A stretch of DNA of 64,000 nt, from assembly GCA_025174535.1 (NCBI GenBank), contig JALBUN010000045.1:496001-560000 (forward strand), given 5' to 3'. The DNA is from Cantharellus purpuraceus (lineage: Eukaryota > Basidiomycota > Agaricomycetes > Cantharellales > Hydnaceae). The notes below the pieces were generated by a model. It had not been told where the DNA came from. It searched no databases and was given only the letters and a program-made list of their open reading frames with translations. Numbering within the stretch: the first letter of the stretch is position 1; each line of letters begins with the position of its first letter. The translations under genes and the position numbers were made by a program. This document shows, piece after piece, positions 1-64,000 of the stretch.

Positions 1-1431
1 CACGTGCTTACACATAATACACGAGAGCGGAGCTTACCCTGACGAACTTGAACTCATGCCCGGATTAGGCAAACAATCTCCTGCGGTGTATAAATTTAGG
101 GTACGCATGAAGCTTTGGGAATACATTCAGGCGAACAAACTGGGGGGTGTAAAAGTTTATTAGTTACCACGTATTGTCTGAGTGTGAAGGCGTGTGAAGG
201 AGAGTGTGAAGAAAGGATTGACAAATGATTGTCACCAGAAAGGAAAGTCTGTGGTGATATCGGGGAGCAGAAATGGACAAAGAAGCAAGACCCGTGAGAA
301 GACGTGAGTGACGAGAGAAACATCCCAAGCTTAAGGCTGTCTATATGCTCTACTCTTCTATCATCATCATGGAGCCGGTAGAAAAACAGGCAAGAAGCAC
401 ATCATAGAGGATTTGTCACTGAACAAAAATTGGAACTGATGCCGTACCAGGAGACAACATAAGCGAAGGAGGCAAGCGTATGCGCAGGCACAAGGCCTCA
501 AGTTCATAGAGACAAGTATTCGTGGATGCTTTCGAGTCAAGGGTAGGTTGCGTCCGGAACAACCACAGCAACGCTGAAGGGATAGAACTGAAGTTACAGC
601 ATTATCATGATGATCAGAGATGATAGTGGTAGCCGCCTAAGTCATAGCTGGATTAACTGTACGTCGAGTCCTATCCCTAAACCGTTATAGAGAATATTGC
701 AGTTGAGGAAACAAGACGAAGTCTCCAATTTCCGCAAACCTTGGTGGAACTAGCCAGATAGCTGTAAAACATTCACCACTCAACCTTAGAAGTTAATGGG
801 ATATTGGCCTTTAGTCAGTCTAAGAGAGTTTTTTAGAGGACTTATCAGATCATTCCTTTTTCGGTGGGAATCTACCCGCCTTTTTTATGCAAGTTGGCTA
901 TTCTAATAATAGAGCAGATGGGGTAGGGGTGGACTCTCAATTTGATGAGTCAGATGACTGTCCAATCCACTCTGCTTCATCCACACGCTCTGCCTATCCT
1001 GCATCTCCAGTATCGTGATCTGACAACAGACCTCAGGCTTGAGAAGCTGATCCCGAAGCTGGCAATTCCCCAGTCGATCTATCCCCAACTGATCACAACA
1101 AGCCCCCGAGGTCCGACGTGACGGTCCATCGAAAAATGCGACCCGTCTCACGGATTTCTGGCTCGGGAATGTTGTCCCTGTAACTGAAATACTTGAAACA
1201 CACTCGAAACAATGACCATACAAAGACGCCACGTCATAAAGGACCAGAGATTTAGCAAACAGTGTAAAACATCATTCACATCAGCCAGACCAGACAGGGC
1301 CGCCCGGAGTGGTGTCTAGGGTAGGTTGATGCATGTCAATCGCCAGAATAATCATACGAGTAACAAAGGCGTACAGTTTTGAAGGTTGTTGTAGCTGAGG
1401 AATTGAGTCGAAATATCAGTCAAGTAATAGA
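1..1431. other. unassigned intergenic sequence
   Basis: No family recognised on either strand. The longest open frame (903-1232, minus, 109 codons) has no recognisable motif and no clear splice structure. The tract lacks the repeat families found from 3.8 kb onward and contains CG at ordinary frequency, so it is probably unique sequence downstream of the AA9 gene. Confidence 0.5.
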
Positions 1432-2306
1432 TCAACCATAGAATAGAACAGACATGTTGACGGTGATTCCGGGGTCGCTGTGAGGGAATGTATTTAAGGT
1501 CCTGGACATTTAATCTTTATAACACTTGAGACTAACGTTGGTTTATATTCACCTGGAATAGCAATCTTTGGAGGAGCAGCGCTCCCTCCCCCTGATACAG
1601 TCACCTGCAAGCAACCTGAGAAGTAATATGCCGTTATCATGGCTCTTATTCGAATCATGAGGGACAGTCAAACTGACCAATATAAAATTGTGCCCCTGGG
1701 TATGTCTCGGCAACATGCAACGCGGTAATCTCTCCACCTGAAAGGCCGCATGTCACAATTGATGTGGTTTGGATTGTCTGCTTACGGATGAGGTAATCTC
1801 CCGATGGTATGGATTTTGGAATAATAAATGACTGCTTTCCACCGGTGGCATTGATGATATCTGTCGCCCAGGTGGAAGTAGTGGAATTGATAAGCCCAAG
1901 AGAATAGACCTTGGTCCAGACAGTCCCAGAGCCATCAAATGCGTTCGCCACACTGGGGGCCTTGGCCATGTAGACCTGAACAGGACCTACTTATATGTCG
2001 GCTATGCTCGCATGTCATGGTTAAGAAGACTAAATCACCCTTATGACCGGCACTGATGGCAGCCTCACCGGTTCGCTGAGCGTGCTGATGCCATTCAAGG
2101 GTAATCTGAGACACGAACAGTGTGAGAACGATTTTTCATCTGAGAAGCTGTATCATACGTACAGTATCTCCTGCAGTGACGTTTGCCGTGGCCACGCCTG
2201 TACCGATGGTTCCATTGACATTGCAGGTCAAATCAGTGCTGGTCACGTCAGTGACAGGACTGTTGCTGGGAGGGACGCGAAGGTCAGTGTTAAGGCCCTG
2301 GTCAAC
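1432..2306 (-). CDS. AA9 lytic polysaccharide monooxygenase (formerly GH61), first exon not found
   Basis: AA9 enzymes are secreted copper monooxygenases that cleave cellulose and other beta-glucans oxidatively. I could assemble six exons on the minus strand: 2306-2163, 2105-2039, 1986-1786, 1737-1678, 1615-1537 and 1477-1432. All five introns are 48-61 bp with GT at the 5' end and AG at the 3' end, and together the exons give 198 residues plus a stop. Family landmarks in order are VDQGLNTDLRVP, NSPVTDVTSTDLTCNVNG, ITLEWHQH, GHKGPVQVYMAK, YLIRGEITALHVAETYPGAQ with FYIGC, and PGEYKPTDPGITVN near the C-terminus. What is missing is the signal peptide and the mature first His that binds copper. 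A His-Ser-Ile triplet just after a TAG at 2390-2382 is a weak candidate, but it does not splice in frame. Either the 5' exon is lost, or a non-canonical intron hides it. Family certain; functionality doubtful. Confidence 0.85.
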
Positions 2307-3845
2307 CTGTCAAGTAATCTATGTCAGCATTCACAGTAATGTCACTGAAAACCATATTTCAATACGCCGTTCTTCCACCAATATTGAATGCTAGGAAGAC
2401 AAGATTAAGCCCTGATCAATGACTCATTGAAGGGACACTAACGTAACTGCACATAAATATATAAAGTCAGTCAATGACATCCGCGAGAAATGGACAAGCA
2501 TGTACAATGTGCTGAGACATGGTTTGCCAAGAGTGCAGCACTGAGGACAGAAGCGAGAAGCTGCATAGTCAGAGAGAGATGGTGGATTTGGGCATGCAAG
2601 GTACTTGCTCGTCAGGTTTAAAAGGAAAAGCTGCTGCTTACTAGCTATTGTAGCTCTAAGAAAAATAATATGAGTTCCAAGGATGGAATTTAGAATCAGA
2701 CCATGAAACTTCGTATACAGTTGACTATCTCGAGCATGCATGGGTTTTGAACTGGAACCACCGTGGGCCGCAGGGGAAATGGGTGCATGACGAACGCATA
2801 ACGCCAAATGCATAGTCTGACAACTCAACTATGCATTATCGGAATGGTTTTTCGCCCAATACCCGGTGATATCTTGTCCGGGCGCCACGATATGCGCTCA
2901 ATTTACTGGAACGGTGTCATCGTATTGGAGTCTCAACAACAAAGACTATGCAACAGAAACATAAGTAATCATTAATCCCCAGTGAGAATCGACACGTCTC
3001 AAAACGGACACCATCGACAGCGCTTGATTTAGATCTAGATTAGATCGGATGTCTTTGGATCTGCTCGGGCTTGCTTGAGATCGAGAGGCACATGTGTGAA
3101 TATTTTGGATCTGCTCGTGCTTGCTCGAGATCGAGAGGCACATCTGTAAATACTTTTGAATCCCTGCAACTATTTTGAGCCTAATTCTATTTTGGGAAAG
3201 GACATACTCTCACCTGCGAAATGGAACGTGTGTTAGTTATGTAAGTTGACGTGCTTGTTCCAGCACTTGCATGATAATATATTGCATCCCGGTAAGTTGC
3301 AGCTCCAGGATGAGCGTATTTTGCCAAGTCCACTGTAGTCCTGTGAACAGAGTTCAACACAAAATATATCTGGTGTGACAACATCCAAAGATCACTTTGA
3401 CGAGGGTGTCGTCAAAAGGATGGCGATGCAGACTAGCAAGGTGGTGCGACTGCGAAGAACATTGGTATGGAGGTAAGATGGTCAGCTACCGCACCTGGGC
3501 TCGGCATTCGCAGTTTTGCAATCGTAGTCAGAGTGTACCAGAATATATACCAGACAGCGATGGCCACGATGCTGAAGACAACAAGTTCGAGTTCCCCTCA
3601 AAATTTGCTAGTCAAGGAGGTAGCGTGCTGCCAGGGGGAAACACACACAATTTGGCAATGGTGTTTTTCATAGCCATGGTGCATTGCCACACAATGATGA
3701 CAACATGGATGTTGAAAGTGGTTCAGGAAACTTTCAGTTAGGTAATGATTTCATTGTGAATGACAAACCTATCCTTTCTCTTTCTTGGTGGAGAGCAACT
3801 CGCATGGGAGCGGTTTGAAGTGGTTCTTGCTGATTTTACCAAGGT
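2307..3845. other. unassigned sequence with a membrane-segment fragment on the minus strand
   Basis: No gene could be assembled. On the minus strand around 3590-3490 a frame encodes a hydrophobic stretch (VVFSIVAIAVWYIFWYTL) followed by TTIAKLRMPSPG. A second minus frame at 3384-3187 ends at a possible GTGAGA donor. Together they could be exons of a small membrane protein, but I recognise no family. The right edge at 3845 is the junction with the first retroelement LTR. Confidence 0.3.
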
Positions 3846-4168
3846 TGTTATGCTCTTGGTCTGTTGATGGGTCAAGTCTTTGGGGTTGGGGTTGGGGTCA
3901 GAATCGGAGTTGTGGTGTTTGGAACAGACTTGGCTTCAGCTTATGTGCTGCACCTTCACTAATACCTGTGTCTGAGATTTCGGAGATGGAGTATGACTTA
4001 GATAGTTTGGACTGGACTTAGGAGCTAGATGTGATTTGATATTCAAACTGGGGAATGAAGTCCCCAGTAGTATGACTTAAATACATATTCAAAATCTAAT
4101 AATAATTACTCTGGTGATGGATCTATGAGGCTGATGGCCTTATGTGAATATGTCCAAGTCTGATGGGG
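3846..4168 (-). repeat. family A LTR of element A0, first part (interrupted by A1)
   Basis: This is the reverse complement of the family A LTR, starting TGTTATGC and including the conserved TCCCCAG-type hairpin. It stops at 4168, where the A1 element begins, and resumes at 15372 after the 5-bp target duplication TGGGG. It is the 3' LTR of a minus-strand copy (A0), because A0 internal sequence lies on the far side of A1, after 15544. Confidence 0.85.
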
Positions 4169-4710
4169 TGTTATGACTATATTCATTAATGACCAGATCC
4201 CCGTCTGATCCACTCAGATCCCTGCGCATATGAAATCTATACTCCATTTGGAAACTGCTATGTCTCCATTTACCTGTCCGATTGTCACCGCTGATTCCAC
4301 CCATCCGTCTCTGGTTCCGATTGATGCATCAGCATCGCCATAGGAACCCAGACATCCATCCCCGTCAGACTCAGACATACTCATGTAAGGCTGTTGGCCT
4401 CGGAGACCCATCACCGGAGTAATTATTATTAGATTTCAAAATATGTATTTAAGTTGCCCGACTGGGGACTTCATTCCCCAGTTTGAATATTGAATCACAC
4501 CTAGCTCCTAAGTCCGATCCTAACTCTCTAAGTTGTACTCCATCTCCAAAAATCTCAGACACCGGTATTAGTGAGGGTACAGCACATAAGCTGAAGCCAA
4601 GTCCGTTCCGACCCCCACGACGTACTCCGACCCCGACCCAACCTCCAACCCAACCTCCAACCCAACCTCCGATCCAATCTCTGACCCCCAATCGGACCTA
4701 GTGCGTAACA
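4169..4710 (+). repeat. 5' LTR of A1
   Basis: TGTTATGAC at the start and GCGTAACA at the end. A TATA-like TATTTAAG (about 4446) is followed by a perfect hairpin ACTGGGGA-CTTCAT-TCCCCAGT (4461-4482) that is conserved in most LTR copies. A short tandem CCAACCCAACCT array lies at about 4640-4675. The LTR is followed by GTATATTCGAACTGCC rather than a TGG-type primer binding site. Confidence 0.9.
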
Positions 4711-5831
4711 GTATATTCGAACTGCCACACTCACTCCTACCAATGCCACGATCCACTGCCAATTCCGAACGCGCACGAACCGTCAAGGTGCCCGCCCCCA
4801 GCATCGACACCATTCCCGAGGTCGTCGAAGAACTGACAGACCACATAGAGGCCATCAATGAAGAAGATGACACCCCGCCCTCTCCAAATCTGGCGCAAGC
4901 CATCTCCCTGCTCGCTAGCAGCATCCGTAACCCACAAGCCCCTAAGTCCTGGACCAAGGTCTGAGAACCCGACCCATTCGATGGCTCCGATCCGCGAAAG
5001 CTCCAGCCGTTCTTGGTGCAATGCCGGTTGAATTTCTGTGACCGCCCTGACGCATTCACATCTGATCGGGCAAAGGTCACCTTCACCATGTCCTATCTCA
5101 AGGGCACCGCACTGGACTACTTTGAGCCAGCACTCATGGACGACTCCGATGACCTGATATGGTCAGAGGACTACTCCGACTTCATCTCCGAACTTCGGAC
5201 CAATTTCGGTCCTTACAACCCTGAGGCTGATGCTGAGAATGAACTTGATCGACTTCGGATGAAGGAAAATCACAAAATTGCAAAATACATTGTGAGTTTC
5301 CAGCAGCTGGCTCCGAAAGTCCAATGGGGCAACACCGCACTCCGACGCCAATTTTACATTGGACTCCCATCCCACATCAAGGACGAGATATCACACATCG
5401 GTAAGCCGGATACTTTGGCTACCCTCTGCAAGCTCGCCCAATCCATCGATGCCCATTATTGGGAATGTCAATCCAAGGTCTCCCATGAGAACTCGGCTAA
5501 CAACAAATCAGACAAAATGTCAGACAAGACCCCAAAGTCCAACAAGGGGTCCGATAAGTGGGCCACCACCAACTCAGGCCAGAAGTCAAACACTGGTAAC
5601 GCTGGTCAGAACAATTCTTGCACCAGCAATAACTCCAGAGCTTGCAAGAGTACTCCAGACCTCTCCACCAAGCTGGGAAAAGATGGAAAACTCACCCCGC
5701 AGGAACGCCAGTGCTGCATGGACAACAACATCTGTCTGTTCTGTGGAAAGCCTGGTCACCAAGCCAAGGATTGCAACAAGGCAACCTCGTCTGCAGCAAA
5801 GGCAAAGGGCCATGCTGCCAATGCCACGACG

Positions 5832-7285
5832 TGTTTTGGAACCCGCAAAATTATGGTGTTAGGGCAAACTCTAAATCACCACAATTCCGTGAATGAACAG
5901 CTGAGAAGAATATCAAATCCTACTGCAGCACAACTCCAGAAACGATTTAACGTTTGTACTTTGGTTACAATCCGTTGTAATGGTCAATGCAGACGATACG
6001 CAGGAAGGTAATATGTTTCTTAGCAGTAGGGAATGAATAAGACTTCCAGAGTCTAGAGTTCACGGACGCTTAGGGGTCCAGATATTCCAAAAAGAGGGGA
6101 ATGCACTTAGAGGCTAGAGGAAGTAGGTGGATGAATCCGACTGTCCAACCAGTGACACTCTGAAGCGGGTAACAGCGATGTGTGAAGTAGTCTAGCAACT
6201 GCTTCACACGAGTTCAAGATTCTAATGCTCTGCAAAGGCAGTACACACCAGTAACTTAAACAAGAGCACTAATGGCAGGACTATCGACAGACAATCTCAC
6301 CCTGTAGATTCGTAGTCACGCGAGGTAGATACTACACTCACGCCCAAAGCAGGACAATCACTACTTTGAGTGCAATCGAATACAGTTACACAACTGTATG
6401 CGACCCTTGAACTGGACAATCAACAGTTACTGAGATATAGAGGATGACACTGTATGTCACTCTAGTCACACTGATGTGCAAATGATGGGGTAGAAATGGT
6501 TATTTATTCAGAGGCAGAATGGGCTCCTTTTATATTGTATTTACAGGAGCTGACTAATACTACTGGAAACTTCTACCTATTAATAGATGGAAACTACTGG
6601 AAGCTAGTGGAATATGTGAGAAGGGGGTGGAAGTTTCCTAGCCAATGAGCTGCTTGGATTTGCTCTGACTCATGGCATGAGTCATGGATGGAGTCATAGT
6701 GTGACTCAGAGCAGGAGTCATAGTATGAGTAATCACAGGAGTCATGGTATGAGTCATGGAAGGAGTCATAGCATGAGTCATGGCAGGAGTCATTGCATGA
6801 GTCACCATTACTCAAATAACTCGGTCAATACTTCGTTTCCCAGGCTGATTAGCACAGCTATGGGTAGGCATGGCTTCTATTGAACTCTCCACTGAAAATG
6901 GAGTCAGGAGGTGCAGTGGTTGCGAAGATATTGAGCATTTACTGGCAGTGGTGACCAGATTGAGTCGGAGATTGAAATGAGTCATGTGATCGACAATGAG
7001 TCAGTTGTCCGGGTGACTCCGGCTGACTTTGAGGCTGCTGACATCTGCGAAGGTTTGTGGGTCCATGTGGGTCCCAAAACTTTGCCCAGCAGAACAATAA
7101 GTTTGTAGACTCATTTCTGCATGGAAAATTCCCAAAAAAAATATGAAAAAATAGAGAATATTTGAATGGCCCTGAATCAAGAGAAAGCAGCAGATATATG
7201 CTGATATTTTAAGGCCATGAAGCGAAATTGTACAGTTTTGGGACTTTAAACAAGATCTTTTTAAGGGAAAACCAGTTCCCATACA
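5832..7285 (+). mobile_element. B1: solo-LTR-like element (family B), 1454 bp
   Basis: Starts TGTTTTGGAACC, ends GGTTCCCATACA style (TTCCCATACA). It is flanked by CGACG on the left and CAACG on the right, a 5-bp target duplication with one CG to CA change. TG...CA ends, a 5-bp duplication and no pol favour a solo LTR. Other copies are at 25150-26228, 52415-53803, 56757-58005 and a reversed fragment at 29548-29776. B1 contains the minisatellite at 6664-6815. Confidence 0.8.
6664..6815 (+). repeat. GAGTCATGG-type minisatellite inside B1
   Basis: About a dozen degenerate repeats of roughly 12 bp built on ATGAGTCATGG and AGGAGTCATAG. The fourth B copy has a shorter version (about 57067-57165). 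In B2 the whole tract plus flanks (about 375 bp) is missing between two ATGG motifs. Confidence 0.8.
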
Positions 7286-7292
7286 CAACGGA

Positions 7293-10200
7293 CAAGTCCG
7301 ATGCTAAAACGATGGACCAAAAAAATAGTAAGCAGTCCTATAGCCTCTGTACGGGCTGAGGGCTGCATTGGTACTCCCCGTACGACAAACGAGGTCCGCC
7401 TGAACGCATCCGCTCTTTCCCACTCCAACTCCCTTACCCTCCTTGTCCACTCCGACTCCATTCCTGATACCGCTATTCAAGCGTTAATTGACTCCGGTTC
7501 TACTCACTGTTTCCTCGATTCCTCCTTTTCCGATTTACATAAACTCCATACATACACCATAACTCTGATACCACTCTGATTATTTGACGGCACTACTAAT
7601 GCTGTTATTTCACAAGCTATAGATCTGTCTATCCCTTTTTCTGTTGGAGAAATCCAGACCCTTACATTCTATGTTACTCCGCTTGACTCCAGCTGTTCTG
7701 TGGTTCTTGGACATAACTGGCTCACCTGCTACAATCCATTGATTGACTGGGCATTGGGCCATATCACATTCCATTCTCCAGCACAGGCTGTGTCATCCCC
7801 GACGTCACCAGCAACTATAGGTGCAAAATTATCTTCCGCCTCCGCTGACTCTGCTCCGATAGATACTCCGTCTACCCCTCCATTTATGGATGCTATGGTC
7901 TTTGCCAGACTAAGCAAACTGGATGGTTCTCACACATTCCAGGTCCACCTCTCTGATCTGATATTCCTCGCCGCTCGTTCCACCCAATCAACTCCACCGG
8001 ACCTCTCTATGGTTCCCAAGGAGTATCATGAGTTCGCCGACGTGTTCAGCAAGTCTAAAGCCGACTCCCTAGCGGAACACCAACCATACGATCTCAAGAT
8101 CAAACTGGATGACAACTCCACCCCTCCGCTTGGCCCTATCTACTCGCTATCCCAAAAAGAGCTACTGGATCTCCGAACATTCATAGACGAGAACTTGGCC
8201 ACGGGCTTCATCTGCCCATCCCTATCTCCTCATGGAGCTCTGGTCCTATTTGTCCGCAAAAAAGATGGATCACTCCGTCTATGCGTCAACTTCCGTGGAC
8301 TCAACAAGATCACCAAGAAAGACCGATACCCGATACCCCACACCGCGGACCTACTTGAAAGTCCTTGAAAGGCTAAGATCTACTCCAAAATAGATCTCCG
8401 ACATGCCTACCATCTAGTCCGTATCCGAGAAGGCGACAAATGGAAAACGACCTTCCGCACACGATATGGATCTTTCGAGTGGTGCATCATGCCCTTCGGA
8501 CTAACCAATGCTCTGGCCGCCTTCCAGTGGTTCATGAATGATACCTTCGCCGACCTCCTCGATGTGACTGTCCTCGTTTACTTAGACGACATTCTGGTAT
8601 ATTCAGACAATGAAGAAGAACATCGGACACATGTCCGAGAGGTACTCCGATGTCTCCAAAAGCATGGCCTCTTCCCCCGTGCTGACAAATGCAAATTCCA
8701 CTCCGACTCGGTCGAATACCTAGGCTATATCCTCTCCCCGGCAGGATTGACAATGTCTGATGACAAAATCAAAGCCATACAGGAATGGCCGGAACCCCGG
8801 AAAGTCAAGGACGTACAGTCCTTCCTAGGGTTTGCCAACTTCTACCACCGCTTCATTCACAGCTACTCCAATATCACTGTTCCGCTCACCCAACTCACTA
8901 GGAAGGGTATCCAATGGAATTTCACTGACGAATGTAGAAGCTTTGAGACCTTGACTCATTGGGTTCCAGATGTTCCCATCCTATTAGAGACCGACACCTC
9001 CAACTATGCACTTGCCACGATCCTGTCCATCATCTCCCCGGATGACGGAAAGTCCACCTGATTGCTTTTCACTTGTGTACATTTATGCCCCCTGAACTGA
9101 ACTATGATGTTCATGACAAAGAGCTCCTTGCCATATGAAGCCTTCCGGATATGGAGACACTACCTTGAGGGTCCCTCCGATCCAGTGGACGTCATAATGG
9201 ACCACAAGAACTTGGAATACTTCTCCACAACGAAACTGCTCACCTGGAGACAGGTCCGATGGTCTGAATACCTATCTCAGTTCAATCTCATTATCCGTTT
9301 CCATCCTGGTTGACTCGGAGCAAAGCCCGACGTGTTAACTAGATGCTGGGACATCTACCCTAAAGAGGGGAATAGCAACTATGCCACTGTGAACCCACAC
9401 AACTTTTGTCCTATGTTCACTAATGAGCAGCTGGCATCGTCCCTACGAGCATCCACCCTCATGACTCCCACCCTCCAAACTGTCACCATTATGGACATTG
9501 ACCAACTCTGCTCCGACATCCACTCATCACTCCGATCTGATCCTGTTGCAGTTAAACACTTGGACAACCCTTCTGATCCGAAATAGTCACTTGACCCTGA
9601 AGGGCACCTCTGACACAATGACCGGATATACGTCCCCAACGCCAATGGCCTCTGACTCCGAATTTTGCAGTATTATCATGATCACCCAATCTCTGGCCAC
9701 TTCGGGCAAAATCGCACACAAGGATTAATCCGACGAGACTATGTATGGCCAAAAATGCGAGAATACATTCAACACTACTGTAACTCCTGCACCACATGTA
9801 TGCGCTCAAAATCGCAAAGGCACAAACCCTACAGAACGCTTAAGCAACTTCTGATCCCAGAGCAACCATGGAACTCCATCTCCATGGATTTCATAGAGAA
9901 GCTCCCCATATCGCTTGGATATGACACCATACTTGTGATTGTCGACAGATTCACCAAACAGTCACTATTCATTCTGATGCATGACACCATCACCTCCGCC
10001 TCGCTAGCCAAATTGTTCGTTCTCCACGTGGAGTCCCATCGCATGTCACATCCAATTGGGGCTCAGAGTTCGTGTCCTCCTTCTTCCGCACATTAGGAAA
10101 GGCTCTCGACATGAAGCTTCATTTCACCTCTGGATACCACCCTGAAGGAGATGGACAAACAGAACGAATGAATCAGTCCCTGGAACAATATCTCCAAATC

Positions 10201-11519
10201 TATTGTAACTATCAACAAGACAACTGGGCTGATCTACTTCTGATCACAGAGTTTGCCTACAACAATGCTCCAAACATGACTACTGGCATCTCTCCATTCT
10301 TCGCTAATAAAGGCTACCATCCGAACATCTCCGTCAACCCTGAGAAAGAACTTGCCTCCACCAAAGCCCACCAATTTGTAACCGACCTTGATCAACTACA
10401 CCAACATCTCTGAGAGACCATCTCCGATGCTCAGAAACAATATCAAGTCTCCGCAGACCGATGCTGCATTCTGGCTCCAGACCTGCAAATCGGAGACAAA
10501 GTATTCGTTAAGACGCTTGTTCGGAATCATGTCAGTATACAATATTCTGATGTATATGAGATATACATCAGAATTTCAATGATACATAAAGCCAGGGAGT
10601 TACAATTTGGATATCTTAAAAGATTTCGGATGTGTGAAATTTTCATAAATATAAACATATATTCTATATTTTAATAAACTTTTAAAGATAAGACATTTGG
10701 TTGAGATGAACATAATTATTTACATGGATATAATAGGAATGTATGTATTAATATAATTGGTATTATATAGGGTATTTAGATATACAAATACCAGGTGGGG
10801 ATTAAAGATAGTTCAAATTATGTTATAAGTATTGTATAAGAAAGAATCAATGATATTTGGATGTTCCTTCAAGAGAGTTGCCACCACTAAATCAGGAAAA
10901 AAAGAATTATTTTTGAGAATTATGCCAAAATATCAAAATATGTTTTAATCTAGTATATTGTGTAAAATTTGAGAATCATGTTGAAATATGAAAATAAGTT
11001 TGAATTGAAGTGTATTGTATAAAATTTGAGGAAAATAGGTTGTACATACGTATTTGTTGTATTTCTGAATAAGCGTCTAAGGCCAAACACTTCCGGACCA
11101 CCCATCCATCGAAGAAACTCTCTGAGAAATACTTAGGTCCTTATGAGGTCATTGCTCGCGCAGGCAGCAGGTCTTTCACCCTCCGCCTCCCGGACCACTT
11201 CTGAGCAGTTCATCTGGTCTTCCACATATCAATGCTCAAACCTGCTACCACAAACAGGATCTCCAGTCGCATGCAACCCCCACCCCCCCCGATCATCATC
11301 AAAGGAGACAATGAATATGAGATATCCAAGATCCTGGACTCAAAGATCGACCATCAATACAAGTGCAAGCTCCAGTACTTAGTCAAATGGACTGGGTACA
11401 AAGGCACCGACGAAGAGTCCTCATGGATCTCCGCGTCTGAACTTGATCATGCATCCGAATCTGTCTCCGACTTCCACTCCGCTTATCCAGACAAACCTGG
11501 CCCTCTTATGAATCTTTAA
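7293..11519 (+). pseudogene. pol: pol of A1: protease, RT, RNase H, integrase, chromodomain
   Basis: Pol lies in the +1 frame relative to gag, with an overlap of about 60 nt containing CCAAAAAAATAG. Visible domains: aspartic protease active site IDSGSTHCF (about 7484); RT from [16 protein letters not shown] (8070) through [12 protein letters not shown] and the catalytic YLDDILVYS (8578-8604); RNase H start LLETDTSNYA (8980); integrase zinc finger and core (HDHPISGHFGQNR at 9675, CTTCMRS, SMDFIEKLP, GYHPEGDGQTERMNQ); and a C-terminal chromodomain (LQYLVKWTGYKGTDEESSW, about 11,375-11,440), which in this family directs integration to chromatin. TGA stops at 8366, 9311 and 10411 read CAA or CGA in A2. 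Element G interrupts the integrase tail at 10513-11076. Confidence 0.88.
10513..11076 (+). mobile_element. G1: AT-rich MITE-like element with terminal inverted repeats
   Basis: Starts ACGCTTGTTCGGAATC and ends TTCTGAATAAGCGT, so the termini are inverted repeats. It is 564 bp with no coding capacity. Close to one end is a 14-bp-arm palindrome (ATTCTGATGTATAT-GAG-ATATACATCAGAAT). The flanks are TTAAG/CTAAG. Four further copies have better 5-bp duplications: CATAG, CTATG and CCTTG. I did not assign a DNA transposon superfamily. Confidence 0.75.
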
Positions 11520-12863
11520 GTTTGATTACTAATGCTAATTCTATTATTTCACATCATCATTTTATTACAAGTCAAAGGAAATTACATGCCTGCCCAAAAA
11601 AGCTCCAAAGGAATCACTCTGCCTCATTCTTCTCCATTCCAAAATTTATAATTATTTTCATTTTTATTTTATACATTGCGTTTCCTTTTCCCCTTTCCCT
11701 TATCTACCTCAGGCTCCATCTCTGACTCCTCATCACTCTCTACATCCGACACCCAATCCTTCTACATCTCCCATGTCCGAATCCTCGTCCAACAGGGCCA
11801 TGAACTTCCGCAACCGACGTAACTCGGCTGTCCAATGACCCTCCAGAACCTCCTTCCATTTCATCGTCCTCACCAAGTCTACTAACAACCCCTCCGTCTG
11901 CCGAAGGTGCTCCGACTGCAGGTTAACCAGCCGGATAAGCTGGCCCATGGTGCTATTGGGTGCCGAAACGCGCCCCATACCTGCACCAGTTGTCACCCCT
12001 TCCGATCCGATGCCGCTACCCCCGGCTGCCACAGCACCCGTCTCCGTCTGTCTCTTTTTGGTTGGACGACCCTCCGATTCCTTCTCTGCCCCTCCTTGTA
12101 CCACTAGTCGGGGCTTGACGCTCCGACTCTGGGGATCGAACTTCCCATTGATCCTACACCCTCCTTTCCAACCCCGACAATGATCGCAGGACTGAAGTCG
12201 GTGAGTTGGGCTGGTAGGCCACATGCACTCCACACCCGCATCATGACATAAGTCACAAGTTACGCCGGGTCCACCAAATGGCTCTGTTGGAGCCAGAGCC
12301 TTGGGTGGTCTGCCCCTTCTCGCTGTGGCCTCCAAGTGTTCCCTCTCCTCCTCCTTGTCCTGCTGTTCTGCTGCCGCCTTCTCCATCTTGCGCTTGCAAA
12401 GCTGGATCGCTGACCTCGCAACACGCAGCTCCTTCTTATGGGTCGCCAACACGTGACTCTCCGCCTTGCACCATATGACCCTCCGGTCCGCCTCTCACTT
12501 CTCCGTATCAGCACTCGGGTAGGCCTTCAATGAAAAGACCACGACATCGAGATTCTTCTTGGTGGTAGTGGCATAGAGCTCTGCTCTTTTGCGAGCCTTG
12601 ACCACAGCTACCCAAGCCATCTCCTCATAGGAATTCGAAGTGGGATCCGGCTCCGCATCCGTCCCAACATCCATGCCCACCTTGGGCTCCGTATTTGCAT
12701 CGAGATCCACATTGGCATCGGGATCCGCTTCCACCTCTGCCCTCTCCATCTCCGCTGCATCATCTTCCTCAGCTGCCCCCAACTCAAATAAGGGCTGTGC
12801 CTGTGGACATAACAGTGAGTCCTCCACAGTGACAGTCCTCGAATGAGTCGTCTCTGTCTGCGT

Positions 12864-14278
12864 TGACGAGCCAGGACGCATCGAGGACGCATATCGAACC
12901 ACTCTGACAGTCCAACTCCGCCAGCGTCTTTTCGTATCAACTTTTAAATAGCGCCGCAACTCCCTCTCCACCTCAGTCTCTAATTCTAGCCATCGATCGT
13001 CACTCGTGTTTCATCGCCATCGATCATTATCAGCCTTCTATTCACACCGATCCTTTCATCATCATTCACATGGCTTCCCATTCTATTCCCCTCTCCAACA
13101 TCACTTCTAATAATGTGTCACACTGGTCTCTGGACACAGAGGACTATCAAAAATACGCCGAGCTCCACGGGCATGTTAAGCCACCTCCACGTGTCAAAAT
13201 ACTTCCAAAACTCTTTCAGCGTCCAAGATCCCCACCATGTCTCTCTTATGCCATTGGCAATCCCATATTCTTTCACAATTCCGTTGAACCATATACATTC
13301 CTCGACATTTCACCTCTATATCGTAACACGGATAGAAGAGTCAAACGTGAGGTGGAATTTCAGTCGCCATCGCTGACCTATCCTCCCACTTCAATCCGAC
13401 TCAGGTTACATCGTGTCAGGCAAAGGGACCGAATACTCTTGGAACGGGATACCATATGGAGACGGATCACTAAGACAATAAGGAGTATTTGTTGTGGATG
13501 CTGACTGAAGTCCTCATGTGACTCAGGGTCAATTAACCTTCGGAGCCATAGGGAAGATGGTATTGGTGGACGTTTCTATTGTTCTTTTATATGACTCACC
13601 CCTGTTTCATCTTTTAATTCATTCATACACGACTTACTCATCCTTGTTCTATTTTTGGTTCTTTTATTACTCATCACCCCCTATTCTTACAAAGATTACC
13701 CCTATCTGTCGTTTCATTTCTCCATGATTTCCCCTTTAGTAGTTCAACTTCACACGCTTCGTCAGCTGGCTTGATCAGCATTTCTTGCATCATATCGCAT
13801 CATTTGCTCCTCATATTGTGTCGTTGTGCCCTGGGGATTTGTATATAAAAGGGCGCTAGTTTTCGCCTTTGGAATCAATCAACAAGTTTTCAGCCAACGC
13901 TCTAAAGTCAAAGTCCACGCTCTAAGTCTATGCTCTACACTCTACATCACAATCCATCATCTCTACACTGAGGTAAAACACCTTGGTTCAACGATCAGAT
14001 TTCCCTCCGCCACTGAGAGGTTGCTTCTCCTGAAACCAGCTTTCGCGTACCTCCCAACCGGGCTCCGCATTGTCATCCAGTCACAGAGCACGATCAGCCA
14101 TCAGGACCGACCTTTAGCTCCCATCCCCATCCAACCACAGAGCACTATCCCACTTCCCTGTTACTTACCCCTCGCCCTGATTGATCTTTGGAGTGCTGAA
14201 CAACTGCGTTACGCACCGTCTGTTTGCTAGGACCGTTGTGCGCAGGCTTATAGGATCTATTCCTTAAGCGAACCGACA
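12864..14278 (+). mobile_element. F1: 1415 bp solo-LTR-like element (family F)
   Basis: Starts TGACGAGCCAGGACG, ends AAGCGAACCGACA, flanked by GCGT on both sides (4-bp duplication). A second copy of exactly the same length sits at a different point of the antisense ORF in A2 (27156-28570, duplication CCGC), which fixes the boundaries. A TATA box TATATAAAAGG (about 13,845) is consistent with an LTR promoter. The two copies are nearly identical, differing mostly at CG sites, so this is a recent family. I see no gag or pol attached. Confidence 0.75.
13070..13504 (+). CDS. ORF inside element F1, unknown function
   Basis: 144 codons from MASHSIPLSNITSNN to SICCGC, preceded by a CT-rich leader. 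The same frame is intact in F2 (27362-27796) with a handful of substitutions. It has no signal peptide, is rich in basic residues at the C-terminus (RLRLHRVRQRDRILLERD), and resembles no family I know. Both copies keep it open although neighbouring elements are full of stops, but the copies are too young for that to prove selection. Confidence 0.4.
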   Translation: MASHSIPLSNITSNNVSHWSLDTEDYQKYAELHGHVKPPPRVKILPKLFQRPRSPPCLSYAIGNPIFFHNSVEPYTFLDISPLYRNTDRRVKREVEFQSPSLTYPPTSIRLRLHRVRQRDRILLERDTIWRRITKTIRSICCGC

Positions 14279-14891
14279 GCGTAATGGAGATGATGGCAAC
14301 TTCCGGGGTCCCTGGCCATATTGGCACACTTGGACTTCCTGGGTGGCTGGTTCCCCCTGCCCCGGTCACCTCCTCCTCTACCTCCATGGCAGCCTCTAGC
14401 TCGTGTGCCTGCTCCTCCACTTCCTTCAGTCTCATGGCCTCCATCGCTGCCGCAAGTTCTTTTACCCTGCGAGCTCTCTTGGCTTTTGCCTCCTCCTCCT
14501 TCCGTCTCCATTCCATCTCCACTGCCTCTTTCCGCCTCTGCTCCTCCTCCTTCCATCTCCATTCCGCCTCCTCCTCCTCCTTCCGTCTCTGTTCCGCCTC
14601 CTCCTCCTCCTTCCATCTCCGTTCCGCCTCCTCCTCCTCCTTCCATCTCCGTTCTGCTTCCTCTTCCTCTTTCCGTTTCCACTCCTCCTCTTCTTTCTGT
14701 CGGGCCAAGAGCAGCTGCTCAAGCTCAGCCATGCTCATGCTTGCCAAAGGGTTTGACATCCTTGAGGATAAGACCTCAATCATGCCCCTCCTTTTATATG
14801 TCTCCAGACCCCCAGTATAACTCTGACCGCACCCAATCGTCTCACCCATGGACATGAGGCCTCAGGGGCTCAGCCTTAAATGGAGAGATAC

Positions 14892-15371
14892 TGTTATGAC
14901 TATATTCATTAACGACCAGATCCCCATCCGATCCACTCAGATCCCCATGCATATGAAATCTATACTCCATTTGGAAACCGCTACGTCTCCATTTACCTGT
15001 CTGATTGTCACCACCGATTCCACCCATCCGTCTCTGGTTCCAATTGATGCATCAGCATCACCATAGGAACCTGGAGATCCGTCCCCATCGGACTCGGACA
15101 TACTCATGTAAGGCCGTCGGCCTCGGAGACCCATCACCGGAGTAATTATTATTAGATTTCAAAATATGTATTTAAGTTGCCCGACTGGGGACTTCATTCC
15201 CCAGTTTGAATATTGAATCATGCCTAGCTCCTAAGTCCGATCCTAACTCTCTAAGTTGTACTCCATCTCCAAAATCTCGGACACCAGTATTAGTGAGGGC
15301 GCAGCACATAAGCTGAAGGCAAGTCCATTCTGACCCAACCTCCGACCCCCAATCGGACCTAGTGCGTAACA
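14892..15371 (+). repeat. 3' LTR of A1
   Basis: TGTTATGACTATATTC to GCGTAACA, 480 bp, followed by the target duplication TGGGG. It carries the same TATTTAAG box and TCCCCAG hairpin as the 5' LTR but fewer CCAACCCAACCT units. The region 14,740-14,890 just upstream holds the promoter of the antisense ORF. Confidence 0.9.
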
Positions 15372-15544
15372 TGGGGATAGATGTCTGGTTCCTATGGTGA
15401 CACTGATGCATCAGCAGAACTGGAGATGGATGGGCAGAGTTGACAATGATGATTGGACAGACTAATGGAGATGTGATGGTTTCCAAATGGAGTATAGATT
15501 TCATATGCACAGGGATCTGGGCATTAATGAATATAGTCATAACA
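15372..15544 (-). repeat. family A LTR of element A0, second part
   Basis: Continues the reversed LTR interrupted at 4168 and ends GTCATAACA. Joined to 3846-4168 it gives a single LTR of about 490 bp. Confidence 0.85.
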
Positions 15545-15873
15545 CCATCTCTCCATTAAGGCTGAGCCCTTGAGGCCTCAGGTCTGGAGACTGAATAGCT
15601 GAGGTTGGGCATAGTTGGAGTTTATACTGGGGGTCTGGAGAACATATAAAAGGGAGGGGTGTGTTGAGGTCTTATCCTCAATGATGTTAATCCCTTTGCA
15701 AACATGAGTGTGGCCAAACTCAAGCAGTTGCTCCTGACCCAATGGAAAGAAGAGGAGGAGGAACAGAAGCAGAAGGAGGAGGAAGAGGCAGCAGAGCAGA
15801 GATGGGAGGAGGAGGAGGAGGCAGAGTGGAGGTGGAAGGAGGAAGAGGAAGCAGAACAGAGATGGAAGGAGGA
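15545..15873 (+). pseudogene. A0 remnant: promoter and start of the antisense ORF
   Basis: Because A0 is on the minus strand, its antisense ORF reads on the plus strand here. A TATA box ACATATAAAAGG (about 15,645) precedes ATG 15704 and MSVAKLKQLLLTQW, followed by KEEEEEQKQKEEEEAAEQRW. This matches the start and E-rich repeats of the A1 antisense ORF. The copy is cut off at 15873 by a family E LTR fragment, so about 50 codons remain before the original frame is lost. Confidence 0.75.
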
Positions 15874-15977
15874 TGTAAGTACCCAGGGTACTTACTATAG
15901 GATGTAGTTATATAGTCATAATTAATGTATGCAGCATTCCATTAAGGAATGCTGTCTTCTTGGTAGATATATGCACC
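15874..15977 (+). repeat. family E LTR fragment
   Basis: Starts TGTAAGTACCCAGGG, contains the hairpin CAGCATTCC-ATTAA-GGAATGCTG and matches the first 100 bp of the family E LTR at 62617. Truncated on the right by element C. Confidence 0.75.
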
Positions 15978-17095
15978 TGTGAGGGCAACGCTGATGACAA
16001 GGCCACAACAACAAGATACTCGATAAGTGAGAGCCGATAAGAGATAATGCCAGCTGGTACATGTTGAAAAGATTTTGCCTTGCTGGGAGTGTGTGGAGAG
16101 TAGATTTCGAATAGAGACAGAGGGAGTGATGGGAGCTGGATGTATGCGTAGTCGAATTGAAGATATACTTGAGTAGTATCTTCCTACGAAGTTTGATGGG
16201 ATTTGGTGTGATCTTCGTCTAGATATCGACAATTTAAGCAGGGATCAGGAGCAGATGACTCGAACGAGAGTAAATGCTTAATAGAAAATCAACCAGTGGA
16301 GCTTAGGCTTCGCAAACTGGGATTCGAATATATGTTGCAATACTCTGGAAGAGTATGCAAAAGATTGTAGAAATACGCGTTCGTTCTGGAGTTATTCCAG
16401 AAACGAATAGTTCAGACACAGTCAACAAAAACAAGTGAGAGTAAAATTCTCTAGTCCATTGCATATCTATCTAGGCGTGTTTTATACAAGATATGCATGC
16501 TAATAACTCGTGATAAAAGTTCTGTGTCATTTGAAACATGGGAAAGAAACCTGTGATAAAAATGAAATGGGGGGTGGAGCCAATAGGGAAAAAATGACGA
16601 AATAAAATATAAAAGAAATATAGGAGAATGTTCTGATGTCTGTGGAGCTTACAGGGGCTTCTCCTCTTCCCTCCTAACCATTTCCCTTCGCTTTCCTACC
16701 TCCCCCTCAACCTCCTGAGCCTCCTATGTGCTCCTATTCCTCCTATCCCCTCTGTTCCCCCTCTGTTCCCCTCTCCCCTAGAAGTCCGGTCTTCCAAATA
16801 ACAGTACAGTGGATATCCTCAGTCTATACAGCTGTTTCTGATAAATACATGGGACTTACCTGGTACAGCAGATATCTTCAGAGATCAAGCTGAGGGGATC
16901 ACACTGCACCAGGGCAAGTCTTTATACTAAATAATGGAGATGGATAGGAGAACCAAGATAGGGGAATAATAGGGAGGAAGGATAGGGAAGTGATAGGGGC
17001 AATGAAATAGGGGAGACACACCCTGACAGGCTGTGCTGATAGGGGTGTCAAGAGAAAATACTAAAAATAGAATATGACTCATTTGAACCCTGACA
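15978..17095 (+). mobile_element. C3: family C solo LTR, split by D1
   Basis: TGTGAGGGC... to ...GAACCCTGACA, interrupted at 16062-16808 by D1. Left flank (family E) and right flank (family A gag, CTCCA) do not match, so the flanks are recombined. Intact copies C1 and C2 are 372 and 362 bp with matching 5-bp duplications. Confidence 0.75.
16062..16803 (-). mobile_element. D1: 742 bp solo LTR (family D)
   Basis: TGTTGAAAAG at the left, CAAATAACA at the right, flanked by GTACA on both sides (16057-16061 and 16804-16808). It has the same length as D2 (54533-55274), which lies in the opposite orientation. The strand given is arbitrary, because the transcriptional direction is not proven. Confidence 0.85.
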
Positions 17096-18296
17096 CTCCA
17101 GAGCTCACAAGAGCACTCCGGACCTCTCCACCAAGCTGGGAAAAGATGGAAAACTTACCCAGCAGGAATGCCAGCACCACATGGACAACAACCTCTGTCT
17201 GTTCTGTGGAAAACCTGGCCACCAAGCCAAGGATTGCAACAAGGCAACCTCATCCGCAGCAAAGGCAAAGGGCCATGCCACCAATGCCGTGATGGACAAG
17301 TCCAATGCTAAAGTGACAGACCAAAAAAATAGTGAGCAGTCCTATAGCCTCCATATGGGCTGAGGGCTGCATTGGTACTCCCCGTATGACAAATGAGGTC
17401 CACCTGAATGCATCCACTCTTTCCTACTCTGACTCCCTTACCCTCCTCATCTACTCCAACTCCATTCCTGATACTGCTATCCAAGCATTAATTGACTCCG
17501 GTTCTACTCTTTGTTTCCTTGATTCCTCTTTTTCCGATTTACATAAAATCCATACATACACCATAACTCCAATATCACTCCAATTATTTGATGGCACTAC
17601 TAATGCTGTTATTTCATGAGCTATAGATCTGTCTATCCCTTTTTCTGTTGGAGAAATCCAGAACCTTACATTCTATGTTACTCCACTTGACTCCAGCTGT
17701 TCTGTGGTCCTCAGACATAATTGGCTCACCCGCTACAATCCGTTGATTGACTGGGCATTGGGCCATATCACATTCCATTCCCCAATACAGGCTGTGTCAT
17801 TCCCAACGTCACCAGCAACTTTAGATGTGAAATTATCTTCCACCTCTGCTGACTCCACTCTGATAGATACTCCATCTACCCCACTGTTTATATCAATGGT
17901 GGACGCTATGGTCTTTGCCAGACTGAGAAAACTGGATGGCTCTCACACATTCCAGGTCCACCTCTCCGATCCGATATTCCTCACCGCTCGTTCCGCCCGA
18001 TCAACTGCACTGGACCTATCTATGGTTCCTAAGGAGTATCATGAGTTCACCAATGTGTTCAGCAAGTCTAAAGCTGACTCCCTAGCGGAACACTGACCAT
18101 ACGATCTCAAGATTGAGTTGGATGACAACTCCACCCCTCTGCTTGGCCCTATCTACTCGCTATCCCAAAAAGAGCTACTGGCTCTCTGAACATTCATAGA
18201 TAAGAACTTGGCCACAGGCTTCATCCACCCATCCCTATCCCCCCATGGAGCTCCAGTCCTATTTGTCCACAAAAAGGACGGATCACTCCATCTATG
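17096..18296 (+). pseudogene. family A gag-pol fragment (Ax), host of A2
   Basis: Contains the gag zinc knuckle CLFCGKPGHQAKDC (17196-17237), protease IDSGSTLCF (about 17,493) and the RT N-terminal part up to DGSLHLCV, where the A2 LTR begins. Stops include a TGA at 18094 (CAA in A1) and 18187. Left end abuts C3. Confidence 0.85.
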
Positions 18297-18781
18297 TGTT
18301 ATGACTATATTCATTAAGATCCCCATCTGATCCACTCAGATCCCCATGCATATGAAATCTATACTCCATTTGGAAACCGCCGTCTCCATCTACCTGTCCG
18401 ATTGTCACCGCCAATTCTGCCCATCCATCTCCGGTTCCAATTGATGCATCAGCATCACCATAGGAACCTGGAGATCCATCCCCATCGGACTTGGACATAC
18501 TCATGTAAGGCCATCAGCCTCGGAGACCCATCACCGGAGTAATTATTATTAGATTTCAAAATATGTATTTAAATTGCCCGACTGGGGACTTCATTCCCCA
18601 GTTTGAATATTGAATCACGCCTAGTTCCTAAGTCCAATCCTAACTCTCTAAGTCGTACTCCATCTCTGAAATCTTGGACACAGGTATTAGTGAGGGCACA
18701 GCACCAAGTCTGTTCTGACCCCCACAATGTGCTCTGACTCCAACCCAACCTCCAACCCCCAATTGGACCTAGTGCGTAACA
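18297..18781 (+). repeat. 5' LTR of A2
   Basis: 485 bp, TGTTATGACT to GCGTAACA, inserted in the RT coding region of Ax. Followed by GTATATTCGAACTGCC as in A1. Confidence 0.88.
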
Positions 18782-18813
18782 GTATATTCGAACTGCCATA
18801 CTCACTCCTACCA

Positions 18814-19930
18814 ATGCCACGATCCACCACCAATTCCGAACACACATGAACTGTTGAGGTGCCTGCTCCCAGCATCAACACCATCCCTGAGGTTGTCAAA
18901 GAACCGATGGACCACATAGAGGCTGTCAATGAAGAAGACGACACCCCACCCTCTCCAAATCTGGTGCAAGCCATCTCCCTGCTTGCCAGCAGCATCCGTA
19001 ACCCACAAGCTCCTAAGTCCTGGACCAAGGTCCAAGAACCTGACCCCTTTGATGGTTCTGATCTGCGAAAGCTCCAGCCATTCTTGGTGCAATGCCAGTT
19101 GAATTTCCGTGACTGCTCCAACGCATTCACATCCGATCGGGTGAAGGTCACCTTCACCATGTCCTATCTCAAGGGCACCGCACTGGACTACTTTGAGCCA
19201 GCACTCATGGATGACTCCGATGACCCAATATGGTCAGAGGACTACTCCGACTTCATCTCCGAACTTCGGACCAATTTCGGTCCTTACAACCCTGAGGCTG
19301 ATGCTGAGAATGAACTTGATCGACTTCGGATGAAGGAAAATCACAAAATTGCAAAATACATTGTGAGTTTCCAGCAGCTAGCTCCAAAAGTCCAATGGGG
19401 CGATGCCACACTCCAACGCCAATTTTACGTTGGACTCCCATCTCACATCAAGGATGAGATATCACGTCGGTAAGCCAGATACTTTGGTTAACCTCCGCAA
19501 ACTTGCCCAATCCATCAATGCCTGTTATTGGGAACGTCAATCCAAGGTCTCCCGCAAAGATTTGGCCAACAACAAATCGGACAAATCATTGGACAAGACC
19601 CCAAAGTCCAACAAGGGGTCTGATAAGAGGGCCACTGCCAACTCAGGCCAGAAGTCAAACACTGGTAATGCTGCCACTTCCGGTTCCAGTCAGAACAATT
19701 CTGGCACCAGCAATAACTCCAGAGCTCGCAAGAGTACTCCGGACCTCTCCACCAAGCTGGGGAAGGATGGAAAACTTACCCAGCAGGAATGCTGGCGCCG
19801 CATGGACAACAACCTCTGTCTGTTCTGCGGAAAGCCTGGCCACCAAGCCAAGGATTGCAATAAGGCAACCTCATCTGCAGCAAAGGCAAAGGGCTGTGCT
19901 GCCAATGCCATGACAGACCCAAAAAAATAG
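18814..19930 (+). pseudogene. gag: gag of A2
   Basis: Same architecture as the A1 gag. A TGA at 18847 sits where A1 still has CGA (4776). A 2-nt deletion at about 19,468 (ATATCACGTCGG against ATATCACACATCGG) shifts the frame. The zinc knuckle CLFCGKPGHQAKDC is intact at about 19,822. Sequence coding for about eight residues before the gag-pol overlap is deleted. Confidence 0.85.
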
Positions 19931-22900
19931 TAAGCAGTCCTATAGCCTCTGTACGGGCTGAGGGTTGCATTGGTACTCCCCATACAACAAACGAGGTCTG
20001 CCTGAACGCATCCACTCTTTCCCACTCTGACTCCTTTACCCTCCTCGTCTACTCCAACTCCATTCCCAATACTGCTATTCAAGCATTAATTGACTCCGGT
20101 TCTACTCACTGTTTCCATGATTCCTCTTTTTCCAATTTACATAAACTCCATACATACACCATAACTCCAATATCACTCCAATTATTTGATGGCACTACTA
20201 ATGCTGTTATTTCACGAGCTATAGATCTGTCCATCCATTTTTCTGTCAGAGAAATCCCGAACCTTACATTCTATGTTACTCCACTTGACTCCAGCTGTTC
20301 TGTGGTTCTCAGTCATAACTGGCTCACCCGCTACAATCCGTTGATTGACTGGGCATTGGGCCATATCACATTCTGTTCTCCAGTACAGGCTGTGTCATCC
20401 CTGACATCACCAGCAAATTTAGGTGCAAAACTATCTTCTGCCTCTGCTGACTCCGCTCTGATAGATACTCTGTCTACCCTGCTGTTTATATCACTGGTGG
20501 ATGCTATGGTCTTCGCCAGACTAAGCAAACTGGATGGTTCTCACACATTCCAGGTCCACCTCTCTGATCCGATATTCCTCGCCGCTCGTTCCACCCAATC
20601 AACTCCACCGGACCTATCTATGGTTCCTAAGGAGTATCATGAGTTTGCCGACATGTTCAGCAAGTCTAAAGCTGACTCCCTAGCAGGACACTGACCATAT
20701 GATCTCAAGATCAAACTGGATGACAACTCCACCCCTCCGCTTGGCCCCATCTACTCGCTATCCCAAAAAGAGCTACTGGCTCTCTGAACATTCATAGACA
20801 CTTGTTCAGAAATACAACAAATACATATATACAACCTATTTTCCTCAAATTTTACACAATACACTTCAATTCAAACTTATTTTCATATTTCAATATGATT
20901 CTCAAATTTTACACAATATACTATATTAAAACATATTTTGATATTTTGGCATAATTCTCAAAAATAATTGTTTTTTCCCCATTTAGTGGTGGCAACTCTC
21001 TTGAGGGAACATCCAAATATCATTGATTCTTTCTTATACAATACTTATAATATAATTTGAACTATCTTTAATCCCCACCTGGTATTTGTATATCTAAATA
21101 ACCTATATAATACCAATTATATTCATACATACATTCCTATTATATCCATGTAAATAACTATGTTCATCTCAACCAAATATCTTATCTTTTAAAGTTTATT
21201 AAAATATAGAATATATGTTTATATTTATGAAAATTTCACACATCCAAAATCTTTTAAGATATCCAAATTGTAACTCCCTGGCTTTATGTATCATTGAAAT
21301 TCTGATGTATATCTCATATACATCAGAACCAAACAAGCATCATAGATGAGAACTTGGCCACAGGCTTCATCCGCCCATCCCTATCTCCCCATGGAGCTCC
21401 AGTCCTATTTGTCTGCAAAAAAGATGGATCGCTCCGTCTGTGCGTCAACTTCCGTGGACTCAACAAGATCACCAAGAAAGACCGATACCTGATACCCTGC
21501 ACCGTGGACCTACTCAAAAGTCCTCAAAAGGCTAAAATCTATTCCAAAATAGATCTCCGACATGCCTACCATCTAGTCCGCATCCAAGAAGGCAATGAAT
21601 GGAAAATGACCTTCCACACATGATATGGATCTTTCGAGTGGTGCGTCATGCCCTTTGGACTAACCAATGCTCCGGCTGCCTTCCAGAGGTTCATGAATGA
21701 TACCTTTGCTGACCCCCTCGATGTGACCATCCTCATTTACTTAGACGACATTTTGGTATATTCGGACAACGAAGAAGAACATTGGACACATCTCTGAGAA
21801 GTACTCCGACATCTCCAAAAACATGGCCTCTTTGCCCGCACTGACAAATGTGAATTCCACTCCGACTCGGTCGAATACCTAGGCTATATCCTCTCCCTGG
21901 CAGGATTGACAGTGTCTGATGACAAAATCAAAGCCATACAGGAATGGCCGGAACCCTGGAAAGTCAAGGACGTACAGTCCTTCCTAGGGTTTGCCAACTT
22001 CTACCACCGCTTCATTCACAGCTACTCCAATATCACCATTCCACTCACCCAACTCACTAGGAAGGGTATCCAATGGAATTTCACTGACGAATGTAGACAG
22101 AGCTTTGAGACCTTTAAAAAGGCCTTTACTTCGGCTCTGATACTGACTCATTGGGTTCCAGACATTCCTATCCTATTAGAAACCGATGCCTCTGACTATG
22201 CTTGCCACAATCCTGTCCATCATCTCTCCAGATGACAGACAAGTTCATCTGATTGCTTTTCACTCGCGTACATTTACGCTTCCTGAACTGAACTATGACG
22301 TTCATGACAAAGAGCTCCTTGCCATATATGAAGCCTTCCAGATATGGAGACACTACCTTGAAGGCCCCTCCGATCCGGTGGACATCATAACTGACCACAA
22401 GAACTTGGAATACTTCTCCACAACAAAACTGCTCACCCAGAGACAAGTCCGATGGTCTAAATACCTATCTCAGTTTAATCTCATTATCCGTTTCCGTCCA
22501 GGTCGACTTGGAGCAAAGCCCGATGCTTTAACTAGACAATGGGACATCTACCCTAAAGAGGGGAATAGCAACTATGCCACTGTAAACCCACACACTTTCG
22601 TCCTGTGTTTACTAATGAGCAGCTGGCATTGTCCCTACAAGCATCCACCCTCATGACTCCCACCCTCCAAGCTGTCACCATTATGGACATCAACCAACTC
22701 CACTCTGACATCTGCTCATCACTCCAATCCGATCCTGTTGCAATTAAACACTTGGACAACCCTTCTGATCCGAAATAGTCACTTGACCCTGAAGGACACC
22801 TCCGACACAACAACCAGATATACATCCCTGACACCAACGGTCTCCGACTCCGAGTTTTGCAGTATTATCATGATCACCCAATCTCTGGCCACTTCGGGCA

Positions 22901-24100
22901 AAATCGCACACAAGGATTAATCCGATGGGACTACGTATGGCCAAAAATGCAAGAATACATTCAACACTACTGTAACTCCTGCACCACATGTATGCGCTCA
23001 AAATCACAAAGGCACAAACCCTATGGAACGCTTAAGCAACTTCCGGTCCCAGAGCAACCATGGAACTCCATCTCCATGGATTTCATAGAGAAGCTCCCCC
23101 CATTGCTTGGATATGACACCATACTCGTGATTGTCAACAGGTTCACTAAACAGTCACTATTCATTCTGACGCATGACACCAGTTCGTTCTCCCTGTATTC
23201 TCTAAACATGGAGTCCCATCACATGTCACATCTGATTGGGGCTTGGAGTTCGTGTCCTCCTTCTTCCACACACTAGGAAAGGCTCTTGACATGAAACTTC
23301 ACTTCACCTCTGGATACCATCCTGAAGGAGACAGACAAACAGAATGAATGAATCAGTCCCTGGAACAATATCTCCGAGTCTATTGTAACTATCAACAAGA
23401 CAACTGGGCTGATCTACTTCTGATCACAGAGTTTGCCTACAACAATGCTCCGAATGCGACTACTGGCATCTCTCCATTCTTTGCTAATAAAGGCTATCAC
23501 CTGAACATCTCTGTCCACCCTGAGAAAGAACTTGCCTCCACCAAAGCCTGCCAATTCGTAACCAACCTCGACCAACTACACCAACATCTCCAAGAAACCA
23601 TCTCTGATGCCCAGAAACAATATCAAGTCTCTGCAGACCGACACTGCATTCTGGCTCCAGACCTGCAAATCGGAGACAAAGTATTCATTAAGGCTGATCA
23701 CTTCTGGACCACCTGCCCATCAAAGAAACTCTCTGAGAAATACTTAGGTCCTTATGAGGTCATTGCTCGCACAGGCAGCAGGTCCTTCACCCTCCGCCTC
23801 CTGGACCACTTCTGAGCAGTTCATCCAGTCTTCCATATATCAATGCTCAAACCCGCTACTACAAATGAGATCTCCAGTTGCATGCAACCCCCCCAATCAT
23901 CATCAAAGGAGACAATGAATATGAGAAATCTGAGATCCTGGACTTGAAGATTGACTGTCAATACAAGTGCAAGCTCCAGTACTTAGTCAAATGGACTGGA
24001 TATGAAGGCACCAATGAAGAGTCTTCATGGATCTCCGTGTCCAAACTTGATCATGCATCTGAATCCATCTCCGACTTTCACTCCACTTATCCATCTTTAA
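19931..24100 (+). pseudogene. pol: pol of A2
   Basis: Protease (IDSGSTHCF, about 20,093), RT with YLDDILVYS (about 21,737), RNase H, integrase (CTTCMRS, SMDFIEKLP) and chromodomain (LQYLVKWTGYEGTNEESSW, about 23,966). G2 splits the RT at 20798-21340. Stops include TGA at 20692 and about 21,622. Several positions that are stops in A1 are CAA or CGA here, so the two copies decayed independently. Confidence 0.85.
20798..21340 (-). mobile_element. G2: MITE-like element, reverse orientation
   Basis: Flanked by CATAG on both sides. Ends read ACACTTGTTCAG and CAAGCAT, the CG-decayed forms of the G1 termini. 543 bp, AT-rich, non-coding. Confidence 0.75.
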
Positions 24101-24570
24101 GTTTGATTACTAATGCTAATTCTATTAATTCGCATCATCATTTTGTTACAAGTCACAAGGGAAATTACCAGCCTGCCCAAAAAAAACTCCGAAGGAATAT
24201 CACTCCGACTCAGTTTTCTCCGCTCTGAAATTTATAATCATTTTCATTTTTTATTTTTATACATCACGTTTCCTTTTTCCCTTCCCCTTATCTACCTCAG
24301 GCTCCATCTCCAATGCTGTCTCCAACTCATCATCACTCTCTACATCCAACACCCAATCTTTCTCATCCCCCATGTCCAAATCCTCATCCAAAGGGGCCAT
24401 GAACTTCTGCAACCGATGTAACTTGGCTGTCTGCTGACCCTCCAGAACCTCCTTCCATTTCATCATCTTCACCAAGTCCACTAGCAACCCCTCCATCCAC
24501 CGGAGGTGCTCTGACTGAAGGTTAACCAGCCAGATAAGCTGGCCCACGGTACTATTGGGTGCAGAGACGC

Positions 24571-24942
24571 TGTGAGGGCGATGCTGATGATGAGGCCACA
24601 ACAACAAGATACTCGATAAGTGAGAGCTGATAAGAGATAATGCCAGCTGGTACAGCAGATATCCTCAGTCTATACAGCTGTTTCTGATAAATACATGGGA
24701 CTTACCTGGTACAGCAGATATCCTCAGAGATCAAGCTGAGGGAATCACACTGCACCAAGGCGAGTCTTTATACTAAATGATGGAGACGGATAGGAGAACC
24801 AAGATAGGGGAATAATAGGGAGGAAGGATAGGGGAAGTGATAGGGGCAATGAAATAGGGGAGATGCACCCTGACAGGCTGTGCTGATAGGGGTGTCAAGA
24901 GAAAATACTAAAAATAGAATATGACTCATTTGAACCCTGACA
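24571..24942 (+). mobile_element. C1: 372 bp solo LTR (family C)
   Basis: TGTGAGGGCG to AACCCTGACA, flanked by GACGC on the left and GACAC on the right (5-bp duplication with a CG to CA change). Confidence 0.85.
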
Positions 24943-25149
24943 GACACACCCTGTACCTGCACTGGTTGTTGCCCCTTCCGATCCAACACCGCTACCCCTG
25001 GCTGCCACAGCACCTGTCTCTGTCCACCGCTTTTTGGTCGGACAACCTTCTGATTCTTTCTCTGCCCCTCCTTGTACCACTAGTCAGGGCTTGATGCTCT
25101 GACTCTGGGGATCAAACTTTCCATCGATCCTACACCCTCCTTTCTGACC

Positions 25150-26228
25150 TGTTTTGGAACCCGCAAAATTATGGTGTTAGGGCAAACTCTAAATCACCAC
25201 AATTCCGTGAATGAACAGCTGAGAAGAATATCAAATCCTACTGCAGCACAACTCCAGAAACGATTTAACGTTTGTACTTTGGTTACAATCCGTTGTAATG
25301 GTCAATGCAGACGATACGCAGGAAGGTAATATGTTTCTTAGCAGTAGGGAATGAATAAGACTTCCAGAGTCTAGAGTTCACGGACGCTTAGGGGTCCAGA
25401 TATTCCAAAAAGAGGGGAATGCACTTAGAGGCTAGAGGAAGTAGGTGGATGAATCCGACTGTCCAACCAGTGACACTCTGAAGCGGGTAACAGCGATGTG
25501 TGAAGTAGTCTAGCAACTGCTTCACACGAGTTCAAGATTCTAATGCTCTGCAAAGGCAGTACACACTAGTAACTTAAACAAGAGCACTAATGGCAGGACT
25601 ATCGACAGACAATCTCACCCTGTAGATTCGTAGTCACGCGAGGTAGATACTACACTCACGCCCAAAGCAGGACAATCACTACTTCGAGTGCAATCGAATA
25701 CAGTTACACAACTGTAAGCGACCCTTGAACTGGACAATCAACAGTTACTGAGATATAGAGGATGACACTGTATGTCACTCTAGTCACACTGATGTGCAAA
25801 TAATGGGGTAGAAATGGTTTCTATTGAACTCTCCACTGAAAATGGAGTCAGGAGGTGCAGTAGTTGCGAAGATATTAAGCATTTACTGGCAGTGGTGACC
25901 AGATTGAGTCGGAGATTGAAATGAGTCATGTGATCGAAAATGAGTCAGTTGTCCGGGTGACTCCGGCTGACTTTGAGGCTGCTGACATCTGCGAAGGTTT
26001 GTGGGTCCATGTGGGTCCCAAAACTTCGCCCAGCAGAACAATAAGTTTGTAGACTCATTTCTGCATGGAAAATTCCCGAAAAAATATGAAAAAATAGAGA
26101 ATATTTGAATGGCCCTGAATCAAGAGAAAGCAGCAGATATATGCTGATATTTTAAGGCCATCAAGCGAAATTGTACAGTTTCAGGACTTTAAACAAGATC
26201 TTTTTAAGGGAAAACCAGTTCCCATACA
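25150..26228 (+). mobile_element. B2: family B element, internally deleted
   Basis: TGTTTTGGAACC to TTCCCATACA with a perfect TGACC duplication on both sides. It is 1079 bp because the minisatellite region of B1 is missing. Confidence 0.85.
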
Positions 26229-27155
26229 TGACCCCAACAACGATCGCAGGACTGAAAGCGGCGAGTTGGGCCAGTAGGCCACACACACTCCATGCCCACA
26301 TCAAGTCGCATGTTATGCCAGGCCCGCCAAATGGCTCCATTGGAGCCAGAGCCTTGGGTGGTCCGCCCCTTCTTGCTGTGGCCTCCAAATGTTCCCTCTC
26401 CTCCTCCTTGTCCCTGTTCTGCTGCCACCTTCTCCATCTCACGCTTGCAAAGCTGGATCGCTGACCTAGCGACACGCAGCTCCTTCTTACGGGTCACCAA
26501 AACGCAACTCTCCGCCTTGCACCATATGACCCTCTGATCCGCCTCCCGCTTCTCCATATCAGCACTCAGGTAGGCCTTCAATGAAAAGACCATGACATCA
26601 AGATTCTTCTTGGTGGTAGCAGCATAGAGCTCTGCTCTTTTGCAGGCCTCAACCATGGCTACCCAAGCCATCTCCTCATAACAATTTGAAGTTGGATCTG
26701 GCTCCGCATCCGTCCTGACATCCACACCCGCCTCAGGCTCTGCATTTGCATCGAGCCCCATATTGGCATGGATCCACCTCCACCTCCGCCCTCTCTGCCT
26801 CCGCCACTTCATCTTCCTCAGCCGCACCCAACCCAAATAATGGCCATACCTGTGGACGTAACGGCGAGTCAACCACAGTGACAGTTGTCAGATGAGTTGT
26901 CTCCATCTGCGTAATGGAGATGATGGCGACCTCGGGGGTCCCTGTCTGTATTGGCACACTCAGACTTCCTGGGTGGCTGGTTCCCCCTGCCCCGGTCACC
27001 TCCTCCTCTACCTCCATGGCAGCTTCTAGCTCGTGTGCCTGCTCCTCCACTTCCTTCAGTCTCGCAGCCTCCATTGCGGCCGCAAGTTCCTTGACCCTGT
27101 GGGCTCTCTCGGTTTTTGCTTCCTCCTCTTTCCTTCTCCATTCCGTCTCTGCCGC

Positions 27156-28570
27156 TGACGAGCCAGGACGCATCGAGGACGCATATCGAACCACTCTGAC
27201 AGTCCAACTCCGCCAGCGTCTTTTCGTATCAACTTTTAAATAGCACCGCAACTCCCTCTCCACCTCAGTCTCTAATTCTAGCCATCGATCGTCACTCATG
27301 TTTCATCGCCATCGATCATTATCAGCCTTCTATTCACACCGATCCTTTCATCATCATTCACATGGCTTCCCATTCTATTCCCCTCTCCAACATCACTTCT
27401 AATAATGTGTCACACTGGTCTCTGGACACAGAGGACTATCAAAAATACACCGAGCTCCACGGGCATGTTAAGCCACCTCCACGTGTCAAAATACTTCCAA
27501 AACTCTTTCAACATCCAAGATCCCCACCATGTCTCTCTTATGCCATTGGCGATCCCATATTCTTTCACAATTCCGTTGAACCATATACATTCCTCGACAT
27601 TTCACCTCTATATCGTAACACGGATAGAAGAGTCAAACGTGAGGTAGAATTTCAGTCGCCATTGCCGACCTATCCTCCCACTTCAATCCGACTCAGGTTA
27701 CATCGTGTCAGGCAAAGGGACCAAATACTCTTGGAGCGGGATACCATATGGAGACGGATCACTAAGACAATAAGGAGTATTTGTTGTGGATGCTGACTGA
27801 AGTCCTCATGTGACTCAGGGTCAATTAACCTTCGGAGCCATAGGGAAGATGGTATTGGTGGACGTTTCTATTGTTCTTTTATATGACTCACCCCTGTTTC
27901 ATCTTTTAATTCATTCATACACGACTTACTCATCCTTGTTCTATTTTTGGTTCTTTTATTACTCATCACCCCCTATTCTTACAAAGATTACCCCTATCTG
28001 TCGTTTCATTTCTCCATGATTTCCCCTTTAGTAGTTCAACTTCACACGTTTCGTCAGCTGGCTTGATCAGCATTTCTTGCATCATATCACATCATTTGCT
28101 CCTCATATTGTGTCGTTGTGCCCTGGGGATTTGTATATAAAAGGGCGCTAGTTTTCGCCTTTGGAATCAATCAACAAGTTTTCAGCCAACGCTCTAAAGT
28201 CAAAGTCCACGCTCTAAGTCTACGCTCTACGCTCTACATCACAATCCATCATCTCTACACTGAGGTAAAACACCTTGGTTCAACGATCAGATTTCCCTCC
28301 GCCACCGAGAGGTTGATTCTCCTGAAACCAGCTTTCGCGTACCTCCCAACCGGGCTCCGCATTGTCATCCAGTCACAGAGCACGATCAGCCATCGGGACC
28401 AACCTTTTGCTCCCATCCTCATCCAACCACAGAGCACTATCCCACTTCCCTGTTACGTACCCCTCGCCCTGATTGATCTTTGGAGTGCTGAACAACTGCG
28501 TTACACACCATCTGTTTGCTAGGACCGTTGCACGCAGGCTTATAGGATCTATTCCTTAAGCGAACCGACA
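27156..28570 (+). mobile_element. F2: 1415 bp element, second copy
   Basis: Same ends and length as F1, flanked by CCGC on both sides. TATA box TATATAAAAGG at about 28,137. Inserted into the E-rich part of the antisense ORF, unlike F1. Confidence 0.78.
27362..27796 (+). CDS. ORF inside element F2, unknown function
   Basis: 144 codons, MASHSIPLSNITSNN to SICCGC. It differs from the F1 copy at a few residues (for example AELHG to TELHG, FQRPR to FQHPR, GNPIF to GDPIF), several of them CG-type changes. No family recognised. Confidence 0.4.
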   Translation: MASHSIPLSNITSNNVSHWSLDTEDYQKYTELHGHVKPPPRVKILPKLFQHPRSPPCLSYAIGDPIFFHNSVEPYTFLDISPLYRNTDRRVKREVEFQSPLPTYPPTSIRLRLHRVRQRDQILLERDTIWRRITKTIRSICCGC

Positions 28571-28988
28571 CCGCCTCTTTCCGCCTCTGCTCCTGCTCCT
28601 CCTTCTGTCTCCATTCTGCCTCCTCCTCCTCCTTCTGTCTCCGTTCTGCCTCCTCCTCCTCCTTCTGTCTCCGTTCTGCCTCCTCCTCCTCCTTCCGTCT
28701 CCATTCCTCCTCCTCCTCCTCCTCCTTCCGTCTCCGTTCTGCTTCCTCCTCCTCTTTCCATTTCTGCTCCTCTTCCTCTTCCTTCCATCAGGCCAAGAGC
28801 AACTGCTCAAGCTCAGCCACGCTCATGCTTGCCAAAGGGTTTGACATCCTTGAGGATAAGACCTCAATCATGCCCCTCCTTTTATATGTCTCCAGACCCC
28901 CAGTATAACTCCAACTGCACCCAACCGTCTCACCTATTCAATCCACAGATATGAGGCCTCAGGGGCTTGGCCTTAAATGGAGAGATAC

Positions 28989-29539
28989 TGTTATGACTAT
29001 ATTCATTAACGTCCAGATCCCCATCCGATCCACTCAGGTCCCCGTGCATATGAAATCTATACTCCATTTGGAAACCGCTGTCTCCATCTACCTGTCTGAT
29101 TGTCACCGCCGATTCCACCCATCCGTCTCTGGTTCCAATTGATGCATCAGCATCACCATAGGAACCCGGAGATCCGTCCCCATCGGACTCAGACATACTC
29201 ATGTAAGGCCATTGGCCTTGGAGACCCATCACCAGAGTAATTATTATTAGATTTCAAAATATGTATTTAAGTTGCCCGACTGGGGACTTCATTCCCCAGT
29301 TTGAATATTGAATCACGCCTAGCTCCTAAGTCCGATCCTAACTCTCTAAGTTGTACTCCATCTCTGAAATCTTGGACACCGGTATTAGTGAGGGTGCAGC
29401 ACATAAACTGAAGCCAAGTCCGTTCCGACCCCCATGACGTGCTCCAACTCTGACCCAACCTCCAACCCAACCTCCAACCCAACCTCCAACCCAACCTCCA
29501 GCCCAACCTCTGACCCCCAATCGGACCTAGTGCATAACA
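28989..29539 (+). repeat. 3' LTR of A2
   Basis: 551 bp, TGTTATGACT to GTGCATAACA, with four CCAACCCAACCT-type units near the end. Confidence 0.88.
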
Positions 29540-29547
29540 TGCATAAC

Positions 29548-29776
29548 AACTCTAGGCTCTGGAAGTCTTATTCATTTCTTGCTGCTAAGAAATGTATTAC
29601 TTTTCTGCATATAGTCTGCATTGACCAATACAAGGGATTGTAACCAAAGTACAAACATTAAATTGTTTCTGGAGTTGTGCCGCAGCAGGGTTTGATATTC
29701 TTCTCAGCTGTTCATTCATGGAATTGTGGTGATTTAGAGTTTGCCCTAACACCATAATTTTGTGGGTTACAAAACA
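29548..29776 (-). repeat. family B fragment, reversed
   Basis: Reverse complement of the first 230 bp of family B. Its terminus reads GTGTTTTGTAACCC in the element sense. No target duplication. Confidence 0.75.
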
Positions 29777-29855
29777 CTATGGGTGCATATATCTACCAAG
29801 AGGATAACATTCCTTAAGGGAATGCTGCATATATCAATTATACTTATATACTATG

Positions 29856-30975
29856 ATGCTTGTTCAGAAATACATCAAATATGTATATACAATCTATTTT
29901 CCTCAAATTTTACACAACACACTTCAATTCAAACTTATTTTCATATTTCAACATGACTCTCAAATTTTACACAATATACTAGATTAAAACATATTTTGAT
30001 ATTTTGGCATAATTCTCAAAAATAATTCTTTTTTTCCTGATTTAGTGGTGGCAACTCTCTTGAGGGAACATCCAAATATCATTGATTCTTTCTTATACAA
30101 TACTTGTAACATAATTTGAACTATCTTTAATCCCCACCTGGTATTTGTATATCTAAATAACCTATATAATACCAATTATATTAATACATACATTACTGTT
30201 ATATTCATATAAACAGTTATGTTCATCTCAACCAAATGTCTGATCTTTTAAAGTTTATTAAAATATAGAATTGTTACACACTAGGTCTGATTGGGGGTCA
30301 GAGATTGGGTTGGGTGTTTGGTTGGAGGTTTGGTCAGAGGTTTGGTTGGAGTCGGAGAAGGAGTTGGTTACGTTGTGGGGGTCAGAATGGACTTGGCTTC
30401 AGCTTATGTGCTGCGCCCTCACTAATACCAGTGTCCAAGATTTCGGAGATGGAGTACGACTTAGAGAGTTAGGATCGGACTTAGGAACTAGGTGTGATTC
30501 GATATTTGAACTGGGGAATGAAGTCCCCAGTTGGACAACTTAAATACATATTTGAAATCTAATAATAACTACTCTGGTGATGGGTCTCCAAGGCCAACGG
30601 CCTTACATGAGTATGTCCGAGTCCAATGGGGATGGATGTCTGGGTTCCTATGATGATGCTGATGCATCAATTGGAACCGGAGATGGATGGGCAAAATCGG
30701 TGGTGACAATCAGACAGGTAAATGGAGACGTGGTGGTTTCCAAATGGAGTATAGGTTTCATATGCGTGGGGATCTGAGTGGATTGGACGGGGATCTGGGC
30801 ATTAATGAATATAGTCATAACAAGAATATATATTTATATTTATGAAAATTTCACACATCTGAAATCTTTTAAGATATCTGAATTGTAACTCCCTGGCTTT
30901 ATGTATCATTGAAATTCTAATGTATATCTCATATACATCAGAATATTGTATACTGACATGATTCCGAACAAGTGT
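29856..30975 (+). mobile_element. G3: MITE-like element, split by a solo LTR
   Basis: ATGCTTGTTCAG to CCGAACAAGTGT, flanked by CTATG on both sides. Contains a solo family A LTR at 30272-30822. Confidence 0.78.
30272..30822 (-). repeat. solo family A LTR
   Basis: 551 bp, reversed, TGTTACACACTAGG to GTCATAACA, flanked by AGAAT on both sides. No internal sequence. Confidence 0.9.
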
Positions 30976-31003
30976 CTATGGTAAGTAAGCACCTTGGGTA
31001 CTT

Positions 31004-31138
31004 ACATATATCTATCAAGAAAGGCAGCACTCCTTAAGGGAATGCTGTAAATACTGATATTAATTACTATATATTACTCTATAGTAAGTAAGTACCTAGG
31101 GTACTTACAGACCCCTCCATTGGACCCAGTGTATAACA
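31004..31138 (-). repeat. second reversed family E LTR fragment and family A LTR tail
   Basis: 31004-31109 matches the first 110 bp of the family E LTR in reverse (ending CTAGGGTACTTACA). 31110-31138 is the end of a family A LTR (GACCC...CAGTGTATAACA). Confidence 0.65.
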
Positions 31139-31164
31139 TGGATGTGGTATGCAAGGAATTCAAG

Positions 31165-31706
31165 TGTTACATCCTGTAACACCAAGTCCAATCTTCAGAT
31201 CTCCTTCATCTCCATTCTCTGTCATCTCCACCTCTGTCAACTCCACCTCTGTCAACTCCACCTCCATCAACCCCAAACTCCATTATTGTTCTCCTTATAA
31301 GTAGTTTCTTCTTATGGGTTACAACAAATCTTCTTCTTTATTATTGCTTAGTTTAGTTCAGACTTGGGTCTGAACTCTGAACTCCTTTCCATGTTGTACT
31401 CCATATCCGTCCTATTGTCTTATTGTTTTTAGTTTCATCATTCAATTTTCCACATACTTATATGGGCTACTATCTGTCTATTACAGTAGTTCATGATCCT
31501 TGATCCAACTCTGTACTCCACACTCTGAACTATTGGACCAACGATCTGAGGGGATGCAACACACAAGTTGAAGCCAAGTCCACTCAATCTGACTCAATAG
31601 TTATTGTTTCATTCTGTCTCCAGTTGAACTGGAACAGTAAAGTCCCTTCCTCTTCTTCACTAGCAGCCATACTCTGGTTATCTCCTTTGAACTCCAGCCC
31701 TTAACA
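31165..31706 (+). mobile_element. H1: 542 bp solo LTR (family H)
   Basis: TGTTACATCCTG to CCCTTAACA, flanked by TCAAG on both sides. The reversed copy H2 is at 55406-56021. Confidence 0.85.
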
Positions 31707-31711
31707 TCAAG

Positions 31712-32554
31712 ATAGGTTGGAAATCATCAGTGGCATACACAGCTCATGTGAACAGCCTAGTCAAGAGTGAAAACAAGTTTACTCATGGCCATCCTAAGGA
31801 AGCTATGTACAGTGGACACACCTGGGGTGGTGTCAAGATTGAATTTTGGCTGATGAGATAGACTCTAAGCCAGTGAATGCTTCTAGAGTTAAAGCAAATA
31901 ATGTTACTATGGCTCCAAATGCAAAAGCCTACAGTTAGGATAGATGTATCCAAGGTAACCTGGTTATATGCAGGAATGTACCTTCGAGAATATGTTGGAG
32001 TGGCAGCATTCCAGTGATTGGCAGGGTTTAGGGACTCCAGCCAATGAGGATACTTAATTTGCAAGTCATGAAATGTAACTTGGATATAGCAAAGAGATAA
32101 ATAGTTTAGTTGTCAATGAAGTGACCTAAGAGTAAAGAGGGAGAACAATGTATGGTAATTGAACTGAGGAATTTTGATACATGTAACTGGTATTTTATAG
32201 CAGAAACCTATCCATCTCTTGGCCATAGAAGGCCCTATTGATCGCTCCCTGTGCTGTGGCCTTGGTGGCCAGCAAAGTCAACCCTTGGTCAACCTGTCCC
32301 ATTATGCCATTTGCTGGTACTGGATTGCCAAATCTGCTTGGGGGACTATATGGTAATCCAGTATGATGCAACTGAACCAGTGTTGCTAATGTCTTTACTG
32401 CTTGCAAAGTTCAGATGGGGATAAATTGCTTGGCACCTGATTCACTGAGTGAGCAGTTGTTCGCCATGGGTGCCTCTACTGAACCAATTTCAACTCTTGA
32501 CAGGTGGGGACAGTAGCAGGATCAGCATGGCCATTGCATTTCTTGTAGGTTATC
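31712..32554. other. unassigned CpG-poor repeat debris
   Basis: Almost no CG and no clear open frame. The base usage matches the decayed retroelements around it, so it is probably old transposon sequence, but no domain could be read. Confidence 0.4.
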
Positions 32555-33380
32555 ATGATAGCATTGCTGAACAAGAGAATTACACCAGTTCTTGACACAT
32601 CACCTAAGGCAGTTCTGTTTGGTGTGGTAGAGGATGTCAACATAGATGACTTGATTGACTTGGATCTTGATGTTGGGCTTCAGTTTGCATTCCTGGAGGC
32701 AGAGCAGGATGGGATGGTTGAAACCCTATGTCAGGTTCAGGAGAAATGCAAACACAATTTTGGTGGACTCATGCCTGGAGACTTGATCCTGGTCCATTAC
32801 TCCAAATTGGATAACAGTCATGAAGTGAAGTACAAGCTATCTGCTCCCTGGTTTGGACCATTCATCATTGTGTCTTGGATACAAAAGTTGTACTTAGTCC
32901 AAACACTTGCTGGTGATGTTGCAAATGGCAAGGTGCATGGGTGAAGACTCAAGCAGTTCCATCTTGCAGAAGGGATCCAGTTGACCGACTTGGTTTCAAA
33001 TCAGGCATCACTTGGGGGATGAGCTTCATTGACAGCACTAGATGGTGTGTTGGGGGAGTGGTTGGGCGACAAAAAAGGGGTGAGTGAAGGAGAGGAAGTG
33101 GAACCATTAGTGCTAAGGAGGCCCCAAAGGGCTGCGGTCGCACGGCACACTTTTATTCCACCAAGGTGAGGGGTATGGCGAGGATGAGAATGATTTTGTC
33201 TTTCTTTACACTTTCTGTGTTTCTTTTTGGGGATGTCTGTTTGCTCGAGGGCGAGCGTTATTTTTTGGGGGGTGTCGACGGAGTGGGTGCGTCAAGTTCC
33301 TTTCTGAGCGAGCCGGTTCTCCGGTCGGGATGTATTTTAATGAGAATGAAGTCGAGAGGGGCGCTCTTGGTCTTCTAAGA
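32555..33380 (+). pseudogene. integrase C-terminal tail of a second Ty3/gypsy lineage
   Basis: The frame 32555-32944 has MPGDLILVHYSKLDN, KYKLSAPWFGPFIIVSW and YLVQTLAGDVANGKVHG, the SH3-like integrase tail layout (GDLVLV...KW.GPY.I). A stop follows HG, and RLKQFHLAEGIQ continues the same frame. It is unlike the family A integrase tail. Downstream, 33150-33380 is richer in CG and contains an open stretch that may belong to the same element's 3' part. Confidence 0.6.
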
Positions 33381-33399
33381 AAGCTATCGAAGAGTTCTT

Positions 33400-33650
33400 A
33401 CACTGGACAAATCTAGAATGCCAGCGTATGCTTGGCGCTGCTAGATGATGTAGCAAAAGTATCGAGGATCGCAAAGACGCGTTGCACCATTCTTGACAAT
33501 ATATTTTCCTTTACCAATGTTCTCAAAAGGTATTCTATCAGTTTCGCGTCTGGGACAGGACGGCTTACCAGGCTAGAAGGTCGGTCAGTGGTGATGCTCT
33601 TGGGATTGAGAGATAATAGTATTCAAGCTAGTTAGAAGCATGGTTGCTGT
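33400..33650 (-). pseudogene. decayed I66 protease inhibitor paralogue (copy 2)
   Basis: The reverse strand reads SLNPKSITTDRPSSL, a GTAAGC donor, an acceptor ending GATAG, then ENIGKGKYIVKNGAT and, after a frame change, VFAILDTFATSSSS. These align with DLSPKPILSLP, ENLGDGRYFLRNRGAPT and VFAILEPFPPAEEW of the gene at 34378-34983, including the intron position. The N-terminal half is shortened and the frame is broken. Confidence 0.6.
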
Positions 33651-33699
33651 AAGAAAGGTCTCATTTTCCCCCTCCCGCATTGTTAACTCTTTCGTTCTT

Positions 33700-33905
33700 C
33701 ACTCCCGTTAGCTTCAGAAACGCCAGGTCCTTGTCGTAGATAGTATCGAAGAACACCAGCAGGACCATGAACTACACAATTGACAAGTATGTTTTCGATA
33801 CAGTGAGGTTCTCAGGCAAAGATATTCTGGCTGGAAGTTTTGTGTTGACAGAGTAATCGCCAATGAGTCGAGCTCTCGGACGTAGTTAAATCCGACAGAG
33901 GTGAT
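33700..33905 (-). pseudogene. possible third I66 inhibitor fragment
   Basis: A reverse frame reads GDYSVNTKLPARISLPENLT then VSKTYLSIV, similar in layout to the first exon of I66 inhibitors (GLYSI...PFEIADLSPKPILSLP). The ATG at 33908 is not in that frame. Weak, based on spacing and a few residues. Confidence 0.3.
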
Positions 33906-34377
33906 CATTTGCTGTTACTGAAGTTGCCGCGTTTTGAACGTTTTTGGACGGTCCCTCAAGAGTATTTGGCTCGATAGTTTTGGTCCAAAAGAAATTACTC
34001 GTCGACGAACTGATGGCAAGGTAGCGAGGTATCCATGCTCCATAGCACTAGACTTCACTGACAATCACCAAGAGTCCGCAGTGAGAGCATGCTACGCTGC
34101 TACTGGCAAGGAGGTGACTCACGCATTGTTTTTTAAAACTGAATCTGGACCGTGCATAGAGGTTAAATGTAAATGACCATCCATATCACCCAACATAGGG
34201 ACAGGAGCTATTGTTTTGCCGATCAGCGTATTCTTCAGGTATCAAACATATCAATTCGACAAAAAACAATTCATCCGTCAATCACAACATCGGAAGATAC
34301 AAGTATGATGTTTGATCTTATGACTTTCTTTCAAGAAAAAAACTTCCGTGTTGGACCTTTGTACAACTGGAACAGAT
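33906..34377. other. intergenic between I66 copies; short plus-strand ORF
   Basis: A plus-strand ORF at 33934-34176 (80 codons, from MNVFGRSLKS) is open but unrecognised. It may be chance. Confidence 0.25.
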
Positions 34378-34983
34378 CTAGTCAAGGGCCTCAATAATCC
34401 AACGCCCGTTCGCGGGATACTGGACGGGCTCAACAGGCAGTACAATCAAGGGCTTAGCTTCAACCTGAAGAGATCCCTCAGGGTATATTCTGGAGACATT
34501 CATGTGGGACACACCTGACTAAAATCGGTTGCGCTAGGGAGAATCCACGATGCAGAACCGTTATTGGTATTAATTCTGTGTGAATCCCCATCCCATCAGT
34601 CTACTAACCATGTCATGGAACTTCGACCTACAGATACTGATTGTCACCATACTGAGGCAGTTGTTGGAGGTCCCATTCCTCAGCGGGCGGAAAAGGCTCA
34701 AGGATCGCAAAGACGAGATCATCTATCACGGCAGTCGGTGCTCCACGATTCCTGAGGAAGTATCTGCCGTCGCCAAGGTTCTCGATAGTCCACTATACGA
34801 TATGATCTCAGCTTCACGTCTGTGATATGAAAGTTGATGTACCTCGATGCTGGCATTGGTGTCAGCCGGAAGACTCAGGATGGGCTTGGGACTGAGATCC
34901 GCAATCTCAAACGGTGCGCGAGAAACAAAAGGCTGACTGAAGGCGGCGGAACGAATCGAGTACAAGCCAGTTGAAACAGACAT
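34378..34983 (-). CDS. I66-family (cospin-like) serine protease inhibitor
   Basis: Beta-trefoil inhibitors of this family, known from mushrooms, block trypsin-like serine proteases and are thought to protect fruiting bodies from animals. Four exons on the minus strand: 34983-34843, 34792-34632, 34575-34515 and 34464-34378, total 450 nt, 149 residues, which is the usual family length. Signature stretches are MSVSTGLYSIRSAAF, FEIADLSPKPILSLP, EWTIENLGDGRYFL, RGAPTAVIDDLVFAILEPF, PPAEEW, SASWILPS, and VEAKPLIVLPVEPVQYP near the end. Intron phases join cleanly and no stops occur, so it looks intact. There is no signal peptide, as is usual for this cytosolic family. Two decayed relatives lie just beyond its 3' end (downstream on the minus strand), so this is a local duplication cluster. 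Whether it inhibits trypsin depends on the P1 loop residue, which I did not assign. Confidence 0.85.
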
Positions 34984-36932
34984 GCTGATTGCCTTTCGAA
35001 TAGCAGATACGAGTCTTGTGAGGGTTGGGTGTTGAGGACTAACGTGAGGTCTTATATAGTAGTAACTGTAGCAGGGTCTGTCTATAAGGGGGTAAAAGTT
35101 GACACATTCCAGTAACGTGTTGAGAATCGGACTTGAAGGTGTGTGTCTAGTACTGGAAAGATGCTTCCCTTCTGATGCACTCAACAATGAATACAAGATT
35201 GCCAAGCCATGGGTCCCCTTGCGCATACGATGCGGGTCCGGCAAACACGTCATTCGAGAGTCCTTACGTGAGTGTGATCAGACGGGAATCCATGAGTACG
35301 TTTCTTGGGAACTTACCTCTGCCTCGTCTATTCGCACTGTACGCCCTGAAACAGACCTATGTCTTTGGAAGCTAGCAGTAGTTCTCATAAACACAAGATA
35401 TAATGACCATCTCTAGAGATCCATTAGCGAAATGTGAAGAACTCTTCTACCAGGGTCATCGATGCCACATGATGTGCGACATTGAGTTAATGTCACTGTT
35501 CCGAGAGCTTGATGTGCACGTGTTATTAGTAGAGTCATTTCACCGCTATAGGCGACTGAATTTGGCACACAGTTCTCAATGCATTTGACAACAAATATCT
35601 CACTATGAAGCGACTCAAATAGCCAAGTAGAACGTTTCGCTGCTATATACTTGAGTGAATTCAAAGCGAACATTACGGTGGCCATGAAGGTCAAGGTCCA
35701 GATTCAGTGATATGTCAATATGTAAACGCACGTCGGAGCTGCTGGCACTTCATTCTCCGGCAACCTGCGCTGATGAATAGACACAGACTACAGATCTCGG
35801 TAAAACATGAAAGAAGAAGCTGTATGGATAATTCCGAAGCGTCTATGGCGTAATCACATTATAACTGGTGTCTTAGCTACCACGTCCATCGTTGACGTGG
35901 CCAACTCTCAGGATGGATTTTCAATCCATTAGAACTTGGAAGGAAACGCGCCTCCAAGCCCTTCAAACCACACCCAGACGCCACTGTTACAACGCTATCT
36001 TATCCAACTGCAACCCAGTTGGTATTTGGTTATGGATACGAAAAAAAACACTCGTAGAGATTGTCACAAAGGGACGAATTCGTTGAATTCGCAGAGTGGC
36101 ACTCGTTAAAGAAACACGCTGCAGTGTATTATGGCTTCTCAAGAGGTGACATGCTCTCAACTGCTTGCCCTTCCGCGCAAAAATGGATTCCGCCAACTCA
36201 ATTGAATTTCCGGGCGTTCAGCTTCCAGGTGACTCACTCAGCGAAGCCTCTTGTATGACCCCGCTCTTGCCAAGGGGTGGCGGGGGTGGCTTCGCAAGTC
36301 TGCTATTACATGATCTGGCAGCGCTAGACGTGCCCGGGTATTGACCGGCACGCATTGTCCCGCCTGTTACATATAAACCATCATGGCTCGTCAGCTTAGC
36401 ATCCAGAGGTAGCCCTGGTGCAGTTCACAATGCAGGTCCTTGCAAGTTGCTTCTCAGCCAAACCCATGTCATTCTCATCTCGTGATGGGGTGATACGCGT
36501 TCATCACTGATCATATTTACTAGTGAATATGAGTGGCGGTAGTACATATGGGCATGCATATGCCCACTTGGATCTGGTGTTGGCTAATAGCTGCTAACGT
36601 CGTCGTGTTCGGGTAAGACCACGGACAGCGTTGCGAATACAAAATTTGATACACTGATAAAGCTAAAGGAGTCCGGAACACGGGGGGGAGGAAAGGGAAA
36701 GGGAGGGGTATCCGTGAAATGACTAGAGGGGGGCGAGTGTGTTATTTGAGTGATCTGGGAATACGCGCGCGTGGAAAGACGCACGGGGGGTGCTACCAAA
36801 AGTGGGAATCGGGCGGTGCAGAGCGTGAGTGCGAGATGCAATGTCGTCGGTGGGTGAGTGGTCTATGGCAGAAACGCCATGGCACCAATACCAATACCAA
36901 TAGCACAAAAGGTAGTCGGTCAGCGACGCGCG
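34984..36932. other. intergenic region, no recognised gene
   Basis: 35100-35430 holds overlapping plus-strand frames without a known domain. A 53-codon plus ORF (36183-36344, MDSANSIEFPGVQLPG to LDVPGY) is open but lacks a CAAX end, so it is not a mating pheromone precursor. The minus strand at 36,600-36,840 is open for 85 codons, probably 3' flank of the next gene. CG content is ordinary. Confidence 0.4.
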
Positions 36933-37226
36933 CTACACGGCGACAACAGACACACACACGCACCGTGCCTGGTCCAGCGTCGGCCCAGCAGTAGAATGCC
37001 ACGCCTGCCTCGTCACACACCCCTTATAGCTCTTCCCGCTCCCCGTGAGCGCCGCGACGCTGTCCTTGAATGTATCCACGTTCTGCGGCGCGAGAAACAC
37101 GATACATGCGGTGCCGAAGCCGAGGAGGAACCAGACGTGGATGTGGTTGGAGCGGAGGCGGCGGAGACGGGTGCGGAGGAGGTGGCGGCGGTAGTGGCAG
37201 AGGGGGCGGAGGAGGGGGAGGGTCAT
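36933..37226 (-). CDS. small single-pass membrane protein, hypothetical
   Basis: 97 codons from the ATG at 37226: a basic N-terminus (PLCHYRRHLLRTRLRRLRS), one hydrophobic helix HVWFLLGFGTACIVFLA, then QNVDTFKDSVAAL. It may end or be spliced after KSYKG (a GTGTGTG donor-like site follows). It lies head to head with the DnaJ-C28-like gene about 300 bp away, so the two may share a promoter. The basic start plus one helix fits a mitochondrial or ER membrane protein, but I recognise no family. Confidence 0.45.
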   Translation of the reverse strand: MTLPLLRPLCHYRRHLLRTRLRRLRSNHIHVWFLLGFGTACIVFLAPQNVDTFKDSVAALTGSGKSYKGCVTRQAWHSTAGPTLDQARCVCVSVVAV

Positions 37227-37530
37227 TGGGGAGGGTGGGGCGGGGTGAGGGTCCAAGGAGAGAGAGAGTAGGAAGGAGGGGGGAAAGCAGGGATTGTCAT
37301 AGATTTATATGCATATGTATCCAACCACAATAAGCATTGCGTTGCGCTGCGTTGTGCCGCCATCCTCACGTAACTCCAACGCGTAGACGACACGGCATCC
37401 CAGAAAATTCAGAGCCCGGGTCTCGGCTTTTGTCCCTACCTCTGCCGGACTGAGTAGTAACATGTGCACGATCATCCTGCGCCGCTGACTAACGCCACTA
37501 GCCTAACCCTAACCCTGACTGTGACGCTTT

Positions 37531-39254
37531 ATGCTCCGCACCATTACTAGCAGCGCGCCGTCTCGCTCAGCATCAACGTCATCTGCCACCGCCGCCGGAG
37601 CCAGGGCTCTGCATACTTCCGTGCCACGTCGCACCGCGTCGCCCCAGCAACATCGTGCCCATGAATCATCATTGTCGGCGTCGTCGGCGTCGGCATCACC
37701 ACGCCCCGACACGAGTGTCAGCACCCGCCTCTGGGCCGATGCGCTAACCGAAGAGCACGACACTCATGCACATACTCCCACCGCGCACGCCATCCGCCGC
37801 GACCCTCCCCCGCCCCCGCCACAGTATCCAAACTGGACGGGCGACGAGTCGGTGCAAGACGCCGTCCTGCGCATGCTGGTGGACAAGTACAAGCCTCTCC
37901 GCGCCGCATCCATCCGCACCGCGGAGGAGAAGCTCAAGTCTGCGCCGCCAGGGCTTGGGCTGGGCGTACACACAGCGCCTACGATGACGCCTGAATCTGC
38001 ATCGACATCGACATCGACACCTGAAGTTCAGGATACCACCGAACACAAGCCCTGGCTAACAACCTTCCGCGCCCCCTCGCACGCCACGTCCATCCGCTAC
38101 ATGCGTCTCCCGCCCCTCCCCGCCACCGGCACCCCCCGAGGCAACAGCAACAACGCCCCCGGTCCCAATCCAGCAATCCACCCCGACGACACACGCACGC
38201 GTATCCTCGAGCGTGAGAAGAAGAAAAAGGCAGCGTACGCGGGACGTATCACCAACGCGCGCGAAGCGAGCTTGGATTATCGGATAGGCAAGTACGGACA
38301 GGCCAGCTCGGCGCGCGACGCGGGGGTGCATCGCGCCCCTGCGATGCCGAATCCTGTGAGTATCAAGGGATGGACGAGTCTCGTGGAGGAGCGTATTGAG
38401 GTGGGTATAATATGCGGATCTGCAATGGGCGTATAGAGCGTTGACTGGGAGGATCCTTGCACGCGTGTGCATGCGCTTGCCATTGTTTGTTATTTACGTG
38501 TAGAGAGCGCGCAGTGAGGGCCTGTTCCGCTCGCTCAAGGGGCGCGGAAAGCCGCTGGCGCGGGACCATGAGCAGGGCAACCCGTTCATCCCGCGCGAGG
38601 AGTTTTTGATGAACCGGATTGTGCAGCGGCAGGGCGCCGCGCCGCCGTGGGTGGAGCTGCAAGGAGGTAAGCCGTTAATGCATCATGCGTCGTGGCGCGC
38701 GCGAGAGAGGTGACGTGGCTGTTGGCTGTGATGATACAGAGCTCGATGCGGCGATTGAAGCGTTTCGGGGGACGTTGCAGGCGGCGTGGACACGGCGCGC
38801 TGTGCGGGCGCTACGGGGTGTGCATGCGGGGGCGGGAGGTATGGGCGTGGGTGTAGACGGGGACGTAGGCGGGCCGAGGATGCTAATGCTGACGCGGGAC
38901 CTGCGCGATGGGGCGTGGGAGGCCAGGGAGGCGGCATACCACGAGGCGGCGATTCGGGAGATCAATGAGGTGGTGAGGCGCTATAACGGGGTGGCGCCGT
39001 ATGCGGTGAGGAGGGCGTATTTGACGCGGGAGGGGGAGTTGGAGAGGATGTATGAGGTGTGTGTGGGGGGGATTTTGGATGAGTTGCGAGGGGGCGCTGG
39101 GGGCGGGGGCGGCAGAGCCTTGGATGTGGGTGGTGGCGGTGGTGGTGTCGGTGAGGCTGGTCAGGACGGCGGCGGCGACGGCAATGACAGCAAAACGGCT
39201 ATTGGACTGGGAGCCATGTGGAGGAGATGGGTCGCCTGGGTTATGGGAGGATGA
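37531..39254 (+). CDS. DnaJ subfamily C member 28-like protein (DUF1992), mitochondrial
   Basis: Three exons: 37531-38400, 38504-38666 and 38740-39254 (515 residues). The N-terminus is Arg/Ser/Ala-rich (MLRTITSSAPSRSAST, HTSVPRR), a typical mitochondrial presequence. The conserved DUF1992 core spans the introns: SLVEERIE, RARSEGLFRSLKGRGKPL, NPFIPREEFLMNRIVQRQG, APPWVELQGELDAAIEAFR, then EAAIREINEVVRRYNGVAPY. In this family the DUF1992 domain is kept even where the J domain is absent, and no HPD J-domain motif is visible here. The last 60 residues are Gly-rich (GGAGGGGGRALDVGGGGGG) and end in a segment (GNDSKTAIGLGAMWRRW) whose DNA is tandemly repeated downstream, so the native C-terminus may be shorter. 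The human relative is a mitochondrial or Golgi-associated protein of unclear role. Confidence 0.85.
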
Positions 39255-39830
39255 GGCTCACGGCAGACGCGGTACGTACACCTTCTGCGCCTTGCCCTGT
39301 GTGCGCCTACCCAAGCCTGTGCGGTTGCATGCCCGTAGCAATGCTGGAATATGGAAGACGTTTTACGGCGTGTGGCGTGTGGTTTGCTTCTCCTGGCCAG
39401 TGTGCTTGTTGCGTCTTGCCCATGGACGGCTCGCCGAAGCAGAGAAGGAGTGCATTGATGTTTCTTGTAGCAGAGCCAGCAATTGAGACGAACGCAGTCT
39501 TTCAAGATACTGAGGCTGGCCAGGATGGCGGCAATGACAGCAAAGCGGTTATTGGATTGGGATGGCGAGCCATGTGGAGATGGGTTGTTCAGGTTAGGGG
39601 GAGGATGGCAGACGTGTATGCCTTCTGCGCTTGCCCTGTGCCTACCCAAGCCTGCGCGGTTGCATGCCCGGAGCAATGCTGCAATATGCTGACATTCTGC
39701 GGCGTGTAACATGTGGTTTGGTTCTCCTGGCCAGTGTTCTTTTGCGTCTTGGTGCATTGGTGTTTCTTGCTGGTTCTGCTCGAGGCAAACTGCGTCTTTC
39801 AAGATACTTGTGTAGTGGTCATGTTGTGCT
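39150..39830 (+). repeat. tandem repeat of about 345 bp overlapping the DnaJ-C28-like 3' end
   Basis: GGCAATGACAGCAAA(A/G)CGG at 39180 recurs at 39529. The units also share GTTGCATGCCCG, TGGTTTG..CTCCTGGCCAGTG and CTTTCAAGATACT. About 2.5 units are present. The same array occurs in the duplicated segment at 45430-46080. Confidence 0.75.
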
Positions 39831-40003
39831 CTATCACAACGGCTCAGAGCTACTCTCATTGACCGTGCATGGACATGGTCGGGACACGAGGCAAGAAGGG
39901 TGAATGAGGGTGCAACGAGGCGTCTGCTTAATAAAAAACCTTTTCTTCTTCTCCCAAACTTATCTGCTTTGTCCAGGATTGAATTCTGGATAGCCCGCCC
40001 CCC

Positions 40004-40933
40004 ATGCCTAGACGGTACCACTCCTCCTACGCAGATGTTACGCCGCTCACCCCCGATCGAATCCCGGATAGCCCGCCCCCCATGACTCCTCCACCGTCCA
40101 ACCCTTTCGACGCAGTTGTCACGCCGCTCACCTCCGATCCAATCCTGGATAGCCCGGCCCCCATGCCTCCTTCACCGTTCGACTCCTCCGACGCAGATGT
40201 CACGCTGCGCACCTCTTATGGGACAATATTCAAGGTCTATTCCCGTATCCTCGTCATTGCGTCTCCTGTCTTCCAGGAAATGCTCGAGCTTCCCAGGGAG
40301 GATGCATCCATCAATGTCCCCGAAAGCGGAAAGATCATGAACATATTGCTCAGTTTCATCTACCCCATCGAGGACCCACCCATTGAGACATTATCGCTCC
40401 TAAGTGATGTGCTCCTTGCGGCCTTGAAATACCATATGCGGTCGGTTTCCAAGAGTCTGCGGCGGTTGCTTGTCTCCCCCAAGTTTGTGGAGGAGGAGCC
40501 GATCAGGGTGTATGCAATCGCATGTCGACATGGCCTCGATGAGGAGGCCAAGACGGCGTCTTCTCACGCTCTCGCCATCAACGTGTTTGAATCCCCGCCT
40601 GTGGATGAACTCAAGCTGATCACGGGTTATGATTACTGTCGTTTGGTGACTCTCCATTGGACGCGTAGTGAGGCGGCACGGAATCTACTTGTAGAGGTGG
40701 CCCGATCATGCCCGTCATGTCATTACGGGAGTACGGAGTCGATGGATCACTGGGTATCTCGGGCGAAGGAAGAACTGCAGCTGAGACCCACGTCAGCCGT
40801 GATATTTTCTATGCCCTTCCTAGCGGCGTCGTCACATGTGCAGTGTGGCAGCTGCAGTGCCGGGATTCTAAATGCCTATGATTGTCTTTTGGAATTGAAG
40901 AGGCGCATTGATGAACTTCCCTCCACTGTTTAG
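40004..40933 (+). CDS. BTB/POZ domain protein, copy 1
   Basis: 309 codons, single exon, from MPRRYHSSYADVTPL. The N-terminus consists of about three degenerate repeats of VTPLTSDPILDSPAPM type, encoded by a 90-bp DNA repeat. The BTB fold follows: DADVTLRTSYGTIFKVYSRI, LVIASPVFQEMLELP, GKIMNILLSFIYPIED, LLSDVLLAALKYHM. A helical C-terminal region (LLVSPKFVEEEPIRVYAIAC and TRSEAARNLLVEVARSC) is typical of the large basidiomycete BTB families. The usual SDG turn is SYG here (GAT to TAT), while copy 2 has SDG. Such proteins dimerise and often act as adaptors, but no partner can be inferred. Confidence 0.85.
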   Translation: MPRRYHSSYADVTPLTPDRIPDSPPPMTPPPSNPFDAVVTPLTSDPILDSPAPMPPSPFDSSDADVTLRTSYGTIFKVYSRILVIASPVFQEMLELPREDASINVPESGKIMNILLSFIYPIEDPPIETLSLLSDVLLAALKYHMRSVSKSLRRLLVSPKFVEEEPIRVYAIACRHGLDEEAKTASSHALAINVFESPPVDELKLITGYDYCRLVTLHWTRSEAARNLLVEVARSCPSCHYGSTESMDHWVSRAKEELQLRPTSAVIFSMPFLAASSHVQCGSCSAGILNAYDCLLELKRRIDELPSTV

Positions 40934-40959
40934 GAAGTGCAGCACATCCCCCACCCCCG

Positions 40960-41450
40960 CACGAACCCATGTCCCTGCTTGATTCCGTTGTTGTGTACCA
41001 CGTCTGCGCGCGAGCGGTCGTGTTCTTGATCCTCACCGATGTTAGGCTACATTCTCGAATGTACGGAGACCAAATCCCTTTGCAGATGTGTTCGCATGAG
41101 CTGGAAGAACACGGTCATATCTGGATGTTTGAATGACTAGAAAGTGATAATGACGTGGCAGGCTCACTAATATGTACGCACCAGAATCCCACATCCCCTT
41201 CACCATCGCCCTCCTCCGGTTTCCCAGCTAGCTAAGCATGGAAAGCCCCACCGTACCCCAACCCACATCTAACATGCAGGACATGCAGTTGGACGGGGGG
41301 AACGACTTTGGAATACAACCGATGCAGGAGACGACGCGCGATCGTCTTATCCATCTGACGGTAATTGCAGCGCATTCTGCGAGTACCCTTTATCAACGTT
41401 ATGAAATTCGGCCGGGCCTGTCCAATACAACAGCAATCACACCGCATATA
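40960..41450 (+). pseudogene. duplicated unit T, decayed copy
   Basis: Aligns with 44,680-45,110: shared blocks include TTGATCCTCACCGATGTTAG, ACGCACCAGAATCCCACATC and GATGCAGGAGACGACGCGCG. The reading frame seen at 44689 is broken here by a TAG near 41,140. A 72-codon frame (41238-41456) covers the second half. Confidence 0.5.
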
Positions 41451-41628
41451 TATTGAAACATCCAGTTAATTTTAAGACAGTGATTAATGTGAATAAATAT
41501 TCAAACGACCCCACACTCGGGCCTTTCAGTGACATGGTAATAGCATAAGACTATGAGAAACAATGGTTCCCTGTAAATTCGACCCATCAGCCAGCACCAA
41601 CCGAACATGATGGACAAATAGCCCACCA

Positions 41629-43308
41629 CTACGCCTCTATAGTAATTGGAACTGCCTGCGGCCGGAACTGAATTTCTTCAAGCCCAGTATCATTTTCTGT
41701 CGTTTCTGCTGGCGTATCCGACTGTGTGGCGTCCCACGATGCTTCTGTTCCAACACCCTCATCGACGGGCGAATCGCCAAACTCTGCCATCACAGCGTCG
41801 TGAATGCTTTGCGTGGCCACATGGACATTTCCAAGGGAGATGGTAGGAATCCCCCGGGAGGTGGTGCTGTTGTGGCGCGCGTTTCTCCTTTGGAGGTCGA
41901 GGTGGAAGCGGCAGATGATGATGGCTGACAAGCTGCATATATTTAGTAAAAGTCTGGAATTCCGTATTCCGACTGACCTGTTTTGAATGAATGAAAGGAC
42001 AGGTGAAAGTGTAGGCTGAAGCAAAAGTTAGAGCGGCACAGCAGCAGATACCAATGTGTGACATACTCTCAAGGTCTAGTGCATCCGGTTAACGATGGCA
42101 TTGCAATGGATATATTGACATACCAATGGCACGATCGTGTCAGCAAGAGTGAGCGTCAACACAAATCTGAAAACAATCAATTCTGGATTCGTTGGCGGTG
42201 ATAGCGGATGAAATACCCGAATCTCATCAGACCTGATAGTCATGTCTATCTGTGAGAATTCTACCCTAACGGAAATAATGGCTTACTTTGCTGGGCCAGT
42301 AAATGTGTCAGCGATAGCTTGTTCCATGCTGATTGTTTGTAAACTCTCCACGTTCCGAGTGTACCGGCAAGTGTCACAACAACCACTATCGTGTCAAACA
42401 ATATGATGGCGATCGCGTCGATTCCACCAACTAAAAGAAGGGAATCAGCCACGTCATAATAAACATCACTTTCATGTTTGTCTTACGTCTAGTAGATCAT
42501 TGAGCGCAGTTCATTTGAGACTATGTGTACTTACATGAGAATAGTGTGTTGTGCACTGGTGATGTCACATCTGTCCAAAACCGTTACTGTCTATAATGGG
42601 TGTCTGTTACGCATGTCCACATAAATGCTGACATGTGCACATACCAGACGCGATGCGATGGTGCAACCACCGAGAACTCCGAGCACAACCAATACCGCCC
42701 TCTTACGATCGGTAATCGCATATGCCCGCCCCAGTAGAAGCCCTGCATGATTAATATCCTAAATGGTCTATTGCTACAAAGGAAAAATCATATCACCTTG
42801 AACGCCAGTGAGTGAGAGGATGAAGAAAGTATCCAGAAAGTGAGCAAACCCATCACATGATCTAATTTGTATGAATTTCTGCCTTACAAAGGGTTGCCTT
42901 TGAACTTACTACGTCATGTGTCATCAATGTGCCTGAACGCGCGTCATCAACAGGAACAGACCTGAAGTGATGTGAAATTGAAAAACTCCGCAAATATTTC
43001 TAACGAGTAAACCAATAGCAGGGAGTATCGTGCCAGAAAATACAGGGCTGTCCCCAGTTTAAATTTTTTATTCCAGATATATTGAATTTCATGTGAGATT
43101 GTGAGAAAGGTATCGTAGGAAAGGAGAGCTGTTTTAAGCGGATAACCGTTAGCTAGGTTGTGCACACGCGCCTTGGGCTCACCGAGGGCAACTCTCAAGC
43201 TGCAATTGACAGCTATCCTGATTTCATACGATGAACTCGAAAATCACTGCGCGCGACGCACTGATCTGACATTGCTTGAATTGCCGCCTGTTCTGTCTGA
43301 GATGCCAT
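41629..43308 (-). CDS. DUF6533-type seven-helix membrane protein
   Basis: This is a basidiomycete-expanded integral membrane family of unknown function. Pieces on the minus strand: MASQTEQAAIQAM at 43308; LSYDTFLTISHEIQYIWNKK then FLARYSLLLVYSLEIF (43,130-42,980); AIILFDTIVVVVTLAGTLGT then WRVYKQSAW (42,430-42,310); FVLTLTLADTIVPL (42,168-42,122); and the last exon with RLLLNICSLSAIIICRFHLD then LQRRN and an acidic tail ending at TAG 41629. The order and spacing (W-rich loop, YDTxLTxxxEIxYIW motif, cytosolic ICRFxLDL end) fit DUF6533. I could not place every intron (6-8 expected). There is no obvious disabling lesion in the pieces read, but the gene model is incomplete. Confidence 0.7.
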
Positions 43309-44680
43309 GTCGATGGAACGATGAAGGGGGAGGTATACCAAGTGGACTAGACTATGATTATGTGATGAGTAGAACACTACAAGGGGCTCATATATATACT
43401 GAAATCCAAGAGTGCTATCTGGGTACGTAACAACCTGGATCAACAACACCGAACAGCTATGCGTACAGCCATGAGGCTGAAAATAGTTTGATCTCATAGA
43501 GCTCATTCATTGTCTGTAGTAAGTTTCTTGGCGGTTTTGACAACGGCGCGAGCATTATATACGTGACACGTTAGATATGGGGGAACATACGAAGTGAGGT
43601 GTCGTGGAAGCTGCCACATACGACTCACGACAACTAGAACAGCCCTTCATCAGTCTCAGCGTCTATAAACAGAATACATGTGTGCATGTATATAGTGTCT
43701 CGTCCACTAGCCTCTGATCACTCGTCATGAATGGTGCAGTAAAACAACAAAGGCACTTCACGGAGAGATCCATTAGGGCGTCTGAAGGAAGGGTAGATAT
43801 CGGGAATTGATGGTTTCAGCCTCAGGCTCCCGGGGATTCCACAACGGACACAATTGGAGGCACCTTCCTTGTGATCCTGATCAAGAGACTAATGTGATAT
43901 CTTAAACTGTAGAGAAAACCAGTGCAGCTTGTGACTCTAGCATGAGCTATAACAACAGAGAACAGTGGCTGTATGAGCGCCCGCGCGAGGGTCGCCGAGT
44001 TCAGATGCGATCGCCTGGCTGCTAGTACAGTATTCCGTGTCGGCGTTGGTACCAAATTTCGCTTCCATATTGACGTTTTGAATCTTGTGATATATCAGCA
44101 GAAGAAGACGATTCATGGAAGCGGCAGGAGCTGGTGCTAGCTGAGAGCGCAGTTTGGTTCCGATTATCTGGACGGCTGGCATACGGCTCACGACGGGTAG
44201 AGTGGCCCATCATGCCCTTCCCATGTATAGTAGAATGTACCCACTTAGCGAGTCTTCGTGCTTGTCTTGGAGAAAGCGGAGAACCGTTCTGGATCACGCA
44301 CGCACCCACTCAAGCGCGGAGGAATTGGTATCATTGGCGTTAGTTTCTAATGGTTGGGGTGTGGGACGATTGTTGGAGGTCGGGGACATGTAATGGAGGG
44401 CCAGAAGTATGCCGAAAGTGCGTTCCATATCGATGTATGAGAAGTGCCGAGTGGCTGCTAGGCTGCTATGAGGCAGGCCATATGTCAGCGTTCCTGCAGC
44501 CAGCACACACAACTGCCATCTGCAATATAATCCCGCCTCCATACCATCCTCATCAACATTCCACGTCCCCGTTTCCAGCACCGCTTCCTCCGTCCACCTT
44601 CCTTCGCCCTCACTAGAGCGTAACAATATGCGAGACGCTTCGACCACTCCTTTCAATCAGAGTCATCCATGATCCCGCGG
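43309..44680. other. intergenic region, no recognised gene
   Basis: Several overlapping 80-120 codon frames on both strands (for example 44294-44656 minus) lack motifs and supporting splice sites. Confidence 0.35.
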
Positions 44681-44688
44681 TCTGCGTC

Positions 44689-45078
44689 ATGTTCTTGATT
44701 CTGACCGATGTTAGGCTGCTTCTTCGGATTTACGGAGACCGACCACGACGAAAAATCCCTCTCCAGATATTTCCCTGGAACCTAGAAGGCGGCCAAGTCT
44801 GGGTGTTTAGTGATGAGAAAGTGATAATGAAGTGGCTAGCTGACTATTACGTACGCACCAGAATCCCACATCTCTCTCACCATCGCCCTCCTCCGGTTTC
44901 CCAGCTCGCTAAGCACCGAAGGCCCCACCGTACCCAAACCAGATCTAACACGCAGGACATGCAGTTCGACAGGGGGGACGACGTTGAAATACAACCGATG
45001 CAGGAGATGACGCGCGATCTTCTTATCTATGTGACGGCAATCGCAGCATTCTTCGAGTACCCTTTTGTCAACATTTGA
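44689..45078 (+). CDS. ORF of duplicated unit T, unknown function
   Basis: 130 codons starting MFLILTDVRLLLRIYGDRP. The start resembles a membrane-helix-plus-RIYG segment found in fungal seven-helix proteins, but the rest (VWVFSDEKVIMKWLADYYVR, PMQEMTRDLLIYVTAIAAFF) is unfamiliar. The partner copy at 40.96-41.45 kb is broken, so this may itself be a fragment. Confidence 0.3.
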   Translation: MFLILTDVRLLLRIYGDRPRRKIPLQIFPWNLEGGQVWVFSDEKVIMKWLADYYVRTRIPHLSHHRPPPVSQLAKHRRPHRTQTRSNTQDMQFDRGDDVEIQPMQEMTRDLLIYVTAIAAFFEYPFVNI

Positions 45079-45351
45079 AATTCGATCGGGTCTGTCCAAT
45101 ACCAAAACAATTACATATTGGAGTCTGTACAGTATGATCTGTACGCATAATACATGAGTAAATCTATACTGAACAGACAGAAAACATTGTCTCTCACCTC
45201 AGTCGCTGTGGGATATATACGACTGAGGAAAAGAGAAATAACTAGCGGTCATCATCCTTAAGTATGTCCGCCAGTGTAGAGAATGGAAAATGGACTACTA
45301 TACCCGTGTCAATTTAATATAGTTGACGGTGGATCATGAAGTCCGCGTCGT

Positions 45352-45552
45352 CCAATGACGCGGGAGGGGGAGTTGGAGAGCATGTATGAGGTGTGTGTGG
45401 GGGGATTTTTGGATGAGTTGCGAGGGGGCGGGGGAGACTCGGATGTGGGTGGTGGTGAGGGCGGCGGCGGCGGCAACGGCAATGACAGCAAAGCGGCTAT
45501 TGGATTGGGAGCCATGTGGAGGAGATGTATCGCCAAAGTTATGGGAGGATGA
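45352..45552 (+). pseudogene. duplicated 3' end of the DnaJ-C28-like gene
   Basis: REGELESMYEVCVGGFLDEL and GNGNDSKAAIGLGAMWRR repeat the last 80 residues of the gene at 37531-39254, with no upstream exons. Confidence 0.8.
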
Positions 45553-46080
45553 GGCTCAGGGGTGGAAGACGGCAGACACGGTACGTACGCCTTCTGCGCT
45601 TTGCCCTGCGTGTGCCTAGTACCTACCTAGGCCATGCATACCCGTAGCAATGCTGCAATATGGAAGACGTTTTGTGGCGTGTGGCATGTGGTTTGGTTCT
45701 CCTGGCCAGTGTGCTTTTTGCGCCCTGGTGCATTGGTGTTTCTTGCTGGTTCTGCTTGAGACGAACCCGGTCTTTCAAGATACTGAGGCTGGCCAGGATG
45801 GCGGCAATGACAGCAAAGCGGTTATTGGATTGAGATGGCGAGCCATGTGGAGATGGGTTCCCCATGTTAGGGGAAGATGGCAGACGCGTGCGCCTTCTGC
45901 GCTTGCCCTGCGCCTACCCCCAAGCTTGCGCGGTTGCATGCCCGGAGCAATGCTGCAATATGAAAGACGGTTTGCGGCATGTAACATGTGTTTGGTTTCC
46001 CTGACCAGTGTTCTTTTGCGTCTTGGTGCATTGGTGTTTCTTGCTGGTTCTGCTCGAAACGAACTGCGTCTTTCAAGACA
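45430..46080 (+). repeat. second copy of the 345-bp tandem array
   Basis: Units at about 45,462 and 45,805 begin GCAATGACAGCAAAGCGG as in the first array. Confidence 0.75.
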
Positions 46081-46283
46081 CTTGTGTAGTGGCCATGTTG
46101 TGCCTATCACAACTGCCTAGAGCTACTCTCGGTGACCGTGTGTGGACGTGGTCGGGACACGAGACAAGAAGGGTGAATGAGGGTGCAACGAGGCGTCTGC
46201 TTAATATTGAAAAACTGGGAATCCAGAGCCCCTTTTCTTCTTCTCCCCAACTTATCTGCTTTGCCCAGGATTGACCGACCCCC

Positions 46284-47330
46284 ATGACTCCTCCACCGTC
46301 CCACGATTTCGACGCAGCTGTCACGCCGCTCACCTCCGATCCAATCCTGGATAGCCCGGCCCCCATGCCTCCTTCACCGTTCGACTCCTCCGACGCAGAT
46401 GTCACGCTGCGCACCTCTGATGGGACAATATTCAAGGTCTATTCCCGTATCCTCGTCATTGCGTCTCCTGTCTTCCAGGAAATGCTCGAGCTTCCCAGGG
46501 AGGATGCATCCATCAATGTCCCCGAAAGCGGCGAGATCATGTACATATTGCTCAGTTTCATTTACCCCATCGAGGACTCACCCATTGAGACATTATCGCT
46601 CCTAAGTGATATGCTCCTTGCTGAAATACCATTTGCGGTCGGTTTCCAAGAGTCTGCGGCGGTTGCTTGTCTCTCCCAAGTTTGTGGAGGAGGAGCCGAT
46701 CAGGGTGTATGCAATCGCATGTCGACATGGCCTCGATGAGGAGGCCAAGACGGCGTCTTCTCACGCTCTCGCCATCAACGTGTTTGAATCCCCGCCTGTG
46801 GATGAACTCAAGCTGATCACGGGTTATGATTACTGTCGTTTGGTGACTCTCCATTGGACGCGTAGTGAGGCGGCACGGAATCTACTTGTGGAGGTGACGT
46901 CCAATTTTCGATCATGCTTGTTGTGTTCTTACGGGAATGCGGAGTGGCTGAATCACTGGGTACTCCGGGCGAAGGAGGAACTGCAGCTGAGACCCACGTC
47001 AGCCGTGATATTTTCTATGCCCTTCCTAGCGGCATCGTCACACGTGCAGTGTAGGCACTGCGAGGCCAGGATTCTAAATGCCTATGATTACCTTTTGGAA
47101 TTGAAGAGGCGCGTTGATGAAATCCCTCTGTTTAGGAAGTGCAGCAGCACAATTCCGTCCCATCCCCGCGCACGAACCCAAGTCCCTGCTTTATTCCGTT
47201 GTTGTGTACCATCTCTTGTCATATACCATTCCTTTCTAATCAACAGCATGTTGTCGTCTTCTTGGTTGACAGCATCTTGCCACATGTGGTTAACGGCCAT
47301 GATCTCCAAGTCACGCATTTTGACGGTTTA
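46284..47330 (+). pseudogene. BTB/POZ domain protein, copy 2, frameshifted
   Basis: Begins MTPPPSHDFDAAVTPLTSDP with one repeat fewer than copy 1. The BTB core is SDADVTLRTSDGTIFKVYSR to SLLSDMLLA. A 5-nt deletion at about 46,621 (CTTGCTGAAATACC against CTTGCGGCCTTGAAATACC) shifts the frame. The rest, LKYHLRSVSKSLRRLLVSPK to LLELKRRVDEIP, continues in the other frame. The native stop is also lost. Confidence 0.85.
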
Positions 47331-47344
47331 TATCTGAGGGCGAG

Positions 47345-48074
47345 CATTATGACCGGCAGTGAGTGGCCAATATAATATCAGGTAAATACACATAGTCTTG
47401 AATATGGAATCTATTCAGACCTCAGGAATGGCTCTAGATAAGAAGTACACTCAACCTTTGAGCACATGAGTATACAGTACCATAAACTATGGTTTTCAGG
47501 CTACCATACCTTTTGGTGGCTGGAGCATAAAAGAATACCTTGATGTAATGAATGTAGAGTGTTGTGATGTAAAATTTGGCACCCCATTCTTGAGAAGATT
47601 GGGAATAAGCCTAAACTTTGATGGTCCAGGCCACATCTTTATGACTTTATAGCAAATAGTGATTCCTTATCAGCAAATGAGATTTGGCCTCATCAACATG
47701 GGTTCCTATTGTATGATTCCCTTGCTGTGCCTCCTAGTGCTGATTGATACCCTGCAACCGACTGTGACCATCCCCTTGTTTGCTCCTGAGTCTTCACTTG
47801 ACCTTCCCTTCCCCATAGTGCCATTTCAAATGCATCAGCAGCAGCTGAGAACTTGAGTTCCAAACTTGGAGAGATAGAGTTTATGCTGCAAGTACCCTCA
47901 TCACACTGCATGCTGTGACTGATGCATCCAATGATAGCTTTATTGATTCATTGTGACAAGAGGCTTCTGGTGAGTTCATTGTTAATAGTATTTCATGAAT
48001 GGGGGAAAACTCTCCTATTCCTTCTAACTGTACATTTCCTTTATAGCTTCCTAATGAGATGCTTATCTAAAGTT
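47345..48074 (+). pseudogene. protease fragment of the second Ty3/gypsy lineage
   Basis: Around 47,480-47,650 a plus frame reads NYGFQATIPFGGWSIKEYLD then CCDVKFGTPFLRRLGISLNF, the C-terminal half of a retropepsin with the GTPFLR motif. Flanking sequence is CpG-poor and unreadable. It may be the same lineage as the integrase tail at 32.5 kb. Confidence 0.55.
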
Positions 48075-48235
48075 GTGGAATACCAAGAAACAGATAGGTG
48101 GTGTGGAATTTAATGTGGAATGGTGGAATATAGTGTGGAACAGTGGAATATGATGTGGAACAGTTGTGTAATTAAGAAGCAGATTGGTGGTGTGGAATTT
48201 GATGTGGAACAGTGTGATGTGGAATTAAACAAAGT
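48075..48235 (+). repeat. GTGTGGAAT simple repeat
   Basis: Degenerate tandem units such as GTGGAATATAGTGTGGAACA repeated about eight times. Confidence 0.7.
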
Positions 48236-48310
48236 CAATAGAGAAATATACTGTCAGAATGTCATAGCCATCTAGTGGAATGAACAGGTGTGTGGATTAG
48301 CAGAACCTTC

Positions 48311-48795
48311 TGTTACACACTAGGTCCATTGGAGGGTCAGAGCTGTGGGGTTGGAGTTGGAATCAGAGTCATGGTGGTTGGGATGGACTTGGCTTTAGCT
48401 TATGTGGTGCAACCTCACTAAGACCTGTGTCTGAGATTTCAGAGATGGAGTATGACTTAGATAGTTAGGATTGGACTTAAGACCTAGATGTGATTCAATA
48501 TTTGAACTGGTGAATGAAGTCCCCAGCAGTATAACTTAAATACATATGCGAAATCTGATAATAATTACTCCAGTAATGGGTCTCTGAGGCTGATGGCCTT
48601 ACAAGAGTATGTCTGAGTCTGACAGGGATGGATGTCCAAGTTCCTATGGTGATGCTGATGCATCAGTGGAACCAGAGATGAATGGGCAGGAACAACAGTG
48701 ATGATCAGATGGACTAATGGAGCTGTGATGGTTTTCATAAGGAGTATAGATTTCATGTACACAGGGATCTGGGCATAACAAATATGGTTATAACA
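48311..48795 (-). repeat. solo family A LTR
   Basis: TGTTACACACTAGG to GGTTATAACA, flanked by CCTTC on both sides. Here the LTR hairpin is broken (CTGGTGA against TCCCCAG). Confidence 0.85.
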
Positions 48796-48800
48796 CCTTC

Positions 48801-49208
48801 TACCTGGAAGGAGTGCATCTTCCTTACAGCACTGGAGAGCATCATTGGAGACAGGAGAGATATATGTTGTGGACAATAAGTGCTGCCAGTGAGGTGGCCC
48901 TCCACTGTAGGCTGAGGTAGGCTTAGGAAGGTGCTGGTTTGCTGGGTACTACTGGACCTGCAAGGTATTTGGATACAGACTGACACCCACAAGTCCTGTT
49001 TGCATCATTGGCAAGATACTTGTTGTGCAGGGAGTCCTCCTTGGTAGCCTGAGTAGAATTGGGGCAGTTGGCTATTATGATTAACAGACACACATTCTGC
49101 TCTTGAGACACAGCAGGATGCTCCATGCTTGACAGCAAAGCAAATGTACCATGCTTTACACAAGGTGGCTCTCATGGAAGTATACACATAAAGCAGGCCT
49201 GTTGGAAT
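48801..49208. other. unassigned CpG-depleted sequence
   Basis: No readable domain. Probably old transposon sequence. Confidence 0.4.
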
Positions 49209-49460
49209 TCAAGCAATACATAAGCTGAGGCCAAGTCCAGTCTGACCAACCCCAACCCCAACTCTGACTCCAAAGCTCCAACCCAATGAACTTAGTGCAT
49301 AACAGTATATTCAAACTGCACACTCACTTTACTGCCTTGTTATGGCCTTATTCATTATGTCCAGATCCCTGTCAGATCTCTGTGCACATGAAATCTATAC
49401 CCCTTATGGGAACTTATCACATCTCTGGTGTCTGCTTGATCATCATCCTCTGTCCTGTTA
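49209..49460 (+). repeat. two family A LTR fragments
   Basis: 49209-49304 is the 3' end of an LTR (ending GTGCATAACA) followed by the conserved GTATATTCAAACTGCAC. 49338-49460 is the 5' start of another (TGTTATGGCCTTATTC). Confidence 0.7.
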
Positions 49461-50107
49461 GGAATGAGAATCCTTGACACTTCCAATGCTAATTCTGATG
49501 TGGAAGATCAGTCAAAGATTTCCATGTGGTATCACCACACAGCTGCACAAGGCTTGTCCCCACTGTTTCCACCCCCAACTCCCTGAGAGAGAAAGAAACT
49601 CAATTAAGGTGCTTGAAGTGCTGGTGTGTTTATGGTACACTGTTACTGTTACATGAACCGAGATAAAGCCAGGACCATTGACCATGAGGCATCATTGTAG
49701 ATTAGGTGAAATTGGGGTAGTAGAAAGCATGAAATAGATATGCCAATTCAATGGCTGATGATGCTGTTCTAAACCTATCACCCTTAGGGGTTGTTTGCAC
49801 CCTGGGTTTATTCCTCTTGCTGCATAGGGATCTTGTGCCTGGTTCTCCAGGTGTAGTCAAAACCCCCAATGCAGGGAGCTCATGTGACTGCTATATAGGG
49901 ATAGTAACTATGTGGTGGGTGATGGGGTCAGATTATAGGGGTGGGTGTGATGTTGGTGCCTGGCTGGGTTGAGTTGAGGTTACTTTTTCAGATCAACTGG
50001 AGTCTGTTGCTGGGGAGGCACAAAGCAGGGTGGGGTGCCCCTTGATGGATCAGCATAAAGCTGGTGGGTGAGCTGGAAGCATGTGATTCTGTGCATTAGG
50101 GTCTATG
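49461..50107. other. unassigned CpG-depleted sequence
   Basis: Almost no CG: I find one in 49,001-50,000, near 49,658. No domain recognised. The plus frame at 49751-49972 has no family resemblance. Confidence 0.4.
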
Positions 50108-50160
50108 TGTTATGACCATATTCATTAATGCCCAGATCCCCATGCAAATGAAATCTATAG

Positions 50161-51284
50161 ATGCTTGTTCAAAATAATGCTGTTATACAATATTCTGATG
50201 TATGAGATGTACATCAGAATTTTAATAATGATAATAAAAATAGGGAGTTACAATCTGGATATCTTTAAAGATTTCAGATATCCAAATTTTTTTTGGATAT
50301 CTTAAATTTTTATAAATATAAATATATATTTTATATTTTAATAAACTTTAAAAGATAAGATGTTTGTTATGGATGAATATAATTATTTATATGAATATAA
50401 CAGTAATGTATATATTAATATTATTGGTATAATATAGAATATTTAGATATACAAATACCAGGTGAGGATTCAAGGTACATTAGATTATTTGACCAGTATA
50501 GTATAAGAAAGAATTGTTATGACTATATTCATTAACACCCAGATCCCTGTGCACATGAAATCTATACTCCATTTGGAAACCATTACATCTCTATTTAGTC
50601 TGTCCAATTGTCACCATTGATCTCACTCATCTGCCTCCAGTTCCAATTGATGCATCAGCATCACTATAGAAACCCAGACATTCATTCCCATCAGACTCAG
50701 ACATATTCACATAAGGCTATCAGCCTCAGAGACCCATCACCAGAGTAATTATTATCAGATTTCAAATATGTATTTAAGTTGCCTGATTGGGGACTTCATT
50801 CCCCAGTTTGAATCATGCCTAGCTCCTAAGTCTGATCTAAACTGTCTAAGTCATACTCCATCTCCAAAATCTTGGACATAGGTATTAGTGAGGGTGCAGC
50901 ATATAAGCTGAAGCCAAGTCCGTTCTGACCCCCACAATGCACCCTGATCCCCACTCTGACTCCAACCCAAGCTCTGACCCAAGCTCTGACCCCCAATCGG
51001 ACCTAGTGCATAACAAGAATGAGTGAAAGAAATTAAGTGTAGCAGGAGTAGAATATTCCCTTGAAGCAGTTGCCACCAGTAAATGAAAAAAAATAAAAAT
51101 AAACAATTATTTTTGAGGATCATGTCATGTCAAAATATCAAAATATGTTTTCTAAGTAAATTATATAAAAGTTGAGAATCATGTCATGTCAAAATATCAA
51201 AATATGTTTTAATATAAGTATATTATGTAAAAATTTGAGGAAATGGGTTGTATATACATATTTGATGTATTTCTGAACAAGTGT
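50161..51284 (+). mobile_element. G4: MITE-like element, split by a solo LTR
   Basis: ATGCTTGTTC to CTGAACAAGTGT. Flanks TATAG/CATAC are a poor duplication, presumably mutated. A solo family A LTR (50515-51015) sits inside. Confidence 0.65.
50515..51015 (+). repeat. solo family A LTR inside G4
   Basis: TGTTATGACTATATTC to GTGCATAACA, flanked by AGAAT on both sides. The same target word as the solo LTR in G3 (30272-30822), at the corresponding kind of AT-rich site. Confidence 0.85.
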
Positions 51285-51398
51285 CATACTTCATATAGAA
51301 ACTGTCATGTCTCCACTTGTCCATCTGATCATCATTGCTGTTTCCACCCATCTGTCACCATCAGACTCAGATATACTCATGTAAGGTCATAGGCCTTG

Positions 51399-51962
51399 AC
51401 ACTTGTTCAGAAATACAACAAATATGTATATACAACCTATTTTCCTCAAATTTTACACAACACACTAGATTAAAACTTATTTTCATATTTCAACATGATT
51501 CTCAAATTTTACACAATATACTAGATTAAAAACATATTTTGATATTTTGGCATAATTCTCAAAAATAATTCTTTTTTTCCCCATTTAGTGGTGGCAACTC
51601 TGTTAAGGGAACATCCAAATATCATTGATTCTTTCTTATACAATACTTGTAATATAATTTGAACTATGTTTAATCCTCACCTGGTATTTGTATATCTAAA
51701 TAACCTATATAATACCAATTATATTAATACATACATTACTGTTATATTCATATAAACAGTTATGTTCATCTCAACCAAATGTCTTATCTTTTAAAGTTTA
51801 TTAAAATATGAAATATATGTTTATATTTATGAAAATTTCACACATCTGAAATCTTTTAAGATATCCAAATTGTAACTCCCTGGCTTTATGTATCATTGAA
51901 ATTCTGATGTATATGAGATATACATCAGAATAGTGTATAATGACATGATTCTGAACAAGCAT
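51399..51962 (-). mobile_element. G5: 564 bp MITE-like element, reversed
   Basis: ACACTTGTTCAG to CTGAACAAGCAT, flanked by CCTTG on both sides. Same length as G1; the palindrome ATTCTGATGTATAT-GAG-ATATACATCAGAAT is intact. Confidence 0.8.
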
Positions 51963-52414
51963 CCTTGGAGACCTATCACTGGAGTAATTATTTTTAGATT
52001 TCAAATACTTAAGTTGTATGGCTGGGGACTTCATTTCCCAGTTTGAATACCAAATCATGTCTAGGTCCTAAGTCTGTCCAACTATTTAAGTTGTACTTTA
52101 TCTCTAAAATCTCAGACACCAGTATTAGTGAAGGTGCAGCACATTAGTTGAAACCAAGTCCATTCCAACCACCATGACTTCAATTCTGACCCCGACTTAG
52201 AATACTTGACCTCCACCTCCAATGGACCCAGAGTGTAACAGTATATTCAAACTGCACACTCACTTTTACTACCATGTCCCCATGACCCACCACCAACTCC
52301 AAACATGCATGAACAGTCAAAGTACCTACCCCCAGCATTGAGACCATCCCTGAGGTTGTCAATGAGCCAATGGACTACATAGAAGCTGTTGAGGAAGAGG
52401 ACAATGTTCAGTCT

Positions 52415-53803
52415 TGTTTTGGAACCTGCAAAATTATGGTGTTAGGGCAAACTCTAAATCACCACAATTCCATGAATGAACAGCTGAGAAGAATATCAAA
52501 CCCTGCTGCAGCACAACTCCAGAAACAATTTAACATTTGTACTTTGGTTACAATCCTTTGTATTGGTCAATGCAGACTATACACAGAAAGGTAATATGTT
52601 TCTTAGCAGCAAGAAATGAATAAGACTTCCAGAGTCTAGAGTTCGCAGACGCTTAGGGGTCCAGATATTCCAAAAAGAGGGGAATGCACTTAGAGGCTAA
52701 AGGAAGTAGGTGGATGAATCCAACTGTCCAACCAGTGGCACTCAGAAGTGGGTAACAGCGATGTGTGAAGTAGTCTAGCAACTGCTTCACACGAGTTCAA
52801 GCTTCTAATGCTCTGCAAAGGCAGTACATACTAGTAACTTAAACAAGAGCACTAATGGCAGGACTATTGACAGACAATCTCACCCTGTAGATTTGTAGTC
52901 ATGTGAGGCAGATACTACACTCACACCCAAAGCAGGAATATCACTACTTTGAGTGCAATCAAGTACAGTTACACAACTGTAAAAGATCCTTGAACTGGTA
53001 ATCAACAGTTACTGAGATAGAGGATGACACTGTATGTCACTCTAGTCACACTGGTGTGCAGGTGATGGGTAGAAGTGGTAGAATATGTTACTATTTCAGA
53101 GGCAGAATGGCCTCCTTATATATTGTATTTACAGGGGCTGACTAATGGTTCTGGAATATTCTACCTATTAATAGATGGAAACTACTGGAAGGTAGTGGAA
53201 GGTGGAAGAAAGAGGTAGAATATTCCAAGCCAATCACAGGATCTGATCACTGCACTATCACTGATCAGGAGCTGAATAATGGTTCTGGAAAGTTCTATCT
53301 AATAATAGAAGGAAACAGCTAGAATGTTATGGAAAGGGGTAGAATATTCCAAGGCAATCACCTGATCTGATCCCTGAACTAGGCACTGATCAGGCAAAAA
53401 GAAGGGTGTCCACCCTGTTTTCTGCACTGGTTTGGACAGCCATGGATAGCCACATCTCAGGTGATGATCTCCATGGAAAATAGTGCCCTGAGAGGCTGTG
53501 GTTGTCAAGTTAGAGAATATTTATTGATCAGAGACATCTGAGCTTGAATTCAGGCTGAATGCCTGGTCCAAAGGGGGAGAGCCGGCTGTGTGAAGGTTTG
53601 TGGGTGTTTATGGGTCCACAACTGTAGCACAGCAGAAATAAATCATTCTGGGCTGAGTTCTGCATGGAATAGAGAATATTTGAATAAGTCCATTCCAGGT
53701 ACAAGCACCAAATATATGCTGATATTTAGGAATAGAAAAGCAAAGAATAGCACATTGGTGCTGTATAAATGGAATTTGATAGGGAAAAGGTGGTTCCCAT
53801 ACA
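52415..53803 (+). mobile_element. B3: family B element, 1389 bp
   Basis: TGTTTTGGAACC to TTCCCATACA, flanked by AGTCT on both sides, inside A3 gag. The minisatellite is largely replaced by degenerate GGAAGGTGGAAG-type sequence. Confidence 0.85.
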
Positions 53804-54532
53804 AGTCTCCCCTGAACCTTGCAGAGGCCATCTCCCTACTCACCAACAGCATTCATACCCTGCCAGCTCCTAAGTCTTGGACCTTGGTCCAAGTACCTGA
53901 TCCTTTTGATGGCTCTGACCTGCACAAACTCCAACCCTTCCTGGTGCAATGCCAGTTGAAATTTCACAACTGCCCTGATGCATTCATTTCCAATTGGGTG
54001 AAGGTCACGTTTGCCATGTCCTATCTCAAGGGCACTGGACTGGACTACTTTGAACCAGCACTCATGAACAACTCCAATGAACCATTATGGTCAGAGGACT
54101 ACCCTGACTTCATATCTGAACTCCAGACCAATTTTATTTAGTCCCTTCAGTCCCAAAGCTGATGCTGAAATTGAACTTGACCAACTTTGGATGAAGGAAA
54201 ATCACAAAATTGCCAAGTACATTGTGAGTTTCCAGCAGCTTGCTTTCAAAGGTCCAATGGGGTGTGGCACTCCAACACCAATTTTATGTGGGTCTTTCAT
54301 CCCACATCAAGGACAAGATATCATGCATTGGAAAGCCAGACTCTCTGATTGGCCTTTGCAAGCTTGCCTAATCCATTGACACCCATTACTAGGAACACCG
54401 CTCTGAGGTCTCCCACAAGAATTCAACTAATACCAAGTCAGATAAATCATTGGACAAAACCCCAAAGTCCAATAAGAGATCTGATAAGAAGACCACCAAC
54501 AGCTCCAGCCAGAAATCAAACACTGGCAACAC

Positions 54533-55274
54533 TGTTATTTGGAAGACCGGACTTCTAGGGGAGAGGGGAACAGAGGGGGAACAGAGGGGATAGGAGGAAC
54601 AGGAGCACATAGGAGGCTCAGGAGGTTGAGGGGGAGGTAGGAAAGCAAGGGGAAATGGTTAGGAGGGAAGAGGAGAAGCCCCTGTAAGCTCCACACACAT
54701 CAGATCATTCTCCTATATTTCTTTTATATTTTATTTCGTCATTTCTCCTATTGCCTCCACCCCCCATTTCGTTTTTATCACAAGTTTCTTTCCCATGTTT
54801 CAAATGACACAGAACTTTTATAACGAGTTATTAGCATGCATATCTTGTATAAAACACGCCTAGCTAGATATGCAATGGACTAGAGAATTTGCTCTCACCT
54901 GTTTTTGTTGACTGTATCTGAACTATTCGTTTCTGGAATAACTCCAGAACGAACGCGTATTTCTACAATCTTTTGCATACTCTTCCAGAGTATTACAACA
55001 TATATTCGAATCCCAGTTTGCGAAGCCTAAGCTCCACTGGTTGATTTTCTATTAAGCATTTACTCTCATTTGAGTCATCTGCTCCTGCTCCCTGCTCAAA
55101 TTGTCAAAATCTAGACGAATATCACACCAAATCCCATCAAACTTCGTAGGAAGATACTACTCAAGTATATCTTCAATTAGACTACACATACATCCAGTTA
55201 CCATCACTCCCTCTGTCTCTATTCGAAATCTACTCTCCACACACCCCCAGCAAGGTGAAATTACTTTTTCAACA
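54533..55274 (+). mobile_element. D2: 742 bp solo LTR (family D), opposite to D1
   Basis: TGTTATTTGGAAG to TTTTTCAACA, flanked by AACAC on both sides. It retains CG (for example ACGAACGCG), so it is younger than the A3 host. Confidence 0.85.
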
Positions 55275-55405
55275 AACACGACTGCCTCTGGTTCCAGCCA
55301 GAACAACCCCAGTACCAGCAACCACTCTGGAGCTCATAAGCATACTCCAGACCTCTCCAACTGGGTAAGGATGGAAAACTCATCCAGCAGGAATGACAGC
55401 ACTGC

Positions 55406-56021
55406 TGTTAAGGGCTGGGAAACTCAGGGCTCAATGGAATAACCAGAGTTCAGCTGCTAGTGAAGAAGGGGAGGGGACTTTACTGTTCCAGTTCAACTAG
55501 AGACAGAATGGGGCAATAACTATTGAGTCAGGTCGAGTGGACTTGGCTTCAACTTGTGTGTTGTGCCCCCTCAGATCATCAGTCCAATATTTTGGAGTTC
55601 AGAGTACAGAGTTGGATCAAGGATCTGGAGTTTGACTTGTCAAGAAAGTACTTGTCAAGAAGCTAGCAACCAAGAAGTTGATGGGGCAAATCTTAGTCAA
55701 TATATGAACTACTGTGATAGACAGAAAGTAGCCTGTATAAATATGTGGAGAATTGAATGATGAGACTAAAAGTGATAAGACAATAAGATAGATATGGGGT
55801 ACAACATGGAAAGGAGTTTGGAGTTTGAATCCAAGTCTGAACTATACTAAGCAATATAAAAGAAGAAGGTTTGTTGTAACCCATAAGAAGAAACTACTAA
55901 TAAGGAGAACAATAATAGAGTTTGGGGTTGACCGAGGTGGAGTTGATGGAGAATGGAGATAAAGGAGATGGAGATGGAGATGGAGATCTGGAGATCAGAC
56001 TTGGTATTATGGGATGTAACA
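55406..56021 (-). mobile_element. H2: 616 bp solo LTR (family H), reversed
   Basis: TGTTAAGGGCTGG to GGGATGTAACA, flanked by ACTGC on both sides, inside A3 gag. Confidence 0.85.
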
Positions 56022-56756
56022 ACTGCATGGACAACAACCTCTGTTTGTTCTGTGGAAAGGCTGGTCACCAAGCCAAGGATTGCAACAAGGCAACCTTATC
56101 CACCTCAAAAGCAAAGGCTTTCTCAGCCAATGCAATGGAGGATAAGTCTGATGCCAAGATGATGGACTCAAAAAAATAGTAAGCAGTTCCCTAGCCTCTG
56201 CATGGACTGAGAACTGTGCTGCTACTCTCCATGCAACAAACAAATCTGCCTGAGTGCATCTGCCCTTTTTCACTCTGACTCTCTCACCATCCTCATCCAT
56301 GCTGACTTTGTCCCCAATACTGCTATTCAAGTTTTAATTGACTCTGGTTCTACCCATTGTTTCCCTGACTCCCATTTTTTCCAATTTACATAAACTCCAT
56401 ACATACCCCATAACTTCTATTCCACTCTGATTATTTGATGGCACTACTAATGCTGTTATTTCACAAGCTATAGATCTGTCTATCTGTTTTTCTATCAGAG
56501 AAATCCAGACCCTTACATTTTATGTTACTCCACTTGATTCCAGCTGTTCTGTGTGTGAATTCCACTCCAACTCCATCAAGTATCTCAGCTACATCCTATC
56601 CCCTAAAGGGTTGACAATGTCTGATGACAAAGTCAAAGCCGTACAGGAATGGCTGGAACCACAAAAAGTCAAGGACATACAATCCTTCCTGGGATTTGCT
56701 AACTTCTACAGATATTTTATCTACAACTACTCCAATATTACTGTCCTGCTCACCTG

Positions 56757-58005
56757 GCAATCACTACTTCGAGTGCAATCGAATACAGTTACACAACTGT
56801 AAGCAACCCTTGAACTGGACAATCAACAGTTACTGAGATATAGAGGATGACACTGTATGTCACTCTAGTCACACTGATGTGCAGATGATGGGGTAGAAAA
56901 TGGTTATTTATTCAGAGGCAGAATGGGCTCCTTTTATATTGTATTTACAGGAGCTGACTAATACTACTGGAAACTTCTACCTATTAATAGATGGAAACTA
57001 CTGGAAGCTAGTGGAATATGTGAGAAGGGGTGGAAGTTTCCTAGCCAATGAGCTGCTTGGATTTGCTCTGACTCATGGCATGAGTCATGGATGGAGTCAT
57101 AGTGTGACTCAGAGCAGGAGTCATAGTATGAGTAATCACAGGAGTCATTGCATGAGTCACCATTACTCAAATAACTCGGTCAATACTTTGTTTCCTGGGC
57201 TGATTTGCACAGCTATGGGTAGGCACAGCTTCTATTGAACTCTCCACTGAAAATGGAGTCAGGAGGTGCAGTGGTTGCGAAGATGTGAGGGCGACGCTGA
57301 TGACGAGGCCACAACAACAAGATACTCAATAAGTGAGAGCTGATAAGAAATAATGCCAGCTGGTACAGCAGATATCCTCAGTCTATACAGCTGTTTCTGA
57401 TAAATACATGGGACTTACCTGGTACAGTGGATATCCTCAGAGATCAAGCTGAGGGGATCACACTGCACCAAGGCAAGTCTTTATACTAAATGATGGAGAC
57501 GGATAGGAGAACCAAGATAGGGGAGGAAGGATAGGGGAAGTGATAGGGGCAATGAAATAGGGGAGACGCACCCTGACAGGCTGCGCTGATAGGGGTGTCA
57601 AGAGAAAATACTAAAAATAGAATATGACTTATTTGAACCCTGACAGAAGATATTGAGCATTTACTGGCAGTGGTGACCAGATTGAGTCGGAGATTGAAAT
57701 GAGTCATGTGATTGAAAATGAGTCAGTTGTCTGGGTGACTCCGGCTGACTTTGGGGCTGCTGACATCTGCAAAGGTTTGTGGGTCTATGTGGGTCCCAAA
57801 GCTTCGCCCAGCAGAACAATAAGTTTGTAGACTCATTTCTGCATGGAAAATTCCCAAAAAAATATGAAAAAATAGAGAATATTTGAATGGCCCTGAATCA
57901 AGAGAAAGCAGCACATATATGCTGATATTTTAAGGCCATGAAGCAAAATTGTACAGTTTTGGGACTTTAAACAAGATCTTTTAAGGGAAAACCAGTTCCC
58001 ATACA
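56757..58005 (+). mobile_element. B4: 5'-truncated family B element containing C2
   Basis: Matches B1 from about 6356 to the TTCCCATACA end. The left edge joins A3 RT sequence without duplication. Contains a shortened GAGTCAT minisatellite and C2. Confidence 0.75.
57284..57645 (+). mobile_element. C2: 362 bp solo LTR (family C)
   Basis: TGTGAGGGCG to GAACCCTGACA, flanked by GAAGA on both sides. Confidence 0.88.
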
Positions 58006-59822
58006 GGACCTGAAGATGTCCACATGCCAGATGGTGCATTGTATGCATTGAACTTTATTGATGACTGTTCTGACAAGACATGGGTCTACATATTGAAAAG
58101 GAAGAATGATGCTGCCCAATTCTTCAAAGAATGGCACGCACTCATCAAAAAGGAAACTGGCCTCAATGTTCAGACATACCAGACCGACAATGGGGGTGAA
58201 TTCATGTCCACCCAATTTGAAACATACCTTCGTGAACAGGGCATTTGACATCAGGTTACTGCCCCCTACACCTCAGCACAGAATGGTAAGTCAGAAAGAT
58301 GCCACTGCACACTAATCAATCACACATATGCTATAATGTCTGAGAATGCATTCCCATCCAAATTATGGGGTGAGTGCCTCCTAACTGCCGCATACATCAA
58401 GGATAGGACCCCCACAAGGAATTTGAAAAACAAGACCCAATATGAGGCCTACTACGGTCAAAAACCAGATCTTTCAAACCTACATGAACTAGGCTGCAAA
58501 GCCTTCATACTCATTCAACATGAGGACTGACCCAAAATTTATACATGTTCCATTGAATGTTTATTAGTTGGCTACTCACAGGTTTCCAAGGCGTACAGGT
58601 GCTACAACCCCACTACAGGTAGAATTATGGTATTGCAAAATGTGCAATTCATAGAATGCAAGGACTTCGTCCCTCGCCCATTCCACCCTGGTGTCATTGC
58701 AAACCAAGACAACAACAACAATACTACTGACGATGCATCAATTCGCATCATGTTACCCTTGGAACCAATACCACCCCATCCCATTGAGGTAGAACCAATG
58801 GAACTACCTCCACTGCTACCAGAAACCCCCCCCCTTCTGACATTCTACCCAAATACCCCAGCTCTCTGAAGTGGGCACTGCTATGCAGTCCCTTCCTCAC
58901 ACCACACATCTCACCAGAGCAGTGCAAGAGATACATGAGGTACACCAACAGTGCCTCAATGATCAGTGTGCTGGTGCACCTACCCCTGTGCACCACACCA
59001 GAGCTGATGGCAAGCAAGTCCTAGTAATGAGTGACAACCCCCATACTTATAAGGAGGCAATGCAGGCCTATGATGCCGAGTACTGGGATGACAGTTATGA
59101 TGATGAGATGGCATCCATATGGAAACATGGGGTCTGGACCCTTGTTCCTCGCTCATCCATCCCTGCAGGCAGAAAGATTATTGGAATCCATGTGCACTTC
59201 CTTTGAAAATGGAATGAACACAATGAGGTCACCCATGGAAAAGTCCATGTTGTCACAAAAGGGTACTCACAGATCCCAGGACTTGATTACACTGACACAT
59301 ATGCCCCAGTTGCATGCATGGAGTTCATGAGAACCCTGTTACACATTGCAGCATCACTAGACTGGGAAATATGACAGCTTGATGTTAAGATGGCATTCCT
59401 CTATGGCACCCTCAATGAGGAGATTTACATGGAACAACCAGAAGGTCAGCAAGAACCAGGAAAAGAGGACTGGGTGTGTTGTATGAACAAATCTCTGTAT
59501 GGACTAAAACAGAGAGGCCAATGCTGGTATACATGTCTCCATGACGAGTTGACTAGGATTGGATTCACACAGCTCACAGAGGACCACAGTGTCTACAAGT
59601 GTAAGACAGCAATAGGAGAATGCATGCTCACTGTTCATGTGGATGACATAGCTGTAGCTGCAACCTCAAAAGTTGTGATTCATACCCTAATCAATGATCT
59701 CAAAAAGGCTTTCAAGATTGTCGACCTTGGAGATATCAGATGGTTCCTTGGAATGGCTATCTCACATGACCACCCCAGATGCACTATATCCTTGTCACAA
59801 ACAGCATACATTGAAGCATTGG
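58006..59822 (+). pseudogene. pol: Ty1/copia pol fragment: integrase core and reverse transcriptase
   Basis: The integrase core reads DGALYALNFIDDCSDKTW, QTDNGGEFMSTQFETYL, VTAPYTSAQNG and WGECLLTAAYIKDRTP. The RT then reads EMASIWKHGVWTLV, KGYSQIPGLDYTDTYAPVA, LDVKMAFLYGTLNEEIYM, CMNKSLYGLKQ and the catalytic block HVDDIAV, then FLGMAISHD. This domain order (integrase before RT) identifies Ty1/copia. Several stops (58246, 58528, 58867, 59204, 59373) disable it. Gag, protease and RNase H are missing. It starts directly at the B4 end and is cut at 59822 by a D fragment. Confidence 0.88.
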
Positions 59823-60335
59823 TTCTCCTATATTTCTTTTATATTTTATTTCGTCATTTTTCCCCTATTGGCTCCACCCCCATTTCATTTTTATTACATG
59901 TTCTAAGGACACATATCTTGTATAAAACATGCTTAGCTAAATATGAAATGGACTAGAGAATTTCCTCTCACTTGTTTCTATTGTCTGTGTCTGAACTATT
60001 TGTTTCTGGAATAACTCCAGAATGAACTCAAATTTTGTCAAACCTTTCTTCTAGAATATTGCAACATCTATTATATTCCCAGTTTGCGAAGCCTAATCTC
60101 CACTGGTTGATTTTCTATTAAGCATTTACTCACATTTGAGTTATCTGCTCCTGATCCCTGCTCAAATTGTCAATATCTAGACGAGGACTACACCAAATCT
60201 CATCACACTTTGTACAAAGATACTCCCAAGATATATCTTCAATTTGACTATGCATATACCCAGTTCCCATCACTCCCTCTGTCACTATTCAAAATCTACT
60301 CTCCACACCCCCACAGCAAGGCAAAACTTTCAACA
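59823..60335 (+). repeat. D3: family D fragment
   Basis: Matches D2 from TTCTCCTATATTTC to the TTTCAACA end. The left terminus is missing. It joins copia sequence on the left to A4 gag on the right without duplication. Confidence 0.75.
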
Positions 60336-62616
60336 GGCAACACCACCACATCCAGTTCCAGCCAGAATAACTCTGGTTCCAGCAATAACTCCAGAGTTTG
60401 TAAGGGTGCTCTGGACCTCTCCACCAAACTGGGTAAGGATGGCAAACTTACCCAACAGGAACATCAGCACCACATGGACAACAATCTCTGTTTATTCTGT
60501 GGAAAGGCTGGTCACCAAGCCAAGGATTGCAACAAGGCAACTTTGTCTGCTTCAAAAGTGAAGGCCTGTGCTGCCAATGCTATGGAGGACAAGTTCCTAT
60601 GCCAAGGCAACAGACTCAAAAAAAGATAAGCAGTCCTCTAGCCTCTGCATGGGCCAAGGGCTGTATTGGTACTCTCCATGCAATAAATGTGGTCCACCTG
60701 AATGCATCTGCTCTCTCTCACTCCAACTCTCTCACCCTCCTCATCCACTCTGACTCCATTTCCAATACTGCTATTCAAGTCTGGTTCTACTCACTGTTTC
60801 CTTGATTCCCACTTTTCCAATCTACATAAACTCTATACATACACCATAACTCCAATTCTGCCGATTATTTGATGGCACTACTAATGCTGTTATTTTGTGA
60901 ACTATAGATCTGTCTATCCATTTTTCTGTTGGAGAAATCCAGACCATTACATTCTATGTTACTCTGCTTGATTCCAGCTGTGCTGTGGTTCTCAGACACA
61001 ATTGGCTCACCTGCTACAATCTGTTGATTGACTGGGCATTGGGTCATATCACCTTCTGCTCTCCAGTACAGGCTGTGTCATCCTTGATGTCACCAGCAAC
61101 TCTAGGTGCAAAATCATCTTCCACCTCTGCTCCAATAGATACTCCATCTACCCCTCCATCTATATCAATAGTGGACGCTATGGTCTTCACCAGACTAAGC
61201 AAACTGGATGGATCACAAACATTCCAGGTTCACCTTGCCAATCCAATTCTTCTTGCCACTTGCTCTGCTCAATCAGCTCCACTGGACCTATCTATGAGGA
61301 ATACCACAAGTTCACCAATGTGTTCAGCAAGTCCAAAGCTGACTATCTAGCAGAACACTGACTGTACAATCTCAAGATTAAGTTGGATGACAACTCTATC
61401 CCTCCACTTGGCCCTATCTACTCTTTCTCCCAAAAAGAGCTACTGGCTCTCTAAACATTCATAGACAAAAGCTTGGCTACAGGCTTCATCTGCCCATTCC
61501 TATCCCCCCATGGGGCTCTGGTCTTATTTGTCCACAAGACAGATCACTCCACTTATATGTTGATTTCCATGGACTCAACAAAATCACCAAGAAAGACCAG
61601 TAACCAATACCCCATACCACAGACATGCTTAAGAGTCTGCAAAGCTAAGATCTATTCCAAAATAGATCTCTGACATACCTATCATCTAGTCTGTATCCAA
61701 GAAGGTGATGAGTGGAAAATGACCTTCTGCACTCAATATGGGTCTTTTGAATAGTGTGTCATTGTTACGCACTAGGTCTGATTGGGGGTCAGAGATTGGG
61801 TTGGAGTTGGAGTGGGAATTGGGGTGCATTGTGGGGGTTGGAACGGACTTGGCTTCAGCTTATGTGCTGCGCCCTCACTAATACCAGTGTCTGAGATTTT
61901 GGAGATGGAGTACGACTTAGATAGTTAGGATTGGACTTAGGAACTAGGCATGATTCAATATTTGAACTGGGGAATGAAGTCCCCAGTTGGGCAACTTAAA
62001 TACATATTTGAAATCTAATAATAATTACTCTGGTGATAGGTCTCCAAGGCTGGTGGCCTTACATGAATATGTCCAAGTCTGATGGAGATGGATGTCTGGG
62101 TTCCTATGGTGATGCTGATGCATCAATTGGAATCAGACAGATAAATGGAGACGTGATGGTTCCCAAATGGAGTATAGATTTCATATGCATGGGGATCTGA
62201 GTGGATCGGATGGGGATCTGGGTGTTAATGAATATAGTCATAACAGTCATGCCTTTTAGACTAACCAATGCTCTAGCCACCTTCCAGCAGTTCATGAATG
62301 ATACCTTCACTGATCTCCTCAATGTTACCATCCTCGTTTACTTGGATGGCATCTTGGTATATTCAGATAAAGAAGATGAACATTGGACACATGTCTGAGA
62401 GGTACTCTAACATCTCCACCAACATGGCCTATTCACCCATGCTGACAAATGCAAATTCTACTCTGACTCTGTCAAATATCTAGGCTATATCCTCTCCCCT
62501 GCAGGGTTGACAATGTCAAATGACAAAGTGAAAGCCATACAGGAATGGCCAGAACTGCAGAAAGTCAAGGATGTGCAGTCCTTCCTAGGGTTCACCAACT
62601 TCTACTGATGCTTCAT
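60336..62616 (+). pseudogene. A4 gag-pol remnant, split by a solo LTR
   Basis: Zinc knuckle CLFCGKAGHQAKDC (about 60,487-60,528), protease region with the active-site codons partly deleted (about 60,780), linker [13 protein letters not shown], and RT pieces. The catalytic motif is YLDGILVYS (about 62,340) instead of YLDDILVYS, a loss of an essential Asp. Ends at 62616 where the family E element begins, inside FLGFTNFY. Confidence 0.82.
61763..62245 (-). repeat. solo family A LTR inside A4
   Basis: TGTTACGCACTAGG to GTCATAACA, flanked by GTCAT on both sides. Confidence 0.9.
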
Positions 62617-63391
62617 TGCAAGTACCCAAGGTACTTACTTACTATAGTATATAGCTAGATAGTTATAATTAATGTATGCAGCATTCCATTAAGGAATGCT
62701 GTCTTCTTGATAGATATATGCACCCATAGGGTGCATATGTATAGTTATTATGTAAGCCAGTGGACCCAAGTACATGTGTGGGTCCACATATAGTAGACAG
62801 AACTTAGTAACTACCACACTGTACAGCACATCACCCAACCAATACACTTGGTTGAGTTCTGTGCAACGGTGTGAACTGAGACACCCATTAACACTTTTTT
62901 GAACTTCCAAAGGAAGAATCAATTGATTCTTCCTCATTATTGAAGTTTTCTAGTCAATACTAGAAAACTGGCTGTTGTTGGTGTATAGACATATACCAAC
63001 CCCCCCAGTCGCTCATATAAATGAGCAACTAGTAGACTAACTTAGTTAGCCTACAAAGATAGAAGAAAGAAAGGAGTCATCATAATGATGACTCACAGTA
63101 GAGTGAGTTGTGCTGGCAGCACACAGGACATCATAAATGATGAATGGTGGCATGTAGCCAGCAGCAGAAGCTCCCAGGAAGGGGAGCTAGACCCTAGAGA
63201 AGTCACAGGGACTTCTCATAAGGAAGACTCTAGAAGAGAGTCGCCATGATCATGAGACTGCACAGACAATCGCACAATAGACTGTCTGTCGAACAAGAAC
63301 CCTTCATTGAGTGGTTCTCTGATTAGAGAAGAAAGGAGGACAGTCATCCACTGTCTCCAACGTTCCTAAAGGAAAGGAACATGCTCAATAT
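62617..63391 (+). mobile_element. family E LTR element: LTR start and hairpin-dense leader
   Basis: Begins TGCAAGTACCCAAGGTACTT inside A4 RT. The first 120 bp match E fragments at 15874, 29777 and 31004. The following sequence is a chain of short perfect inverted repeats, for example 62716-62738 (ATATGCACCC loop ATA), 62760-62787, 62911-62934 (AGGAAGAATC arms), 62944-62969 (AGTTTTCTAGT arms), 63074-63094 and 63197-63217. The LTR end and primer site could not be fixed. Confidence 0.65.
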
Positions 63392-64000
63392 ATGAGCACA
63401 AGTAGAAGTAGCAATACTTCTACTAGGGAATTGTGCAGCATGGAGCAGCATGAAACCCACAGGTCAATTGCAAGATTGACTGAACAACTCATGTGTAATC
63501 AACATGAGATGAAGAGCATTAGCAAAGCTAGTGCTCAAGCAGCTAAGATGGCTGCTGAAGCAGGGCATGCTGCCACTACTATGGGGCAGCAAATAGCAGA
63601 GTTAGGAACAATGTTAAAATTGCTCGAGAACTCTGAGAGATGCAAGTCACATCACTGAAGATCAGATTCTTGTCAAGAATCTGAATCTGGAGAGTCTGGA
63701 CCCTGCTGGGGTGAGAGGGTCCAACCAAATGATCAGTTAGACAGAGGAAATGAAATTTCCCCAATGGAGGGAATTAGAGACCCAGTAATCCTGGCGAGGC
63801 AAGGATTACCAATCCAGATTGAAGAGGAAACTCTTCAATCTATGGCAAAGGAGCTCTATCAAGAGATTGAGCTATGGAAACAACGAGAAGTTGAGGCTTC
63901 TTGTAAACATAGATTAGCCCTCAAATGGAAGGCTAAACATGCAGAGCAGGAGCTCAGCCAGCTGTTTAGAGAGCAGTGGCCCCAGCAAGAGCTCAATGTG
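63392..64000 (+). CDS. first ORF (gag-like) of the family E element, continues past the window
   Basis: ATG 63392, MSTSRSSNTSTRELCSMEQH, then a helical, Ala/Met/Glu-rich stretch (SAQAAKMAAEAGHAATTMGQ). A TGA at 63656 interrupts the frame, which then stays open to the window end (LPIQIEEETLQSMAKELYQE, then IELWKQREVEASCK). The TGA probably was CGA, as elsewhere in this window. The coiled-coil character and position behind an LTR suggest the N-terminal part of gag, but no zinc knuckle or pol is in view. The hairpin pattern of the leader continues through this coding region. Confidence 0.5.

Follow-up and report, generated by a model that had tools for sequence, protein, structure and literature searches.

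Short Watson–Crick hairpins tile a putative Ty3/Gypsy retrotransposon of Cantharellus purpuraceus and may derive from fold-back copying

The window (the whole stretch of DNA analysed here, 64,000 nucleotides) closes with the 5′ part of a repeated element that is filled with short hairpins. A decayed reverse-transcriptase fragment of another Ty3 element lies at 62201–62616 on the forward strand (Pfam RVT_1, E = 1.3e-07, in the ORF 62201–62398), and the tiled element adjoins this fragment and probably inserted into it. Its 5′ LTR (62617–63055, forward strand) starts with TG and would end with CTACA, and it contains hairpins at 62679–62701 and 62760–62787 (9 bp arms each), at 62716–62738 (10 bp arms; 25 of 29 copies carry the loop ATA, four its inversion TAT) and at 62944–62969 (11 bp arms), as well as a perfect 24-bp palindrome at 62911–62934. 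It is followed on the same strand by a leader (63056–63391), also tiled by hairpins (e.g. 63074–63094 and 63197–63217), and by an ORF piece from the beginning of the gag region (63392–63658), which is tiled (e.g. 63401–63424, 10 bp arms) and gave no Pfam match above the cut-off. A hairpin with 11 bp arms at 63662–63684 precedes a second gag-region ORF piece (63764–64000, forward strand), which is tiled at 63785–63809 and 63816–63841 and is still open at the window end; this copy of the element breaks off beyond the window, near 64219, at the junction with another repeat. Elsewhere in the window, an 81-bp tandem repeat is found twice (39988–40215 and 46268–46421), at or near the related ORFs 40004–40933 and 46606–47337, and homologues of the ORF 40004–40933 carry BTB domains. 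For one host protein encoded in the window, the named homologues belong to Ramaria, Phellopilus, Rickenella and other genera, all three named being agaricomycete fungi.

The sequence from 62617 recurs across the 40.15 Mb genome, with 43 matches obtained from the best 40 of 451 candidates. Domain content and order indicate a decayed Ty3/Gypsy retrotransposon with at least 40 copies and a length of roughly 9 kb, a figure that sums pieces from different copies and does not describe a single assembled copy; the copies are fragmented and nested. Alignments start at the first base of the query (TG) in 25 of 30 copies, and the flanks of the copies are unrelated by eye save for two pairs with common flanks. 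The common left flanks of L009/L010 and of L025/L028 mean that duplicated stretches exist in the assembly. Beyond the point at which the window copy is cut, L035 continues into a capsid-like region that stays under the Pfam cut-off (Ty3_capsid, E = 7.7e-06; it scores 25.9 bits, the cut-off being 29.1, with stops read as X), and then into a zinc knuckle and a protease motif (LDSGSEG), both recognised by eye. L051 encodes reverse transcriptase, RNase H and integrase in this order, as does L036 without part of the reverse transcriptase. The pol domains of L051 pass the cut-off for RT_RNaseH_2 (1.3e-09), RT_RNaseH (5e-06), Integrase_H2C2 (1.1e-07) and SH3_Tf2-1 (1.2e-12), while RVT_1 (1.2e-05 and 0.007) and rve (1e-04) fall below it in short or split pieces; the protease piece of L051 gave no Pfam protease match and DUF7208 alone, under the cut-off. 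The predicted pol order is thus the PR–RT–RH–IN arrangement of Ty3/Gypsy.

Downstream of the integrase we found a chromodomain-like stretch (by eye) and then an additional 3′ ORF (L053, L055). In the protein search a 229-residue piece of this ORF (L055) has two homologues alone, both from JGI sources. LTR sequence appears again directly after a polypurine tract at about position 1303 of L057, L058 aligns across this junction, and both of these 3′ LTRs are cut short; no copy bearing two complete LTRs was observed. Among the 40 scored LTR matches, the four newly examined ones continue into the leader and are neither solo nor 3′ LTRs. A reading of the window copy as a 1.6 kb non-LTR repeat was dropped, as other copies continue past its cut end and an LTR follows the polypurine tract. 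The element shares with the Ty3/Gypsy group (Metaviridae) its gene order, its domains and a polypurine tract beside an LTR that starts with TG, but differs in the hairpin tiling and in the additional 3′ ORF, of which the piece in L051 has no Pfam match.

Perfect arms with loops of at most 12 bases were counted and compared with dinucleotide shuffles. Between 62617 and 63391 there are 23 arms of 6 bp or more against 2.3 in 200 shuffles (maximum 9), 7 arms of 8 bp or more against 0.2 (maximum 2, 200 shuffles), and 6 arms of 9 bp or more against 0.04. Over 62617–64000 the count for arms of 8 bp or more is 12 against 0.28 (100 shuffles), which bears out the initial annotation in its claim of about a dozen such arms beyond chance; shuffled sequence gives no similar hairpin count, and most of the arms are kept in other copies. 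The 1.1 kb directly upstream of 62617 is untiled, though some arms are present (6 against 3.8 for arms of 6 bp or more, 2 against 0.22 for 8 bp or more). From both ends inward, 19 of the 20 stem-loops listed in that annotation pair, with 4–12 contiguous pairs and a single G–U in two of them. The one at 63032–63054 forms 10 of 11 pairs in register but has a mismatch after four pairs, and 63297–63330 does not fold as a single hairpin, with smaller hairpins drawn there by RNAfold. Rfam models gave no match at E up to 1 within 61000–64000.

In the copies examined, the tiling extends from the LTR to the additional 3′ ORF. The density of perfect arms of at least 7 bp is 11.9–13.9 per kb in four segments (the 5′ part, pol from two copies, and the integrase to the 3′ part) against 0.6–0.9 per kb in shuffles of these segments. 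The same count gives 2.0 per kb for phage MS2, 1.9 for Escherichia coli 16S rRNA and 1.4 for 23S rRNA. The assignment to an LTR element made at the outset is supported, and 63056–63391 is indeed tiled, but the label “leader” for the whole stretch 62617–63391 was too narrow: its left end is the LTR, and beyond 63391 the hairpins continue into the ORFs and, outside the window, into the remainder of the element, including gag, pol and the 3′ region. The tiling is uneven, as bins of 250 bases in the element part of L051 hold from 0 to 7 arms. In the segments examined the longest perfect arm is 12 bp, and non-coding and coding parts are similar in this respect (11–12).

Across 349,038 bases, a figure that includes overlapping stretches, arms of 7 bp or more number 11.86 per kb inside DNA homologous to the element and 1.54 per kb outside it. 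Three related Ty3 stretches from the same genome, picked as lower-identity integrase matches and placed without a tree, show no tiling (L061, L062 and L063: 7, 1 and 4 such arms against 3.5, 0.8 and 1.0 in shuffles), with a mild excess in L063; another Ty3 copy, L066, shows none either (1 against 2.25). Two copies that diverge by 14–16% from L051 in the integrase part are tiled. Searches for relatives found none in viral contigs, one weak integrase with 29% identity in other genome contigs (L060, left out), and close relatives with 71–73% protein identity among JGI metagenome proteins. Outside the element, 27 overlapping windows of 400 bases have at least 4 arms, and 21 of these represent, by eye, one AT-rich repeat. 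This repeat, several hundred bases long, carries the strong hairpin CTGATGTATA...TATACATCAG and is found in the window at 10401–10900 and 50001–50600, as well as in L004, L017, L022, L028, L032, L035, L037 and L039. Each of two inserts (L008:2278–3085 and L019:3058–3771) holds 4 arms of at least 7 bp where about 0.7 would be expected; they are possibly further hairpin-rich elements, a suggestive but weak indication.

Within coding sequence, the excess was compared with 200 permutations of synonymous codons in each of six open segments. Arms of 6 bp or more exceed the permutation maximum in five of the segments and equal it in the sixth, and arms of 7 bp or more exceed it in five; the gag piece holds 2 arms of 7 bp or more against a permutation mean of 0.33 and a maximum of 3. 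When 35 coding hairpins are sorted by pairing register they divide into 18, 11 and 6, the rarest register being the one with the least synonymous freedom. The hairpin excess is therefore more than a by-product of coding, and both arms of these inverted repeats lie in coding sequence. CpG decay does not account for it either, since decay breaks pairs, and the earlier claim that neither cause explains the hairpins holds.

The first of two origins proposed in the initial annotation was a structured genomic RNA (for packaging, or for nuclease or RNAi resistance), under which mutations that keep pairs would have been favoured while the element was active. Genome-scale ordered structure in RNA viruses is the class to which such an RNA would be likened. 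Local folding energy lies 14–17 kcal/mol per 150 nt under that of shuffles on the sense strand of five segments and exceeds the gap of 11.8 kcal/mol in MS2 (8 shuffles each for MS2 and element), and hairpins fall on synonymous sites. The element thus resembles MS2 as a coding RNA with strong local folding, but differs from it in arm density and in the lack of a G–U preference. The gain over shuffles is about equal on both strands, a weak argument against RNA selection as MS2 is likewise symmetric. In stems of 9 bp or more with at most two mismatches, A–C mismatches outnumber G–U (188 to 133 in 13 segments, some of them mutually homologous), and among mismatches common to at least 75% of copies and outside CpG there are 32 A–C and 24 G–U, where an RNA under selection should favour G–U. 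Shuffles of the element also yield more A–C than G–U, so the fair claim is that G–U is simply not enriched: the G–U/A–C ratio is 0.37–0.75 in the element and 0.60–0.76 in its shuffles, against 1.4 in MS2 and 2.0 in the rRNAs, a weak control with 29 and 3 mismatches each. One-sided changes among 29 copies split into 247 G–U and 228 A–C cells.

Compensatory change gives a similar picture. Variation among the 29 copies consists mostly of transitions, many of them at CpG. Covariation within the family was rejected as a sign of compensation: many pairs vary independently on both sides with C/T and G/A states, so that two-sided changes are mostly CpG decay. Outside CpG, six double changes end in a Watson–Crick pair and three do not, against 233 one-sided changes, which leaves maintained stems unsupported. 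Two integrase subfamilies differ by 48 fixed differences outside CpG, found in 27 of 791 stem columns, 10 of 136 loop columns and 11 of 280 other columns; stems thus have fewer per column than loops, which speaks for RNA selection, and hardly fewer than other columns. None of the 27 stem pairs with a fixed subfamily difference is fixed on both sides, and the stems were accordingly not kept by compensation during the subfamily split; when two individual copies are compared, both sides differ at 4 of the 27 pairs, and 1 of these 4 ends in a Watson–Crick pair. Differences between a Watson–Crick pair and A–C (11) exceed those between a Watson–Crick pair and G–U (5). The two subfamilies lost Watson–Crick pairs in about equal number (11 and 12). 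This implies more perfect stems in their ancestor and also speaks against a conversion still active at the split. Neither conversion nor selection has kept the stems perfect since the subfamilies separated. As neither G–U tolerance, nor a strand preference, nor clear compensatory change was seen within the family and its two subfamilies, we consider selection on a structured RNA an unlikely origin of the tiling.

Comparison of copies revealed loops exchanged for their exact reverse complement while the stems remained unchanged. Examples are ATA/TAT, within an LTR stem of 10 bp, and AGTA/TACT, within a conserved motif of the integrase. In six alignments (29, 7, 3, 4, 2 and 2 copies) there are 70 distinct multi-base variants outside CpG; all six that lie in loops of stems of at least 5 bp are exact inversions, against 2 of 64 elsewhere (Fisher p = 2e-7, for variants that are not fully independent). 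Under a broader definition, 9 of 181 variants are inversions; the sites are few, 6–9 depending on the definition used. An initial scan of two alignments had returned 16 reverse-complement sites against 2 reverse-only and 1 complement-only, 10 of the 16 being judged CpG look-alikes. The four copies with TAT differ hardly less among themselves (distance 0.037) than from the remaining copies (0.041), a pattern suggestive of recurrent flipping. Together the inversions suggest hairpin formation during copying or recombination of the element's DNA. The 16 distinct deletions of at least 6 bases in the 5′ alignment mostly do not correspond to whole hairpins by eye, save that one of 49 bases removes about two. 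Copies differ mainly by C-to-T and G-to-A changes, and stops, mostly TGA, break up many of the reverse-transcriptase matches, which is what decay of CGA should produce. In the integrase of L064 (alignment columns about 392–402), one stem arm of this single copy has a cluster of A-to-G changes reminiscent of adenosine deamination.

The second origin proposed in the initial annotation, snap-back copying, fits better than RNA structure because multi-base loop changes are exact loop inversions. We infer fold-back switching from these inversions, from the absence of a wobble preference, from strand symmetry, from the similar arm lengths in coding and non-coding sequence, and from related elements that are untiled. 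Under this reading, coding and non-coding sequence alike would have become short Watson–Crick hairpins before the present copies inserted, most likely through the element's own copying: the growing strand or the template may fold back at weak inverted repeats during reverse transcription, and a template switch of about 10 bases would make one arm exactly complementary to its partner, sometimes inverting the loop, a change that is itself observed. Selection on the proteins would have kept only rewrites at synonymous or tolerated positions, as the codon permutations and pairing registers support, and later decay, mainly at CpG, would then have produced the erosion that is seen in the stems. That a past phase of such switching perfected inverted repeats within the limits set by the proteins comes, in our estimate, close to an even prospect. 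Loop inversion fits this account; among the compared copies we identified none in which a stem arm is newly written, and the stems have eroded since the subfamily split. Loop inversion is known for plastid DNA hairpins, which suggests that hairpins form during copying and not that copying made the arms, and here it could have arisen in host DNA once the element had inserted, and not in reverse transcription. No feature that would mark the reverse transcriptase as prone to template switching was noticed.

Selection at the DNA level, for example on folding of single-stranded cDNA or on cruciforms that aid integration or escape from homology sensing, would agree with strand symmetry, with the absence of a wobble preference and with short loops, as 80 of 87 hairpins with arms of 8 bp or more have a loop of at most 11 bases when loops of up to 25 are allowed. 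Against it, stems are not kept between the subfamilies, and for cruciforms an arm length of about 10 bp is short. We know of no selective agent for such hairpins, and consider this origin improbable. A mutational process acting on all of the fungal DNA, such as error-prone replication with template switching, could draw on loop inversions and perfect stems as products that the available text of PMC8794818 ascribes to replication template switching. The low arm density outside the element, together with the three related Ty3 stretches and the other Ty3 copy that are untiled, largely refutes this process unless the family entered from another host, and leaves it with a very small probability. 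As origins of the tiling, chance, base composition, decay at CpG and side effects of coding can be dismissed with near certainty, as the shuffle and codon controls refute them and decay breaks pairs; no point in their favour was found, and the look-alike inversions that decay does create (CACA/TGTG) were set aside.

For fold-back switching, related phenomena exist. Template-switch mutations and plastid loop inversions are scattered events in cellular or plastid DNA. They resemble the present case in that loops are inverted and perfect stems are explained by copying, as argued for such stems in the available text of PMC8794818, but here one mobile element is tiled. The nearest precedent is found in the mitochondrial genomes of hairworms (Nematomorpha), where, as far as the available text of Mikhailov et al. 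2019 (PMC6649704) and Nikolaeva et al. 2023 (PMC10380579) describes them, perfect inverted repeats lie inside coding sequence. These palindromes reach 284 bp, two species have 55 and 60 repeats longer than 10 bp, in one case within a genome of 14,013 bp, and several genes are without repeats (PMC6649704, PMC10380579, same text). A phase bias of the coding palindromes is discussed in the text available from PMC6649704, and the authors propose repeat conversion or template switching. To the extent of these sources, both systems have coding inverted repeats with unequal pairing phases and make use of code degeneracy; the hairworm palindromes are mitochondrial and have long arms of tens to hundreds of bp, whereas the arms described here are at most 12 bp, lie in a nuclear LTR retrotransposon, cover LTR, leader and coding sequence, and come with loop inversions. 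We found no retroelement tiled with Watson–Crick hairpins in coding and non-coding sequence in the open-access literature, which does not prove that none has been published.

If it stands, the finding would set beside the unexplained hairworm mitochondrial palindromes a nuclear case that is present in many copies, dozens of which allow mutation to be followed. It would also make it testable whether errors of copying, and not selection for structure, give rise to perfect genomic stems. It is possible, though we hold it with more doubt than confidence, that this is a lineage whose own reverse transcription drives self-complementarity, rounds of copying perfecting the repeats and flipping the loops. 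Were this true, its genome would be turned into a succession of hairpins, checked only by the tolerance of its proteins, the outcome of a self-imposed mutational drive and not of adaptation.
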